This document shows, one piece after another, positions 1 through 64,000 of a stretch of 64,000 nt of DNA (the stretch's first letter is position 1; each line of letters begins with the position of its first letter). The stretch comes from Sulfuricurvum sp. (lineage in GTDB: Bacteria; Campylobacterota; Campylobacteria; Campylobacterales; Sulfurimonadaceae): the NCBI GenBank assembly GCA_028718525.1, contig JAQULP010000006.1, positions 40,458 through 104,457 of the forward strand. The letters are read 5' to 3'. A program made the position numbers and the translations under genes. The notes beneath the pieces were generated by a model, which was not told the origin of the DNA, searched no databases, and saw only the letters and a program-made list of their open reading frames with translations.

Positions 1-2
1 AT

Positions 3-1040
3 CTTTCCCAGGGTGCCGGAGGGAGACGGGGGACAACGCTTCGTATCGATCAACCGATTTGGACAGGGGGCAAACTCGATGCGGCCGTCGACATTGCCCA
101 ATCGCAAAAAAATGAGTCCGAATACGCCCTCGATGAGAGTGCCTATAGCTTGATCGATACCCTTTTGCGGACGTTTCAGGGATATTTGCAGGCACAAGGC
201 TCTCTTAAAGCACTCCAAGAGGGGAGAATCGAACTCGAAACGCTCCGGGAGATGCTTGAGAGACGTATCGAAGCGGGGGTCTCTTCCCTGGCCGACCGTG
301 AGCTTTTGGCATCGCGCATCTCTCAAATCGATGCCGACATCCGTTTTGCCCAGACCAAACGCACCCTCTCCCTCAACCAGCTTAAACTTTTGACGGGAGA
401 ACCGGTTGCGGAAGATTTGGTTTTGGATCACCCTCCGTTTGAGGCCCAAACCGCCTCAGCCGACCGGTTGATCACCGATATGCTCTCTTCCCACCCCTCG
501 ATCAAAAAAATAGTCGCACAGATCCAAACGGCCGAAGCGGAAAAAGTACGGGCCAAAGCGGTCCTATGGCCCAACGTATCGCTCCGGGCCGAGCACCAGA
601 GGGGTTCGGTCTACACCGATTCCAGCGCTTCGGACTCTTACCTCTACCTCAATCTCCAGATGTCTCCGGGAGCAGGGCTCTCCGCCCTTTCAACGATCCA
701 AAGCGCCGAATCCAAGATCCTCCGGATTCAGTTCGACAAACTCTCCAAAGAGCAGCAGCTCAGCGATACCCTCCTGGCCAATTACAATAACTACCACTCG
801 GCCCACGATAAAATTGAGGGGATGCGCGCCACCATCGATTCCGCCCAAAAAGTGTTCGATTCCTATACCCGCCTTTTTATCGCCGGAAAGCGGCAATGGC
901 TTGATCTGGTCAACGCCTCGCGCGAACTGACGGGATATAAAACTTCCCTGAGCGATTCGGAAGCAACCCGTACTATAGCGGCCTATCAGCTCGCCCTTAT
1001 GAGGGGTGAAATCCAGTGGAAAAAAGAGGGGGAACAATGA
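3..1040 (+). CDS. TolC-family outer membrane efflux protein, 5' truncated by window edge
   Basis: Reading frame is open upstream of the listed ORF start to base 3 (…GTTLRIDQPIWTGGKLDAAVDIAQ…); coiled-coil TolC-like composition; followed by T1SS ABC and HlyD genes. Confidence 0.85.
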   Translation, partial: LSQGAGGRRGTTLRIDQPIWTGGKLDAAVDIAQSQKNESEYALDESAYSLIDTLLRTFQGYLQAQGSLKALQEGRIELETLREMLERRIEAGVSSLADRELLASRISQIDADIRFAQTKRTLSLNQLKLLTGEPVAEDLVLDHPPFEAQTASADRLITDMLSSHPSIKKIVAQIQTAEAEKVRAKAVLWPNVSLRAEHQRGSVYTDSSASDSYLYLNLQMSPGAGLSALSTIQSAESKILRIQFDKLSKEQQLSDTLLANYNNYHSAHDKIEGMRATIDSAQKVFDSYTRLFIAGKRQWLDLVNASRELTGYKTSLSDSEATRTIAAYQLALMRGEIQWKKEGEQ

Positions 1041-3154
1041 TCTATACCGATCACGAGAGCGTACGTCGGGATATCCGGTGGCTCGCAACCCAGTGTTCCC
1101 TCCCCCATCTGGCCTCTTCGCGTTTATCCGCGTATGAATATGACGCGCTCGAGCAAAAGATCACGGCCTCTGAAGATTCGGCGGTTACCGCTTTTTTGGA
1201 TACCTTTTTTGATGCGTTCAAACTGAAAAAACCCCACTGGAGCAAAACCCTGACCCATGAATCGCTCCCCTGCCTCGCCCTTGTCCCCGGAGAAGGGGTA
1301 CGGGTGATTTTGGAGCGCGAAGCCGACGGATCATGGATGAGCGACGGGGTTTCGGGGGTACGCCGGGATACCCATTTTATGGCCGGAACCCTCTTTGCAC
1401 CGATCAAAAACATCCGTGAATCCGAAGGGAAGCTCTCCGCTTCAAACATGTTCAAAGCGATAGCCTATCGTCAAAAACCGATCATCGTCTATGCGGCTAT
1501 CGCCTCGCTCAGCATCAATATTCTCGCCTTAGGGACCTCATTTTACAGCATGCAGGTTTACGACCGGGTCATTCCGACCCATGGGATATCGACTCTGATC
1601 GCCCTGAGTATCGGAGTATTTATCGCCGTATTTTTGGAGATGGTTTTAAAACTTTCCCGCTCCTCCATCCTCGATCACGCTTCCAAAAATATGGACGTCG
1701 CCTACTCGCACGATATCTTCGCCCGCTTTTTGAAAATACGTTCCGATGCCCTCCCCAAAAGTATCGGAACCTTGTCGGGACAGCTCCAAAGCTATGCGAC
1801 GGTCCGATCTTTCATCTCCTCGGCGGCGATGTATTTCGCAATCGACTTCCCCTTCTCGATGATTTTTTTAGCGGTGATTATCCTGATTGCCGGATGGACG
1901 ATGGGGTTCATCGCCCTGGCCTTTTTAATCGTTTCCATCATAACGGGGACGATTTTTCGCAAAAAGATCGAACACCTCTCCAAAACCTCGTCGATGGCCT
2001 CCCACAAAAAACTGGGGCTTCTGGTCGAAACGGTCGAAAATGCCGAAAACGTCAAAGCGACAGGGGCGGGGTGGAGTATCCTCAGCCGATGGAACGCCCT
2101 TACCGAAGAGGGGATTCATGACGATATCCTTATCCGCCACTACAGCGAGATGTCGAGCTATATGGCCGCCTTTTTTCAGCAGCTCAGCTACGTCGCCCTC
2201 GTCGCGGCGGGTTCTTATCTGGTCAGCACCACCGATACCCTCACGATGGGGGGACTCATCGCCGTTACTATCCTCTCGGGTCGGGTCCTCTCTCCCATCG
2301 CGTCGCTGCCGAATTTGCTTGTACAGTGGGGGAGAACCAAAATTGCGGTCAACGATTTAGACCGCGTCTACGCCCTCCCAAGCGACAATGAAGGGGTCGA
2401 CCGCCCCCTCTCTCCGTCGATCATCGAACCGCGGTTCGAATGCCGCGGCATCACCTTCGGCTACGGCAAAGATATGGCGGCGATCCAGATCCCCAAGCTC
2501 ACCATTAATCCCGGGGAGAGGATCGCGGTGCTAGGTTCCGTCGGCTCGGGAAAATCGACCCTGCTTAAACTCCTCTCCGGTTTATATATGCCTCAGGAGG
2601 GGAAATTGCTGATCAACGGAATCGATATCCACCACATCTCCCGCAATCGCCTCAATGAGACCATCGGCTATCTTCCCCAAAACGTCAAACTCTTCTCCGG
2701 AACGCTCCGCGACAACCTCCTTGCCGGACTGGTCGGGATCGAAGACGAAGCGATTATCCAAGCCGCCCAGAAAAGCGGCCTTATCCACCTGATCAATTCT
2801 CTGCCGCAAGGGCTCGATACTCCGGTCCCCGAAGGGGGAGAATCGGTTTCAGGAGGGCAAAAACAGATCATTGCCATTACACGGATGCTCCTTGCTTCAC
2901 CGAAAGTCTGGCTGCTGGATGAACCGACGGCAAGCATGGATGAGGCAACCGAAAGACATATCCTGAACCTCCTGCATCATAACGTTTCTGCCGATCAAAG
3001 CCTCATTGTCGTGACCCACAAACCGGCCATATTACGGGTCATTGACCGCATTATCGTCATGACCCCTCAGGGCGTCGCGATGGACGGCCCTCGGGATGCG
3101 GTACTCAAAGAGCTGCAAGAGCGCGCCACTTCAGTACAACAAGGGAAACAATGA
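1037..3154 (+). CDS. Type I secretion system permease/ATPase (LapB-like ABC transporter)
   Basis: Walker A GSVGSGKST, signature VSGGQKQ, Walker B VWLLDEPTASMD; N-terminal peptidase-like region plus TM domain; start MIYTDHES at about 1037. Confidence 0.9.
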   Translation: MIYTDHESVRRDIRWLATQCSLPHLASSRLSAYEYDALEQKITASEDSAVTAFLDTFFDAFKLKKPHWSKTLTHESLPCLALVPGEGVRVILEREADGSWMSDGVSGVRRDTHFMAGTLFAPIKNIRESEGKLSASNMFKAIAYRQKPIIVYAAIASLSINILALGTSFYSMQVYDRVIPTHGISTLIALSIGVFIAVFLEMVLKLSRSSILDHASKNMDVAYSHDIFARFLKIRSDALPKSIGTLSGQLQSYATVRSFISSAAMYFAIDFPFSMIFLAVIILIAGWTMGFIALAFLIVSIITGTIFRKKIEHLSKTSSMASHKKLGLLVETVENAENVKATGAGWSILSRWNALTEEGIHDDILIRHYSEMSSYMAAFFQQLSYVALVAAGSYLVSTTDTLTMGGLIAVTILSGRVLSPIASLPNLLVQWGRTKIAVNDLDRVYALPSDNEGVDRPLSPSIIEPRFECRGITFGYGKDMAAIQIPKLTINPGERIAVLGSVGSGKSTLLKLLSGLYMPQEGKLLINGIDIHHISRNRLNETIGYLPQNVKLFSGTLRDNLLAGLVGIEDEAIIQAAQKSGLIHLINSLPQGLDTPVPEGGESVSGGQKQIIAITRMLLASPKVWLLDEPTASMDEATERHILNLLHHNVSADQSLIVVTHKPAILRVIDRIIVMTPQGVAMDGPRDAVLKELQERATSVQQGKQ

Positions 3155-4320
3155 AAACCTCCCCTCTACCTTACGCCGCACGGATCAATCCGGTCTGGAT
3201 CATCATCGGTTCGCTCCTCATCGTGATTATCCCTTTTTTCGTATGGGCATCCAATGCCCGAATCGATCAAATCTCCCACGCACAAGGGCAAGTCATTGCC
3301 TCGGCCAAAACACAGGAGATCCAGTCGGCTAATGACGGAGTGATCGAAAAAATCTACGTTCGCGAGGGGCAAAAGGTTAAAAAAGGGGAGCGCCTTGCGG
3401 TACTGGAGCGTTCTCAGTCCCAGGCTTCGTATGACGACAGCCGGGCCAAAGTTGCCGCGCTTCAGGCGGCACTGACCCGTTTACGCGCCGAAGTATACGG
3501 CAAAGAGCTCACCTTTTCCCCTCTGGCAAAAATGTATCCCGAATTTGTCGATAACCAAACGGCACTCTTTCACCGTCGGCAACAGGCCCTAAACGATGAA
3601 ATTTCAGCACTGAACGAATCGCTCAAACTGGCTCAGGATGAGCTCAATCTTAACCTCCCTCTCCTCGAAAACGGTGATATCGGCGCTACCGAAATTATCC
3701 GTATTAAACGTCAAATCGCCGATTTGAAAGGGCAGATTTCCAATAAACGGAATAAATACTTTCAAGACTCCCAGGCGGAGATGACCAAAGCCGAAGAGGA
3801 GCTCTCCACCAAAGAGCAGGAGCTCAATGACCGCACCATTACGCTCGAACGCACCGTCATCAATGCCCCGATGGATGCTATCGTCAAAAATATCATCCTG
3901 ACGACCCAGGGGGCCCGTGTACGCCCCGGAGACGTCATTTTAGAACTCGTCCCCTCAGGAGACCGCCTGATCATCGAAGCCAAACTCAGCCCGGCGGATA
4001 TCTCTTTTATCAAAGCGGGGCAAAAAGCGGCGATCAAACTCGATGCCTACGATTACAGCATTTACGGTATCTTTGAGGGAAAAGTAAGCTATATCAGCCC
4101 CGATACGCTGATCGAAAAAACGGCACAGGGGGATAAATACTATTTTCGGGTTCAACTGAGCCTTGATCAAAACGAGCTTATTTCCAAATCGGGGAAAAAG
4201 ATTGAAATTGCACCGGGAATGTCGGCACAGGTCGATATCATTACCGGAAACCGAAGCGTCTTAACCTATCTGGCCAAACCAATGGTTAAAACCCTCGGCG
4301 AATCGTTTCACGAGCGTTAA
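3151..4320 (+). CDS. HlyD-family type I secretion periplasmic adaptor
   Basis: N-terminal TM, biotinyl-lipoyl like DGVIEKIYVREGQKVKKGERL, long coiled coil, C-terminal barrel; overlaps the upstream ABC gene. Confidence 0.9.
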   Translation: MKTSPLPYAARINPVWIIIGSLLIVIIPFFVWASNARIDQISHAQGQVIASAKTQEIQSANDGVIEKIYVREGQKVKKGERLAVLERSQSQASYDDSRAKVAALQAALTRLRAEVYGKELTFSPLAKMYPEFVDNQTALFHRRQQALNDEISALNESLKLAQDELNLNLPLLENGDIGATEIIRIKRQIADLKGQISNKRNKYFQDSQAEMTKAEEELSTKEQELNDRTITLERTVINAPMDAIVKNIILTTQGARVRPGDVILELVPSGDRLIIEAKLSPADISFIKAGQKAAIKLDAYDYSIYGIFEGKVSYISPDTLIEKTAQGDKYYFRVQLSLDQNELISKSGKKIEIAPGMSAQVDIITGNRSVLTYLAKPMVKTLGESFHER

Positions 4321-5663
4321 GACATAAGCGCTATCAGATGATTGACCGTCTCTTCGTAGCGGGTCATCTTCATCGAATCTTGGGAGAGAAACTCCTCCAT
4401 CTTCTCTTTTTTGCCAATTGCTTCATCCAGTTCCCGGTCACTCCCTTTGACGTATGCACCGATCCGAATCAGCATCTCATTCTCTTTTAATAACGTATAC
4501 AAACGGCGAAAACGGCGAACGGCGGCAAGATGTTCCGCCGATATTATGTCGTTCATTACCCGCGATGCGGAATTCAGAATATGGATCGGAGGATATATCC
4601 CAAAATCGGTCAGCTCGCGCGAAAGGACGATATGCCCGTCCAAAATCGATCGGGACTGATCGGCAATCGGATCGCTCATATCGTCCCCCTCAACCAAAAC
4701 CGTAAAAAATGCGGTAATCGAACCGCTCCCCTCCTCTTTACCGGCGCGCTCCATCAGTTGCGGCAAAAGCGTCAGGGAAGAAGGGGGATACCCTTTGGAG
4801 GTGGGAGGCTCCCCGAGTGCGAGACCGATTTCACGCTGTGCCATTGCAAAACGGGTCACCGAGTCCATCATAAACAAGACATCGTGTCCGCGGGATTTAA
4901 AATATTCGGCGACACTCATGGCACTAAATGCGCCGTACTTGCGCATCAACGGCGAATCATCCGAAGTCGCGACCACCAAAACCGTATTCTCTAGATTTCC
5001 GCCAAGCGATTTTTCGATAAATTCGGGAACTTCGCGCCCCCGTTCACCGATTAGGGCAACCACTTTGATGGGGGCATCCGCTCCGCGGACAATCATCCCC
5101 ATTAACGTCGATTTCCCCACGCCGCTTCCGGCAAAAATTCCCAGTTTTTGCCCTTTTCCGCACGTAAGCAATCCATCAATCGTTTTTACCCCGACACTGA
5201 ATACTTCGTCAATCATCCCCCGTTTCATGGCCGCGATGGGTGCTTTAATGATAGATTCCAGGTGGCTCCCCCCGATAGGACCTTTCCCGTCAATCGGATT
5301 CATAAACGGGTCAACAACCCGACCGAGCAACCCATCCCCTACCTCGATCAGCATACCGCTTTGATTCGGGTAGATTTTATCCCCGGCCCGAAAACCTTCA
5401 ATAAAGCGAAACGGGGTAATAAAAAAGCGGTTCCTCTCTACTTCACTCACCATCCCCAGTGCCGAAGTACCGTTCATTTCACTGACCATCATGACCGTAT
5501 CACCGATACTTACATGCAACCCTTCCGCAATGATCACGGTAGGACTGATTTTTGTGACGGTACCGAATACGGTTGTCAGTTTTTCACTTCCCAAACGGCT
5601 GCGCAGCGCTTTGAGCGGCATGTTTAACATTCTCCCGATGCGGGCAGCCTCAGCAGATTGCAA
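4317..5663 (-). CDS. fliI: Flagellar protein export ATPase FliI
   Basis: GIFAGSGVGKSTLMGMIVR, VVALIGERGREVPEFIE, F1-beta-like ATPase of FliI type. Confidence 0.93.
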   Translation of the reverse strand: MQSAEAARIGRMLNMPLKALRSRLGSEKLTTVFGTVTKISPTVIIAEGLHVSIGDTVMMVSEMNGTSALGMVSEVERNRFFITPFRFIEGFRAGDKIYPNQSGMLIEVGDGLLGRVVDPFMNPIDGKGPIGGSHLESIIKAPIAAMKRGMIDEVFSVGVKTIDGLLTCGKGQKLGIFAGSGVGKSTLMGMIVRGADAPIKVVALIGERGREVPEFIEKSLGGNLENTVLVVATSDDSPLMRKYGAFSAMSVAEYFKSRGHDVLFMMDSVTRFAMAQREIGLALGEPPTSKGYPPSSLTLLPQLMERAGKEEGSGSITAFFTVLVEGDDMSDPIADQSRSILDGHIVLSRELTDFGIYPPIHILNSASRVMNDIISAEHLAAVRRFRRLYTLLKENEMLIRIGAYVKGSDRELDEAIGKKEKMEEFLSQDSMKMTRYEETVNHLIALMS

Positions 5664-5724
5664 AAGAGACGGCTCTCTTTGCGGCTAACATGGGCGTTGC
5701 TTATGGTTGTGCATCCCATGACGG

Positions 5725-6327
5725 CTAGTAACGGTTCCCGCTGGAAGAGTTGATAAGGCTGAAAAACTCCATCCGTGTTTTCTCATCCCGTTTGAACAAC
5801 CCGCGCAAGGCACTTGAGGTCGTCGTTGAGCTTATTTTTTCGACTCCGCGCATCTCCATACACATATGGCGCGCCTGAATCACTACGGCCACCCCTTTGG
5901 GAGAGACCGCCTGCATCAGAGCATCGGCAATCTGTTCGGTCAGCTGTTCTTGAATCTGCATCCGCCGTGCAAATACATCGACGACACGGGGAATTTTCGA
6001 AAGGCCGACCACTTTTCCATCCGGAATATAGGCCACGTGAGCCCGTCCGATTATCGGAAGCAGATGATGTTCGCAAGTAGAATAAAATTCAATATCTTTA
6101 ATCAACACCATCTCATCGTTACTGCTGGCAAACATCGCCGAATTCAAAATATTTTGAGGATCTTCCTTGTACCCCCCGAACATGAACTCATACGCTTTCA
6201 ACACCCGGTGGGGGGTCTTTTCCAGCCCCTCACGATTTACATCTTCTCCGACGTAACGGATCATGGTTTTTACCGCTTCTTCAAAATTTTGCTGTTCTGT
6301 TGCGTTTGACATCGACTCTCTCATCAC
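5725..6327 (-). CDS. folE: GTP cyclohydrolase I
   Basis: [44 protein letters not shown] motifs. Confidence 0.95.
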
Positions 6328-6452
6328 GAATAATATTGTTACACGGACTTTATCACGTCTTAGCTTTTATTTTAATTCAGCATAGCATTAACCCTTTTTG
6401 GATATTATTGCCACCATTTAGTCTACTAAGACAACGTAACAAAGGGATTTTA

Positions 6453-7748
6453 ATGCAAATAACCACCAACAAAATCGACTCAGCCAACGCAAAAATCAAT
6501 GCGGCCATCACTCGCGGAACCATCGATGCCAACATCGAAAAAATCGCGCAACAGCTCTCTAAAGAGGCTAAAATTGCCGGTTTCCGCAAAGGAAAAGTAC
6601 CTGTTAGCGCAGTAAAAAAACAATACGGTGAACGTTTGGTTCAAGATGCAGAAGCACAAGCACTACGTGACCTTTTGAATACCGCCCTTGAAGAGATGGC
6701 CATTGCAGCCGATACCCTTATCGGTGAACCTCAAATTGCTAAATTCGATAAAAATGAAAACGGTATCGACGTTGAAGTCGTTGTCGCTATGCGCCCGGCT
6801 ATCGAACTTGGCGATTATGCTGCAATGGTCCCGGATGTTGCCAAACCTGCTATTGACGATGCGGCTATTACCGCACGTATCGAAGAACTTGCATCCGCAC
6901 AGGCACCTTTTGTCAATGTCGAGGAAGATCGTCCGTTGGTAAGCGGTGACACGGCTCTTATTGACTTTGAAGGATTTGTTGACGGTGAAGCATTCGAAGG
7001 CGGTAAAGCAGAAGGGTTCTCACTTCGCCTAGGGAGCGGACAGTTCATCCCTGGATTCGAAGATCAAGTGATCGGTATGAAAAAAGATGAAGAGAAAACC
7101 ATTGACGTAACTTTCCCTGAAAACTACGGCGGGAAACAGCTAGCCGGCAAAGCTGCTCAATTCAAAGTAAAAGTTCATGCGATCCAAGCAAAAGAAGCGG
7201 TCGTACTGGATGATGAATTGGCGAAAAAAATGCTTCCTGGTTTTGAAGACGCAACTTTGGATATGCTGAAAGAAAAAGTAAAAGAGCAACTCGAAAGCGA
7301 AGCGATGAGCGCCCTTTACAATAACGAGCTTAAACCGTCGTTGATGGAAACATTCGTAAGCGCATTCACGATCGATCTTCCTGAATTCATTGTAGAGCAA
7401 GAGATGGATATGGCTTTGAATAAAAAAGCGCGCGAAATGAACGAAACGGAAATTGAAGAGCTTCGAAACGATGCGGAAAAAGTAAAAGCGCTACGTGAAA
7501 CCTTCCGTGATGATGCTTCCCGTGCCGTAAAAGCAACGTTTATCGTTGATGCTTTGGCAAAAGCGGAAAACATCCTTGTAAACGAACAAGAGTTGATGCA
7601 AACGATCTATTACGAAGCGATGCAAATGGGTCAAGATCCTGCAGCCGTTTACAAACACTACCAAGAATCCGGTTACCTTCCGGCAATTCAAATGGCGATG
7701 ATTGAAGACCGCGTATTGAGCAAATTACTTAACGATAAAATCAAGTAA
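6453..7748 (+). CDS. tig: Trigger factor
   Basis: [26 protein letters not shown] ribosome-binding motif; FKBP-like [41 protein letters not shown]. Confidence 0.95.
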
Positions 7749-7753
7749 TTACG

Positions 7754-8350
7754 ATGAGCTACATCCCTTACGTCATTGAAAAAACGGGGCGCGGAGAGCG
7801 CTCGTATGACATTTATTCACGTCTTCTCAAAGATCGTATTATTATGCTAAGCGGAGAGGTTCACGACGGTGTCGCTTCTTCGATTGTAGCCCAATTGCTC
7901 TTTTTGGAAGCGGAAGACCCTCAAAAAGATATCTATTTTTACATCAATTCCCCGGGTGGGGTTATCACCTCGGGAATGGCGATTTACGATACGATGAACT
8001 ATATTCGCCCTGATGTGTGTACTATCTGTATCGGCCAAGCCGCATCCATGGGGGCATTTTTGCTCAGTTCGGGTGCAAAAGGGAAGCGCTACGCCCTTCC
8101 TCACGCACGCATCATGATCCACCAGCCTCTTGGCGGTGCACAAGGGCAGGCAACCGATATCGAAATTCAGGCCAAAGAGATTTTGCGCATGAAAGCGGAA
8201 CTTAACGAAATTTTGGCCAAAAACTGCGGACAAAGCGTTAAAAAACTTGAAAAAGATACAGACCGAGATAATTTTATGTCAGCCGCAGAAGCGGTAACAT
8301 ATGGTATTATTGACGAAGTATTGGTTCAAAAAGAAAAAGAAGAAAAGTAA
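7754..8350 (+). CDS. clpP: ATP-dependent Clp protease proteolytic subunit
   Basis: [69 protein letters not shown]. Confidence 0.97.
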
Positions 8351-8361
8351 AAGGGACATGC

Positions 8362-9411
8362 ATGTCGAGTATAAGTGATCTCAAGCATTCACAACGACAA
8401 GCTTCCAAAAAGCCGATGGAAGAGAGTATGCCGGTGAATATCTCTTCCCTCAGCGATCCCACCAGCGATCTTGAGATCTTTTCAAAAGAAGTTTTGAATG
8501 CCCTTATTTCAGACAATCTTCCCCCGACCCCCAGCAATTTCGCCCTCTATTTTGACCGTATTTTAGAAGACAAAAGCGAAAGCCTGCGCCGTCAAATTGG
8601 TGCTATCTTGGAACTTGAAGAGGGGAATCAGGACGAAAAAAGCGTTGAATTGGAAAAAACACTCAAACAGGGGTTCTCTTCCATCAAAAGCCTTTTGCAA
8701 TTGAGCGCTACCCTCTATAAAAATATTGCCCTTATGGAAAAAATTCTCGACAAACGAAAAGATGAAATCAAAAGTATTCCGTCCCTTTCAGGTGCAAATG
8801 AACTCCTCTCTTCATTAGGGAACGATGTCGGGAAGTTAAGCGGGATTCTGAAAAAACAGGTCACCCATATGAAATCTATCTATGACGAAACGGCCACGAT
8901 CGTCAAACAGGTAGAAAACGAAACCATATTTGATGATCAGTACGGTGTCTATAACAAACGCTATCTCCTCACCAAACTGGATCAAGAGCGCAATTTGATC
9001 GATGAGTTCAAACATAAAAGTTCACTGATTACCGTCCGTCTTTCGCGTGAAACCTCCAGCACCATGCAAAGTGACAAAGCGCAACAGCTTATGGTCCGTA
9101 CCGTAGCCCGACTTCTATTGAAAACCTCTCGGCGCAGTGACATCGTCGCCCACTACGGAGAGGGGATTTTCGCCATGGTACTGAAACATACCGACATCGA
9201 GAGTGCCAAAAAAGCTTCCGAGCGCCTTTATGATCTCGTAGCATCCAGCAATTTTTTCCTTGCGGAAAAAGAGATTCAGCTCCGTATCGCCATCGGCGTC
9301 GTGGAACTCAATTCATCCGTCGGGATGGAACAAACCCTTTTGTGCACGCTAAACGCGATGGATACAGCTGATAATACCCCAAATACTCGCTATATGGTTT
9401 GTAGCCAATAA
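8362..9411 (+). CDS. GGDEF-domain-like protein with degenerate active site
   Basis: C-terminal diguanylate-cyclase-like fold ([19 protein letters not shown]… [11 protein letters not shown]); GG[D/E]EF replaced by YGEGIF. Confidence 0.75.
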
Positions 9412-9418
9412 GGTCTCT

Positions 9419-9934
9419 ATGCTTCTCCCTATTATTACCTACCCCGATAAACAACTCAAAGTCCGTTCGCGTGACGTGGTTGATTTTGATCCGACACTGC
9501 ATACCTTTTTGGACGATATGTTTGAAACCATGCTCGCTTCAAACGGCATTGGGCTGGCAGCCATCCAGGTAGCCAATCCGATTCGCGTCCTCATCCTCTG
9601 CATCCCGGATGAAGAAGGAAACCAACCCAAAGAAAATCTCCTTGAAATTATCAATCCCGTGATTCATGAACCTCAAGGAAGCGTCATGTATCAAGAGGGG
9701 TGCCTTAGCGTCCCCGGCTTTTACGAAGATGTCGAACGGTATGAAAAGCTAACCCTCCACTATAAAAATCGCCATGGCGAATCCTGTTCTTTGGAAGCGG
9801 ATGAACTGCTGGCCATCGCTATCCAGCATGAGATAGATCACCTTGACGGAAAACTCTTTATTGAGAAACTGACCTACAACCGCCGCAAAAAATTTGAAAA
9901 AGAGTACAAAAAAGCCCTCAAAGAGAAAAAATAG
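9419..9934 (+). CDS. def: Peptide deformylase
   Basis: [29 protein letters not shown] motifs. Confidence 0.96.
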
Positions 9935-10124
9935 TATTGCATATAGCAATATTATTACCCTTTTTTATACGTATACCGTAAAATCTTTCCGTACGACACC
10001 ACATTAAGCGTTTAAATACGTTTTTATTAATACTATTTTAATTAAGTCTGCCAAACATAATAATTCCATTCTCTTTTATTGTTACCGAAATACAATAAGC
10101 AAGAACGATCATGGAGGTATACTT

Positions 10125-10373
10125 ATGAAATGGTTAGATAAACGATACTACAGTATCTATCTGGTTACGGCTATTATCAGTGGGTGTTTCATTTTTATGG
10201 GACTAAGTACCTTTGCCGTGTTTGAATCCATCGGAAACGGAAAAACCAGTTCCGATCTGGCTTTGGAAACGGCTAAAAAAACCTGTTTGGCACACAAAGG
10301 GGAACTGATTCTCGTCAATCAGCATAATCCACTTTACACCAAATGCATCACAGGGCGTACTGAACATAACTAA
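10125..10373 (+). CDS. Small hypothetical membrane protein (82 aa)
   Basis: ORF with upstream GGAGG; one predicted N-terminal TM segment. Confidence 0.6.
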   Translation: MKWLDKRYYSIYLVTAIISGCFIFMGLSTFAVFESIGNGKTSSDLALETAKKTCLAHKGELILVNQHNPLYTKCITGRTEHN

Positions 10374-10426
10374 CCGATTAGACAGCTGCATTCAGACTCA
10401 TCCGATAATGGCAAGGAGCCGACAGC

Positions 10427-11935
10427 ATGAAGCAATTGTTATGCGCAACTTTTGAAGGGATCGACGCCAAAATAGTTGAAGTACAATTTACCGCAACCAA
10501 AGGGCTCCCTGCCTTTACCATAGTCGGTATGGCCAATACGGCCATAACCGAGTCCAAAGAGCGGGTAAAATCGGCTCTATTAAGCAATAGCTATACGTTT
10601 CCCCCAAAACGCCTTACCATCAATCTTGCCCCCAGTGATTTACGTAAAGAGGGGTCCCATTTCGATCTCCCCATCGCTGTTTTAATTGCGTTGGGGAATC
10701 ATGAAGTAGATCTGAGCGAATGGTACGTATTTGGGGAGCTTGGGTTGGATGGAAGCGTTACCGAGAATACCCTCCTCTATCCGATCCTATTGTCGTTGGC
10801 AAACCAGGGGGTGATAAAGCGGGCAATCGTCCCCATGATAAGTTTGCCTAAACTCTCTAAAATACCCGGCATCGCCTTTTACGGCGTCGAATCGTTAAAC
10901 GACACGCTCACCCTCTTGCGTGCCGATCAACTGCCGCAACGAGACGGATACACAACCGACTTTGATTTTAACCGAATCAGCCATAATGAGGAAAAATACT
11001 ATTTTCATGAAATCTACCCCGTCGATTTTATCGATATCAAGGGGCAAGAACACGCTAAACGTGCGGCATTGATCGCCGCAGCGGGGATGCACAATCTTTT
11101 GCTTGAAGGGTCGCCCGGATCCGGGAAATCGATGATTGCCAAACGACTTGTTCACATTATGCCCCCGCTGCACAATAACGAGATGCTAGAATGTGCGAAA
11201 CTCGAAATTCTGGAGGGGAAAGATCCCTCGTTCTCCCCTTTGCGCCCCTTTCGTGCACCTCATCACTCCAGTACGGGAGCCAGTATCTTCGGCGGGGGAG
11301 CCCATAAAGCGCAAATCGGAGAGGTGGGATTGGCCCATGGAGGGATTTTATTTTTCGACGAACTTCCGCACTTTTCAAAAACGGTACTCGAAGCGTTACG
11401 CGAGCCTCTGGAAGACCGTCATATCCGAATCTCACGGGTAAATACCAAAGTCACCTATAATGCCAATTTTTTGTTTGTAGCGGCTATGAACCCATGCCCC
11501 TGCGGGAATCTTTTTAGCACAACAACCGCATGCAGATGCAGCGATCTGGAGATAAACCGCTATAAATCACGCCTCTCCGACCCGTTTTTAGACCGGATTG
11601 ATCTGTATGTACAGATGCATGCGGTAACTGCCGGTGACAAACCCAGCGTAACCTCAAAAGAGCTGCATGAAAAAGTTCGTGAAGCGTTTTTACGGCAAAA
11701 GGGTCGAGGACAAAAACGGCTCAACGGTGCACTAAGCGATGCGGAGATCGCCCGATTTTGCCCGTTAAACGATGAAGCGCAAACGGTTATCGACCAGGCT
11801 ATCGGGAGATTCGGACTCTCATTCAGAGCGGTCAGTCGCGTTCTCAAAGTCGCACGTACCATTGCCGATATCGAAGGGAAAGAGGAGATTGAAAAAAGGG
11901 AGCTGCTGGAGGCACTCAGCTATCGGAAACGATAG
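10427..11935 (+). CDS. comM: YifB/ComM family Mg chelatase-like AAA ATPase
   Basis: GSPGSGKSMIAKRL, FRAPHHSSTGASIFGGG, GILFFDELPHF, AAMNPCPCGN. Confidence 0.93.
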   Translation: MKQLLCATFEGIDAKIVEVQFTATKGLPAFTIVGMANTAITESKERVKSALLSNSYTFPPKRLTINLAPSDLRKEGSHFDLPIAVLIALGNHEVDLSEWYVFGELGLDGSVTENTLLYPILLSLANQGVIKRAIVPMISLPKLSKIPGIAFYGVESLNDTLTLLRADQLPQRDGYTTDFDFNRISHNEEKYYFHEIYPVDFIDIKGQEHAKRAALIAAAGMHNLLLEGSPGSGKSMIAKRLVHIMPPLHNNEMLECAKLEILEGKDPSFSPLRPFRAPHHSSTGASIFGGGAHKAQIGEVGLAHGGILFFDELPHFSKTVLEALREPLEDRHIRISRVNTKVTYNANFLFVAAMNPCPCGNLFSTTTACRCSDLEINRYKSRLSDPFLDRIDLYVQMHAVTAGDKPSVTSKELHEKVREAFLRQKGRGQKRLNGALSDAEIARFCPLNDEAQTVIDQAIGRFGLSFRAVSRVLKVARTIADIEGKEEIEKRELLEALSYRKR

Positions 11936-12056
11936 AGGAAAGTGCCGGACGGTAGGATAAACGAACAATACGACTACCCTAAACGGCGGATACCGCCTGC
12001 TCAGCAGCGCGAAGAAGACTCACCTAGAGTAGGGAATTTCTTCCGTCGATGGAGCT

Positions 12057-13136
12057 TTAAAACGTTGCGACAACCCAGGTCGTAATAAAATAACCGCCGA
12101 TCAACAACCAGCCGAACATGGCCCCTGCCGTATAAAGAGGGGCAAGCCCCAATCCACGGAATTTTGCAAAACGGGTTCCCATCCCTAGAGCCGTCATCGC
12201 CATCGTCAGTAAAAAAGTATCGATGACATTGATATTTTCAACACTGTTTTTAATCAATGTCGCGATCGCTTCGCCGCTGTGTTGCGCACCATATTGCGTC
12301 AACAAGGAGTTAACCCCTGCCATACCGATAAAATAAACGGCAAACCATGGAATAACCAGTTTCACCCCTCCTCCGGTCGTCCCGTTTTTCTTAGCCGCAT
12401 AGGAGAGATAAATTCCCAATACAATCAACATCGGGGCAATCATGATGACGCGGGTCATTTTAACGATCACCGCCGCATCTGCGGCATCTTTGCCGTATGC
12501 ACCGCCGACGGCTACAACCTGGGCTACCTCATGAATGGTTCCGCCGACAAAGATACCGAAAGTTCGATCGTCCATACCCGCAAAAACGCCGGCACTGTAC
12601 AGGGCAGGATATAAGAACATGGCAATCGTACCGAATAAGACTACCATCGAAACGGCGACAGCGGCTTTGTGTTCTTCGGATTTGAGTACCGGCTCCGTAG
12701 CCAAAACGGCGGCCGCACCGCACACCGATGCACCCGAAGCGGTCAACATTGAGGTATCCCGATCCATTTTAAAGAGCTTTTGCCCTAAAATAGTCCCTAG
12801 AATAAACGTTGTGGAGAGCATGATCAGCGAGACCATGAACCCCTCCATACCTACTTCGGCAATTTGCTGAAACGTAATACGAAATCCGTAAAAAACGATC
12901 GCAAAACGGAGAATTTTTTTCCCCGAAAAAGTTATCCCCCCCTCCCAAGCCGAAGGAAATTTGTTATGAAGGGTATTAGCATAAAATATCCCCAGCACAA
13001 TCCCTACAACCAAGGGTGAAATCCCTAAATTTTTTATGACGGCGATATCGGCAATCATGGTCGCTGCCGCGGCAAAAATCGCGACAAAAAGGATACCGCT
13101 GAGGGTACCGGTCCGTTTTTGAGGTGAAAAAGGCAT
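12057..13136 (-). CDS. YeiH family putative sulfate exporter
   Basis: About 10-TM protein; TASGASVCGAAAVLATEP, VGGTIHEVAQVVAVGGAYG characteristic of the family. Confidence 0.88.
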   Translation of the reverse strand: MPFSPQKRTGTLSGILFVAIFAAAATMIADIAVIKNLGISPLVVGIVLGIFYANTLHNKFPSAWEGGITFSGKKILRFAIVFYGFRITFQQIAEVGMEGFMVSLIMLSTTFILGTILGQKLFKMDRDTSMLTASGASVCGAAAVLATEPVLKSEEHKAAVAVSMVVLFGTIAMFLYPALYSAGVFAGMDDRTFGIFVGGTIHEVAQVVAVGGAYGKDAADAAVIVKMTRVIMIAPMLIVLGIYLSYAAKKNGTTGGGVKLVIPWFAVYFIGMAGVNSLLTQYGAQHSGEAIATLIKNSVENINVIDTFLLTMAMTALGMGTRFAKFRGLGLAPLYTAGAMFGWLLIGGYFITTWVVATF

Positions 13137-13216
13137 AAACTCTCCTAATAAAACTGATAACCGAATTATAAAGAGATTTCAACAATAAGAAAAGTTTTGC
13201 GCCCGCTCTTTTGATT

Positions 13217-16200
13217 TTAAGGGATAACGATCTCCATTCTCGCCGGTATCTCTTCCCGCTTGGCCCCTTTAACCGGTTCGGACCCTTTTAGCGTAATCCG
13301 TTTATCATATCCCGGCGTTCTTATCAGGTAATTTCGTATCATCTCAGCGCGCTGATGACCGAGGCTTTGAAGCTCTTGAGGCGTCAGCGGCTGTATCGGC
13401 ACCAGTTTACCGACCAGAGCCTCCGAAAAATGGCGGACAAATGCCGCCTCTTCCGTATACTGGGTTTGAAGGGCAGATTTCAGCTCTTTCAGCTCCTGTT
13501 TATCCAATCTCTCCCGCGCCATCTCTTCCAAAAGTTCTACATTGATCCCCTGAAGTGAATCGATTTTCCCCTCTTTTGTCCGTTTGGCGGCCGACACAAT
13601 CAATTTTTGTGCTTTGAGGGCATAGGAATCCAACGTCTCGTCATACCCCCCATAAAGGTTCAGCATGAGCTTCGGACGTTTCGCAAGCATTGCCGCAACC
13701 TGATCGAGTTTTTCCGTTTGGGGCGGAAGAAGATGTGAGGAACCGGCTTCAAAATCGACGCTTGAGAGGGTATCGTTCTCAATCCCCATCATGGAACTCA
13801 GCAACCGAAACGGCGACGTAACCGCTTTGGTAAAGAGATTGCCGATCACCTGCCACACTACTTTCCCGTATTTAAAATCAGGGTTATTCACATCCCCTTC
13901 AATCGGAAGATTGATATCAATAACCCCCTCTTTGTCTTCAAGCAAGGCGAGGACAAACGGCATCGGCCACGGAGCGCCCCCCTCTTTTTCGTCTCCGAGT
14001 TCAATTTTCTTGATCACGACTTGATTGGCACCGTTGAGTTGACCCCCCTCTATTTTATAGCCCAAATTTAAAAACAGTTTCCCGCCGTCAATCTTATACC
14101 CCATAAATTCCAGGGAGTAGGGAGTATAGTTTTTGAGTTCAAGATTGTTGAAAACAACACCGATATCGGTAAATTTTTTCGGATCTTTGGTATTTAAAGA
14201 ACCGTCAATTTTGGCCGATCCGTATTGATCGACCCCTCCTCCCAGTTTGACAAAAGTCGTTACGTCTTTCGTCGTTGAAATACCCAATACCGAACCTTCC
14301 AGATCATGGATATAGGTCTTAAAGGGCAGAGGAAGCGAAAGATCGCTGAACGTGGCACTGCTCCCTCTCAAAACCAATTTAACGATATCCATTCCGAACG
14401 GGTTCCCCTCCTGTTTCGTCGCATTGGATTCCGAAGGAGTTTTTTTGCTCAAGGTAGTGTAGTTTAGCACTTTCTTTGCATCAATAAGGGCATTGGTATA
14501 CAAGCCATCGATCCCAAGCTGATTGATTTTAAGACGATTATCGGGGTAAGCGTAGAGAAACGGCGTCACCCCGATCCTATCCCATCCAAGTAAAACGGAA
14601 TTGTCCCGTGCATCGTTCACAACCCAATCGCTCAGGGAGACTTTCCCTTTCACCCCTGTTTTTGCCGGAGTATACGCATATTGTGCGGAAAGTGAAAGGT
14701 TCCCCCGTCGAAGTGACGCATAGGTGCTCGGCTCAATATACGGATCGATCAGCGAGACGTCAAACGCTTTAATATCAACCTCCCCTTTACTGCTCAAAGG
14801 GGAACGGACGACATCACTTTTAAGGCTTAGGGTGCTTTTGCCGTTAATGCGGGTCGACGCGATAAGGGTGTTTTTAACCTTCGGATCATTCTCTATGTCA
14901 CGTACGTTGAGATTCATCCGGTCGAGCTTCAACGAAACCTCTTTTGAGGGAACTTCATCGATAAAGGCTGCCGATCCGTTATGCAAAGCGATCTCATCGA
15001 TGCGATACCCCCACGGTGCTTTATCCGAAGAGGCGGCTTTCCCCCTTTTTTCCGGTGGAGCATAGATGTATTTCGACACATCGACCGTTCCGTCTTTCAA
15101 TCGTTTGACGGCGACTTCCGGTTGCAAAAGAGAAACCTTTTGAACGCGGGCATATTTTCCCTCACGGTTAATCTCAACCCCGTCGATACCGATCCCCTCC
15201 AATCCGACACTTTGAAATCCGTCTCTTTGACGAACCACGCTGAGCGCGCCGGTTGATAGCCGAAGGTTCAGGAGCGCTTTTTCATCGCTGCTGACGGTAT
15301 CGGTATAGAGCGATAGATTTTGCAGACGGGCCCGATACGCTTCGGTGGGGGCATTATCACTCCATTCCGAGCTGACATTCTCCACCGCAACGCTCCCTAT
15401 CCGGTAAGTCCACGGTTCTTTCGTTTCGTTATCGTCAGAAGGAAACGCTTTTTGAATCGTCTCAATATAATCCAGCCAGTCAATTTTCCCCGCATGAGAT
15501 CGCCGTGCCGCCACGCTGACCCCGTTTATATGGAGCGATCGGGCATCAAAAATTTTACGCATCGGCTGAACCGACCCGTTAACAAGGCGGAGTGTACCGA
15601 GGGTAAAGAGGTTCCGCTCTTCCCCTTTGGGGATAATCCGTACCTTATCCATGTTAAAATGCAGATGGCTCAACTCCGTCGCATTGATATCCTTCGCGTC
15701 AAACCGATAGTCAAATCCGAACGAGGCACTGCCATCCGCCACTTCAATCGGAAATTTCTCTTTAAAATAGCGCCACGGAGTATAGAGTTTTCCCGAATCG
15801 AACTCTAAATTCCCCCCTATGGCAAACGGGGAGAGGGTATCGATTTTCCCTTTGAGATCGATAAAGCCCCCTTCGTTGATCGTTGCGTAGAGGCGCATTT
15901 TCCCATTTGCGCCGGAGAGATCGCGCAAATCGATATGATCAAGATGAAAGCCTATCGGCCCCAGGTCCAAAACATACCCGCCCCCCTCTGCATCGTCGCG
16001 ATAATGGAGGGCCCCTTTTTGAAGCGAGAGATGGTTGACCATCAGCCTCATCGGCTCGGAAGGTTTCTCTTCCTCCTCTTTTTCCCCCAGTTCAGTGAGC
16101 CATTTGAAGTTAAAATCCCCTTGGGGATCGCGGTAAAGGGTTATTTTGGGATCAGATAAACGGATATCGTCAATCACCAACCCGCCGCGCCATAAATAGG

Positions 16201-16525
16201 CCAGAGGATCGATATTGATCGAAAATTCCCCGAGGGCAAACAAATCCCCTTTTTGCGGCGTTTTAAACGTTACCTCTTTAAGGACGAGATGGAGGGAAAA
16301 CGGGTTAAAAGAGGCCGCTTTGACAGCGAATTCTCCCCCCTTCGTCACTTCGGCAACAGTGGAGGGAACCACGTTTTTAAGGAGATAAGGGACTCCGAAA
16401 AACCCTGCCGCTCCGTAAATCGCTACCGCCGCCGCCAGCGACTTTAACATCAATCCTTTATTCATACCCATACCCTTGCCAAAATTACTTTCCATTTTAT
16501 CATACTTAAATCTAGTTTTCGACAT
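13217..16525 (-). CDS. DUF748/AsmA-like large envelope protein
   Basis: About 1100 aa, N-terminal TM, AsmA-like repeats, C-terminal OmpA-like FEAGSSHLLPPQTEKLDQVAAML; ORF opens at 16573 but would overlap nrdB, so a start at 16525 or downstream is likely. Confidence 0.8.
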   Translation of the reverse strand: MSKTRFKYDKMESNFGKGMGMNKGLMLKSLAAAVAIYGAAGFFGVPYLLKNVVPSTVAEVTKGGEFAVKAASFNPFSLHLVLKEVTFKTPQKGDLFALGEFSINIDPLAYLWRGGLVIDDIRLSDPKITLYRDPQGDFNFKWLTELGEKEEEEKPSEPMRLMVNHLSLQKGALHYRDDAEGGGYVLDLGPIGFHLDHIDLRDLSGANGKMRLYATINEGGFIDLKGKIDTLSPFAIGGNLEFDSGKLYTPWRYFKEKFPIEVADGSASFGFDYRFDAKDINATELSHLHFNMDKVRIIPKGEERNLFTLGTLRLVNGSVQPMRKIFDARSLHINGVSVAARRSHAGKIDWLDYIETIQKAFPSDDNETKEPWTYRIGSVAVENVSSEWSDNAPTEAYRARLQNLSLYTDTVSSDEKALLNLRLSTGALSVVRQRDGFQSVGLEGIGIDGVEINREGKYARVQKVSLLQPEVAVKRLKDGTVDVSKYIYAPPEKRGKAASSDKAPWGYRIDEIALHNGSAAFIDEVPSKEVSLKLDRMNLNVRDIENDPKVKNTLIASTRINGKSTLSLKSDVVRSPLSSKGEVDIKAFDVSLIDPYIEPSTYASLRRGNLSLSAQYAYTPAKTGVKGKVSLSDWVVNDARDNSVLLGWDRIGVTPFLYAYPDNRLKINQLGIDGLYTNALIDAKKVLNYTTLSKKTPSESNATKQEGNPFGMDIVKLVLRGSSATFSDLSLPLPFKTYIHDLEGSVLGISTTKDVTTFVKLGGGVDQYGSAKIDGSLNTKDPKKFTDIGVVFNNLELKNYTPYSLEFMGYKIDGGKLFLNLGYKIEGGQLNGANQVVIKKIELGDEKEGGAPWPMPFVLALLEDKEGVIDINLPIEGDVNNPDFKYGKVVWQVIGNLFTKAVTSPFRLLSSMMGIENDTLSSVDFEAGSSHLLPPQTEKLDQVAAMLAKRPKLMLNLYGGYDETLDSYALKAQKLIVSAAKRTKEGKIDSLQGINVELLEEMARERLDKQELKELKSALQTQYTEEAAFVRHFSEALVGKLVPIQPLTPQELQSLGHQRAEMIRNYLIRTPGYDKRITLKGSEPVKGAKREEIPARMEIVIP

Positions 16526-16553
16526 AATCAGATCCTTAATCACACTATAACGG

Positions 16554-17582
16554 ATGGACTTTATGAACCGCAAGAAAATTTACAATCCGACTTCAAACGA
16601 ACACGTAAACGATCGGCGTATTTTCGGCGGTAATCCGACCGGTATTTTTGAGCTTAACAACATCAAATACCAATGGGCCTACAACCTCTGGGAGATGATG
16701 CTCAACAATACATGGTTTCCCAAAGAGGTGGATATGACCCGTGACGCGGTGGACTATAAATATCTGACCGAGATGGAAAAAACGGCCTACGATAAAGCCC
16801 TCTCCCAGCTCATTTTTATGGATAGCCTCCAAACCAACAACCTGATGGACAACATCAATCCCTACGTCACGGCACCCGAAATCAACCTGATCCTGGTACG
16901 CCAAAGCTTCGAAGAGGCACTCCACTCCCAAAGCTATGCCGTCATGGTCGACTCCATCAGCCAAAACAGCGAAGAGATTTACGATCTCTGGCGCCGCGAC
17001 ATGATGCTTAAAACCAAAAATGACTCCATCGCCGCACGCTACGATGCCCTCGCGCACGACCCGTCAGAAAGCGCTTTTGTTAAAGCCTGCTTTGCCAATC
17101 AGATTTTGGAAGGGATCTATTTTTACAGCGGATTTACCTACATCTATACCCTTGCCCGCTCGGGTAAAATGTTGGGCTCCGCACAAATGATCCGCTTTAT
17201 TCAGCGCGACGAAGTGACCCATCTGGTCTTATTCCAGAACATTATCAATACCCTTCGCCGTGAGCGTTCGGATCTCTTTACCGAAGAGCTGATCGAAGAG
17301 GTGTACGATATGTTCCGAAAAGCGGTTGCCCTCGAAGTCGCATGGGGCCAATACATCACCCAGGGGCAGATTTTGGGTCTCACCAACGACATCGTGGAAC
17401 AATACATCCAGTATCTTGCCGACAATCGTCTTTCGGCGGTTGGCCTCAAACCCCTTTACAACGTTTCGAACCCGATTAAATGGGTTGACGATTTCTCGAA
17501 ATTCAACGACCAGAAAACGAACTTTTTCGAAGGAACCGTCACCAACTATTCCAAAGGAAGCCTCAGCTTTGACGACTTCTAA
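16554..17582 (+). CDS. nrdB: Ribonucleoside-diphosphate reductase beta subunit
   Basis: [48 protein letters not shown] iron-ligand motifs. Confidence 0.96.
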
Positions 17583-18303
17583 ATCCCGTTCCATCGTATC
17601 GCTTTGTTTTGAGACCCATCCCGATTTTCATACCAATCTGGATCGTCTTCTTGGCCTGATCGAACACTCAGCCGAAGATGCAATCGTTGTTGCACCGGAG
17701 GTATGTCTGAGCGGATTTGCTTACGAACGTTTCGAAGAGGCGGCCGCTTTTACCCCGATGGCAATCGAACGTCTGTATCGCAGTCTCGGCAACCGTCTTT
17801 TAATCCTGACAGCCATTGCCAAAGAGGGGGAAGCGTTTTACAATATCGCCTATGCTCTGCATAACGGATCGATCCTCCACCGACAGTCCAAAACCAAACT
17901 TTTCGCCCTCGGTGCGGAACACGACTATTTTTCTCCCGGGGAGGAGAAGGAGCTGACCCCTTTCGTCTTCGAAGGGATCAAAATCGGTATTCTGATCTGT
18001 TTCGAACTCCGGTTTAAAACGCTCTGGCAGCAAATGGAAGGATGTGATATTATCGCCGTACCGGCTCAGTGGGGAAAACTTCGAAGCGACCATTTCGTGA
18101 CCCTGACGAATGCTCTCGCCCTGATTAACCAGTGCTATGTGATTGCCTCCGATGCCGATAATCCCGATACGACAGGGATGAGCGGTATTATCACCCCGTT
18201 TGGGGGAGAGATCCGGAACAACGGCTCAGCCTTGTTAACATCCCATTTCGAAGAGCGTACCGTCCTCTCCATGCGCCGATACCTAAATGTAGGAATAGAA
18301 TGA
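17569..18303 (+). CDS. Carbon-nitrogen hydrolase (nitrilase superfamily)
   Basis: [44 protein letters not shown] at 17569 is in frame and overlaps the nrdB end. Confidence 0.83.
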
Positions 18304-18947
18304 GCATCGATAAAATCACCATCATCAAAACAACCCGGATGAGCGAAGAGATCAGTAAAAAATTCCCTCTTCGCCCTCTCATTAAAAATGCGATTATCCA
18401 TACCAACCGCGAAGCCTTCGTTCCGTTGGCAATGCGCCACAACGCCTACCGTCTCGACGCTCTTCCCATCGGTGCGCAGCAATACATCTCCTCGCCCCTG
18501 ACCGTTGCCAAAATGACCCAATACCTCAGTCCCGAGGGGTGTGACAGCGTCCTCGAAATCGGCTGCGGAAGCGGCTATCAAGCCGCCGTCTTGTCCCATG
18601 TATTCCGTCGTGTCTTTACCATTGAACGTATCGAATCGCTTCTGCTGGAAGCCAAAGAGCGTTTTCGCCATCTCCGTCTGGGCAATATCCATACCCGTAC
18701 CGATGACGGCCAAAACGGCTGGGAGCAGTACGCCCCCTACGACCGTATTTTATTCTCCGCTTCAGCACGTGAAATTCCCCAAAAACTGTTTCATCAGCTC
18801 AGAGAAGGGGGGATATTAATCGCCCCGATCGACAAAGGACGAGAACAGGTTATCACCCGCTTTACGAAGCAGGGGGGGGTCATCCACGAAGATCCCCTTG
18901 AAGTTTGTGATTTTGTCCCGGTATTAAACGGAGTGGTACGAAAATGA
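18300..18947 (+). CDS. pcm: Protein-L-isoaspartate O-methyltransferase
   Basis: [35 protein letters not shown]. Confidence 0.9.
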
Positions 18948-19555
18948 GTGATCAACGCGAATTTTGGAATGAACGTTTTATCAAAGAGGGGTATTTTTAC
19001 GGTACCGAACCTAACCGTTACGTCGCCTCCGTCATCGATTCTCTCAAATCCCCTCAACGGATCTTGTTTTTAGGGGAAGGGGAGGGGCGAAATGCCGCCT
19101 ACGCCGCTCGGGCAGGGCACATCGTCAGTGCCCTCGACGCCTCTGAAATCGGCCTCACCAAAGCCGCCATGCTGGCCAAAAAAGAGGGACGCGAGATTAC
19201 CCTGATTCATTGCGATTTAGAGCTCTGGAACCCCACAGAATCGTATGATGCCATTTTGTGCTCGTTTCTCCATCTCGCTGAGCCCCTCAGGAGCGAAGTT
19301 TTTGCCAAAGCGATCCGTCAGCTTGAACCCGATGGGATCTTTGGCGGGGAATTTTTCTCGATCCGTCAGCTCCCCCGCAACACCGGAGGGCCAAAGGATG
19401 AAGCGCTTCTTTATACGGCCGATTCCCTCCGATCGCTTCTCGAACTCCAGCCGTGCGAAATCGTCGAACTCTGCGAAATCGATACCGAACTCAACGAGGG
19501 GAGGGGGCATGTCGGCGTCGCCTCCGTCGTCCGTATGAAGGTAATACGCCGATGA
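18944..19555 (+). CDS. Class I SAM-dependent methyltransferase
   Basis: [36 protein letters not shown]. Confidence 0.87.
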
Positions 19556-20499
19556 GCCTTCCCGAAGCTTTTACCGAACGATTGGAGAAAATTGTTCCGC
19601 ACGAACAGTTTGACGCCATCCTCAAAACGTTCGACGCCCCAAAACAGGTCACATTTCGGGTCAATACCCTCAAATCCACCGCACCCGAACTCGAAGCCGA
19701 ACTTCAACTTGCCCAAATCCCCTACGAACGGGTAGGGTGGGATTTTGGACGTCTGGAGGGGATTTACCGTATCTCCCCCGAGGACAAACTCCGCCTCACC
19801 CAAACGGACGCTTTTTACGACGGGCGCCTCTACATTCAGAACCTTTCGTCGATGATTGCCCCGTTACTGCTCGCCCCGAAGCCCGAGGAGACCGTCCTCG
19901 ACCTTGCCGCGGCACCCGGCGGAAAAACATTGATGCTTGCGGGGATGATGGAAAATACCGGATGGCTCTCTGCCGTGGAACTTCAACGGGAGCGCTTTTT
20001 CCGCCTCTGCGACAACCTCAAACACCAAGGGGTTACCAACGCCCATACCTACATGACCGATGGACGGAGCGTCGGTAAAAAGTGCCCCGAAATGTTCGAC
20101 CGCATCCTCCTTGATGCTCCGTGCTCTTCCGAAGCGCGCTTTAAAACCCATGAGCCGAAATCGATGAGCTACTGGAGTGTCCATAAGGTCAAAGAGACCT
20201 CCAAACTCCAGCGCCGTTTGCTTCTCTCGGCCTTTGACGCCCTCAAGCCCGGAGGAAAGCTCCTGTACAGCACCTGCTCTTTTTCACCCGAAGAGAATGA
20301 AAGCCCCCTTCAGCACCTCTTAGAGCGCCATGGAGAGCGTTTAAAGACGGTTCCCCTAACCTTGCCCTTCGATAACGTTCAAAAGCCGTTACAACGGTGG
20401 GGAAAAGAGGTCTACGACGAACGGATCCAAAATGCCGTCCGAATTTTGCCGACCGATACAATTGACGGATTTTTTATCTGCCTTTTGGAGAAGCGCTAA
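19552..20499 (+). CDS. RsmB/NOP family RNA m5C methyltransferase
   Basis: VLDLAAAPGGKTLMLA, RILLDAPCSSEARF, GGKLLYSTCSFSPEENE; start MSLPEAF at 19552. Confidence 0.9.
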   Translation: MSLPEAFTERLEKIVPHEQFDAILKTFDAPKQVTFRVNTLKSTAPELEAELQLAQIPYERVGWDFGRLEGIYRISPEDKLRLTQTDAFYDGRLYIQNLSSMIAPLLLAPKPEETVLDLAAAPGGKTLMLAGMMENTGWLSAVELQRERFFRLCDNLKHQGVTNAHTYMTDGRSVGKKCPEMFDRILLDAPCSSEARFKTHEPKSMSYWSVHKVKETSKLQRRLLLSAFDALKPGGKLLYSTCSFSPEENESPLQHLLERHGERLKTVPLTLPFDNVQKPLQRWGKEVYDERIQNAVRILPTDTIDGFFICLLEKR

Positions 20500-20548
20500 A
20501 CCCGTTTTGCTTCGACGGGGCAAAGCCCCTTATTCTCACTTTCACTCT

Positions 20549-21097
20549 TTATCGTAATCCTATTTCAATCGCAAAGTTATACCCGAGCGCAAACATGAGC
20601 GAATCGCTGTTTACCCGTTCGCTGGAGCCTTTGATGTAATTGAGTTCCGCAAACCATTGATTGTAGTCATAGCCCGCCGTCAGTTTGTACGAATCCCCGA
20701 ATTTTCCCATCGATTTTACAAATAGATTTGTAGTGCTCTCATGGTTGGTTCTTCCGATCGATACGCCGATATAGGGGGAGTGTCTCTCTTCGTTCCAGAA
20801 ATAATACCCCCCTAATCCCCAATAGCTGCCCTGTACTTCTTCATACTTCGATGAGAAGTTGGTGTGGTTACTTGATAACCCTATGTTGTCCATTTGAATC
20901 ACAAGGTTATTGGTAACGCCGTAACCGATAGTGAATAATCCGGTTGCGGCGGAGCCGTCACTGTCCGATTTGTTGTTCAGTGTTGTATCGATCTTTCCGA
21001 TACCCAATCCAAGCCCTATATTGACCCCTTTGCGTTCAGCCGATTCGGCGTGGAGCATTCCAGCCAGGATACATGCCGCTAGCCATATTTTACCCAT
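20549..21097 (-). CDS. Outer membrane beta-barrel-like hypothetical protein
   Basis: Signal peptide, alternating beta-strand pattern, C-terminal LGYNFAIEIGLR. Confidence 0.6.
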   Translation of the reverse strand: MGKIWLAACILAGMLHAESAERKGVNIGLGLGIGKIDTTLNNKSDSDGSAATGLFTIGYGVTNNLVIQMDNIGLSSNHTNFSSKYEEVQGSYWGLGGYYFWNEERHSPYIGVSIGRTNHESTTNLFVKSMGKFGDSYKLTAGYDYNQWFAELNYIKGSSERVNSDSLMFALGYNFAIEIGLR

Positions 21098-21315
21098 TCG
21101 TATCTCCTTCTTTCTTCATCCCATTTATACTGCGCAAGAACCCTCATGATCGATGCCGTTATCACAAATAGTATCCCTTTGCCTCTTAATATTTAATTTA
21201 TATAAATCAATTCCGTTTATTCTTGCTTTCTTTTACGTTTGCCGCTTTGCAAAGAGGTATGTTTGTGCATGCAATCGGTTTTACGTTAAAATGACAAAAA
21301 TTTTCTAAAGGTGTT

Positions 21316-21753
21316 ATGATGAAATCTATCCTGTTCGTCTGTCTCGGCAATATCTGCCGTTCTCCGATCGCCGAGGGGGTAGCGCGTCATTTGATAGAGC
21401 AGGGGGGAGCGGCTATTACAGTCGATTCGGCCGGAACCAGTAATTGGCATACCGGTGAGCCCCCCTGCAAACACTCGATTACCGTTGCCCGAAATCACGG
21501 TGTCGATATCTCGAAACTTCGTGCCCGTCAGGTGAAAAAAACCGATTTCAGCGCATTTGACCTGATCGTTGCATTGGATCAAAGCAATTACCGTGATCTC
21601 AAAGCGTTAGGGTGTCAAAATCTGGTCAAACTGGGAGAATACGGTCACGGTGGGGCAGATGTCCCCGATCCGTACTTTTTCGACGGATTCGAGGGGTTTG
21701 AACATGTTTACACGATGATCGAATCGTGTGTCAAAGAGTTGCTTACCCGCTAA
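21316..21753 (+). CDS. Low molecular weight protein-tyrosine phosphatase
   Basis: VCLGNICRSPIAEGV P-loop, VPDPYFFDGFEGFEHVY. Confidence 0.93.
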   Translation: MMKSILFVCLGNICRSPIAEGVARHLIEQGGAAITVDSAGTSNWHTGEPPCKHSITVARNHGVDISKLRARQVKKTDFSAFDLIVALDQSNYRDLKALGCQNLVKLGEYGHGGADVPDPYFFDGFEGFEHVYTMIESCVKELLTR

Positions 21754-22108
21754 AGGGGAGCTCTTCGTAACCGATCGACGTACCTAGAATATAACAGGGC
21801 GCTTCATCGGCTCGCCCTGCGTAACTGCCGATCGCTAACGCGGCACCCTTGGGGGTCACCTCTACCGTTATCCCCTCCGACATATCCAGTCCACGTAGAA
21901 CATTATCGCTCACGAGTTTCGCGTCATTCACACCCTCGATACGAAACAGCACATCAATCCAGTCGTAGCCGCGCGCACTATCCTGAACACTGAAACGGAT
22001 GTCGATGGAAGTAGGGGAGTTTGGGGCGAGGGAGCGAATTTCACCCTGTCGGGCAAAATCAACTCGTTCGAGCAGATTTTTCAGTGTATTGGCTGTCAAT
22101 GGTGTCAT
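21743..22108 (-). CDS. Hypothetical protein (121 aa)
   Basis: ORF with upstream GAGGTAATAA Shine-Dalgarno; overlaps the phosphatase 3' end. Confidence 0.55.
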   Translation of the reverse strand: MTPLTANTLKNLLERVDFARQGEIRSLAPNSPTSIDIRFSVQDSARGYDWIDVLFRIEGVNDAKLVSDNVLRGLDMSEGITVEVTPKGAALAIGSYAGRADEAPCYILGTSIGYEELPFSG

Positions 22109-22174
22109 TTATTACCTCTATACTTACTCAATTATTAATTTTAATACTTTTCTTAGAATAAGAGAAGTACACTA

Positions 22175-22288
22175 TCAACCTAGTTTTAAATTAGAACTAT
22201 ATTCGTTCGCTGCTACTAGTGCCAACAAGATCAGCTGAACGAGTTTATTCACATCAACTTTTAAATTCAACGTGATATTTATATTCAT
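22175..22288 (-). CDS. Candidate 37-aa small protein MNINITLNLKVDVNKLVQLILLALVAANEYSSNLKLG
   Basis: Not in the ORF track; preceded on the minus strand by AAAGGAGGGTAATAA immediately before ATG; hydrophobic core. Confidence 0.5.
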   Translation of the reverse strand: MNINITLNLKVDVNKLVQLILLALVAANEYSSNLKLG

Positions 22289-22372
22289 TTATTACCCTCC
22301 TTTATAAGATAAAACACACAGAATATATCTCTTTGTCTTCAAATATTTTAGCGAAGAAGAGTTTAATTTTAT

Positions 22373-22391
22373 GTTCAGCTCGAAGCTGAAC
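22373..22391 (-). terminator. Hairpin downstream of nrdA
   Basis: GTTCAGCT-CGA-AGCTGAAC, 8-bp perfect stem about 27 nt past the nrdA stop. Confidence 0.6.
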
Positions 22392-22417
22392 CCATAAATA
22401 CACGCATTAATCCTTAA

Positions 22418-24784
22418 TTACTGGCACCCTTCACACTCCATCGAACGGTCTGCTGTATCCTGCTTTTGCTCCGGTGATTGAGAGCGGAGATAGTAGGTCG
22501 ATTTGAGCCCCAGTTTCCATGCAAGCATGTAAATATCGTTGAGATATTTCCCGCTGGCACGGTCTAGGGTGATAAAGATATTGAGACTTTGCCCCTGATC
22601 AATCCATTTTTGACGGATAGCCGCCGCTTTGACGAGGATCGTCTGATCGAGGTCATACGCCGGTGTATAATAGCTCCACGTATCCGGGCTGAGTTTTGGT
22701 GCGACGACCGGAATCAATCCCGAAAGATTCTCTTCAAACCACTTGCGTTTGTAGATCGGCTCGATCGTCTGTGTTGTTCCGGTGAGAATCGAGATTGAAC
22801 TCGTCGGGGCGATTGCCATCAAATAACCGTTACGCATCCCCTGACGTTTAATCGTTTCACGTAGAACATCCCATTCGTAATTCGGGGCAAACAATCCGCC
22901 GCGATCGACAAGATTAAGCACCTCTGCCGTAGCATGATCCATCGGGAGGATTCCGCGGCTCCATTTTGATCCTTCGTACTCGGCATACGACCCTTTTTCG
23001 ACGGCAAGATCGGAAGAGGCTTTAATCGCGTTGTAACTGACCGCTTCCATCACTTCATCGATTTTGTCGAAATGTTCCTGAGAACCCCATACAATCTTCT
23101 GTTCGGCAAGCATCTGAGCCTCACCCATGACCCCCAAACCGATTGCACGGCTGCGCATATTGGTCCGTTTGACTTTCTCCAACGGATAGAAATTAAGGTC
23201 TATGACGTTATCCAATGCGCGGATCGCAACCGGTACGATGCGGTCGATCTCCTCTTTGCTGTGGATGCGTGAGAGGTTGACCGATGCGAGATTACACACG
23301 GCCGTCGCTCCGTCTACTTTCTCTTTTTCCACAATGTAGATAGAGCGTCCCCCCAGTGAATCGAGCGCCGTTACTTTGTTCGCCGGTTTTTCGATGCCGC
23401 TGTCGACACGGACGATCTCATCCTCTTCAAACGTGAGGAAGGTACCGTCTTCAAATTTAATCTTGATTAGATAGTGATTCGGCTGCGTATTTTGAAAAAT
23501 CTCGGTACATAGGTTCGAACTTCGGATAACACCGCTGTGATCATTCGGATTCGCACGATTGGCACTGTCTTTGAAACAGAGGAACGGACTTCCCGTTTCA
23601 AAATAGGAGGTAAGGATCTTTTTCCACAGGTCTTTGGCTTTTGTGTGTTCTTTAATAATGTTCGGATCCGTTTCAAGTTCGAGATACCGTTTTTCAAATT
23701 CCGCACCGTGAAGCTCACTCAATTCTTTCACATCAAACGGATCAAACATGGTCCAGATTCCGTCTTCGACAATCCGTTTCATGAACATATCGTTGATCCA
23801 AAGGGCAGGGAACAAGTCATGGGCGCGTCGTCGTTCTTCCCCGGAGTTTTTCTTCACATCCAGGAAATCTTTAATATCCATGTGCCACGGTTCCAAATAG
23901 ACGGCTATCGCCCCTTTGCGGGTTCCGAGCTGATCGACGGCAATCGCAATGTCGTTGGTGATTTTTAAAAACGGTACCGTACCGCCGGCCGCATTCTTGT
24001 GTCCGTCGATAAATGAGCCCATAGCGCGGACCTGTGTCCAGTCCCAGCCGATACCGCCGCCGAATTTAGAGAGCAATGCCATCTCTTTGTAGGCATCGAA
24101 AATCCCTTCAATATTATCCGGAGAAGAACCGATGTAGCATGAACTGAGCTGATGACGGGTTGTTCGGGCATTGGAGAGGGTAGGGGTTGCCATCATCACT
24201 TCAAACTTGGACATCATGTCGTAAAACTTTTTCGCCCATCCCTGACGATCGCTTTCGTTTTGGGCCAGGAACATCGCAACGGCCATAAACATGTGCTGAG
24301 GAAGTTCGATCGGATCCCCTTTGCGGTCTTTGATCAGATATCGGTCATAGAGAGTTTTGACCCCGAGATAGTTGAATTCCAAATCCCGCTCAGGGACGAT
24401 ATACGCATCCAAATCACTTAAATCGTATTTCTCTTTGAGCCCCAAAAGGATCCGCCCTTCCGCTTCCCCCCGCTCAAAATAGCTTTTCAAACTGCCATAT
24501 CCGGTAAATCCGTTAACGCGGTGATAAAGATCGTACAAGAATAAGCGCGCCGCGACAAATGTCCAGTTAGGAGAATCGATATCGATTTTATCCACAGCGG
24601 TTTTAATCATCGTTTGTTGGATCTCTTGACTGGTGATACCGTCGCGGAACTGAATCTGCGCATCCACTTCCAATTCACTCTGGGATACGTTAATTAGCCC
24701 TTTTACCGCATCCGAAGTATATTTCTGAATTTTGGTAATGTCCAACGGTTCACGTCGGCCGTTGCGCTTGATAATGGTTAGCAT
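22418..24784 (-). CDS. nrdA: Ribonucleoside-diphosphate reductase alpha subunit
   Basis: N-terminal ATP-cone, TPTLSNARTTRHQLSSCY, SSNLCTEIF, AIAPTSSISILTGTTQTIEPIY, C-terminal CEGCQ. Confidence 0.95.
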   Translation of the reverse strand: MLTIIKRNGRREPLDITKIQKYTSDAVKGLINVSQSELEVDAQIQFRDGITSQEIQQTMIKTAVDKIDIDSPNWTFVAARLFLYDLYHRVNGFTGYGSLKSYFERGEAEGRILLGLKEKYDLSDLDAYIVPERDLEFNYLGVKTLYDRYLIKDRKGDPIELPQHMFMAVAMFLAQNESDRQGWAKKFYDMMSKFEVMMATPTLSNARTTRHQLSSCYIGSSPDNIEGIFDAYKEMALLSKFGGGIGWDWTQVRAMGSFIDGHKNAAGGTVPFLKITNDIAIAVDQLGTRKGAIAVYLEPWHMDIKDFLDVKKNSGEERRRAHDLFPALWINDMFMKRIVEDGIWTMFDPFDVKELSELHGAEFEKRYLELETDPNIIKEHTKAKDLWKKILTSYFETGSPFLCFKDSANRANPNDHSGVIRSSNLCTEIFQNTQPNHYLIKIKFEDGTFLTFEEDEIVRVDSGIEKPANKVTALDSLGGRSIYIVEKEKVDGATAVCNLASVNLSRIHSKEEIDRIVPVAIRALDNVIDLNFYPLEKVKRTNMRSRAIGLGVMGEAQMLAEQKIVWGSQEHFDKIDEVMEAVSYNAIKASSDLAVEKGSYAEYEGSKWSRGILPMDHATAEVLNLVDRGGLFAPNYEWDVLRETIKRQGMRNGYLMAIAPTSSISILTGTTQTIEPIYKRKWFEENLSGLIPVVAPKLSPDTWSYYTPAYDLDQTILVKAAAIRQKWIDQGQSLNIFITLDRASGKYLNDIYMLAWKLGLKSTYYLRSQSPEQKQDTADRSMECEGCQ

Positions 24785-24971
24785 CTCTCTCCCTCAAAAA
24801 TCTTTTATTCTTAAAATGACAAAGGAAATCCCTCTGTCAAACCTTTGTTCCTTAGTAAACTGCTAGGACAAAAGTCTACTTTTCCCCGATGGCGAGGATG
24901 AAAATATGGTGTATTATAATCACTCAATATTGTATTGTTTCTTATAAGAAAACAGACTTTTTTTATGATTA

Positions 24972-26300
24972 TTATTTAAATACCCGTGCAAAAATTTTGT
25001 CTACGTTTTTGGTGTAATAATCATAATTGAAACACTCTCGGATTGCCTCTTCGCTCAAACTTTGGCGTAACTCTTCGTCATCCAACAGATATTGAAGATA
25101 AAGGCTTTCCCCTTTGTCATTTATGGCACTTTTGCCTTGCTGCAACCCTTCCCATACTTTCATCGCGTTGCGCTGTACGATACGGTAGGCATCTTCACGG
25201 CTTACCCCTTTAAGTGGAAGTTCGAGTAAAACGCGCTGAGAGAAAACCAATCCGCCGGTCAGGTTCAGGTTACGCATCATATTTTCCGGATAAACGACAA
25301 GATTGGCAATAACGCTGTTAAAACGGTGAAGCATAAAATCCGCCGTCACAAAACTGTCCGGCAGCCAGAAACGCTCGGTAGAGCTGTGAGAGATATCACG
25401 CTCATGCCATAACGCGACGTTTTCCATTGCAGGAATAACATAGGCGCGGACCATACGGGCTAACCCGGTGATATTTTCGGTCAAGATCGGGTTACGTTTA
25501 TGCGGCATAGCCGATGAGCCCTTTTGCCCTTTGGCAAAAAATTCTTCACATTCATACACTTCGGTACGCTGCCAGTGACGAACCTGTACCGCAAATTTTT
25601 CGATCGAGCTTGCCATCAATGCCAATGCCGAAGCCAAACGTGCGTAACGGTCACGTTGAATAACCTGGTTAGATGCCGGAGCCGGTTTAAGGCCTAACGC
25701 CTCACACGCATACTCTTCAAGTTCTAACAGCGCATGAGCGAAATTCCCCATTGCCCCGGATACTTGGCCGACGCTAATCACTTCCATCGTTTGTTGCAAG
25801 TTTTCCAAATGGCGTGCCATCTCATCGTACCAAACCGCTAACACCAAACCAAAGGTAATCGGCTCACCGTGAATACCGTGTGAACGTCCGACAAGCAATG
25901 TCATCTTATGTTCTTCCGCACGTTTTTTGATCGATTCCATGACCATTTTGACATCTTCGATAATGAGTGCCAACGAGTCGCGCATCTGAAGAGCAACGGC
26001 CGTATCAACCGTATCGGAACTGGTCATACCGTAATGGAACCATCGGCTCTCTTCTCCAAGCGTTTCCGAAACCGATGTCGTGAACGCAATCAAATCGTGT
26101 CGGGTAACCGCTTCGATCTCATCGATCCGCTCTACACTGAACCCTGCATTTTTAACGATTTTTTCCGCATCCTCATCCGGGATAAGCCCTAATTTATTCC
26201 AGGCAACAACTACCGCTTTTTCAACATCGAGCCACGCTTGATATTTTGCCTGAATACTCCATTTGGATTTCATCTCTTCTCTGGCGTAACGATCTACCAT
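24972..26300 (-). CDS. purB: Adenylosuccinate lyase
   Basis: GMTSSDTVDTAVALQ, GRSHGIHGEPITFG, GSSAMPHKRNPI signature. Confidence 0.96.
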   Translation of the reverse strand: MVDRYAREEMKSKWSIQAKYQAWLDVEKAVVVAWNKLGLIPDEDAEKIVKNAGFSVERIDEIEAVTRHDLIAFTTSVSETLGEESRWFHYGMTSSDTVDTAVALQMRDSLALIIEDVKMVMESIKKRAEEHKMTLLVGRSHGIHGEPITFGLVLAVWYDEMARHLENLQQTMEVISVGQVSGAMGNFAHALLELEEYACEALGLKPAPASNQVIQRDRYARLASALALMASSIEKFAVQVRHWQRTEVYECEEFFAKGQKGSSAMPHKRNPILTENITGLARMVRAYVIPAMENVALWHERDISHSSTERFWLPDSFVTADFMLHRFNSVIANLVVYPENMMRNLNLTGGLVFSQRVLLELPLKGVSREDAYRIVQRNAMKVWEGLQQGKSAINDKGESLYLQYLLDDEELRQSLSEEAIRECFNYDYYTKNVDKIFARVFK

Positions 26301-26496
26301 TCTTCAACTCCTTAGTATGCTAAAATGCGATTATTAATTTTGCCTCGTACGAGGCAAGCGTTTGCTGTCGCCTAAAGGCTAAGCTTTCCGCTGCGCTACA
26401 TGTAATCTAGCGGTTAGTATGCCCGAAGAATTTTATTTCTTTGGCGTTCAATTCTAATTAAATAGTCTATCTAACCCTCCCTAAAAAGGAATTAAA

Positions 26497-27414
26497 TTGC
26501 CCTTCGTCACCAAAAAACTCCATGCCCCCGTCCGCCAAAAAGCCTTTTTGTTTTTGATGCACGAATTGGGAATAGCCCAGAGCGAAGCACAGCGTCTCAT
26601 CTCGAAAGGGAGACTCTCCCAAAACGGTATTGTTATGGCTAACAATGCGGGATATATCGAGGGGGAATTTGACTTCATCTGTTTTGAACCGTTGACGCTG
26701 GGACTTCATCCGACATTTATTGCAGAAGAGTTTGCCGTCTACGATAAACCAAGCGGATTGCTCGTCCATCCCCAGAATCGTCACACCCCGTACTCTTTGA
26801 ATGATGAGATCAAACACCGCTTCGGCAGTGATGCCAATATCACCCACCGAATTGATCAGGAGACGAGCGGACTTGTTTTGGCAGCTCGGAATAAAACCAG
26901 TGAACGTGTTTTAAAAATGATGTTTGAAGAGCGTGAAATAACCAAGCGTTATTTGGCAATGGTCAAAGGGCATTTAAAAGAATCTCTCGATATTCAAGAA
27001 CCGCTGCTTCGACGCGAAGATTCCAGTTCCATCATACGGATGATCGTACGGGTTCATCCTGAGGGGAAAGCTTCTCGCACCTTTATTAAGCCTTTGCACT
27101 ATTTTCCGGATACCGATACCACTTTGGTAGAGGCATCTCCTTATACCGGTAGACAACATCAAATACGGGTCCATTTGTTTCACGTGAAACATCCGATCGT
27201 CGGAGATCCTATCTATAATCAAGATGAAAAAGATGCCGTTCGCTTTCTCGATCGCGAGATGTCTCCTGAAGAGCGTTTTGAAAACACCGGGGCATCCCGT
27301 CTGCTTCTTCATGCCCATTCACTAGAATTTTCCTATGGGGACAACCCTTATCATATTGTCTCCCAAGAAGATTTTGTAAGCCAATGTTTTCATGCCATGG
27401 CTTTATCACGATAA
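26497..27414 (+). CDS. RluA family pseudouridine synthase, copy 1
   Basis: S4-like N-terminus; THRIDQETSGLVLAARNKT, ASPYTGRQHQIRVHLFHVKHPIVGDPIY; TTG start. Confidence 0.9.
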   Translation: MPFVTKKLHAPVRQKAFLFLMHELGIAQSEAQRLISKGRLSQNGIVMANNAGYIEGEFDFICFEPLTLGLHPTFIAEEFAVYDKPSGLLVHPQNRHTPYSLNDEIKHRFGSDANITHRIDQETSGLVLAARNKTSERVLKMMFEEREITKRYLAMVKGHLKESLDIQEPLLRREDSSSIIRMIVRVHPEGKASRTFIKPLHYFPDTDTTLVEASPYTGRQHQIRVHLFHVKHPIVGDPIYNQDEKDAVRFLDREMSPEERFENTGASRLLLHAHSLEFSYGDNPYHIVSQEDFVSQCFHAMALSR

Positions 27415-27447
27415 CGATTTAACTACTCTATCGATAAAGGAATTTGT

Positions 27448-28371
27448 GTGCCGTTTGTCACTAAAAAAATGCATGTGCCAGCACCTCAAAAAGCGCTCAA
27501 CGTTTTAATGAATGAACTTGCCCTATCACGAAGCGAAGCACAGCGTTATATTTCAAGAGGGCGTCTTACCCAAAACGGCGTGATAATGGACGATCAGTTC
27601 GGGATGATAGAGGGTGATATCGAGGTGATCTGTTTTGAACCGTTATCGTATGGATTCAAACCGATGTTTGTCACTAACGACTTTGCAGTCTATGACAAAC
27701 CCAGCGGTTTATGTGTCCATCCCAATAGCCGTAAATCAGGCTATTCACTCAATGACGAGATCAAACACACTTTTGGAAATGGTGCTAACGCGACGCACCG
27801 TATCGATCAGGAGACTAGCGGTTTGGTTTTGGTTTCACTCCACAAACAGGGGGAACCTGTTTTAAAGAAGTTATTTTCGCAGCGCCTCATCCACAAACGT
27901 TATCTTGCAATGGTGAAAGGGCATGTGGAACAAACAATCGATATTCAAGAACCGATATTGCGCAACGATCATCCGAACCTTTTAATCAGCATGGTCGTAA
28001 AAATAGATTCCGAAGGAAAAAATGCCCATACGATTATCACCCCGTTACGCTATTTTCCCGAATACGATATGACCCTTGTCGAAGCATCTCCGTTAACCGG
28101 CCGTACCCATCAGATACGGGTACATTTGTTTCACGTGAAACATCCGATCATCGGCGATCCGGTTTATGGTCAAGATCCTGCCGATGTGACTCGCTACATT
28201 AACAAAGAACTTTCACGGGAAGAGAGATTAGCGAAAAGCGGATCGATCCGTCTTCTGCTACATGCTCATTCACTGGAATTTGAGTACGAGGGGGTTCATC
28301 ATCGTATCGTTTCCGAAAAGGATTTCATAGCAGAATGTTTTGAAGCGATGAAACTCAATCATCCCCTCTGA
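27448..28371 (+). CDS. RluA family pseudouridine synthase, copy 2
   Basis: THRIDQETSGLVLVSLHK, ASPLTGRTHQIRVHLFHVKHPIIGDPVY; GTG start; adjacent paralog of copy 1. Confidence 0.9.
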   Translation: MPFVTKKMHVPAPQKALNVLMNELALSRSEAQRYISRGRLTQNGVIMDDQFGMIEGDIEVICFEPLSYGFKPMFVTNDFAVYDKPSGLCVHPNSRKSGYSLNDEIKHTFGNGANATHRIDQETSGLVLVSLHKQGEPVLKKLFSQRLIHKRYLAMVKGHVEQTIDIQEPILRNDHPNLLISMVVKIDSEGKNAHTIITPLRYFPEYDMTLVEASPLTGRTHQIRVHLFHVKHPIIGDPVYGQDPADVTRYINKELSREERLAKSGSIRLLLHAHSLEFEYEGVHHRIVSEKDFIAECFEAMKLNHPL

Positions 28372-30154
28372 TATATCGTTGACGTTTTGCCTCTTTTATT
28401 TTACGGATATCTACCAGAATATATCCGTCGATACAATTGTTAAATTCGGTATCAATTCCAAAGTCCATAAATTCTACTCCTCCCTCTTCACATAATTCAC
28501 TGTATTGTTTATAGAGGGTAGGCACCGAAACGTCAAGTGCTTTTAAATAGTCTTTGAGACGTTTAAAGTCCTCCGTATAATTGTCGCCGACAAACAGTGT
28601 TTTAAATTCGTTTTGAACATATTCCGATAGGTGAAACGGCGATTTGGCTCTAACCATTGTATGTTCGGAACCAAAATAGAGCGTATAGAAATAGACCAAA
28701 GCTTCTTGGGCATGTTTAGGGAAACTGCCGGATATACTGACAGGTCCCATCATGTATTTAATTTGAGGATTATGACTCAGATAGGCACCGATCCCTTGCC
28801 ATAAATAATCAAGTGCTCTGCTTCCCCAATATTTCGGCTGAACAAAACTGCGTCCCAGTTCAATGGCATCTTCCAAGATGGGTTCGAATTTTTCACACAT
28901 ATCGCACAAATCGGACATATATAACCCTTCTTGTCCCAACCAAGAAAGGATCCATCCGCATTCACCGATACGATAGGCTCCGGCTATCTCCAATTCTTCA
29001 TCGTCCCATAAAACCAGATGATGATAGTAGCGGTCATAATTGTCGATATCGCGTGCATTGCCGCTCCCTTCACCCACTTTACGAAAAGAATATTCACGGA
29101 GCCGTCCTATCTCATTAAGAATATTGGGACCGTTTTCATGTTCAATCAGATAAATCTGTTTGTTGTCGCTTGTTAATCCCAGCAGTTCACCTTTTCGTAA
29201 TTCCGATCGCAATTCCTGGCGCGATACCGGGTGGGCAATAGAACATTCGGTAGGGTAGATCCCTTTTTTCCCTTTGGCAATACGAAGCATATGTTTTCTA
29301 AACATTCGTGCATGTCTTTTTTCCGTAAGATTAAAATCACTCAATGCTTTGATATTGACCATTTCACCAATCGTAAAATCAAATACCCGGTTACGGGAAC
29401 AAAAAATTTCGTGACTTAGAAGCAATGCCCCCAACGGTTTATAAATCCATGATGCCGCATAAAACAACGGGCTGTTTTTCCCTTTGATATGGATTGGGAG
29501 GATAGGTGTGGCATTGCGCTTGGCAAACTTTATAAATCCCCCTTTCCATATCCCTTCTTTGATACCGAACAGTCCGGCACGCGAAACTTCTCCCGAAGGG
29601 AAAAAGATAACTACCCCTTCTGATTGCAAAGCATTGTCAATTTGACGTAACGCATGTTTGGAAACTCTGTCATTGAAATTATCGACACCGATGATAAACT
29701 CTTTGAGCTGGGTAATTTCGCTTAGCATCCTATTCGCAACTATTTTTACTTTTTTATCCTGACGTACATTGCACACCATCTGTATCAAGCATAATGCGTC
29801 CAATGCCCCCAACGGATGATTAGCGACAATAATCACTTTCCCCATTGTCGGAATATTTTCAATTTGTCGATGAATGGTTTTATAGGAGACATTTAAATAT
29901 TGCAAAACCGCATCAATAAATTCAAGACCGGTTTTCTCCTGATGTATTTCCATAAAACGGTTAATCGATTTCTCGTGAAGAAGTATTCGGGCCAATCCCA
30001 CAATCGTTTTATTCACCGGGGATGGATAACGAAAAATAGCCGGATGTTCTTTTCGTAAAATTAATTCTGCATTGACCATATGATAACCCTTTGAGTAAGG
30101 TAGACAATTATTCATATACCTTATTTTTGAAACAGTAAATAAATCACGTTTCAA
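28355..30154 (-). CDS. Fused lysophospholipid acyltransferase-like/OlsB-like GNAT protein (OlsF-like)
   Basis: N-terminal NHPLGALD (NHx4D acyltransferase motif) and FFPSGEVSR; C-terminal OlsB-like YDRYYHHLVLWDDEELEIAGAYRIGE and LGRSFVQPKYWGSRALDYLWQGIG. Start may be 30079. Confidence 0.75.
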   Translation of the reverse strand: MKRDLFTVSKIRYMNNCLPYSKGYHMVNAELILRKEHPAIFRYPSPVNKTIVGLARILLHEKSINRFMEIHQEKTGLEFIDAVLQYLNVSYKTIHRQIENIPTMGKVIIVANHPLGALDALCLIQMVCNVRQDKKVKIVANRMLSEITQLKEFIIGVDNFNDRVSKHALRQIDNALQSEGVVIFFPSGEVSRAGLFGIKEGIWKGGFIKFAKRNATPILPIHIKGKNSPLFYAASWIYKPLGALLLSHEIFCSRNRVFDFTIGEMVNIKALSDFNLTEKRHARMFRKHMLRIAKGKKGIYPTECSIAHPVSRQELRSELRKGELLGLTSDNKQIYLIEHENGPNILNEIGRLREYSFRKVGEGSGNARDIDNYDRYYHHLVLWDDEELEIAGAYRIGECGWILSWLGQEGLYMSDLCDMCEKFEPILEDAIELGRSFVQPKYWGSRALDYLWQGIGAYLSHNPQIKYMMGPVSISGSFPKHAQEALVYFYTLYFGSEHTMVRAKSPFHLSEYVQNEFKTLFVGDNYTEDFKRLKDYLKALDVSVPTLYKQYSELCEEGGVEFMDFGIDTEFNNCIDGYILVDIRKIKEAKRQRYIRGDD

Positions 30155-30566
30155 TGAGATTACCTTAGGATTACCGGGCGATTACATTCTTGTAAAATAA
30201 AAAAAATATCCATTGATGTGAATAACTTTTTTAAACATCCTGATTAACAATATAGATTACAATTAAAATCGTTGAAAGTCCCTAAAATAGGGGGTTTAAA
30301 CATGGTTAAAGAAAGACGGTTTCAGGATTATTTTATATAAAAAAATTCTGAAATAAGTAAAAACAAGAGCCCTGATTATGAAAAATAGGAACTTACTTAT
30401 TCACAATACACTCACAGTGTGAATATTACACACTTAGAAAAAAAATTTGCAGTTTTTTAAATATTCAGAAATGTTTTAGATGCTTAACACAAATCAACAC
30501 TTAATCTGAGGATCAACCAAAAATTATTAAGCGTCTCTAAGACTCTTTAGATACACTTACATTCTA

Positions 30567-30600
30567 AACGGCTTTCCTGGTGTGTCAGCCGTTTTTATGC
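30567..30600. terminator. Hairpin near the ruvC 3' side
   Basis: AAACGGCT…AGCCGTTTTTA; the U-tract is better on the plus strand. Confidence 0.5.
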
Positions 30601-30624
30601 TCCGCTTCTTACCCACTGCAAAAA

Positions 30625-31134
30625 TCAAACCTTTTTTAAACCCGTTTTATTTTGCTGATTCAACTCGAGCTTCACCCTTTGAGCATGGGCGATAGCAACC
30701 GCCATCGCATCGGTGATGTCAAGAGGCTTGATCTCTTTTGTTATTCCTAAAATCTGTTTGACCATAAACGCTACCTGCTCTTTAGCCGCTTTCGCTTTTC
30801 CCGTTAGCGCTTTTTTTACCTGCAAGGGTGTGTATTCGGCAAACATCCCATACTCCTGCAAAAGTTTTAACATGATTGCTCCCCGAAATTGTGCAAGTTT
30901 CAATACGGTTTTAGGATTGTGGGCATAAAAAATATCTTCCATAGCTACTTCATCGATTTTATGCACGTGGAACAATTGTTCAATCGCTTCAGCCACTTGG
31001 GGAATTTGATATTGGAGGGTTTCACTTTTAATTTTTATGAGTCCCGCTTCAATCAGGCGCAATTTTTGTCCCTCTATCGCTACTATGGCATATCCGCAAT
31101 TTCGCGTTCCCGGATCTATCCCTAAAATATTCAT
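30625..31134 (-). CDS. ruvC: Holliday junction resolvase RuvC
   Basis: [55 protein letters not shown]. Confidence 0.96.
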
Positions 31135-31143
31135 ATTTTTCCC

Positions 31144-31230
31144 TATTCACATCGGTGAATATATTTATTCACCTCTTCTTTGAGGCTAATTATAGGCAAA
31201 TATTGCTATTATTCACATCACTATTCACAG
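31144..31230. other. oriC1: Putative oriC1 (DnaA-box cluster upstream of dnaA)
   Basis: Five TTCAC/GTGAA cores: 31146-31150, 31155-31159(-), 31168-31172, 31212-31216, 31224-31228. Confidence 0.75.
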
Positions 31231-31243
31231 GGTAAGGGAAAAG

Positions 31244-32572
31244 ATGAATTCAATCGGAAAGCAAGTTTTAAATGCTCTCAAGGGGGAGATTAATGAAATC
31301 GATTACCAGCGCTACATTAAACAACTCACTTATGATGAGAGTGAATCCAAAAGTAATTTAGCCATTTTTCGTGCTCCCAATCCATTAATCGCTAATTGGG
31401 TCCGGACAAAATTTGCGGATAAAATTGCCCACCTTTTTGAAATTAAAACCAATGTTAAACCGACCGTATCCATTTTGGTTCAATCATCATCGGCTCCCGT
31501 TTCGGCACAAAACCCTTCCGTACCGGCCAATACGGAACGTCCAAGCGGCTCACTCCTTAATCCCTCATTCACCTTTCAAAACTTTGTCGTGGGGGATTCC
31601 AATAATTTTGCATTTATCGCCGCGAAAAACGTGAGCGAAAAACCGGGAGTCGTATACAACCCCCTCTTTATTTACGGCGGTGTAGGATTGGGGAAAACCC
31701 ACTTGATGCAATCGGTTGGAAATGTGATGCTTTCTCAGGGAAAAACCGTCATCTATACCTCGGTAGAACAATTTTTAAACGACTTTACCCGCCACCTGAG
31801 CAATCGGACGATGGACCGTTTTAAAGACAAATACCGCAAGTGTGATTTGCTACTGATCGATGATATTCAGTTTTTAAGCAATAAAAACCAGATTCAAGAG
31901 GAATTTTTTCATACGTTTGATGCATTGCGTAATGAAAACAAGCAAATTATTATCACCTCCGATAAGCCTCCCAAAAAAATCGGAGGGCTTGAAGAGCGGT
32001 TAAAAAGCCGTTTTGAATCCGGCCTTGTAGCCGATATCCAGCCTCCTGAACTCGAAACCAAAATTGAGATCATCAAGAAAAAGTGTGAAATCAACCGTGT
32101 TAAACTCGATCGCGAAGTTATCAATTACGTTGCAACGATTATTGAAAACAATACCCGCGAAATCGAAGGGATCCTCTCAAAACTCAATGCCTATTCACAA
32201 CTCATGGGGGTTGATATCACTATCGAATTTGCCCGAAATGTTCTCAAAGAACAAATGGCCGAAAAACGGAGCAATATCACGACCGACCTTATAATGGATA
32301 CCGTGGCCAAAGAGCTCAATATCAAACCGAGTGAAATACGTTCCAAAAGCCGGAACAGCAATATCGTATACGCAAGACGAATCGCTATTTATCTCTCACG
32401 ATCCCTCACACCCAACTCGATGCCTCAACTGGCCCAATATTTTGGAATGAAAGATCATACCGCCGTTAGTCATACCATGAAGAAAATCCAGGAACTCATG
32501 AAAAATGACGAAGATTTTCGGGTTAAAGTTGAAGAGCTCTCCAATAAAGTCTCTATCGCGACTCCTGAATAA
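31244..32572 (+). CDS. dnaA: Chromosomal replication initiator DnaA
   Basis: NPLFIYGGVGLGKTHLMQSVGN, LLLIDDIQFLSNK, C-terminal ARRIAIYLSRSLTPNSMPQLAQYFGMKDHTAVSH. Confidence 0.98.
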   Translation: MNSIGKQVLNALKGEINEIDYQRYIKQLTYDESESKSNLAIFRAPNPLIANWVRTKFADKIAHLFEIKTNVKPTVSILVQSSSAPVSAQNPSVPANTERPSGSLLNPSFTFQNFVVGDSNNFAFIAAKNVSEKPGVVYNPLFIYGGVGLGKTHLMQSVGNVMLSQGKTVIYTSVEQFLNDFTRHLSNRTMDRFKDKYRKCDLLLIDDIQFLSNKNQIQEEFFHTFDALRNENKQIIITSDKPPKKIGGLEERLKSRFESGLVADIQPPELETKIEIIKKKCEINRVKLDREVINYVATIIENNTREIEGILSKLNAYSQLMGVDITIEFARNVLKEQMAEKRSNITTDLIMDTVAKELNIKPSEIRSKSRNSNIVYARRIAIYLSRSLTPNSMPQLAQYFGMKDHTAVSHTMKKIQELMKNDEDFRVKVEELSNKVSIATPE

Positions 32573-32614
32573 TATTTTCTGTTTGTAAAGCCGATTTAAA
32601 AAAGCTATAATTCG

Positions 32615-32755
32615 TACTAAGTGAATAGATGTGAATGAAAAAGAATCGGTTCATCACATCGCTAAAGCAGGAGAGAAGGGTGTTTGGGGTCTGTTTTCAC
32701 CCATTCACACCCCCTTATTACTAACTACTACAATTAATGCTATTAAATATAAAAG
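32615..32755. other. oriC2: Putative oriC2 (dnaA-dnaN intergenic)
   Basis: TTCAC/GTGAA cores at 32621-32625(-), 32631-32635(-), 32696-32700, 32704-32708, followed by AT-rich ttattactaactactacaattaatgctattaaatat. Confidence 0.7.
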
Positions 32756-32764
32756 GAGTCTTTT

Positions 32765-33832
32765 ATGAAAATTACCGTTGAGAAGTCGGTTTTAGAAAAT
32801 ATTCTTCTACACCTTCAACCTTTTTTAGAAAAAAAAGATACATCCCAAATAACCTCTCATATATTTCTAAGCACGGATGGAAGAACCCTTACAGCCAAAG
32901 CTACCGATTATGAGATCGGATTGGTTATACAAACCAACTCGGTAAGTGTAGATGAACCGGGATCTCTAACGGCTAACGGTAAAAAACTCCTTGATATTAT
33001 CCGTATTCTCAAAGATGAGGAGATTGATTTAACGCTCGACAAAGATACTCTTCACATTCATCAAAAACGTTCAAATTTTAAACTCCCTACCTACAAAAGT
33101 TCCGAATTTCCATCATTCCCGACAACTGACGGAAAACCCAATATCATTATCAATTCCCATGTTTTAATTGAATCCCTTAAAAAAATAACGCCTGCAGCCG
33201 ATACCAATAATCCGAAATTTGAATTAAACGGTGCGCTTATCGATATTAAAAGCAATCAGATCAATTTTGTGGCTACCGATACCCGTCGTTTGGCATTGGT
33301 TCACATCGACAGCCAAAATGATGCAGAACTTTCAATCATTGTCCCTAAAAAAGCAATTATTGAAATTCAAAAACTTTTTAACGACAATATTGAGATCTAT
33401 TACGACAATACCCATCTCATTATCAAATCCGATGATTCACTTTTCTATACCAAACTGATCAACGGCAAATTCCCGGATTACAACCGTATTATCCCAAGAG
33501 AAGCACATCGTACGATTCAATTGCCGAAAAGCGCCATAGTGACGGCGATCAAACAAATTACGACGATCTCCAATGATTTGAAACTCACATTCCAAAAAGA
33601 TGCTATCCTTTTTGAGAGTTTAAGCGATGATAATATTGAGGCTAAAACAGCGGTAGAAATTGAAAACGGATTCGACACACCATTTATTCTCGCTATCAAC
33701 AGCCGTTATATCTTAGATTTTTTATCTCAAGTCAACAGCACTGAATTTACCCTCGAAGCAAATGAATCAAATCAGCCATTTGTAATCAAAGATGCAAATT
33801 TTAAAACGATCGTTATGCCGATCGTTATCTAA
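32765..33832 (+). CDS. dnaN: DNA polymerase III beta sliding clamp
   Basis: MKITVEKSVLENILLHLQPFLEKKDTSQI; LNGALIDI, FVATDTRRLALV; C-terminal MPIVI. Confidence 0.96.
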   Translation: MKITVEKSVLENILLHLQPFLEKKDTSQITSHIFLSTDGRTLTAKATDYEIGLVIQTNSVSVDEPGSLTANGKKLLDIIRILKDEEIDLTLDKDTLHIHQKRSNFKLPTYKSSEFPSFPTTDGKPNIIINSHVLIESLKKITPAADTNNPKFELNGALIDIKSNQINFVATDTRRLALVHIDSQNDAELSIIVPKKAIIEIQKLFNDNIEIYYDNTHLIIKSDDSLFYTKLINGKFPDYNRIIPREAHRTIQLPKSAIVTAIKQITTISNDLKLTFQKDAILFESLSDDNIEAKTAVEIENGFDTPFILAINSRYILDFLSQVNSTEFTLEANESNQPFVIKDANFKTIVMPIVI

Positions 33833-33845
33833 ATTTATTTCTCCG

Positions 33846-33878
33846 TTCACCCTGAGCTTTGTCAAAGGGTGAATTTTC
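33846..33878 (+). terminator. Terminator hairpin after dnaN
   Basis: TTCACCC…GGGTGAA followed by TTTTCT; resembles the widespread CCTGAGCTTGTCGAAGG-type hairpin. Confidence 0.6.
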
Positions 33879-33973
33879 TCCAATAAACTTTTAAATCCAT
33901 TATCTTCAGTCAGTTTTAGTATAATTTTTAATAACCAAAAAATATCAATAATTAATTTAAATATGGAGATTTA

Positions 33974-34912
33974 ATGTTCAATGGCATAAAAGATTCGATA
34001 AAAGCTAAACTTTATGATTTTGCTTATACACCGTTTATGAGTTCGTATGTCATATCGTGGATATTATTTAATCATAAATATTTACTTGTTTATTTTAGTG
34101 GGAGCACCCTTGATAATAAACTTCAGTATTTGGAAAAATGTCATATAGAATTTTTGTTTCCACTGTATATTGCATTGATTTATGTCTTTATCTATCCTGC
34201 ATTAGCACTGATATTTTATTATGCAACACTTTGGTATAACAAACAATCTATGGCGATTAAACAGCGTATTGAAGATGAAACCCCAGTAACGCAGGAACAA
34301 GCTCGTGAACTTAAACATGAACATTATAAGTTAGCTGATGAACGAGATAAAGCACTCGATAAACTCAAAGAGAAGGAAAAAGAACATACTGAAGTTTTAG
34401 AAAATGCTCTTAAACCTTTACAAAATGAAATTGAAGCCTATAAAGTTGCCGCTAATGTTTCAAATACAATGATTGATTCTTTAAAAGCTGAAAGAGAAGA
34501 TATGATAATGCAACATGATACAGCAACAAATACTTACAAAAAAACAATTAGTGAACTTGAGCAACAAATTACTAATTTGAAATTACCAGCATATGTCGTA
34601 GCTAATGACCCAGTAATATTAAAAGAACCCATAAAAAATATTCCTATTCCATTAGCTTCAACACCAAAAGAAGATGATCGAACAAAAATTTTGAGATTTT
34701 TTTATGAAAGTAACTATAAAACTAAATTACGTAGTAATGTTCTTGATGCTATTGTTGATACAACCAAAATGGCACGACCAAAAGCTACAATTATCTTAGC
34801 TGATTTAATCAAAGAAAATATTTTACTTTCCGATCAATATGATTATATTTCGATTACAGATATTGGCAATAAAACGCTACTAAATTTATTTGATAAATCA
34901 ATCGAAATTTAG
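33974..34912 (+). CDS. Membrane-anchored coiled-coil protein of unknown function
   Basis: Two N-terminal TM segments (YVISWILFNHKYLLVYF; FLFPLYIALIYVFIYPALALIFYY), long coiled coil, C-terminal winged-helix-like region. Confidence 0.65.
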   Translation: MFNGIKDSIKAKLYDFAYTPFMSSYVISWILFNHKYLLVYFSGSTLDNKLQYLEKCHIEFLFPLYIALIYVFIYPALALIFYYATLWYNKQSMAIKQRIEDETPVTQEQARELKHEHYKLADERDKALDKLKEKEKEHTEVLENALKPLQNEIEAYKVAANVSNTMIDSLKAEREDMIMQHDTATNTYKKTISELEQQITNLKLPAYVVANDPVILKEPIKNIPIPLASTPKEDDRTKILRFFYESNYKTKLRSNVLDAIVDTTKMARPKATIILADLIKENILLSDQYDYISITDIGNKTLLNLFDKSIEI

Positions 34913-34922
34913 AGAGATGTTG

Positions 34923-36593
34923 ATGACAAACGCAGAACTGCAAAATTTATTTAATACTCTTCTCTTTCAACCTGAAAATGAAATTGTTGAGTTCAAAGAA
35001 GCAAAAAATACTTATGATTTTTCAAAGCTTGGTAAATATTTTTCAGCTCTTTCCAACGAAGCCAATTTACACGGACAATCTTATGCGTGGCTTATTTTTG
35101 GGGTTATTGATAAAACACGAGAAATTATTGGATCAAATTTCCGTTTACAGCGTTCTGATTTAGACAGTCTCAAAGGTGGAATTGCCAATAAAACAACAGG
35201 CAGAATCACATTTATTGAAATTTACGAGCTAATTGTAAATAACAAACGAATTGTGATGTTTCAAATACCTGCTGCGCCTAAAGGTTTACCAATAGCCTTT
35301 GATGGTCATTATTACGGTCGGGATGGTGAAGAACTATTTGCCCTCAATTTAGAAGAGATTGAACGTATTCGATCACAAGCTACACAGGAAGATTGGAGTG
35401 CTGCTATCGTTGAAAATGCAACTTTTGAGGATTTAGATGATGATGCACTACAAGTCGCTCGGCAAAAGTTCAAAGAAAAACATATCAAAGATAAATATTA
35501 TGACCAAATTGATAGTTGGACAATAGAACAGCTTTTGGATAAAGCTAAGGTAACTGTAGGAGGGAAAATTACCCGTGCTGCTTTGTTGCTGTTAGGCAAT
35601 GCAGGTGCAGTTCATAAACTTTCTCCTCACCCCGCTCAAATTACATGGAAATTGGAAACTGAAGAGCGTGCGTATGAACATTTCAATCCACCTTTTTTGC
35701 TAACGACTACAAAAGTTTATCAACAGATCCGTAATATCAAACAAAAACTTTTTCCACGCAATCAATTGATTGCCACTGAGGTTATGAAATACGATAACCG
35801 TGTTGTCCTTGAAGCTTTGCACAACTGCCTTGCTCATCAAGATTATTTACAAAATGGGCGTATCCTTGTAACAGAAAGAGTAGATCGTTTGATTTTCGAA
35901 AATGCTGGTGGTTTTTTCGAAGGAGTCGCGGAAGATTACTTTACGGGAGAAAAAACACCGGGAAAATATCGTAATCCTTGGTTGGCAAATGCAATGGTAG
36001 AATTGGGGATGATCGATACAATGGGATACGGTATTCATACGATGACCGTTGAACAAAAAAATCGTTTTTTCCCACTCCCTGATTATAGCAAATCGGATAC
36101 GAATAAGGTTGTTTTAGAAATTTTTGGACATTCACTGGATGAAAATTATTCTCTTCTTTTACTGGAAAAAAAGGAACTGGATATCACAACGATCATTTTA
36201 CTGGATCGAGTCCAAAAACGTCTCCCTATCTCTGATGAATCTGCAACCCGTTTAAAGAAAGTGAAACTAATTGAAGGGCGTAAACCGCATTACATCATTG
36301 CTGCTCATATTGCAGAAGTTACAGGACAAAAAGCTGAGTATATAAAAACAAGAGGATTAGATGATCAACATTACAAAGTTTTAATTATTGATTATCTTAA
36401 AAAATTCAAAAAGGCAAATAAAAGCGAACTCACTAATTTCATTTTAGATAAGCTACCTGATATTTTAGATGAGCAACAAAAACAAAATAAGATTAGAAAC
36501 ATTTTATATGCTATGTCTAAAAAGGACAAAACTATCGTGTTTTCTGGGTCTTCTCAAAAAGGCGTATGGATTTTATCAGATAAAAAAATTTAG
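34923..36593 (+). CDS. AlbA_2 (Schlafen-like) DNA-binding / GHKL ATPase domain protein, copy 1
   Basis: NEIVEFKEAKNTYDFSKLGKYFSALSNEAN…LIFGV; EALHNCLAHQDYLQNGRI; NPWLANAMVELGMIDTMGYGI; start MTNAELQ at about 34923. Confidence 0.75.
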   Translation: MTNAELQNLFNTLLFQPENEIVEFKEAKNTYDFSKLGKYFSALSNEANLHGQSYAWLIFGVIDKTREIIGSNFRLQRSDLDSLKGGIANKTTGRITFIEIYELIVNNKRIVMFQIPAAPKGLPIAFDGHYYGRDGEELFALNLEEIERIRSQATQEDWSAAIVENATFEDLDDDALQVARQKFKEKHIKDKYYDQIDSWTIEQLLDKAKVTVGGKITRAALLLLGNAGAVHKLSPHPAQITWKLETEERAYEHFNPPFLLTTTKVYQQIRNIKQKLFPRNQLIATEVMKYDNRVVLEALHNCLAHQDYLQNGRILVTERVDRLIFENAGGFFEGVAEDYFTGEKTPGKYRNPWLANAMVELGMIDTMGYGIHTMTVEQKNRFFPLPDYSKSDTNKVVLEIFGHSLDENYSLLLLEKKELDITTIILLDRVQKRLPISDESATRLKKVKLIEGRKPHYIIAAHIAEVTGQKAEYIKTRGLDDQHYKVLIIDYLKKFKKANKSELTNFILDKLPDILDEQQKQNKIRNILYAMSKKDKTIVFSGSSQKGVWILSDKKI

Positions 36594-36623
36594 ACAAGCT
36601 TTGATGACTTTTAGACAAGCTTT
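36589..36623 (+). repeat. 14-bp direct repeat TTTAGACAAGCTTT, two copies at 21-bp period
   Basis: Copies at 36589-36602 and 36610-36623, straddling the stop of the AlbA_2 copy 1 gene. Confidence 0.85.
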
Positions 36624-36664
36624 TTTAGTAAAACCTTCTTTTTAGTTTAACTACGGTAAAATAA

Positions 36665-39013
<2,349 letters not shown>

Positions 39014-40387
39014 ATGGTATATATTGAGCAGGTAGAACGTTCGCGCCGTTTCCGACTGGCACTCCGGATGGGGCTGCCGATATTTTTTTTAACGATAATC
39101 GCATTTTTTTCTTTGCTGAATGAAGAGAGTATCGTCTCATTTATCTCCTTTTCGCTTATCCTTTTGGGCGTTATCGTCTATTTTATCTTCTATTTGATCT
39201 ATCAAAGCAGCAGAGAAACCATAACCGATCCGGTCACCCACACTTTTACCCAGGAATATTTTCTTTCGCTTTTAAAAAATCAGAAGGGGGTAAAAACCCT
39301 ATTGATGATCTCTCTTGAAAACCTGTGGTCGATTAACGAACGCTACGGGGTGAAAAACGGCGACGGTGCATTGCATAATATCGTTAAAAAACTGGACCAG
39401 TTTTTTCGGGAGAAAGGATTTGATAAACTCCCTATAAGCCGCTATAAGGGGGGAGATTTTTTACTCTTTCTGCCGGGTGAAAAAGATCAATATCTATCAC
39501 TTCTCGAACTTTTTTTAACCAAATATCAAAATCATGTCGATAATGAGATTGAAATACGGCTTGAAGCGGTCATGATTGATTCGCGGCTGTCTGACGATAT
39601 CGAGTTATTGATCAGCCGTTTGTATGAACTCCACAACGATCGCATTACCACCGAAAAAGAGGACTTTTATTCGATCAACGAGCTTGAAAATGAGATTGTG
39701 GAAGCACTCGAAAAAAAAGAAATTTCTATCGGGTTTTGGCCGGTATGCTGTGATGATTATCCGGTATTCAACACAACGGTTAAACTCATCGATTCAAAAG
39801 GGCGGTTTATTCACCAAAGCCGATACATACCGGTTCTTAACCGATTGTACAAAATGAGACATCTTGAGAGTGAAGTTCTTGAAAGAATAGGGGGATTGTG
39901 TACGGAACAGAACCGTAATTTTATTTTAACGATCTCTTCCGTTACCCTGAGAAATCCCCATTTTTTTGAACAAGCCGTTACCTTGTTTGAACGTTATCCG
40001 CTTGCACGCCATAAAATCACCCTTATGTTTGAAGAGAAAGAGTATTGTCATCAACTGGAGCGTTTTGCACAGCTGATAGCCCATTATCGCAAGGCAGGAT
40101 ATAAGATTGCTATGGACCGGTTGGGTGGATTGCAGACAACGCTTTTGTATCTGAAAGAGCTGGAAATCGACATTGTCCGGTTTGATCCCCTTTATACCCG
40201 CCATATAAAAGAGGCCGGATATCAAAATCTGCTTCAGGGACTTAATCTCAGTGCCCATTTATGCGGGGCAAAAACCTGGATGCCGATGATTGAAGATGGG
40301 TATACCGACAATTTGGCAAAATCGCTGAAAATTAATTATCGCGAGGGAAATTATCTGGGTAAAATTTTAACCGTCGATCAGCTTTAG
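39014..40387 (+). CDS. Degenerate GGDEF-EAL domain protein
   Basis: Two N-terminal TM; YKGGDFLLFLPG; EAL-like domain IGFWPVCCDDYPVFNTTV… lacking the EAL triad; ATG abuts the gyrB stop. Confidence 0.75.
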   Translation: MVYIEQVERSRRFRLALRMGLPIFFLTIIAFFSLLNEESIVSFISFSLILLGVIVYFIFYLIYQSSRETITDPVTHTFTQEYFLSLLKNQKGVKTLLMISLENLWSINERYGVKNGDGALHNIVKKLDQFFREKGFDKLPISRYKGGDFLLFLPGEKDQYLSLLELFLTKYQNHVDNEIEIRLEAVMIDSRLSDDIELLISRLYELHNDRITTEKEDFYSINELENEIVEALEKKEISIGFWPVCCDDYPVFNTTVKLIDSKGRFIHQSRYIPVLNRLYKMRHLESEVLERIGGLCTEQNRNFILTISSVTLRNPHFFEQAVTLFERYPLARHKITLMFEEKEYCHQLERFAQLIAHYRKAGYKIAMDRLGGLQTTLLYLKELEIDIVRFDPLYTRHIKEAGYQNLLQGLNLSAHLCGAKTWMPMIEDGYTDNLAKSLKINYREGNYLGKILTVDQL

Positions 40388-40435
40388 CCTATGTGAAACA
40401 AAATAAATAACGGATAAAAATTAAAAAGGAAAAAC

Positions 40436-40825
40436 ATGAAATACGGAGAACAGATTGTTGAAAATTTTGACATCGAAAAAGATTTTGAAATTTGGCCGAA
40501 TCAGCATGAACGCGATTATGTGATTAAAGTGACGCTGCCGGAGTTTACCTGTCTCTGCCCGCGCAGCGGTTATCCCGATTTTGCGACGATTTACGTCGAA
40601 TATACTCCGGATAAATGGGTTGCCGAACTCAAAGCTATCAAACTCTATATTAATTCGTTCAGAAACCGCCATATTTCGCATGAAAACAGTGCCAACGAGA
40701 TTTATTCCACCTTCGAACAAAAAATCGCTCCTAAGCGCTTAAAAGTGGTTGCCGATTATTATCCGCGCGGAAATGTACATACGGTTGTAGAAATCGATAG
40801 CGAAAAAATGGAACTTTCACGTTAG
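40436..40825 (+). CDS. queF: NADPH-dependent 7-cyano-7-deazaguanine reductase
   Basis: TCLCPRSGYPDFATIYVEYTPDKWVAELKAIKLYINSFRN…SHENSANEI. Confidence 0.95.
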   Translation: MKYGEQIVENFDIEKDFEIWPNQHERDYVIKVTLPEFTCLCPRSGYPDFATIYVEYTPDKWVAELKAIKLYINSFRNRHISHENSANEIYSTFEQKIAPKRLKVVADYYPRGNVHTVVEIDSEKMELSR

Positions 40826-40833
40826 AAACGGCG

Positions 40834-40927
40834 GAGGTTTCTCCCGCATCCGAAAGATGCGGGTAGCTTTAGGGGATTTCAAAAGAGAAACCTCTCCTTG
40901 CCTTCCAAACCGGCAAAGCCGGTTTGG
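40834..40927. other. Strongly structured intergenic element
   Basis: GAGGTTTCTC(40834-40843)/GAGAAACCTC(40885-40894) enclosing CCCGCATC/GATGCGGG, then CCAAACCGGC-AAA-GCCGGTTTGG (40905-40927). Confidence 0.7.
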
Positions 40928-40941
40928 GTGCGTAACATCAG

Positions 40942-42879
40942 TTAAAATTTATAGGTGTAGGTAAGATTGAAATTCCGTCCCCAATACTGAGGGATCGTAT
41001 TGCTTCCGTTCGTGTAATTGAGGTTTGGGGTATATACCTGTTCATCCAAAATATTATCCAGATAAAGGGATAAGAGCGAATGCTCTTTTTTTCCGATTCC
41101 CCACATTTTAGCTGTATCTACAATGACGTTTGCCGTTAGCATGGTGTAGGCGGCGGGTTTTGGATTGCGCAATGCGGCACCGTTCGTCACCGTTAAATCC
41201 GTCGATTCTCCGATATAGCTGTTAAAGAGGGCAATATTCATACCGTTGATCCCTCCATACGAACCCCCCAGCTTGGCCATGATATTCGGGGCGAAAGTGC
41301 TGTCTTCAATGCCGCTGTCCGTTTTGTTGACCTGATAGCTGAAATTACCCAAAATATTGAATCCGTTATCCGTTTCGACACGGCCTTCAAACTCTATCCC
41401 CTGAAAATGGACATGCCCCTGATTGATAAACGTTGTCGGCGAACCGGAAACCCTTACGATCAGATTATCCAGAAGGGTATCGTAAAGGGCAACGGAAAAA
41501 TAGCGTTTAGCGGTTTGGTAAATGAGCTGCGCATCGTACGTCGTTGCTTTTTCCGGATCAAGCAAAGGGTTCCCTTTGAGTGTCGGAGCGTTGATTTTTG
41601 CCTCTTGGAGATTGGCAGAGCGGTATGCCTCGCTATACAGAAGTTTGACCCACCAATTATCTCCGAATCCCTGAATAAAACCGAATCGGGATGAGAGATC
41701 GGTTGGGGTATCTTCAGGCTTATTCAACTGTATCCCCGCAATTATCTTTTGTTTCGGAGTAAGCATATAATCGATTTGCGTGTAAACGCTTTTGCTGTTG
41801 AGGGAAGAGGCGGGAAATCCTATATCAAACTCGGTTTTGTAATGCGATGCATTGGCGCCGAAAAGTAAATTTAGATTGGTGTCGACGTTACCCCGAACGA
41901 TCACTTCGCTCATATCATAATGGTCTTCGTAATGGTTCCGTCCGCCTGATTCGCTGATTTGCCAGTCAAAGTCGGCATTGTTAAGGGAGTAATTAAACGA
42001 GACGTCCCAACCGCTGGTAATATCATGGAGATATCCGATATCGAAATAATGCCGTTTTTTATTCATAGGCGAGGAGGGGAGCTGGAAATTGGAACCGCCG
42101 CTGTCTTGCGTGTTATGCATAATCATCGTATTGAGGGTCAATCCTTTGTAATTACCGTTGATGACGATATTATCGCTGTTTTGACCCATATCATAGATTC
42201 CGGGAAGATTATCTTTATCGATGACGCCGTTGACACTGTCTCCATCCGCACGAATCGAATTGATGCCGATGTTAAAGGTATAATCCTTTCCTCCGCTCAA
42301 ACTTGAGAGTTGAAGTTGACGGCGGTTAAAACTCCCCGCCCCGAGGTCGACACGAGTTTCATTAATCGATTTGTGGGCATCTTTGGTAACGATGTTGATA
42401 ACTCCGGCCATTGCATTGGTACCGTAAATAACGGAACCGGGACCTCGTATGACTTCGATGCGGTCGATCATTGCAAGGGGAAAACCGAGATAAATATCGA
42501 AATTAAAACCCCCGTCCGTCCCGTCATGTATCGGCCGGCCGTTGAGAAGGACAACTTCCCACCCCTCTTGGTGGGCTCCGTTCATTGCCCGTATCGATGT
42601 TTTGTTATTCGGGCGTTGGTGAGAACTGAGTATTTGCATTCCGACGAGGCGATCAATGACATCACCCAGCGTTTTGGCTCCGTATTGATGAATTTCCTGA
42701 GAGCTGATAACGGTGATAACACCGGGTGCCAAATGCTGGCTCTCGTCACGCCGAGAGGTACTGGTTACCTGAATATCGAGGAGATCCTGAAGGCTTAATG
42801 GGGACAAATCCGGTTGGTCTTCGGCAGTGAGTAAGGAACATGCCAATATCCCTGTCAGAAAAATATTTTTCATAACCAA
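40942..42879 (-). CDS. TonB-dependent receptor
   Basis: Plug domain VISSQEIHQYGAKTLGDVIDRLVGMQI, VEVIRGPGSVIYGTNAMAGVINIVTK; C-terminal NLTYTYKF. Confidence 0.92.
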   Translation of the reverse strand: MVMKNIFLTGILACSLLTAEDQPDLSPLSLQDLLDIQVTSTSRRDESQHLAPGVITVISSQEIHQYGAKTLGDVIDRLVGMQILSSHQRPNNKTSIRAMNGAHQEGWEVVLLNGRPIHDGTDGGFNFDIYLGFPLAMIDRIEVIRGPGSVIYGTNAMAGVINIVTKDAHKSINETRVDLGAGSFNRRQLQLSSLSGGKDYTFNIGINSIRADGDSVNGVIDKDNLPGIYDMGQNSDNIVINGNYKGLTLNTMIMHNTQDSGGSNFQLPSSPMNKKRHYFDIGYLHDITSGWDVSFNYSLNNADFDWQISESGGRNHYEDHYDMSEVIVRGNVDTNLNLLFGANASHYKTEFDIGFPASSLNSKSVYTQIDYMLTPKQKIIAGIQLNKPEDTPTDLSSRFGFIQGFGDNWWVKLLYSEAYRSANLQEAKINAPTLKGNPLLDPEKATTYDAQLIYQTAKRYFSVALYDTLLDNLIVRVSGSPTTFINQGHVHFQGIEFEGRVETDNGFNILGNFSYQVNKTDSGIEDSTFAPNIMAKLGGSYGGINGMNIALFNSYIGESTDLTVTNGAALRNPKPAAYTMLTANVIVDTAKMWGIGKKEHSLLSLYLDNILDEQVYTPNLNYTNGSNTIPQYWGRNFNLTYTYKF

Positions 42880-42941
42880 CCTTGTGTAGAGTATTAAAGG
42901 TAATCATAACACTTTTTTTGAGAAGCAGCGTAAAAAAGAGG

Positions 42942-44495
42942 TTATTTATCGTTAACTAACTGCAAAGGGAGCATAATGGTAAAAATTACCCCTTTATGGC
43001 GTTCACTTTGAAGGGTTATGGTCCCATGAAGTTTTTGGGTAATCAGATTGTAGACGATATTAAGACCGAGCCCTGTCCCTCCCGCATTGCGTTTGGTTGT
43101 TGTAAACGGCTCGAAAGCGGTAGTTTTCATCTTATCGTCCATGCCGATGCCGTTATCGCTATAGGATAAGAACAGTTTGTTTTCGACGATTTTAAAACGG
43201 ATGGTGATGGTTGCATTCGTAATGGTTTCATCAAAACCGTGCAAAATCGAATTTTGGATGAAGTTGGTAATAATCTGGGCAAATACGCCGGGATACGATG
43301 TAAGGGTAAGGTCCCGATCTCCGTCGATGATGACGGTTACCGGTATTTTTTTGAGTTTATTATGAAAGGTGAGAAGGATTTCATCAAGGTATTCATAGAG
43401 ATTGAATTCTTGTTGATCTTCAACGCTTTGATCGACGGAAATACGTTTAAAGCTTCGGACCAGATTGGCGGCTTGATTGATACTTTTCAGGAGAAGATGG
43501 GCTGTTTCATTCAAGATATGAAGTTTGTGTTCCATTACCGACTTTTTAAGGGTCCCTTCGTCCATTTGGCGAAGGAGCTGCTGGGTTTCCCTTTCAATTA
43601 TGGAACCGCCTGTGATTGCATTGCCCAGAGGGGTATTGACTTCATGAGCAACACCGCTGACAAGATTCCCCAAAGCGGCCATTTTTTCAGATTCTATCAA
43701 TTGTAGTTGTGCCTTTTTGAGGGTTTCAAGAGAGTTTTGAAGCTCTTGCGTCCGCAAAGCGACACGCGATTCCAAATGGGTTGTTAACGATTCGGTATCA
43801 CTGAGAAGATGGTTAAACGCATTGTAAAGATAGGCAATCTCATCGTCTTTATCGTATTGGACGCGAAGAGAGTAGTTGTTGTATTGGGAAACCTCTTTGG
43901 CCGCTTCGGTTAAAGCAAGAATCGGGTGGAGGATTTTTTTGCTCAATATGCGTGAGACAATGTAGATAAAAAGGATGAGGATAGAAGAAAACAGGGTTAC
44001 GGCTTTTGTCAATTCGAGAATAAAAGAGGTAATACGGTCCGTTTTTTTCTCAATATAGAGATAGCCGAGTACTTGGTTGTTTTGCTTGATTTCAAGGGTG
44101 GTTTTGAGTTTACCCAGTTTCCAAGGCAACCAGCTATGCAAATCATATCGTGATCCCAGTGGCAAGATAATCTCGGGAATTACTTGATGGGCAGGGTTGT
44201 AATAGGTTACGGGAATTTTGTCGGGATTATAGACAACGGCTAAAAGTATATTCGGATTTTCGTGCAATTGGCGCATATTGGCACTGATACCCTGCACATC
44301 GAAAAAAGCCATAGGGGCCGTTACCAGATCGGCAACCAGCCCTGCTTGCAATTGGCTTGCATGGAGATAGGACTGTTTTTCATGGTTGATGCTGTACCAA
44401 GCTTGGAATAACGTTACGAAAACAATGATAAATAGACTTGTGCCAACGAGAGAAAGGACCATTTGGGAGGTGATGGAGTGTTTATTGATTCTCAT
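42942..44495 (-). CDS. CHASE8-like sensor histidine kinase
   Basis: Periplasmic region with CHASE8-like layout, HAMP, ALGNLVSGVAHEVNTPLGNA, GTGLGLNIVYNLITQKLHG. Confidence 0.87.
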   Translation of the reverse strand: MRINKHSITSQMVLSLVGTSLFIIVFVTLFQAWYSINHEKQSYLHASQLQAGLVADLVTAPMAFFDVQGISANMRQLHENPNILLAVVYNPDKIPVTYYNPAHQVIPEIILPLGSRYDLHSWLPWKLGKLKTTLEIKQNNQVLGYLYIEKKTDRITSFILELTKAVTLFSSILILFIYIVSRILSKKILHPILALTEAAKEVSQYNNYSLRVQYDKDDEIAYLYNAFNHLLSDTESLTTHLESRVALRTQELQNSLETLKKAQLQLIESEKMAALGNLVSGVAHEVNTPLGNAITGGSIIERETQQLLRQMDEGTLKKSVMEHKLHILNETAHLLLKSINQAANLVRSFKRISVDQSVEDQQEFNLYEYLDEILLTFHNKLKKIPVTVIIDGDRDLTLTSYPGVFAQIITNFIQNSILHGFDETITNATITIRFKIVENKLFLSYSDNGIGMDDKMKTTAFEPFTTTKRNAGGTGLGLNIVYNLITQKLHGTITLQSERHKGVIFTIMLPLQLVNDK

Positions 44496-45031
44496 TTGAG
44501 TCCCCCGCCTGTCGGCTCAATGACGGTAGCGAAATTAAGGAGTTTATAGCTGACGTTGAGATTGGCTTTTTCAAGGTTACGCTGGTTGATAACAAAACGA
44601 AACGAGTTGTTTTGTAAAAAGAATCCGATCATTGCCCCCCTTTTGGCATCATTATCGTCATCACTGATAATAAGGACATTGTTTTTTTGGAGTGCATTTA
44701 AAAGGGTTTCGTTTTGATGGGGTTTGGAACCCCTGTAATAAAGGATATCGCATTTTAACATCGCTTCGCTCGATGCTCCGGCATCGAGCGAAATGACTTT
44801 TAACGGCCGGTTATTGAAGAGGCGGTTTGAATAGGTTTTTTGAAGGGATTGGGCAAAAGAGTCGTCATTGTAAACACAAACGGTATACGTTTCGATCGGT
44901 TTCGGCCATTGGATGAACATGCTGAAACGTTCGAGATAGGCCGATTTAATGCTCTCTTCGGAAAGTGCGAATAACGAAACCGTCTGAAAAAAGAGTAAAA
45001 AGGCGGCGGTAAAAATTTTTAAAAATTGCAT
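44492..45031 (-). CDS. YfiR family (DUF4154) periplasmic protein
   Basis: Signal peptide; YLERFSMFIQWPKPIETYTVCVYNDDSFA; IGFFLQNNSFRFVINQRNLEKANLNVSYKLLNFA. Confidence 0.85.
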   Translation of the reverse strand: MQFLKIFTAAFLLFFQTVSLFALSEESIKSAYLERFSMFIQWPKPIETYTVCVYNDDSFAQSLQKTYSNRLFNNRPLKVISLDAGASSEAMLKCDILYYRGSKPHQNETLLNALQKNNVLIISDDDNDAKRGAMIGFFLQNNSFRFVINQRNLEKANLNVSYKLLNFATVIEPTGGGLK

Positions 45032-46734
45032 CAGATTAAATCGGGTTTGGGTTCGCCTAGAAAATACCCCTGTGCATAATCAACACCCATCGATTTGATG
45101 ATTTCATAGACTTCCGCACTGTGGACAAATTCGGCAACGGTTTTTACCCCGATTTTATGGGTAAAAAAGAGGATGGTTTCCGTTACGGTTTTTGATTTTG
45201 TATTGAGGTTAATATCTTTGATATAGATGCCGTCAATTTTGACAATATCCAGATCTAAGTTCCCAAGCTGGGCAAAATTCGAACATTGAACGCCGAAATC
45301 ATCGAGGCAAAGGCGGTAGCCCAGTGCCGTAAGTTCATTAAGGTGTTTCTCGGCAATCGGATTGGTGAGGATACTGTTCTCTTCAAGAATTTCGAAATAA
45401 ATCCGATCGGTTTCAATTCCGTAGCGGGTACGCGTCGTTTCGATAAATTGGATAAAACCGGCCTCTATCAAATCCTGATCGGTAATATTGACCGAAAAAT
45501 GGAGGGAATTGTTGCTGAAGCGTGCGCAGGCTTGTTCAAATACCCGCTGGGTAATTTGGTATAACAATCCGGCATATCTTGCGGTAGCAAGAAAATGGAA
45601 AGGGGTATAAATAACTCCGTCGCGTTCGAGTCGAACGAGGGCCTCATATTTGGTTATTTCCCCGCTGCTGCATTCAACAATAGGTTGATAATAGGCAATC
45701 AGTTTGTTGTTATCCAGGGCGTCTTTAAGCCATTTTGTCCATTTTGTATTCTCTTTGATCTGTTGAATCACCGCCAAATTATCCGAATAAACCTGTACCC
45801 GGTTCCGGCTCATTTTTCGTGCTTCGCGCAGTGCTATTTCGGCTTTTTGGATCATATTCCCCATATCGTGTTCAACCACACCCATGGTGACGTTGATGCG
45901 GTGCTCGATAGCGTTGATATGAAATGAATGGGTCGTGATGCTGTGTTGGATACGGAGAACCTCTTTTTGTACATCCTGCACTTCATGCTGGCAGGCTAAT
46001 ACGGCGAAGATATCTGCTTCGAGACGATAAACGGTACACATAGGACAGGAGGAGGTGCGTAAGATATTTCCAAATTCCATCAGCATTTGATCCCCTACCT
46101 CGAATCCGAAGATATCATTGATCATGCTGAATCCATCGATGTTCAATAAAATCAGGGACATCGGCTTTTGGGTATCAAGATCGTAATTGAGTTTTACACG
46201 ATTTCCAAGACCGGTCAGTGTATCGGTAATCAGAGCGTTATAGATCTCATTTTTTTTATTGAGGAGTTCGACAATCTGTTTGTATTGGGAGAGGGTGCTT
46301 CGGATAGTCGTGTAAAGCCGGTCGGTGGTTAATTCGGTTTTTTCTTTATAATCGTTAATGTCATAGTGGTCGATGACATACCGCTCTGGTGCTACTCCGG
46401 GCTGACCGGTTCGGATAATAATACGGACGGTAGCGTTGTTAAAGTGATCGCGTATCGTTTTAACCAGATCCAACCCGGCCGTTTCGTTCTCCATGACGAC
46501 GTCAAGCAAAATAATAGCGATGTCATTATGCAGGTTAAGAAATTTTTCCGCTTCAGCGGCACTGTAAGCGGAGAGGAATCGGAGCGCTCTTCGATCATAG
46601 GTAAAATCGTGGAGCGCTAATTTTGTAAATGAGTGGACTTCGGCATCGTCATCAACAATCAGAACCGTCCATGGAGTTTCAGATGATACCTCTTCCTCTT
46701 CCGGGGCGAACAACAGTTCATCGTCAGACATCAC
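45031..46734 (-). CDS. Response regulator-GGDEF(degenerate)-EAL protein
   Basis: TVLIVDDDAEVHSFTKLAL receiver; EADIF replaces GGDEF; intact YYQPIVECSSGEITKYEALVRL and DDFGVQCSNFAQLGNLDLDIVKID. Confidence 0.88.
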   Translation of the reverse strand: MMSDDELLFAPEEEEVSSETPWTVLIVDDDAEVHSFTKLALHDFTYDRRALRFLSAYSAAEAEKFLNLHNDIAIILLDVVMENETAGLDLVKTIRDHFNNATVRIIIRTGQPGVAPERYVIDHYDINDYKEKTELTTDRLYTTIRSTLSQYKQIVELLNKKNEIYNALITDTLTGLGNRVKLNYDLDTQKPMSLILLNIDGFSMINDIFGFEVGDQMLMEFGNILRTSSCPMCTVYRLEADIFAVLACQHEVQDVQKEVLRIQHSITTHSFHINAIEHRINVTMGVVEHDMGNMIQKAEIALREARKMSRNRVQVYSDNLAVIQQIKENTKWTKWLKDALDNNKLIAYYQPIVECSSGEITKYEALVRLERDGVIYTPFHFLATARYAGLLYQITQRVFEQACARFSNNSLHFSVNITDQDLIEAGFIQFIETTRTRYGIETDRIYFEILEENSILTNPIAEKHLNELTALGYRLCLDDFGVQCSNFAQLGNLDLDIVKIDGIYIKDINLNTKSKTVTETILFFTHKIGVKTVAEFVHSAEVYEIIKSMGVDYAQGYFLGEPKPDLI

Positions 46735-46889
46735 TACCCTTCTTTACTTGTTTGATTTATGGGTTAAATAATAGCATATTAATATACAGAATAAAGCCTG
46801 TGAGGGTCAGGGGATAGTCGATAAAAGATAAAGGAGAAGTTATCCCCGCAGGGGGATAATGCGTCAAGACGAAGCGTTGGTGTATCGAA

Positions 46890-47675
46890 TCAACCGAATT
46901 TTCCGGTAATGTACTCTTGTGTCAATTTTTCTTTCGGTGTGACAAAGAGCTCTTCGGTATGTCCCAATTCGATCAATTCACCCAAATACATAAAACCGGT
47001 ATAGTCACTGACACGAGCCGCTTGCTGCATGTTGTGGGTAACGATGATGATACTGACGCGCTCTTTGAGTTCGATAACCAGTTTCTCTATCCCTTGAGTC
47101 GAGATCGGGTCCAGCGCCGATGTAGGCTCGTCGAAGAGAAGTACTTCGGGCTCTACCGCAATGGCGCGGGCGATACATAAACGCTGCTGCTGCCCTCCGG
47201 AGAGACCGTTGGCATCGTTTTTAAGGCGATCTTTGACCTCTTTCCACAACGCGGCATCTTGAAGCGCTTTTTCGACACGATCGTTGAGCTCTGTTTTGTT
47301 TTTAATCCCCTGAAGACGCATTCCGTAAGCGACGTTGTCAAAAATTGACATGGGAAACGCCGTCGGTTTTTGGAAAATCATCCCGATTTTTGTCCGTAAA
47401 TGGATCAAATCTTCTTTTGCGCCGAGGATATTGCGCCCTTCAAATTCGATCTCGCCGTTATACGTGTTTCCCGGATACAAATCGTGCATACGGTTAAATG
47501 AGCGTAGAAGGGTCGTTTTTCCGCAGCCGGATGGTCCGATCAGGGCCGTTACCGAGTTTTTGGCAATCGGCATTGTCACTTTTTTCAAGCTGGGAGCCGA
47601 TGCCCCTTTGTAGGTAAATTCAAAGTCACGTACATTCAGTGCGCACTCTTCTTTGATATCGATAATACTTGCCAT
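46890..47675 (-). CDS. pstB: Phosphate ABC transporter ATP-binding protein
   Basis: [56 protein letters not shown]. Confidence 0.96.
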
Positions 47676-47679
47676 AACG

Positions 47680-48522
47680 TTATTTCCTTTTACCGGCTAA
47701 TAGAATAAGACGTCCCAAAATATTGAGACCCAAAATAAACATTGAGAGGATAAAGGCCGCGGCCCATCCAAGCTGCTGCCAATCATCATACGGACTGATC
47801 GCATAGTTAAACATGGTTACCGTTAGAGAAGGCATCGCTTCATTTAAATCGGTAGTAAAAAAGTTGTCGTTAAACGAGGTGAACAATAACGGTGCCGTTT
47901 CACCCGCAACCCGTGCTATACCCAAAAGTACTCCGGTCAAAATACCCGCTTTTGCTCCGCGGTATACGACGTCCAAAATCACTTTATACTTCGGTGCCCC
48001 CAATGCGAACGCCGCTTCACGCAGGGTCCCGGGTACCAGTTGAAGCATATCGTCGGTAGTACGCAGAATAATGGGGATCATAATAATAGCCAACGCGATT
48101 GCTCCGGCCCAAGCACTGAAATGGCCCATCGGCATAACGACGATGGCGTAAACAAATGCTCCGATAACAATCGAAGGTGCCGACATCATAATATCGGAAA
48201 TATCACGGATGACATGGGCAAGATTGGAACTTTTACCGTATTCGCTAAGGTAGGTCCCCGCCATAATTCCCAGCGGAACTCCGATAAGGGTAGCTAATCC
48301 TACCAAAATCAGTTGGCCGATGAGGGCGTGTTTGAGTCCGCTGTCTTCGTATCCCGGAGGGGAGCCTTCGTAAATAAAGATATTCCAGTTAAGGGCATCA
48401 ACCCCTTTCATGACCAGAACCGCCAAAATCCAAAACAAAAAGGCTAACGCTATAACCGCGCTCAAGGTCGAAAACGCCAAAGCAAGGCGGTTGATAATAA
48501 TCCGTTTTTGGGTTGCGGTCAT
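47680..48522 (-). CDS. pstA: Phosphate ABC transporter permease PstA
   Basis: PstA-type permease; [50 protein letters not shown]. Confidence 0.94.
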
Positions 48523-49370
48523 TGTCCTTTCCTCACTTTACGTAAAAAATAAAATTTGGCTACGGCGATAACGACGAAACTCATCACCAACAACGTCAGT
48601 GCCAATCCGAAGAGGCTCGAGAAATAGAGAGAACTGTCAGCTTCGGTAAACTCATTGGCTAAGGTAACCGGAATGGACGTTGTCGGGTCCATGATGCTTC
48701 TAGGGGTGTGATGAACGTTCCCCATAACGAAGGTTACGGCCATGGTCTCACCGATAGCACGTCCCAGTGCAAGGATCAGTGAACCGATGATCCCTGCTTT
48801 TGCGTAAGGGATAATAACGTCTTTGATAACGTCCCATTGGGTTCCGCCGAGTGCGTAGGCAGACTCTTTCAGGATATCGGGAGTCGTATTCATCGCATCA
48901 CGGGTAACCGCCGCCATGAACGGAAGGATCATGATGGCCAAAACAATCCCTGCCGCCATTAAACCGATCCCCATCCCTCCGAAAATGTCACGTAAGATAG
49001 GGACGAAAAAGAAGAGGCCCCACATACCGTAGATAACCGAAGGGATAGCGGCTAGGAGTTCGACGCTGACCCCGAAGATACCTTTAATTTTGTCATGAGC
49101 AATTTCACTGAGAAAAATTGCTACTCCGATAGCAACCGGGATGGCCAATAACATTGCCAAAAAAGTTGAAGCCACTGAACCGAAGATAGCGGCATATGCA
49201 CCGAATTTATCAACATTAGGTGCCCATTCGTCTTTGGTAATAAAATCAAATCCGAATGTCCGCATCGCTTCGGTTGAATGATCAAAGAGAACCACAAAAA
49301 TCCACGCAACGATGAATAAAATCAGCAGTGCGCTGGTGCGGGTCATGTTTAAGAAGATTTTGTCAATCAT
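48519..49370 (-). CDS. pstC: Phosphate ABC transporter permease PstC
   Basis: LAAIPSVIYGMWGLFFFVP, ALGRAIGETMAVTFVMGN. Confidence 0.94.
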   Translation of the reverse strand: MIDKIFLNMTRTSALLILFIVAWIFVVLFDHSTEAMRTFGFDFITKDEWAPNVDKFGAYAAIFGSVASTFLAMLLAIPVAIGVAIFLSEIAHDKIKGIFGVSVELLAAIPSVIYGMWGLFFFVPILRDIFGGMGIGLMAAGIVLAIMILPFMAAVTRDAMNTTPDILKESAYALGGTQWDVIKDVIIPYAKAGIIGSLILALGRAIGETMAVTFVMGNVHHTPRSIMDPTTSIPVTLANEFTEADSSLYFSSLFGLALTLLVMSFVVIAVAKFYFLRKVRKGQ

Positions 49371-49416
49371 ACCTAGCCTTGCTCTAGAAAATATGGGTAA
49401 TTATATTACACGATGA

Positions 49417-50802
49417 TTACACGTTTGTTACCAAATACCCTTTTAGCCATCTTTTTGCCTCTTCGTAGGTGAAAAATTTTTGGTTCAGTTGGGCATCGTA
49501 GGCGGCTTCCAAAATGGGTTTAAAAGTCTCTCCGGGCTTCAGTCCCTGGGTGATTAAATCACGTCCCATCAGGAGCGGGCGGGGCGGTTCGTATAAAACT
49601 CCGAGACGGTGACTGCGTTCATAAAGCCACTCTCCCGCTTCGAAACGGTCCGGTTTTTCGCCAGTGAACGTCCGTCCGAAAAAGTCGGCTTCGGCTACCC
49701 GGATAAGCTCATCGATGCATACGTGCGTACTGAGGCGTAAAATATCGCTGTCATCTGCGCAGGCTCGGAAAAGTTTTCTCGGCCAGCCATGGTAACGGAT
49801 CAGGGGAAGAATGCGTGCGGTGAGGGTTTTGTCTTCGGTAATCCGAAAAAGCCAATGGGTCGCAATGTCAACCCCCCTTTCTGCATGTTTAGGGGCATTG
49901 AGGAAACCTTCAACAACGTGCGTCGTGTCGGGTTTGCCGATATCGTGCAATAGTACCGCAAACATTAAGACAAGATCGGTATCGGTTTTACCCGTACGCA
50001 TCCGGGCCATGGTATCGAGTGCCATCAACGTATGCGTCCAGACGGATCCCTCCGGATGAGAGAAGGGATCTTGAGGGGTATATTCGAGTTGATCCAGGGG
50101 GGACAAAAAAGGGAGAATACCCATTTCGCGAAGGACTTTCATCCCTAATGAAGGGGATTGGCTTTGGAGGAGAAGTTTTTTCAGCTCCTCAAAAATACGC
50201 TCTTTCGGCAACTCTTCCAGGGCTCCGTTTTCAACCATACCTCTGCACAGCCGTATCAGTGACGCATCGCAGTTTAGTTCAAAACGGGCGGCAAACTGGA
50301 CTGCTCGCAATATCCTCAGAGGATCGTCGACAAAGGTTTCGGGATCAACGCATCGGAGACGTTTGTTTTTTAAATCCTCAATCCCTCCGTACGGGTCAAG
50401 AAAAGTATGGGTCAGGGGATCATATCCGATAGCGTTGATGGTGAAATCACGGCGTCGGGCGGCAGAAGCAAAGTCAATATCGCTGAATAACGCAATTTCG
50501 AACCCTTTATGCCCGAAGCCGTGTTTGGATTCGCTGCGGGGGGGAGAAAAATCGATGGAGTAGTCCCCGTAAACGAGTTTCAGGACGCCGAAACTTTTTC
50601 CGACAAGGTTTACCTTGCCAAAAGGGGTGAGAAGTGTTTCCAGTGATTCGAGAGAGCTGACCCCGTACAGCTCGATATCCAAATCATAGGTGGGATGTCC
50701 CGTGAAAAAATCACGGACAAACCCCCCCACAAAAACAGGTTTGATCCCCTCCTTGAAGAGATAGTCGACCAATTGGACCAATAGAGGGGAAAGGGGGATC
50801 AT
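49417..50802 (-). CDS. cca: CCA tRNA nucleotidyltransferase / poly(A) polymerase family with HD domain
   Basis: VFVGGFVRDFFTGHPTYDLDIELYG; RRRDFTINAIGYDP; LLHDIGKPDT; overlaps phoR. Confidence 0.88.
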   Translation of the reverse strand: MIPLSPLLVQLVDYLFKEGIKPVFVGGFVRDFFTGHPTYDLDIELYGVSSLESLETLLTPFGKVNLVGKSFGVLKLVYGDYSIDFSPPRSESKHGFGHKGFEIALFSDIDFASAARRRDFTINAIGYDPLTHTFLDPYGGIEDLKNKRLRCVDPETFVDDPLRILRAVQFAARFELNCDASLIRLCRGMVENGALEELPKERIFEELKKLLLQSQSPSLGMKVLREMGILPFLSPLDQLEYTPQDPFSHPEGSVWTHTLMALDTMARMRTGKTDTDLVLMFAVLLHDIGKPDTTHVVEGFLNAPKHAERGVDIATHWLFRITEDKTLTARILPLIRYHGWPRKLFRACADDSDILRLSTHVCIDELIRVAEADFFGRTFTGEKPDRFEAGEWLYERSHRLGVLYEPPRPLLMGRDLITQGLKPGETFKPILEAAYDAQLNQKFFTYEEAKRWLKGYLVTNV

Positions 50803-52211
50803 TTTTTGGCAGGTTTGGTTTTTTCAGTGAAATTTTCGAGTGAAAAACTGAAGGTTGAACCGATTCCGAGGATACTCTCAATATGCAAAGAAGCGTCATG
50901 CAATTTGAGGATATAGCTGACGATTGAGAGTCCAAGCCCCATCGAATTGTCCCAGCGGTTTTTTTGAACCCGATAAAATTTAGAGGTAATTTTGTCCAAT
51001 TCTACGGGGGCGATACCTATCCCCTTGTCGGTGACACTGAGGGTAGTATCTTTGAGGGTGAGGACGACTTCCTCTTCGGAATATTTCAACGCGTTATCAA
51101 TCAGATTGGTAATGACCAGCTCAATCATGGTTTTATCGGCGAATACCATTTTGGAAAATCCGTTATAGCGCAGGGTTCGGGACGGATATTTGGCTTGCAG
51201 AATAGAAATCGATTCGGTACAGATTTCTGAAATATCAAAAGAAGAGGGTTTTATGGAGAGATCGTTGTTTTCCAGCTTGACCGAAAGAGCCAATCGGTCG
51301 AGCATGAGGGTAACGCGCTGGGTATTGGAAATGATTTTGGCTAAAAATTTTGAACGTATTTTCGGATCAAGATGGATATCGTCGTGCAGAGTTTCCGCAT
51401 ACCCCATAATGGCGGCTATCGGATTTTTAAACTCATGACTGATGGCCGAGAGGATATCGTTTTGCTGTTTGTTGATCAGTCGGAGTTTGGCGGTATGTTT
51501 CCGTTTTTGTTTGTCACGGTTATGAAGTTTTTTGACCAGATTTTTAAGCATGATCGAAATCTGCAAAAATTCGCGGAAATATTCGGGTTTGAGAACCGCA
51601 CGGTAATTTTTGGCTGAAATTTGGTCCAGAAAATGGGTAATCTGCAGGATATCGTAACGTGCTTTTTTGGAGATATTATAGGCAATAACGAGCGAGATGA
51701 TAATCAAGACGCTGAATGCGGCAACCAGTTTACTCCAGAGGGAGTAAAAATGGTCCATAACCCCTTTTAGACTCATGGCAAGGCGGATATAAAAGGTTTG
51801 TTCGGGTGTGATAATTTTGTGGGCTACGTAGATGAAATCGGTTTTAACCGTTTGGGAATAGCGGATGGCTACCCCGTAGGGTTCGCTGAGTGCGTGCATC
51901 ACTTCGATCCGTCCGGCATGATTTTCCATGGTCGATTTATCGGCATCGCTTTCCGCTAACACATCGCCGTTTTCAGCGATTATGGTGGCTCGAAGAAAGG
52001 TTTTGCCGGAGATTTGGGCGACCAGGCGGTCATAATCATTTGAGGAGAGGAGGAGGGGCTCTAAAAGGCTGATATCTTCGATCAGCCTATCTTCGCTGTC
52101 TTGGATGACCATTGATTTCAGGGTGAAAAAACTGATGATTGAGGCGGTGACCAGAGCGGCTATAAAAAGGCCAAGAACATTAAGAAAGAAAAGCTGATGG
52201 ATTTTTAGCAC
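50799..52211 (-). CDS. phoR: PhoR-like sensor histidine kinase
   Basis: ILSAISHEFKNPIAAIMGYAETL, MGLGLSIVSYILKLH; adjacent to phoB. Confidence 0.88.
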   Translation of the reverse strand: MLKIHQLFFLNVLGLFIAALVTASIISFFTLKSMVIQDSEDRLIEDISLLEPLLLSSNDYDRLVAQISGKTFLRATIIAENGDVLAESDADKSTMENHAGRIEVMHALSEPYGVAIRYSQTVKTDFIYVAHKIITPEQTFYIRLAMSLKGVMDHFYSLWSKLVAAFSVLIIISLVIAYNISKKARYDILQITHFLDQISAKNYRAVLKPEYFREFLQISIMLKNLVKKLHNRDKQKRKHTAKLRLINKQQNDILSAISHEFKNPIAAIMGYAETLHDDIHLDPKIRSKFLAKIISNTQRVTLMLDRLALSVKLENNDLSIKPSSFDISEICTESISILQAKYPSRTLRYNGFSKMVFADKTMIELVITNLIDNALKYSEEEVVLTLKDTTLSVTDKGIGIAPVELDKITSKFYRVQKNRWDNSMGLGLSIVSYILKLHDASLHIESILGIGSTFSFSLENFTEKTKPAKK

Positions 52212-52918
52212 AGGGTATATCCGACTCCCCGCACGGTTTTAATGTATTCTTTCGATTTTTGCGGATCGATTTTCTCTTTGAGACGGTTTATAGCGACGTT
52301 GACGGTTCGGTCTTGATAGACTTCATCCGCACCCCATACGTTTTCGAGGAGATAGTCACGATCGAGTACAATATTTTGGTTGACGATCAGTGCATGGAGA
52401 AGATCGAATTCGAGTTTGGTCAGTTCGACGGCTTCTCCTTCAATGGTTACCGTTCGGGCGGCAAGATTAAGGATGATATCCCGATAAGAGAGGGTACCGT
52501 TTGAAGAAATTTTTTTGGTACGGCGAAGAATGGCTTTTACCCGTAAAATCAGCTCTTTCATGCTGAAAGGCTTGGTGATGTAATCATCGCCTCCCCGCTC
52601 GAATCCCTGTTCGATCTCTTCGTCTTTATGTTTGGCACTCACAAATATAACAGGAGTTTGCACCCCTTTTTTGCGGAGAGATTCGATAAACTCAGACCCT
52701 TCTGCTCCGGGGAGATTGCGATCCATCAATATCAAATCGACCGATTCTTCTTCGAGGGCATCGGCGACATGTTTGGTGTTTAAAAACCCGATAGTTTCAA
52801 ACCCCTCCTTGGAGAGGTGATACTCCATGAGTTCCAAAATGTCCTGTTCATCTTCGACAATCAGTATCAGTGCGTCCACTGTCAGCCTCTTTGGTATGGA
52901 TTTTGAATGGGATGGCAT
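52205..52918 (-). CDS. phoB: PhoB-like response regulator (OmpR family)
   Basis: LILIVEDEQDILELMEYHL; winged helix VELTKLEFDLLHALI…QDRTVNVAINRLKEKID…VRGVGYTLC. Confidence 0.9.
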   Translation of the reverse strand: MPSHSKSIPKRLTVDALILIVEDEQDILELMEYHLSKEGFETIGFLNTKHVADALEEESVDLILMDRNLPGAEGSEFIESLRKKGVQTPVIFVSAKHKDEEIEQGFERGGDDYITKPFSMKELILRVKAILRRTKKISSNGTLSYRDIILNLAARTVTIEGEAVELTKLEFDLLHALIVNQNIVLDRDYLLENVWGADEVYQDRTVNVAINRLKEKIDPQKSKEYIKTVRGVGYTLC

Positions 52919-52925
52919 TTACAAA

Positions 52926-53597
52926 TTAGTTGTGCAAATGCAGCTCGCCGCCTTTTTGCGCATAGACCATCAAGGAGGCGATATTAACCGTTCGGTCGCC
53001 GATTCGCTCAAGTTTACGGAGGGTCCCCAGTACTTTAACGTATTCGATTGAGAGTTCATCGGCATTGATGATAAGATTGAGAATATCTTTTTCCATAATC
53101 GAAAAAAGATCATCATTCTTGGACTCTTCTACCATCACCTTGCGGTAGATATCGTCGGCATCGCACCCTTCCATATTTTTCAAACATTCCGTGATGTATT
53201 GTAACGCATTAAGGGTTGTTTTGTGAAGCTGGATAATGGCGCTGGTTAAAACACTCAAATCGCATCCGCCGACGCAATGGTCGTGAAGGCGTTTGCTGTA
53301 TTTTTTGATTCCGTCACCGATACGGTCGATTTCGTTGGTCATTTTCAGATAAGAGACCAGCAATCGGAGCTCTTCCGCTTCCGGACCGAAGAGGGCAAAC
53401 GTCTTGATGATTTCGTTATCAATTTTATTAGCATCGGTCTGGATATTTTTAATATGTGCACGTGAGGTTTCGTAGAGATCGATATTATTGGTCTCGAATG
53501 CATTGAGTGTCTCTTCACTGGTGAGGATAATTTGTGAAAGCATAGTAGAAATCATTCCGCGGATTTCGTTTAGCTTATTTTCATAGCGTGGTAGCAT
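52926..53597 (-). CDS. phoU: Phosphate transport regulator PhoU
   Basis: PhoU helical repeats; LRLLVSYLKMTNEIDRIGDGIKKYSKR; LGTLRKLERIGDRTVNIA. Confidence 0.9.
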   Translation of the reverse strand: MLPRYENKLNEIRGMISTMLSQIILTSEETLNAFETNNIDLYETSRAHIKNIQTDANKIDNEIIKTFALFGPEAEELRLLVSYLKMTNEIDRIGDGIKKYSKRLHDHCVGGCDLSVLTSAIIQLHKTTLNALQYITECLKNMEGCDADDIYRKVMVEESKNDDLFSIMEKDILNLIINADELSIEYVKVLGTLRKLERIGDRTVNIASLMVYAQKGGELHLHN

Positions 53598-53651
53598 TGA
53601 TGCGCCTTTGAGTAAATAGATGATGCGCGATTATAACAGGGGTTTATAACG

Positions 53652-53700
53652 GTGAGATTACAAAGGGAGTTTTTTCTTTGTAATCTTTTTGTTACCCGTT
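53652..53700 (+). promoter_or_regulatory. Candidate Pho box between phoU and pstS
   Basis: TGTAAT (53679-53684) and TGTTAC (53690-53695) at 11-bp period; GATTACAAAG…CTTTGTAATC inverted repeat. Confidence 0.5.
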
Positions 53701-53740
53701 GCATCTACAATACCGCCATCAAAAACCAAGGACAAACCCA

Positions 53741-54742
53741 ATGCTAAGTAAAGTAACTAAAGGTTTCGTAATCGCAGCAGTTGCGGCAACATCGATGATG
53801 GCCGCTGATAAAATCAACGGCGCAGGTGCTACATTCCCGGCTCCATGTTATTATGACTGGGCGTATAACTATCAAAAAGCAACTCATACGCGTGTTAACT
53901 ACCAAGCAATCGGTTCAGGCGGCGGTATCAAACAAATTTCTGAGCGTATTGTCGATTTCGGTGCAACCGATGCTCCGTTGACATCCAAAGAGCTTGCTGC
54001 GGCAAAATTGACACAATTTCCGGCACTTATCGGTTCAATCGTTGTTGCGTATAACATCCCGGGTGTTGCGGATGAGCAGCTTAAACTTAAAAATAGCGTT
54101 GTTGCCGATATCTTCGCAGGAAAAATTACCATGTGGAATGATCCGGCTATCGCTGCGGACAATGCGGGTGTGAAACTTCCGGCTGAGAAAATTATCGTTG
54201 CACACCGTTCGGACGGATCAGGTACTACTTACGTATTTACCGATTTCTTGAGCGATTCGTCTAAAATGTGGAAAAGTAAATTCGGTATCGGTAAAGCGAT
54301 CGGCTGGGCAACGGGTGTCGGCGGAAAAGGGAATGAGGGTGTAACCAACCTTATCAAACAAACTCCATACGCTATCGGATATATCGAAACGTCGTACAAA
54401 GAGAAAAACAACCTTACGGCAGCTACGCTTCAAACGGCTAGCGGTAAATGGGTAACGGCTAACAAAGCTAACTTCATGGCTGCGGTTAAACAAGCTTCTT
54501 GGAAAAAATCGGAAGATTTCTACGGATCATTGGTTTCTCAAAAAGGGGATACTGCTTATCCGATCGTAGCGGCAACGTATATCCTTTTGCCAAAAGAGAA
54601 AGCGGAAGTTAATGCTGAGGTTATCAAATTTTTCGACTATGCTTTCAAAAACGGTGACCGTGCGGCTGAAAAACTCGGCTATATCCCTCTACCGGTTGAA
54701 ACATCTAATCTTGTTCGCGAATACTGGGCAGAAACTAAATAA
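53741..54742 (+). CDS. pstS: Phosphate ABC transporter substrate-binding protein
   Basis: INGAGATFPAPCYYDWAYNYQ; IGSGGGIKQI; HRSDGSGTTYVFTDFLS; KGNEGV; start MLSKVTKG at 53741. Confidence 0.95.
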   Translation: MLSKVTKGFVIAAVAATSMMAADKINGAGATFPAPCYYDWAYNYQKATHTRVNYQAIGSGGGIKQISERIVDFGATDAPLTSKELAAAKLTQFPALIGSIVVAYNIPGVADEQLKLKNSVVADIFAGKITMWNDPAIAADNAGVKLPAEKIIVAHRSDGSGTTYVFTDFLSDSSKMWKSKFGIGKAIGWATGVGGKGNEGVTNLIKQTPYAIGYIETSYKEKNNLTAATLQTASGKWVTANKANFMAAVKQASWKKSEDFYGSLVSQKGDTAYPIVAATYILLPKEKAEVNAEVIKFFDYAFKNGDRAAEKLGYIPLPVETSNLVREYWAETK

Positions 54743-54856
54743 TCATACTCTCTCTTCCACCCTCTTTGGGTGGGGTACCTCTAAGAACATGGTGTGTTTT
54801 TAAAGGTGCCCTTGCGGCACATGAATTCTCTCTCCTTCTTCAATTCCTTAAGTTTT

Positions 54857-54896
54857 GCGAACTTGTCCTTGCGTATGCGTTCAGGTTCGCGTTTTT
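54857..54896 (+). terminator. Hairpin plus T-run in the pstS-porin intergenic region
   Basis: GCGAACTTG…CAGGTTCGC followed by GTTTTTG. Confidence 0.6.
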
Positions 54897-54933
54897 GCCG
54901 TTTTCCCCTCTCAAACCCATCCGTTAACCTTAT

Positions 54934-54966
54934 TGTAATCATTATGTAATGTAACAATCATGTAAT
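54934..54966 (+). promoter_or_regulatory. Candidate double Pho box upstream of porin
   Basis: TGTAAT 54934 and 54945; TGTAAC 54950 and TGTAAT 54961; each pair spaced 11 bp. Confidence 0.5.
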
Positions 54967-55011
54967 GAAATTTCCTTACAATGACGTCACTAAAAAACAG
55001 GAGTGATTCTT

Positions 55012-56322
55012 ATGAAAAAAGTTGTATTGTCTGCCCTAGCTGCGGCGATGATGAGTGGAGTGGTCTATGCAGACACCATGACTCTTTACAGTGATCCTAA
55101 AACTGGACAAGTGTTTACTACCGATGCGGCAGGCCGTGTTGAAATGGGTGATTTCATCGATGCTAAAACGGTTGATATGGCTGATCGCGAACAATTGTCA
55201 GCATTGAGCGAATATCAAGACAAAATGAAAAAATATACTCCGATTAAATCGAAAGCGAAACAGATCGAATTTAGCGGTACTCACTATTTTGGTTTAACGA
55301 CAGCAACTCCGGAGACGACAAGTACAACAAAAGACACTTCAACCGGTTTTGAACTTCGCCGTAACTACGTACAAGTCAAAGCGTACTTCAATGACAAAGA
55401 TTATTTCCGCGTAACTATGGATACGACAAAAGAACTCGGTTCAACAACTACTTACGCAAATATGTTTGCAAAATATGCTTACCTTTACTTGGATGATGTT
55501 CTTCCTTACACCGGCGTAGAGATCGGTATCGCTCACCGCCCTTGGATCGACTATGAAGAGCATAACGGATGGCACTACCGTTCATTCAACAAAGTTGTTC
55601 TTGAAGAAAAAGGGACAACTACGGAAGCCGGTGTTGACCTTGTAAACTCAGCTGACCTTGGATTTAACCTTAAAACGAAAACGGATGCGTTCAGTTCTGA
55701 AATCGGTATGTTCAACGGTGAAGGTTACCATTCGGATAAAGCGGCCAATAACCAACAAAGCAGTAAAGATCTCTCTCTTGAATGGCGTTTGACGGCTCAC
55801 GTACTTGGAAGCGGAACCAAAGTGGGTAAAAACGATCGTACCAAAGATACCTATGCAAACCTTTCAACGTACGGTTTGATCTCTAAAAACCACAAAGACA
55901 ACAGCACAACGATCGGTGATGCGGCTGAATACGACCGTTCATTCTACGGTATCCATGCGGTTTATAACCAACCGGAATTCCTTGTTGCGGCTCAATATTT
56001 CAAAGCGACCGATAACACGGTGTTAGCAACGGCAAATGACAAAAAATATACCGGATTCTCGGTGAATGCTGAAATCCGTCCGTTCCAAGATTGGACAATC
56101 ATCGGACGTTACGACGATTATAAACGTGAAGCGGAAACACCTGCCGGAGTAACATCGGTTGATTATGACGGAACTAAAAAGATTTTCGGTCTAGCGTATA
56201 AAATGAATAAAAATGTCAGCTTTATCGGATCAGGCAAATTGATCGATGAAACTAATGCTGCCGGAACAGATACAGGTAACTCTAAAAAAGTTTACCAGTT
56301 GACTACCGAAGTTAAATGGTAA
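55012..56322 (+). CDS. Porin (possibly phosphate-starvation induced)
   Basis: Signal peptide MKKVVLSALAAAMMSGVVYA, beta-barrel pattern; Pho-like box upstream. Confidence 0.75.
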   Translation: MKKVVLSALAAAMMSGVVYADTMTLYSDPKTGQVFTTDAAGRVEMGDFIDAKTVDMADREQLSALSEYQDKMKKYTPIKSKAKQIEFSGTHYFGLTTATPETTSTTKDTSTGFELRRNYVQVKAYFNDKDYFRVTMDTTKELGSTTTYANMFAKYAYLYLDDVLPYTGVEIGIAHRPWIDYEEHNGWHYRSFNKVVLEEKGTTTEAGVDLVNSADLGFNLKTKTDAFSSEIGMFNGEGYHSDKAANNQQSSKDLSLEWRLTAHVLGSGTKVGKNDRTKDTYANLSTYGLISKNHKDNSTTIGDAAEYDRSFYGIHAVYNQPEFLVAAQYFKATDNTVLATANDKKYTGFSVNAEIRPFQDWTIIGRYDDYKREAETPAGVTSVDYDGTKKIFGLAYKMNKNVSFIGSGKLIDETNAAGTDTGNSKKVYQLTTEVKW

Positions 56323-56351
56323 TCGTTTAACGTTTCATTCTCTCCTTCTTC

Positions 56352-56367
56352 TCCCGCGTAAGCGGGA
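56352..56367 (+). terminator. Hairpin after porin
   Basis: TCCCGC-GTAA-GCGGGA. Confidence 0.5.
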
Positions 56368-56430
56368 ACCATCTATATTCGCCCCTTTTTCGCTACAATA
56401 CCCCCAATATCAACCAAAGAGTTAAGTTAG

Positions 56431-56820
56431 ATGATAACGGTAAATTTAATCCTCACCATTATAGGACTGATGTTTGTTTTGACGGCGTTAGTCGCATTGT
56501 ATGTGTGGAGTCATAAAAAAACGGTTGCAGCGGCTCCGGTAAAAGTAGAGACGTTTGAATCACTTGGCGCAATTATTAAAAATCCGTTATCAAGTGCGGC
56601 AGAACTGCATCATGCCGTCGAGGTAATATTACGGGATTTCAGTGCGATAACCTCATCGAATGTGGGGACATATATTTACTTGCTTGAAACTTTATGCGTC
56701 CATCCGCATACCGATTCCAAGCTCATTCTTCGGTTTGAAAAGAGTCTTCGGCAGATAAATCCCAAATATGCCCATGAGATCGAACAGGCCCTTGGGGCAG
56801 GTTTGGCGGCGCGGGGTTAG
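56431..56820 (+). CDS. Small membrane-anchored hypothetical protein
   Basis: N-terminal TM then helical domain; 129 aa. Confidence 0.6.
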   Translation: MITVNLILTIIGLMFVLTALVALYVWSHKKTVAAAPVKVETFESLGAIIKNPLSSAAELHHAVEVILRDFSAITSSNVGTYIYLLETLCVHPHTDSKLILRFEKSLRQINPKYAHEIEQALGAGLAARG

Positions 56821-57530
56821 CGAAGTTTGTAGCCGATGGGCAGCGAGATCGTAACGTTTTTTTGAGGTTTTGGGAATTGGGGCGCACTTTGTTCGATCAA
56901 ACGGAGTGCGGCTTCATCGAGAAGATCAAAACTTGAACTTTCGGCTATTACGATATGGCTCACTTCCCCGGAAGGGTGTAAGGTAAACGTAACGAGGATA
57001 TCCCCCTGTTGATTGAGACGGCGGGCATTTTTAGGATAGACGAGATTTTGGGCTAACAGGGTTCGAATCTTCCCCAGATTCTCCTCTTCATACACTTTTT
57101 GGATATTGATTGGCGGTGAAGGGGGCGGAACCGATGCTTTCGGCGGCACAGCTTCCGGTTCAGCCGTTTTGGCTGCGGCTATCGGAGAAGAAGCAACGCT
57201 AACCGGATGGACGGGTTGAACCGGCTGAATAACGTTTTGAACCGGTTTGGCCGCTACCAACGCCGGCGTGAGGGGTATTGGTACGGCGATTGTTTGGGGT
57301 TTTTGGGTAACCGGAGATTTGGTCTGCGCAAGTATCGGTTTAGGAATGGGGTTTGGTGCAATAGCGGGGATCGGCTGCGGAAAATCGGTCACTATTTTTA
57401 GCCTAATCGTCTCTGTTCTCATCGCATCGGAGGGGAAGTCTGTCTCCAGGGCGATAATCAGCAGCGCTGCTGCCGCGATATGGATCCCCACAGAGAGGAG
57501 AAGTGGAGTGGCGGTGCGCACGCAGATCAA
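56817..57530 (-). CDS. TonB family energy transducer
   Basis: N-terminal TM, Pro-rich linker, C-terminal LVYPKNARRLNQQGDILVTFTLHPSGEVSHIVIAESSSFDLLDEAALRLI. Confidence 0.87.
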   Translation of the reverse strand: MICVRTATPLLLSVGIHIAAAALLIIALETDFPSDAMRTETIRLKIVTDFPQPIPAIAPNPIPKPILAQTKSPVTQKPQTIAVPIPLTPALVAAKPVQNVIQPVQPVHPVSVASSPIAAAKTAEPEAVPPKASVPPPSPPINIQKVYEEENLGKIRTLLAQNLVYPKNARRLNQQGDILVTFTLHPSGEVSHIVIAESSSFDLLDEAALRLIEQSAPQFPKPQKNVTISLPIGYKLR

Positions 57531-57538
57531 AACGTAAC

Positions 57539-58063
57539 TTAGATTTTTACCTCAACCTTGGCACTGCTTCGGAGCGATTCGGTTGTTTTATTCATTTGTG
57601 CTTTAAATTTTTCTACTTTTAAAAATTGCATAATCTCATTTTTGACTTGATCGTAAGGGAGTTTTTTATCCCCTTGTTTCATTTTATCCCCGTTGGCTTC
57701 ATAAAACGCTTTTGCCTCTTTGTCGGTGACGCTGATTTTGGCCATTTGCTGTTTCATCCACATATCTACGGCTAAATCATCTTTGATCGCAGCGTATTGT
57801 GCTTTGAACTGTGCGCTGTTTTGGATACCGCTTTGGATTACTTGATTTTTGATGAGAGCTTGATTGATCAGTTGATCCACCACTTGGCGTTTCATTTTCG
57901 GGTCGAGTTTTTCGAAGCTCATTCCCGGGATGGCTTTGGCCATAAACGCATTGGCATCGTTGGTGGTAATGGCTTTGCCGTTGATGGTTGCAAGGGTAGC
58001 GGGGGCGGCAAACACAAAAGAGGAGGTTAAAAGCAGTGAAGCGAATGCGCGGGAAAGTTGCAT
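57539..58063 (-). CDS. SurA N-terminal-like periplasmic protein without an evident PpiC domain
   Basis: Signal peptide; ATINGKAITTNDANAFM…RQVVDQLINQALIKNQ; only about 175 aa. Confidence 0.65.
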   Translation of the reverse strand: MQLSRAFASLLLTSSFVFAAPATLATINGKAITTNDANAFMAKAIPGMSFEKLDPKMKRQVVDQLINQALIKNQVIQSGIQNSAQFKAQYAAIKDDLAVDMWMKQQMAKISVTDKEAKAFYEANGDKMKQGDKKLPYDQVKNEIMQFLKVEKFKAQMNKTTESLRSSAKVEVKI

Positions 58064-58246
58064 GAGGTTCCTTTTGGAAAATAGTTGGAGCTATTATAGT
58101 GTGTGTTTAATACGAAAAGGTTAATACAATCATGGAGTATGATATTTGATTAAAACTTAATCAATTTTTTTGTGCGCAATAAGGATTTTTTAAACCATTA
58201 GTATGTTAACATCATATATAACTAAATGCACCAAAAAGGGAATTTC

Positions 58247-59410
58247 ATGAATATGAAAAGCGGATGGCAAAAAACGGTTGTTGCAGCAATTGGATTAACA
58301 GTTATGACAACAGCAGCATATGCAGGGTTGTTTGGAAGCGATAAGGATGAGTATGCCCTTTCGGCTACCCCGTTTGATTTTGCTCAGTCGTCATCGGCAC
58401 CGTTGGAGATGTCAAAAGATTATTTTAACTCTCATCAGACAGAATCGATCAAAGGGGTAAAAAAAGTAATTATTCCGGTTTTTCAAGTTCGTTTTTGTAT
58501 GTACGATGATGCTAAAAAGAACTATTTCTCTCAAATGAGTGCAGGAGGATTGACCACAACGAGAAGCGGCAGTGTTGAAGCAGGTGTTGAAGTAAAACTT
58601 TCTCAAGAGGTGCGGGAGAAAATCACAAAACGCCTTTATGATCAATTTGTAGAGCGGTTGAAAAAGGAGAATGTGGAAGTTGTTGATATCAAAAAATACG
58701 CAAATTTGCCAGAAGTTCAAAAAGCAATAGCCGAAGTTCCGGAGAGTGGCACGGTAGAGGAATTATCCACGTTATCTGGTAGAGAGACTGAGGTGGAGAA
58801 AAAGAAGAAAGCTTCATTTTTCTATCCGTGGGCAATTCATTATCCGTCTAAGTATAATAACTTATTGTTTAGCGGCATGATGGAAGGGAATGTACCTGGG
58901 CAAAGCACTATGCGTGTTGCTGAACGACCTAATCTTCACCCAAGCACCATTAAAATTGCAAAAAAATTGGGTGCGGGTATTGTTTCCGTAGGATATGAAA
59001 TTCGATTGGATAAAATGGATGCTCGGATGGAATCGAGTCTATGGGATACAAAGCTGATTGTGGAAGCAGCTCCGGTATTGCGTACCCGTTTGTTGGCTTT
59101 CAAAGTTATGCCTGAAAGCGGTGATACATTAATGATGGCAGTAGGGATGGGCGGAGGAACCAATTTTACGGGTATGAATTTTGATGGTTTGGGGATTATG
59201 CCTATTTCAAAACCTATTTTTGGGACACCAAAATACGGGGCTTTCCCCTGGATAGATACTATGGCAACGTATGGCGGTTTGACAAAAAGCGATTCATATT
59301 TGTTTCATCTCACACCTGATCCCAAAGCTTTAGAATCTGATTTGGATAAAGTGATGGATGCTCAGTATAATCTTCTATTTTCAATGTTTAAAGACGCAAA
59401 ATCAAAATAA
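58247..59410 (+). CDS. Exported hypothetical protein
   Basis: Signal peptide; no recognised family by eye. Confidence 0.6.
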   Translation: MNMKSGWQKTVVAAIGLTVMTTAAYAGLFGSDKDEYALSATPFDFAQSSSAPLEMSKDYFNSHQTESIKGVKKVIIPVFQVRFCMYDDAKKNYFSQMSAGGLTTTRSGSVEAGVEVKLSQEVREKITKRLYDQFVERLKKENVEVVDIKKYANLPEVQKAIAEVPESGTVEELSTLSGRETEVEKKKKASFFYPWAIHYPSKYNNLLFSGMMEGNVPGQSTMRVAERPNLHPSTIKIAKKLGAGIVSVGYEIRLDKMDARMESSLWDTKLIVEAAPVLRTRLLAFKVMPESGDTLMMAVGMGGGTNFTGMNFDGLGIMPISKPIFGTPKYGAFPWIDTMATYGGLTKSDSYLFHLTPDPKALESDLDKVMDAQYNLLFSMFKDAKSK

Positions 59411-59635
59411 AACTCTTCGAGAAGATTGGCCTCAATCTTCTCAATACAACAATGATTAAAAAATAATCACTAAAGATAATCAATTATAATATTTTTACAA
59501 TAATTAACCATAAAATGAGACTACATATTAAGCTGTTGGGGATTAAAATCTTTAAGGTATAAAATGCATTCCGAAGGTGTAGCATAAAGCTAGAAAAAGA
59601 GCTCAAAACAGTTCTTAATAATATGGAGTAATAGC

Positions 59636-61030
59636 ATGAAAACTAAAATCATGGGTATCGGTGCATCAGTAACTTTGCTAACAATATTAAGCGGATGCGG
59701 AGGCGGCAGCTCCTCATCTAGTTCATCAGCGTTGCAAACGGGTAGCGTTGTTGATTCGAATATCAGTGGCTTGGAGTATGCGTGTCGTAAATTGGATGGC
59801 TCATTAGACACAAATGGCACAACCGATTCGGGCGGGAGATTCCAGTACAATATCGGTAGTAACTGTACGTTTAAAGTAGGTGATTTAGTCATCGGAAATG
59901 TTGTTATGTCACAGGCAAATAAAATTATTACACCGATTGATATGATGAAAGCAACCGATATGAATGATACAAATGTGACTAATCTCGCGTTATTCTTTCA
60001 ATCACTGGATGAAGATGGGAACGCATCGAACGGCATTCAGCTAGCTCATGCAAAACTTTTGTTTGCAGGTGCTTCGAGCTTTGATTTCGCCAGTGCGGAT
60101 GAAAATACTACTTTTTCAATGGTACAAGGCCGTTTTTCCGGAGCTAAAAAAGTGACGGCTATTGAAGCTCGCGAACATTTTCAAGCGACTTTGACAAATC
60201 TCGGTTTACTTGGCATCCCGGGTGGAGGGTCGGGAGGTTCGACTGAGAGTAATCTTACCTGCGATACTTCTAAATTTGCATCCGGTGCAAACGTTGCAAC
60301 TCCGACATCAATGGACTGGCTCTCTTTTGCAGGGACGTATATAGCGGATGAAGGTAGTTACGATGATAATTTTAACTTTACCGCTTCTAAACAGATTATG
60401 GTTTCACTAAGTGCTACAGGGGGATTGCTTTACACGGGCAGTACGCCTACACCGACTACATCGGCATGTGTTGAGACGCTTTCGGGCGGAAGTAAACAAA
60501 TGGTACTTCATACTACTAAAGGGCATCTCGATTTTGGCAGTGATAAAACATCGATTAGCGGTGTATCTCCGGTGGACGGCACGACCATTGTTAAAACGCA
60601 TGCCACATCAACGGGTGGAAATACTGGAGGAAACACAGGCGGCAGTGGTGTAACCTTTCCAAATGGTACAATAGTTTCGAGTACAAGCACAGTAACTTAT
60701 ACAGCTTTGCAAAGTAATGCAAACGGAAAAATCATTACGTTTACGGGTACCAATGGCGCTACGGTAAAGATATATGATTATGTGGACTATATTAGTGTTG
60801 GGATGGGTGAAGCAGGATATTCAATCGTTACAAAAGCTGATTACAACGGCTGTGCTATTAGCTCTGCACCAAATATTACAGCATATTATCCATCCTGTAC
60901 AGATGTTGGGGTGAATTTTAATCGGACAGCAGGAACGATCAGTTTCACAAATGCACAAATGAAATCAGTGGTCGGTAGCTGCTCAGGATCGTGTCAAGCA
61001 AATGGTTCATTATCATTTACCGGGTATTAA
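59636..61030 (+). CDS. Putative lipoprotein
   Basis: Lipobox LLTILSGCGGGSSSSSSS; low-complexity STGGNTGGNTGGSG linker. Confidence 0.65.
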   Translation: MKTKIMGIGASVTLLTILSGCGGGSSSSSSSALQTGSVVDSNISGLEYACRKLDGSLDTNGTTDSGGRFQYNIGSNCTFKVGDLVIGNVVMSQANKIITPIDMMKATDMNDTNVTNLALFFQSLDEDGNASNGIQLAHAKLLFAGASSFDFASADENTTFSMVQGRFSGAKKVTAIEAREHFQATLTNLGLLGIPGGGSGGSTESNLTCDTSKFASGANVATPTSMDWLSFAGTYIADEGSYDDNFNFTASKQIMVSLSATGGLLYTGSTPTPTTSACVETLSGGSKQMVLHTTKGHLDFGSDKTSISGVSPVDGTTIVKTHATSTGGNTGGNTGGSGVTFPNGTIVSSTSTVTYTALQSNANGKIITFTGTNGATVKIYDYVDYISVGMGEAGYSIVTKADYNGCAISSAPNITAYYPSCTDVGVNFNRTAGTISFTNAQMKSVVGSCSGSCQANGSLSFTGY

Positions 61031-61325
61031 AATGTAATTAGTCGATGATTGGTTAGCGGGAATAAATGATAGTTGTTTCAGGGAAACTTTCTAAATAGAG
61101 AGAATCTCGTGGAACAAAGAATGGGGGGATACAATTAATAAAGATATTTTTGGAGAAATTTAATGGCATGATTTGTTGGTGGACCCTAGCTCAACCAACA
61201 TATGCCTATATTACGATATTTTTATTGATACATTGATAATGATACCCCTATAAGTACCCCAAAAAAGTGATGCTTATATGCTGGTAATACCGGACTATAG
61301 TTATGACCTCACGGCATAGGGTAAA

Positions 61326-61355
61326 TGTCTAAAAAAAATGTCTAACAATGTCTAA
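61326..61355 (-). repeat. Three TTAGACA copies (plus strand TGTCTAA) downstream of AlbA_2 copy 2
   Basis: Copies at 61326-61332, 61339-61345, 61349-61355. Confidence 0.75.
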
Positions 61356-61432
61356 AAAAGTAACTTTTAGGCATTGCTCTTGATGCTTGCCTTTAATAAT
61401 TTATTTTTTCTATCTCTAATTTATTAAAGCGA

Positions 61433-63145
61433 TCAAATGCCGCAAAGTACCCATTTTGGCTTAGTATTGCTACCTTTATTGCATATCTTCTTTAATTTAT
61501 TTGAGAGTTCATTGATTAAATTATTAATCTTTGTCTTTCTTTGATTATCGCTTAAATTATCGGGTAGCTTTTTCCATAATAGCTCATCAAGCTCTTTGCG
61601 AGTCATTGAGCCATGATGCTGTATAGCTTGTTCAATTAGGTCGAAATAATATTTTTTATCGAAAGCTCTGTTCTTTGTATACTCTGCCTTCTCGCCCGTT
61701 GCTTTCGCCACTGAAGCAGAAACATATACATTTGGTTTTCGCCCCTCAATCAACCCTTTATCACGTAGATATTTAAGTGCCTCATCTGTACTAGGAAGAT
61801 GTTTAACGACACGATCCAGTGCGATAACATCATGCAAACTAAGTTCGGGATTCATAGCCAAAAGTTTTGCATACCGCACATCTAGGATTTGTCCAAAAAT
61901 GGTGACTTCTACGCGATTGGGTTCAATTTTGTAGTTCGGCATAGGGAAAAAACGCTGTCGAAGTTTGGAGTAAATACGTTTAATACCACTGCCTATGGTA
62001 TCGATCATATTGATTTCGACCATTGCTTGACATAGGAACGGGTTGCGATACAGCTCAGGCGGTGCGTCGCGTTCTATAACATTTTCAACATTTTCGGGGA
62101 TGAAGCTTCCGACGTTTGAAAATACGAGTCGATCAGGGAACTCGACAACATTGATACGACCACCCATTTCATAGTCTTGGTGAGCAATACAGTTGTGCAG
62201 GGCTTCGTAAATGATCCAAGGGTCGTATTTGTCTATCTCATCGGGGAAAAGCTTGCTGTCCGCCATATAACGATATTTATAATTTCGGATTTTTGCATGA
62301 ACTTTTTGTGCGCTGATAAGTAACGGTAATTCAAAATGTTCATACCCCTGCTCTATGCCGTCACGGTCTTTTAATACCCATGTGATGCGTGGAACAGCGG
62401 GAGAGAGCAGATGCACTGATTCCGTTTTTCCCAATAGCAATAGGGTGCTATTGGTGATTTTACTATCAAGCGTGAGCTTGGCTTTGTTGAGAAACGTTCT
62501 GTCATCCCATTGCGTGACCTCTTTTGAGAGGTTCGGATGTTTGGTGATGTATTCCGTTCTCGCCAAACGTACCGCTTCGGGATCAAGATTTTCGAGTGTT
62601 GCCCCCGCACATATATGCGCTGACCAATCATCCGTTTTTCCTAATGCCTCTGCCAAAATAGAGGTTTCTCGTTCGGGTCTGAGTTCGATGAGGCTGTCGC
62701 CGCTTCGTTGCCATGCTTTGTTATGAGCATATACGGGCTTGCGCGGGAGATGTTTCGGGACATGGACGATCCAAACGGTTCGACCCGTATCGGTTGTTGT
62801 ATGAGCTTCTACAGATAGCCCCTCACTGCTGAGATTCGGGCAAACCCCTAGTAATCGATGGGGGAGTGTTTCGGGTGTGTAGTCGTGGAATTTTTCGATA
62901 CCTACGATGTCGAGCGTACTATCTTTGACACCGATAACGATATGCCCGCCGTTCATGTTGGCGATAGCTGAAACATACGTGGCTAAATCTTCACCTTTTC
63001 CACCTGAAATGCTATGTTTGAGATTTTTAAACTCTTTCCATTCGCACGCTTCGTTTTCTTTTGGATAGTGGGCTTTGAGATGATTTTGGAGTTCTATAGC
63101 TGTCATTCCGTTTTCCTCTCCCATCGTTTGCTCATTTTGATTCAA
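61433..63145 (-). CDS. AlbA_2 (Schlafen-like) DNA-binding / GHKL ATPase domain protein, copy 2
   Basis: NEACEWKEFKNLKHSISGGKGEDLATYVSAIANMNGGHIVIGV; EALHNCIAHQDYEMGGRI; NPFLCQAMVEINMIDTIGSGIKRIY. Confidence 0.8.
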   Translation of the reverse strand: MNQNEQTMGEENGMTAIELQNHLKAHYPKENEACEWKEFKNLKHSISGGKGEDLATYVSAIANMNGGHIVIGVKDSTLDIVGIEKFHDYTPETLPHRLLGVCPNLSSEGLSVEAHTTTDTGRTVWIVHVPKHLPRKPVYAHNKAWQRSGDSLIELRPERETSILAEALGKTDDWSAHICAGATLENLDPEAVRLARTEYITKHPNLSKEVTQWDDRTFLNKAKLTLDSKITNSTLLLLGKTESVHLLSPAVPRITWVLKDRDGIEQGYEHFELPLLISAQKVHAKIRNYKYRYMADSKLFPDEIDKYDPWIIYEALHNCIAHQDYEMGGRINVVEFPDRLVFSNVGSFIPENVENVIERDAPPELYRNPFLCQAMVEINMIDTIGSGIKRIYSKLRQRFFPMPNYKIEPNRVEVTIFGQILDVRYAKLLAMNPELSLHDVIALDRVVKHLPSTDEALKYLRDKGLIEGRKPNVYVSASVAKATGEKAEYTKNRAFDKKYYFDLIEQAIQHHGSMTRKELDELLWKKLPDNLSDNQRKTKINNLINELSNKLKKICNKGSNTKPKWVLCGI

Positions 63146-63654
63146 CCTGTCGATTTTTTTCGTGTAAATAAATTACGAATCTTATCTTTTATATCTTTTT
63201 GATGATATTCATCAATTTTTACTTTAAGTTCTCGTTTCATAGTCGTTCTTAACACGATTTTTAATTTAGGTGAGAACAGCTTATCAAAAGATGTTTGTTC
63301 CTCTATACACCGTTCAATCGCAGAATCCAAAAACTGAAAAATATCTTCTGAAAATTTTGTTTTCTCTTGATAACTTACATCTTGAAGGGCAATGTCCCAA
63401 AATTGCCCAAAAGAATTCCAACGTTTAATCCAAATACCAAGAGAATCAATTCTTTTTAATGATTGTTCCGAAAGATTAATTACTTCAAAGTCAAAAAAAT
63501 ATTCTGTTGACTTTAGATTTAATAGAGAAGGTCTTCCGCTAGCGTTTATTTTAAATCGACGTTTGATATAAAATTCGTACACTGCCCATCCAAATGCAGC
63601 AATTGTTGCAATATCTGAAGCTATCCCAATACTATCTTTAAAATCATAAGCCAC
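63142..63654 (-). CDS. Single-TM hypothetical protein, coupled to AlbA_2 copy 2
   Basis: ASDIATIAAFGWAVYEFYIKRRF TM; overlaps the downstream gene by 4 nt; GTG start overlaps an upstream TAG. Confidence 0.65.
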   Translation of the reverse strand: MAYDFKDSIGIASDIATIAAFGWAVYEFYIKRRFKINASGRPSLLNLKSTEYFFDFEVINLSEQSLKRIDSLGIWIKRWNSFGQFWDIALQDVSYQEKTKFSEDIFQFLDSAIERCIEEQTSFDKLFSPKLKIVLRTTMKRELKVKIDEYHQKDIKDKIRNLFTRKKSTG

Positions 63655-63757
63655 TAATTTCCCTTCACAATCGCAATATCATCTACATTCAATCCATAAA
63701 GTGCATACACCATCGCATCGATCTTCTTGTATTGATTTTTTGAAAGAGTGACAAATT
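63654..63757 (-). pseudogene. C-terminal remnant of a restriction/methylase-like gene
   Basis: Minus-strand frame …FVTLSKNQYKKIDAMVYALYGLNVDDIAIVKGN* with an in-frame stop just upstream; resembles the ID..VYALYGL..(E/D)DI.IV tail of Eco57I/TaqI-class enzymes. Confidence 0.5.
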
Positions 63758-63879
63758 ATGTGCCTCACTGTTAAAGTGAAAATATTATAGCGGATTTTTT
63801 AGGGGTGTTTTTTTCTGCTGACACAGAGTAAAAGAGATTCTTTAAATTTGGAAGTATTTATTTGAGGAGGATTTAAAAC

Positions 63880-64000
63880 GCCAATTCAAATTTAAAGTGC
63901 AACAGGGTTGATCAAGAGGTTGTAGATTAGAGTCGATTTTATCCGACCAGAGATAAAGGGACTTTCATGAGTTACAACCAATTGACCATGGTACAACGAT
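63880..64000 (+). mobile_element. Left end and transposase start of an IS30-family-like element, truncated by window
   Basis: Terminal ORF MSYNQLTMVQR at 63967 matches the typical IS30 transposase N-terminus; upstream AATTCAAATTTAAAGTGCAACAGGGTTG is IS30-end-like. Confidence 0.5.

Follow-up and report, generated by a model that had tools for sequence, protein, structure and literature searches.

Contig C6 of the Sulfuricurvum genome studied here ends inside an insertion sequence (IS), at base 64000 of the window (the whole 64,000-nucleotide stretch that we analysed; G000:C6:40458-104457). Close to this edge the minus strand carries a TM gene of 170 aa (63142..63654), which has homologues in genomes G065 and G417, followed by a gene (61433..63145) whose product matches the Pfam domains SLFN_AlbA_2 (PF04326, E 1.7e-12) and HATPase_c_4 (PF13749, E 2.5e-14). 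Judged by its homologues, this AlbA_2 gene probably starts at the ATG at 63109. Upstream of the TM gene, the minus-strand frame from 63757 to 63654 reads FVTLSKNQYKKIDAMVYALYGLNVDDIAIVKGN up to its stop; it ends with IDAMVYALYGLNVDDIAIVKGN, like the tail of a type IIG restriction-modification (RM) enzyme. Its TAG (63656-63654) and the GTG of the TM gene (63654) overlap by one G. The IS end, termed IS30-like in the initial annotation, occupies 63879..64000 on the plus strand. An identical end, with its boundary at CGCCAATTCAAATTTAAAGTGCAACA, is found on five other contigs, and since it thus closes six contigs at the same boundary, it belongs to a multi-copy element that fragments the assembly. 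An NCBIfam scan of the 38-aa IS C-terminus gave no IS match, only 11 N-terminal and 38 C-terminal residues of the element being to hand, and an Rfam scan of 61000-64000 gave no match either. The initial annotation had seen here a decapitated RM gene, translationally coupled to the TM gene and truncated near an IS; the overlap at 63654 and the IS boundary at 63879 agree with its coupling and its nearby IS end.

We compared the 33-aa tail with the PADLOC models of type IIG RM enzymes. One match (E 0.0038) covers profile positions 1041-1062 of 1066, and two more type IIG models are matched at positions 1119-1144 of 1148 and 1219-1244 of 1247, in all cases the C-terminal end. A comparison at the DNA level pairs the block 63724-63658 with the 3' termini of intact RM genes, at E values down to 5e-15. 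The assignment of the tail to an RM C-terminus in the initial annotation is thereby confirmed. However, the gene is not decapitated. A DNA search with window positions 63640-63835 returns two separate blocks in the intact type IIG RM gene of Sulfuricurvum sp. 17-40-25 (locus L016, corresponding to G048:C31), which encodes 1038 aa. The head block (query 41-99, window 63795-63737) aligns with the 5' end of this gene (E 1.3e-13) and the tail block (query 112-167, window 63724-63669) with its 3' end (E 6e-8). The two blocks are 12 bp apart in the window, but 3.1 kb apart in G048, which indicates that the RM gene has been internally deleted.

The intact gene starts with TTG TCA CTT TTT CAA AAA, behind CGCTATAAT...TGAGGCACATAA, and the window carries CGCTATAAT...TGAGGCACATAATTTGTCACTCTTTCAAAAA between the IS and the RM tail. 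On the minus strand, the retained head thus comprises a TATAAT (63784..63789), the presumed -10 element of the RM promoter, where CGCTATAAT precedes intact RM genes, fused remnants and truncated heads with the same spacing; a GAGG (63763..63766), the presumed Shine-Dalgarno sequence (SD) of the RM gene according to the alignment with intact RM leaders; and the TTG start with about six codons (LSLFQK, 63737..63754). It is followed by the junction (63725..63736), where about 3 kb of the RM body are missing and which is similar in G060 and G065, and by the last ~23-25 codons of the RM gene with their TAG (63654..63724), identified by the REase_MTase_IIG C-termini of PADLOC and by the intact 3' ends. 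The window fragment (63754-63654) is thus the remnant of a type IIG RM gene, both ends of which match intact members. With about 6 + 23 codons it lacks the nuclease, methylase and specificity domains altogether, and the Pfam domains of the family (Eco57I, N6_Mtase, TaqI_C and HSDR_N) are present in the intact relative only.

Intact members of the family suggest what the tail may be used for. Frequently the start codon of the following gene overlaps the RM stop or lies no more than a few bases from it (TAGTG, TGATG and GTGA overlaps), and in many intact genes the last RM codons (IVEG, ATT GTG GAG GGG) supply a GGAGG SD. At most intact loci, the start of the downstream gene, here termed cargo, overlaps the RM stop and its SD lies inside the RM tail. 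In these relatives RM gene and accessory gene therefore form a single operon, of which the window has a remnant only. The presumed SD of the TM gene, GAAGGG (63661..63666, minus strand), occupies the same place as the GGAGGG of intact tails before coupled cargo, from which it differs by one change. The cargo nearly always differs between RM loci and includes an Mrr-like nuclease, RhuM, FRG, SieB, DUF3800 and PIN proteins.

The TM protein is 71% identical to its homologue in G065 and 62-65% identical to that in G417 (a different family), and dN/dS values of 0.24 and 0.27 for the G065 and G417 homologues indicate purifying selection. Pfam, PADLOC and NCBIfam scans of the protein gave no match, it was not found in a plasmid search, and an AlphaFold model based on three sequences was discarded (mean pLDDT 39.8). 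The AlbA_2 protein is 80-82% identical to homologues in G061 and G048, also with a dN/dS indicative of purifying selection (0.16). Its relatives outside Sulfuricurvum are nearly all from Bacteroidales; inspection by eye of the neighbours of 42 tabulated loci revealed varied genes and no recurring RM tail upstream of AlbA_2. We had considered a fixed TM-AlbA_2 pair and dropped this idea, since in G065 the TM gene sits behind an RM remnant without AlbA_2 and in G417 it stands alone. Together with G076, where a decayed TM homologue lies within an array of TM genes, and with the varied genes that precede AlbA_2 in Bacteroidales, this suggests that TM and AlbA_2 can be exchanged as cargo independently of each other. 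The purifying selection on both suggests that they stayed functional after the RM enzyme was lost.

Two observations concern related genes. The array in G076 (L089, G076:C20:186000-202000) contains four neighbouring genes for putative membrane proteins at 4444-7854, near the stop-bearing TM homologue and with neither RM nor AlbA_2 genes nearby. The window itself has a second pair of overlapping genes (33974-36593, plus strand), coding for a 312-aa membrane protein and a 567-aa AlbA_2-type protein that is 38% identical to the AlbA_2 protein described above; it is inserted between an apparent dnaN and gyrB.

The locus probably belongs to an island at a tRNA-Ala gene, at which an allelic series is found. 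In G048, the tRNA-Ala is followed by a tyrosine integrase and then by the intact RM gene, two unrelated proteins of 317 and 338 aa and AlbA_2; the window has the RM remnant, TM and AlbA_2; G061 has the RM promoter before AlbA_2; and G073 has the promoter before TM322. In G061 and G073 the RM promoter lies 72 bp after the tRNA-Ala(GGC). On the minus strand, 14 bp of the tRNA-Ala 3' end are repeated at 61177..61190 (GCTAGGGTCCACCA). This repeat presumably marks the right att site, since it also follows AlbA_2, in the same context, in G061 and G048. In all three genomes it lies 170-280 bp past the AlbA_2 stop, always after GGTTGA. Moreover, the right flank, consisting of a SurA-like gene and its neighbours, is common to the window, G048 and G073. 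No integrase was seen in the part of the window that extends from the att repeat to the IS. The tRNA-Ala of the window genome and the same left-flank genes are located at the start of contig C11, beside what appears to be the other IS end, and synteny suggests that C11, the IS and C6 are joined. The initial annotation had proposed an ancestral operon of RM, TM and AlbA_2. Its outer members are supported by G048, where at the orthologous site an intact RM gene heads an operon that ends in an AlbA_2 gene whose product is ~80% identical; the middle genes, however, are unrelated. A search of other genomes for an intact RM-TM-AlbA_2 operon found none, nor was an intact RM gene found directly before this TM gene in relatives.

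Head-to-tail fusions of this kind, which we call scars, recur in at least five further Sulfuricurvum genomes (G065, G046, G060, G058 and, with a degenerate tail, G045), and six more (G070, G066, G068, G047, G061 and G073) have a head with traces of a tail or a head alone. Since these are metagenome-assembled genomes, assemblies may contain errors; the scars nevertheless recur in independent genomes. According to the alignment the breakpoints differ, leaving ~6-9 head codons in the window, G065 and G060, ~19 in G070 and ~20 in G046. The RM promoter is retained in all scars notwithstanding these different breakpoints. The tail is less constant, being degenerate in G045 and G066 and absent from G061, G068 and G073, which suggests that some loci do without the tail SD. 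The window and G065 have the same 31-bp leader TCACTTTAACAGTGAGGCACATAATTTGTCA, although the synonymous sites of their TM genes have diverged (dS 0.74). Counted from the conserved TTG, the fusion is in frame over 43 codons in G046 and over 31 in G065. The fused ends are out of frame in the window, G060, G058, G045 and G070; here the frame stops after 21 codons (window), after 4 codons (G060) or early (the other three).

The cargo behind scars and truncated heads is diverse: PemK with an unnamed partner, a SIR2-like protein, PIN, Shedu with a Ymh protein, nSTAND/Mrr and a ParE-type toxin. Some cargos occur with the RM gene in different states. The PIN cargo is common to G077, where a C-terminal part of the RM gene runs open into the edge of the contig, and to the scar of G060; the DUF3800 cargo is common to G056, with an intact RM gene, and G063, in which the RM gene is split by inserted genes; and the AlbA_2 cargo is found behind an intact RM gene (G048), a scar (window) and a promoter only (G061). 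Conversely, the similar junctions of the window, G065 and G060 precede two cargos (TM, TM and PIN, respectively), a hint that they may represent one scar allele with exchanged cargo. The scars are not confined to tRNA-Ala. Those of G060, G058 and G045 lie near a tRNA-Gly(TCC), at which no att repeats were found, and G046, G066 and probably G047 have a third site in common, at dus. At dus (L155 in G046, L157 in G066 and L162 in G047), the RM leader stands before three cargos: a 76-aa protein, a 1422-aa nSTAND/Mrr protein and a ParE-type toxin pair. As for the split gene of G063 (L165, G063:C22:186000-200000, positions 2218-6284), it consists of a 73-aa head, ~3 kb of other genes and a 270-aa tail fragment, and it precedes the same DUF3800 cargo as the intact gene of G056.

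The best reading of these data is an RM operon with exchangeable, coupled cargo, which has lost its enzyme and retains the promoter and the SD in the last codons for the cargo. For the window, we consider it likely that the remnant goes back to a type IIG RM gene of a small defence operon in the tRNA-Ala island, and that the ends of this gene were kept with the promoter and the tail SD serving the cargo. The RM gene would have headed this operon in an island integrated at tRNA-Ala in a Sulfuricurvum-type bacterium. An internal deletion would then have removed the ~3 kb coding region and spared the promoter, the ribosome-binding site and the first codons as well as the last ~23 codons. Transcription probably still starts from the RM promoter with the TATAAT at 63784-63789; the former RM start would now open a short frame ending at an out-of-frame stop, the TM gene would be translated from the GAAGGG (63661-63666) in the RM tail, and AlbA_2 would come next, slightly overlapping or closely spaced. 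The IS would have arrived separately, between the tRNA and the RM promoter. Among deletions that remove the enzyme, those that keep promoter and SD would be the ones to persist, because the RM promoter then continues to drive the cargo (here TM and then AlbA_2) and the tail SD its translation; and the kept ends, together with a leader that is unchanged between the window and G065 in the face of the divergence of their TM genes, suggest that the surviving ends are those that the cargo needs.

That the IS instead cut the RM gene, leaving the tail on this side and the head on another contig, was suggested by the initial annotation and by the position of the element, whose end lies only ~90 bp upstream of the RM head block at a point where the contig breaks. 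This explanation now seems scarcely tenable. The tail is separated from the IS by the RM promoter, SD and start (63795-63737), scars that have no IS beside them exist in G060 and G058 (at tRNA-Gly), G046 and G065, and no homologous RM gene was detected at E 1e-100 in the rest of the window's own genome, which is 83% complete. Alternatively, leader and tail could be neutral debris, with the cargo expressed from a promoter of its own or of the IS. The IS upstream in the window, the broken frames of most scars and the degenerate tails of G045 and G066 are what one would expect of debris. Nevertheless, we regard this as unlikely, given that the promoter is kept in every scar with different breakpoints and that TCACTTTAACAGTGAGGCACATAATTTGTCA is identical in the window and G065 at a TM dS of 0.74.

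The in-frame fusions of G046 and G065 raise yet another possibility, namely that a functional small protein, or a leader peptide, is made from the joined ends and controls the cargo. We demoted this candidate, as the frame is broken in most scars: the out-of-frame stops in the window, G060, G058, G045 and G070 make a conserved mini-protein very unlikely. If the operon lost its enzyme and retained its expression signals, the cargo probably works without the RM enzyme, and its survival argues against a strict dependence of the effector on that enzyme. Whether in this genus the RM ends form a lasting expression socket for unrelated defence genes, exchanged at several chromosomal sites with or without the enzyme, is a more tentative idea, which we think possible rather than probable. 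One end of such a socket would provide promoter and start, and the last codons at the other end would provide the ribosome-binding site.

Effector genes embedded in R-M operons are known from PrrC in the EcoprrI locus and from the HEPN, RhuM and ApeA families, and ApeA is linked to R-M operons in epsilonproteobacteria (PMC3710099, PMC12707154). As in PrrC-type operons, an effector-type gene is joined in an operon with an RM gene to which it is unrelated, and RhuM and Ymh, both named in that literature, are also among the cargo found here. In contrast to them, the enzyme is a single-chain type IIG protein whose stop overlaps the cargo start, the cargo varies by locus, and the window retains the RM ends only. 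Defence hotspots at tRNA genes with only an integrase have been described in the E. coli pan-genome (PMC10121019). The tRNA-Ala target, the tyrosine integrase beside it in G048, the presumed att repeat and the variable defence content resemble these hotspots; on the other hand, no integrase was seen between att repeat and IS in the window, and the variable genes are arranged behind one conserved RM leader. In the literature searched, the coverage of which is incomplete, no description was found of RM-leader scars or of type IIG genes repeatedly reduced to their promoter and coupled tail, with varied cargo.

The scars offer an evolutionary series in which accessory defence genes, once attached, may outlive the restriction enzyme. 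This matters for the question of whether effectors linked to RM genes guard the RM enzyme, in the way PrrC does, or act as independent defences and simply make use of its expression signals. The leader of ~60 bp might moreover be used in practice to locate defence genes not yet known from these bacteria, because most of the nameable cargo behind it or behind intact RM genes can be assigned to defence-type or toxin families (Shedu, SIR2-like, PIN, FRG, SieB, RhuM, Mrr, PemK and ParE).

Finally, the RM enzymes themselves are unevenly conserved. Both ends of the scar correspond to those of an intact Eco57I/TaqI-like type IIG enzyme (PADLOC REase_MTase_IIG), but the window copy has become a remnant without catalytic and specificity domains. 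Among RM genes such as those of G048:C35, G056:C33, G056:C98 and G077:C35, conservation is far higher over the first ~213 residues (78-90%) than in the remainder of the protein, as though the nuclease end had been kept and the specificity part shuffled.
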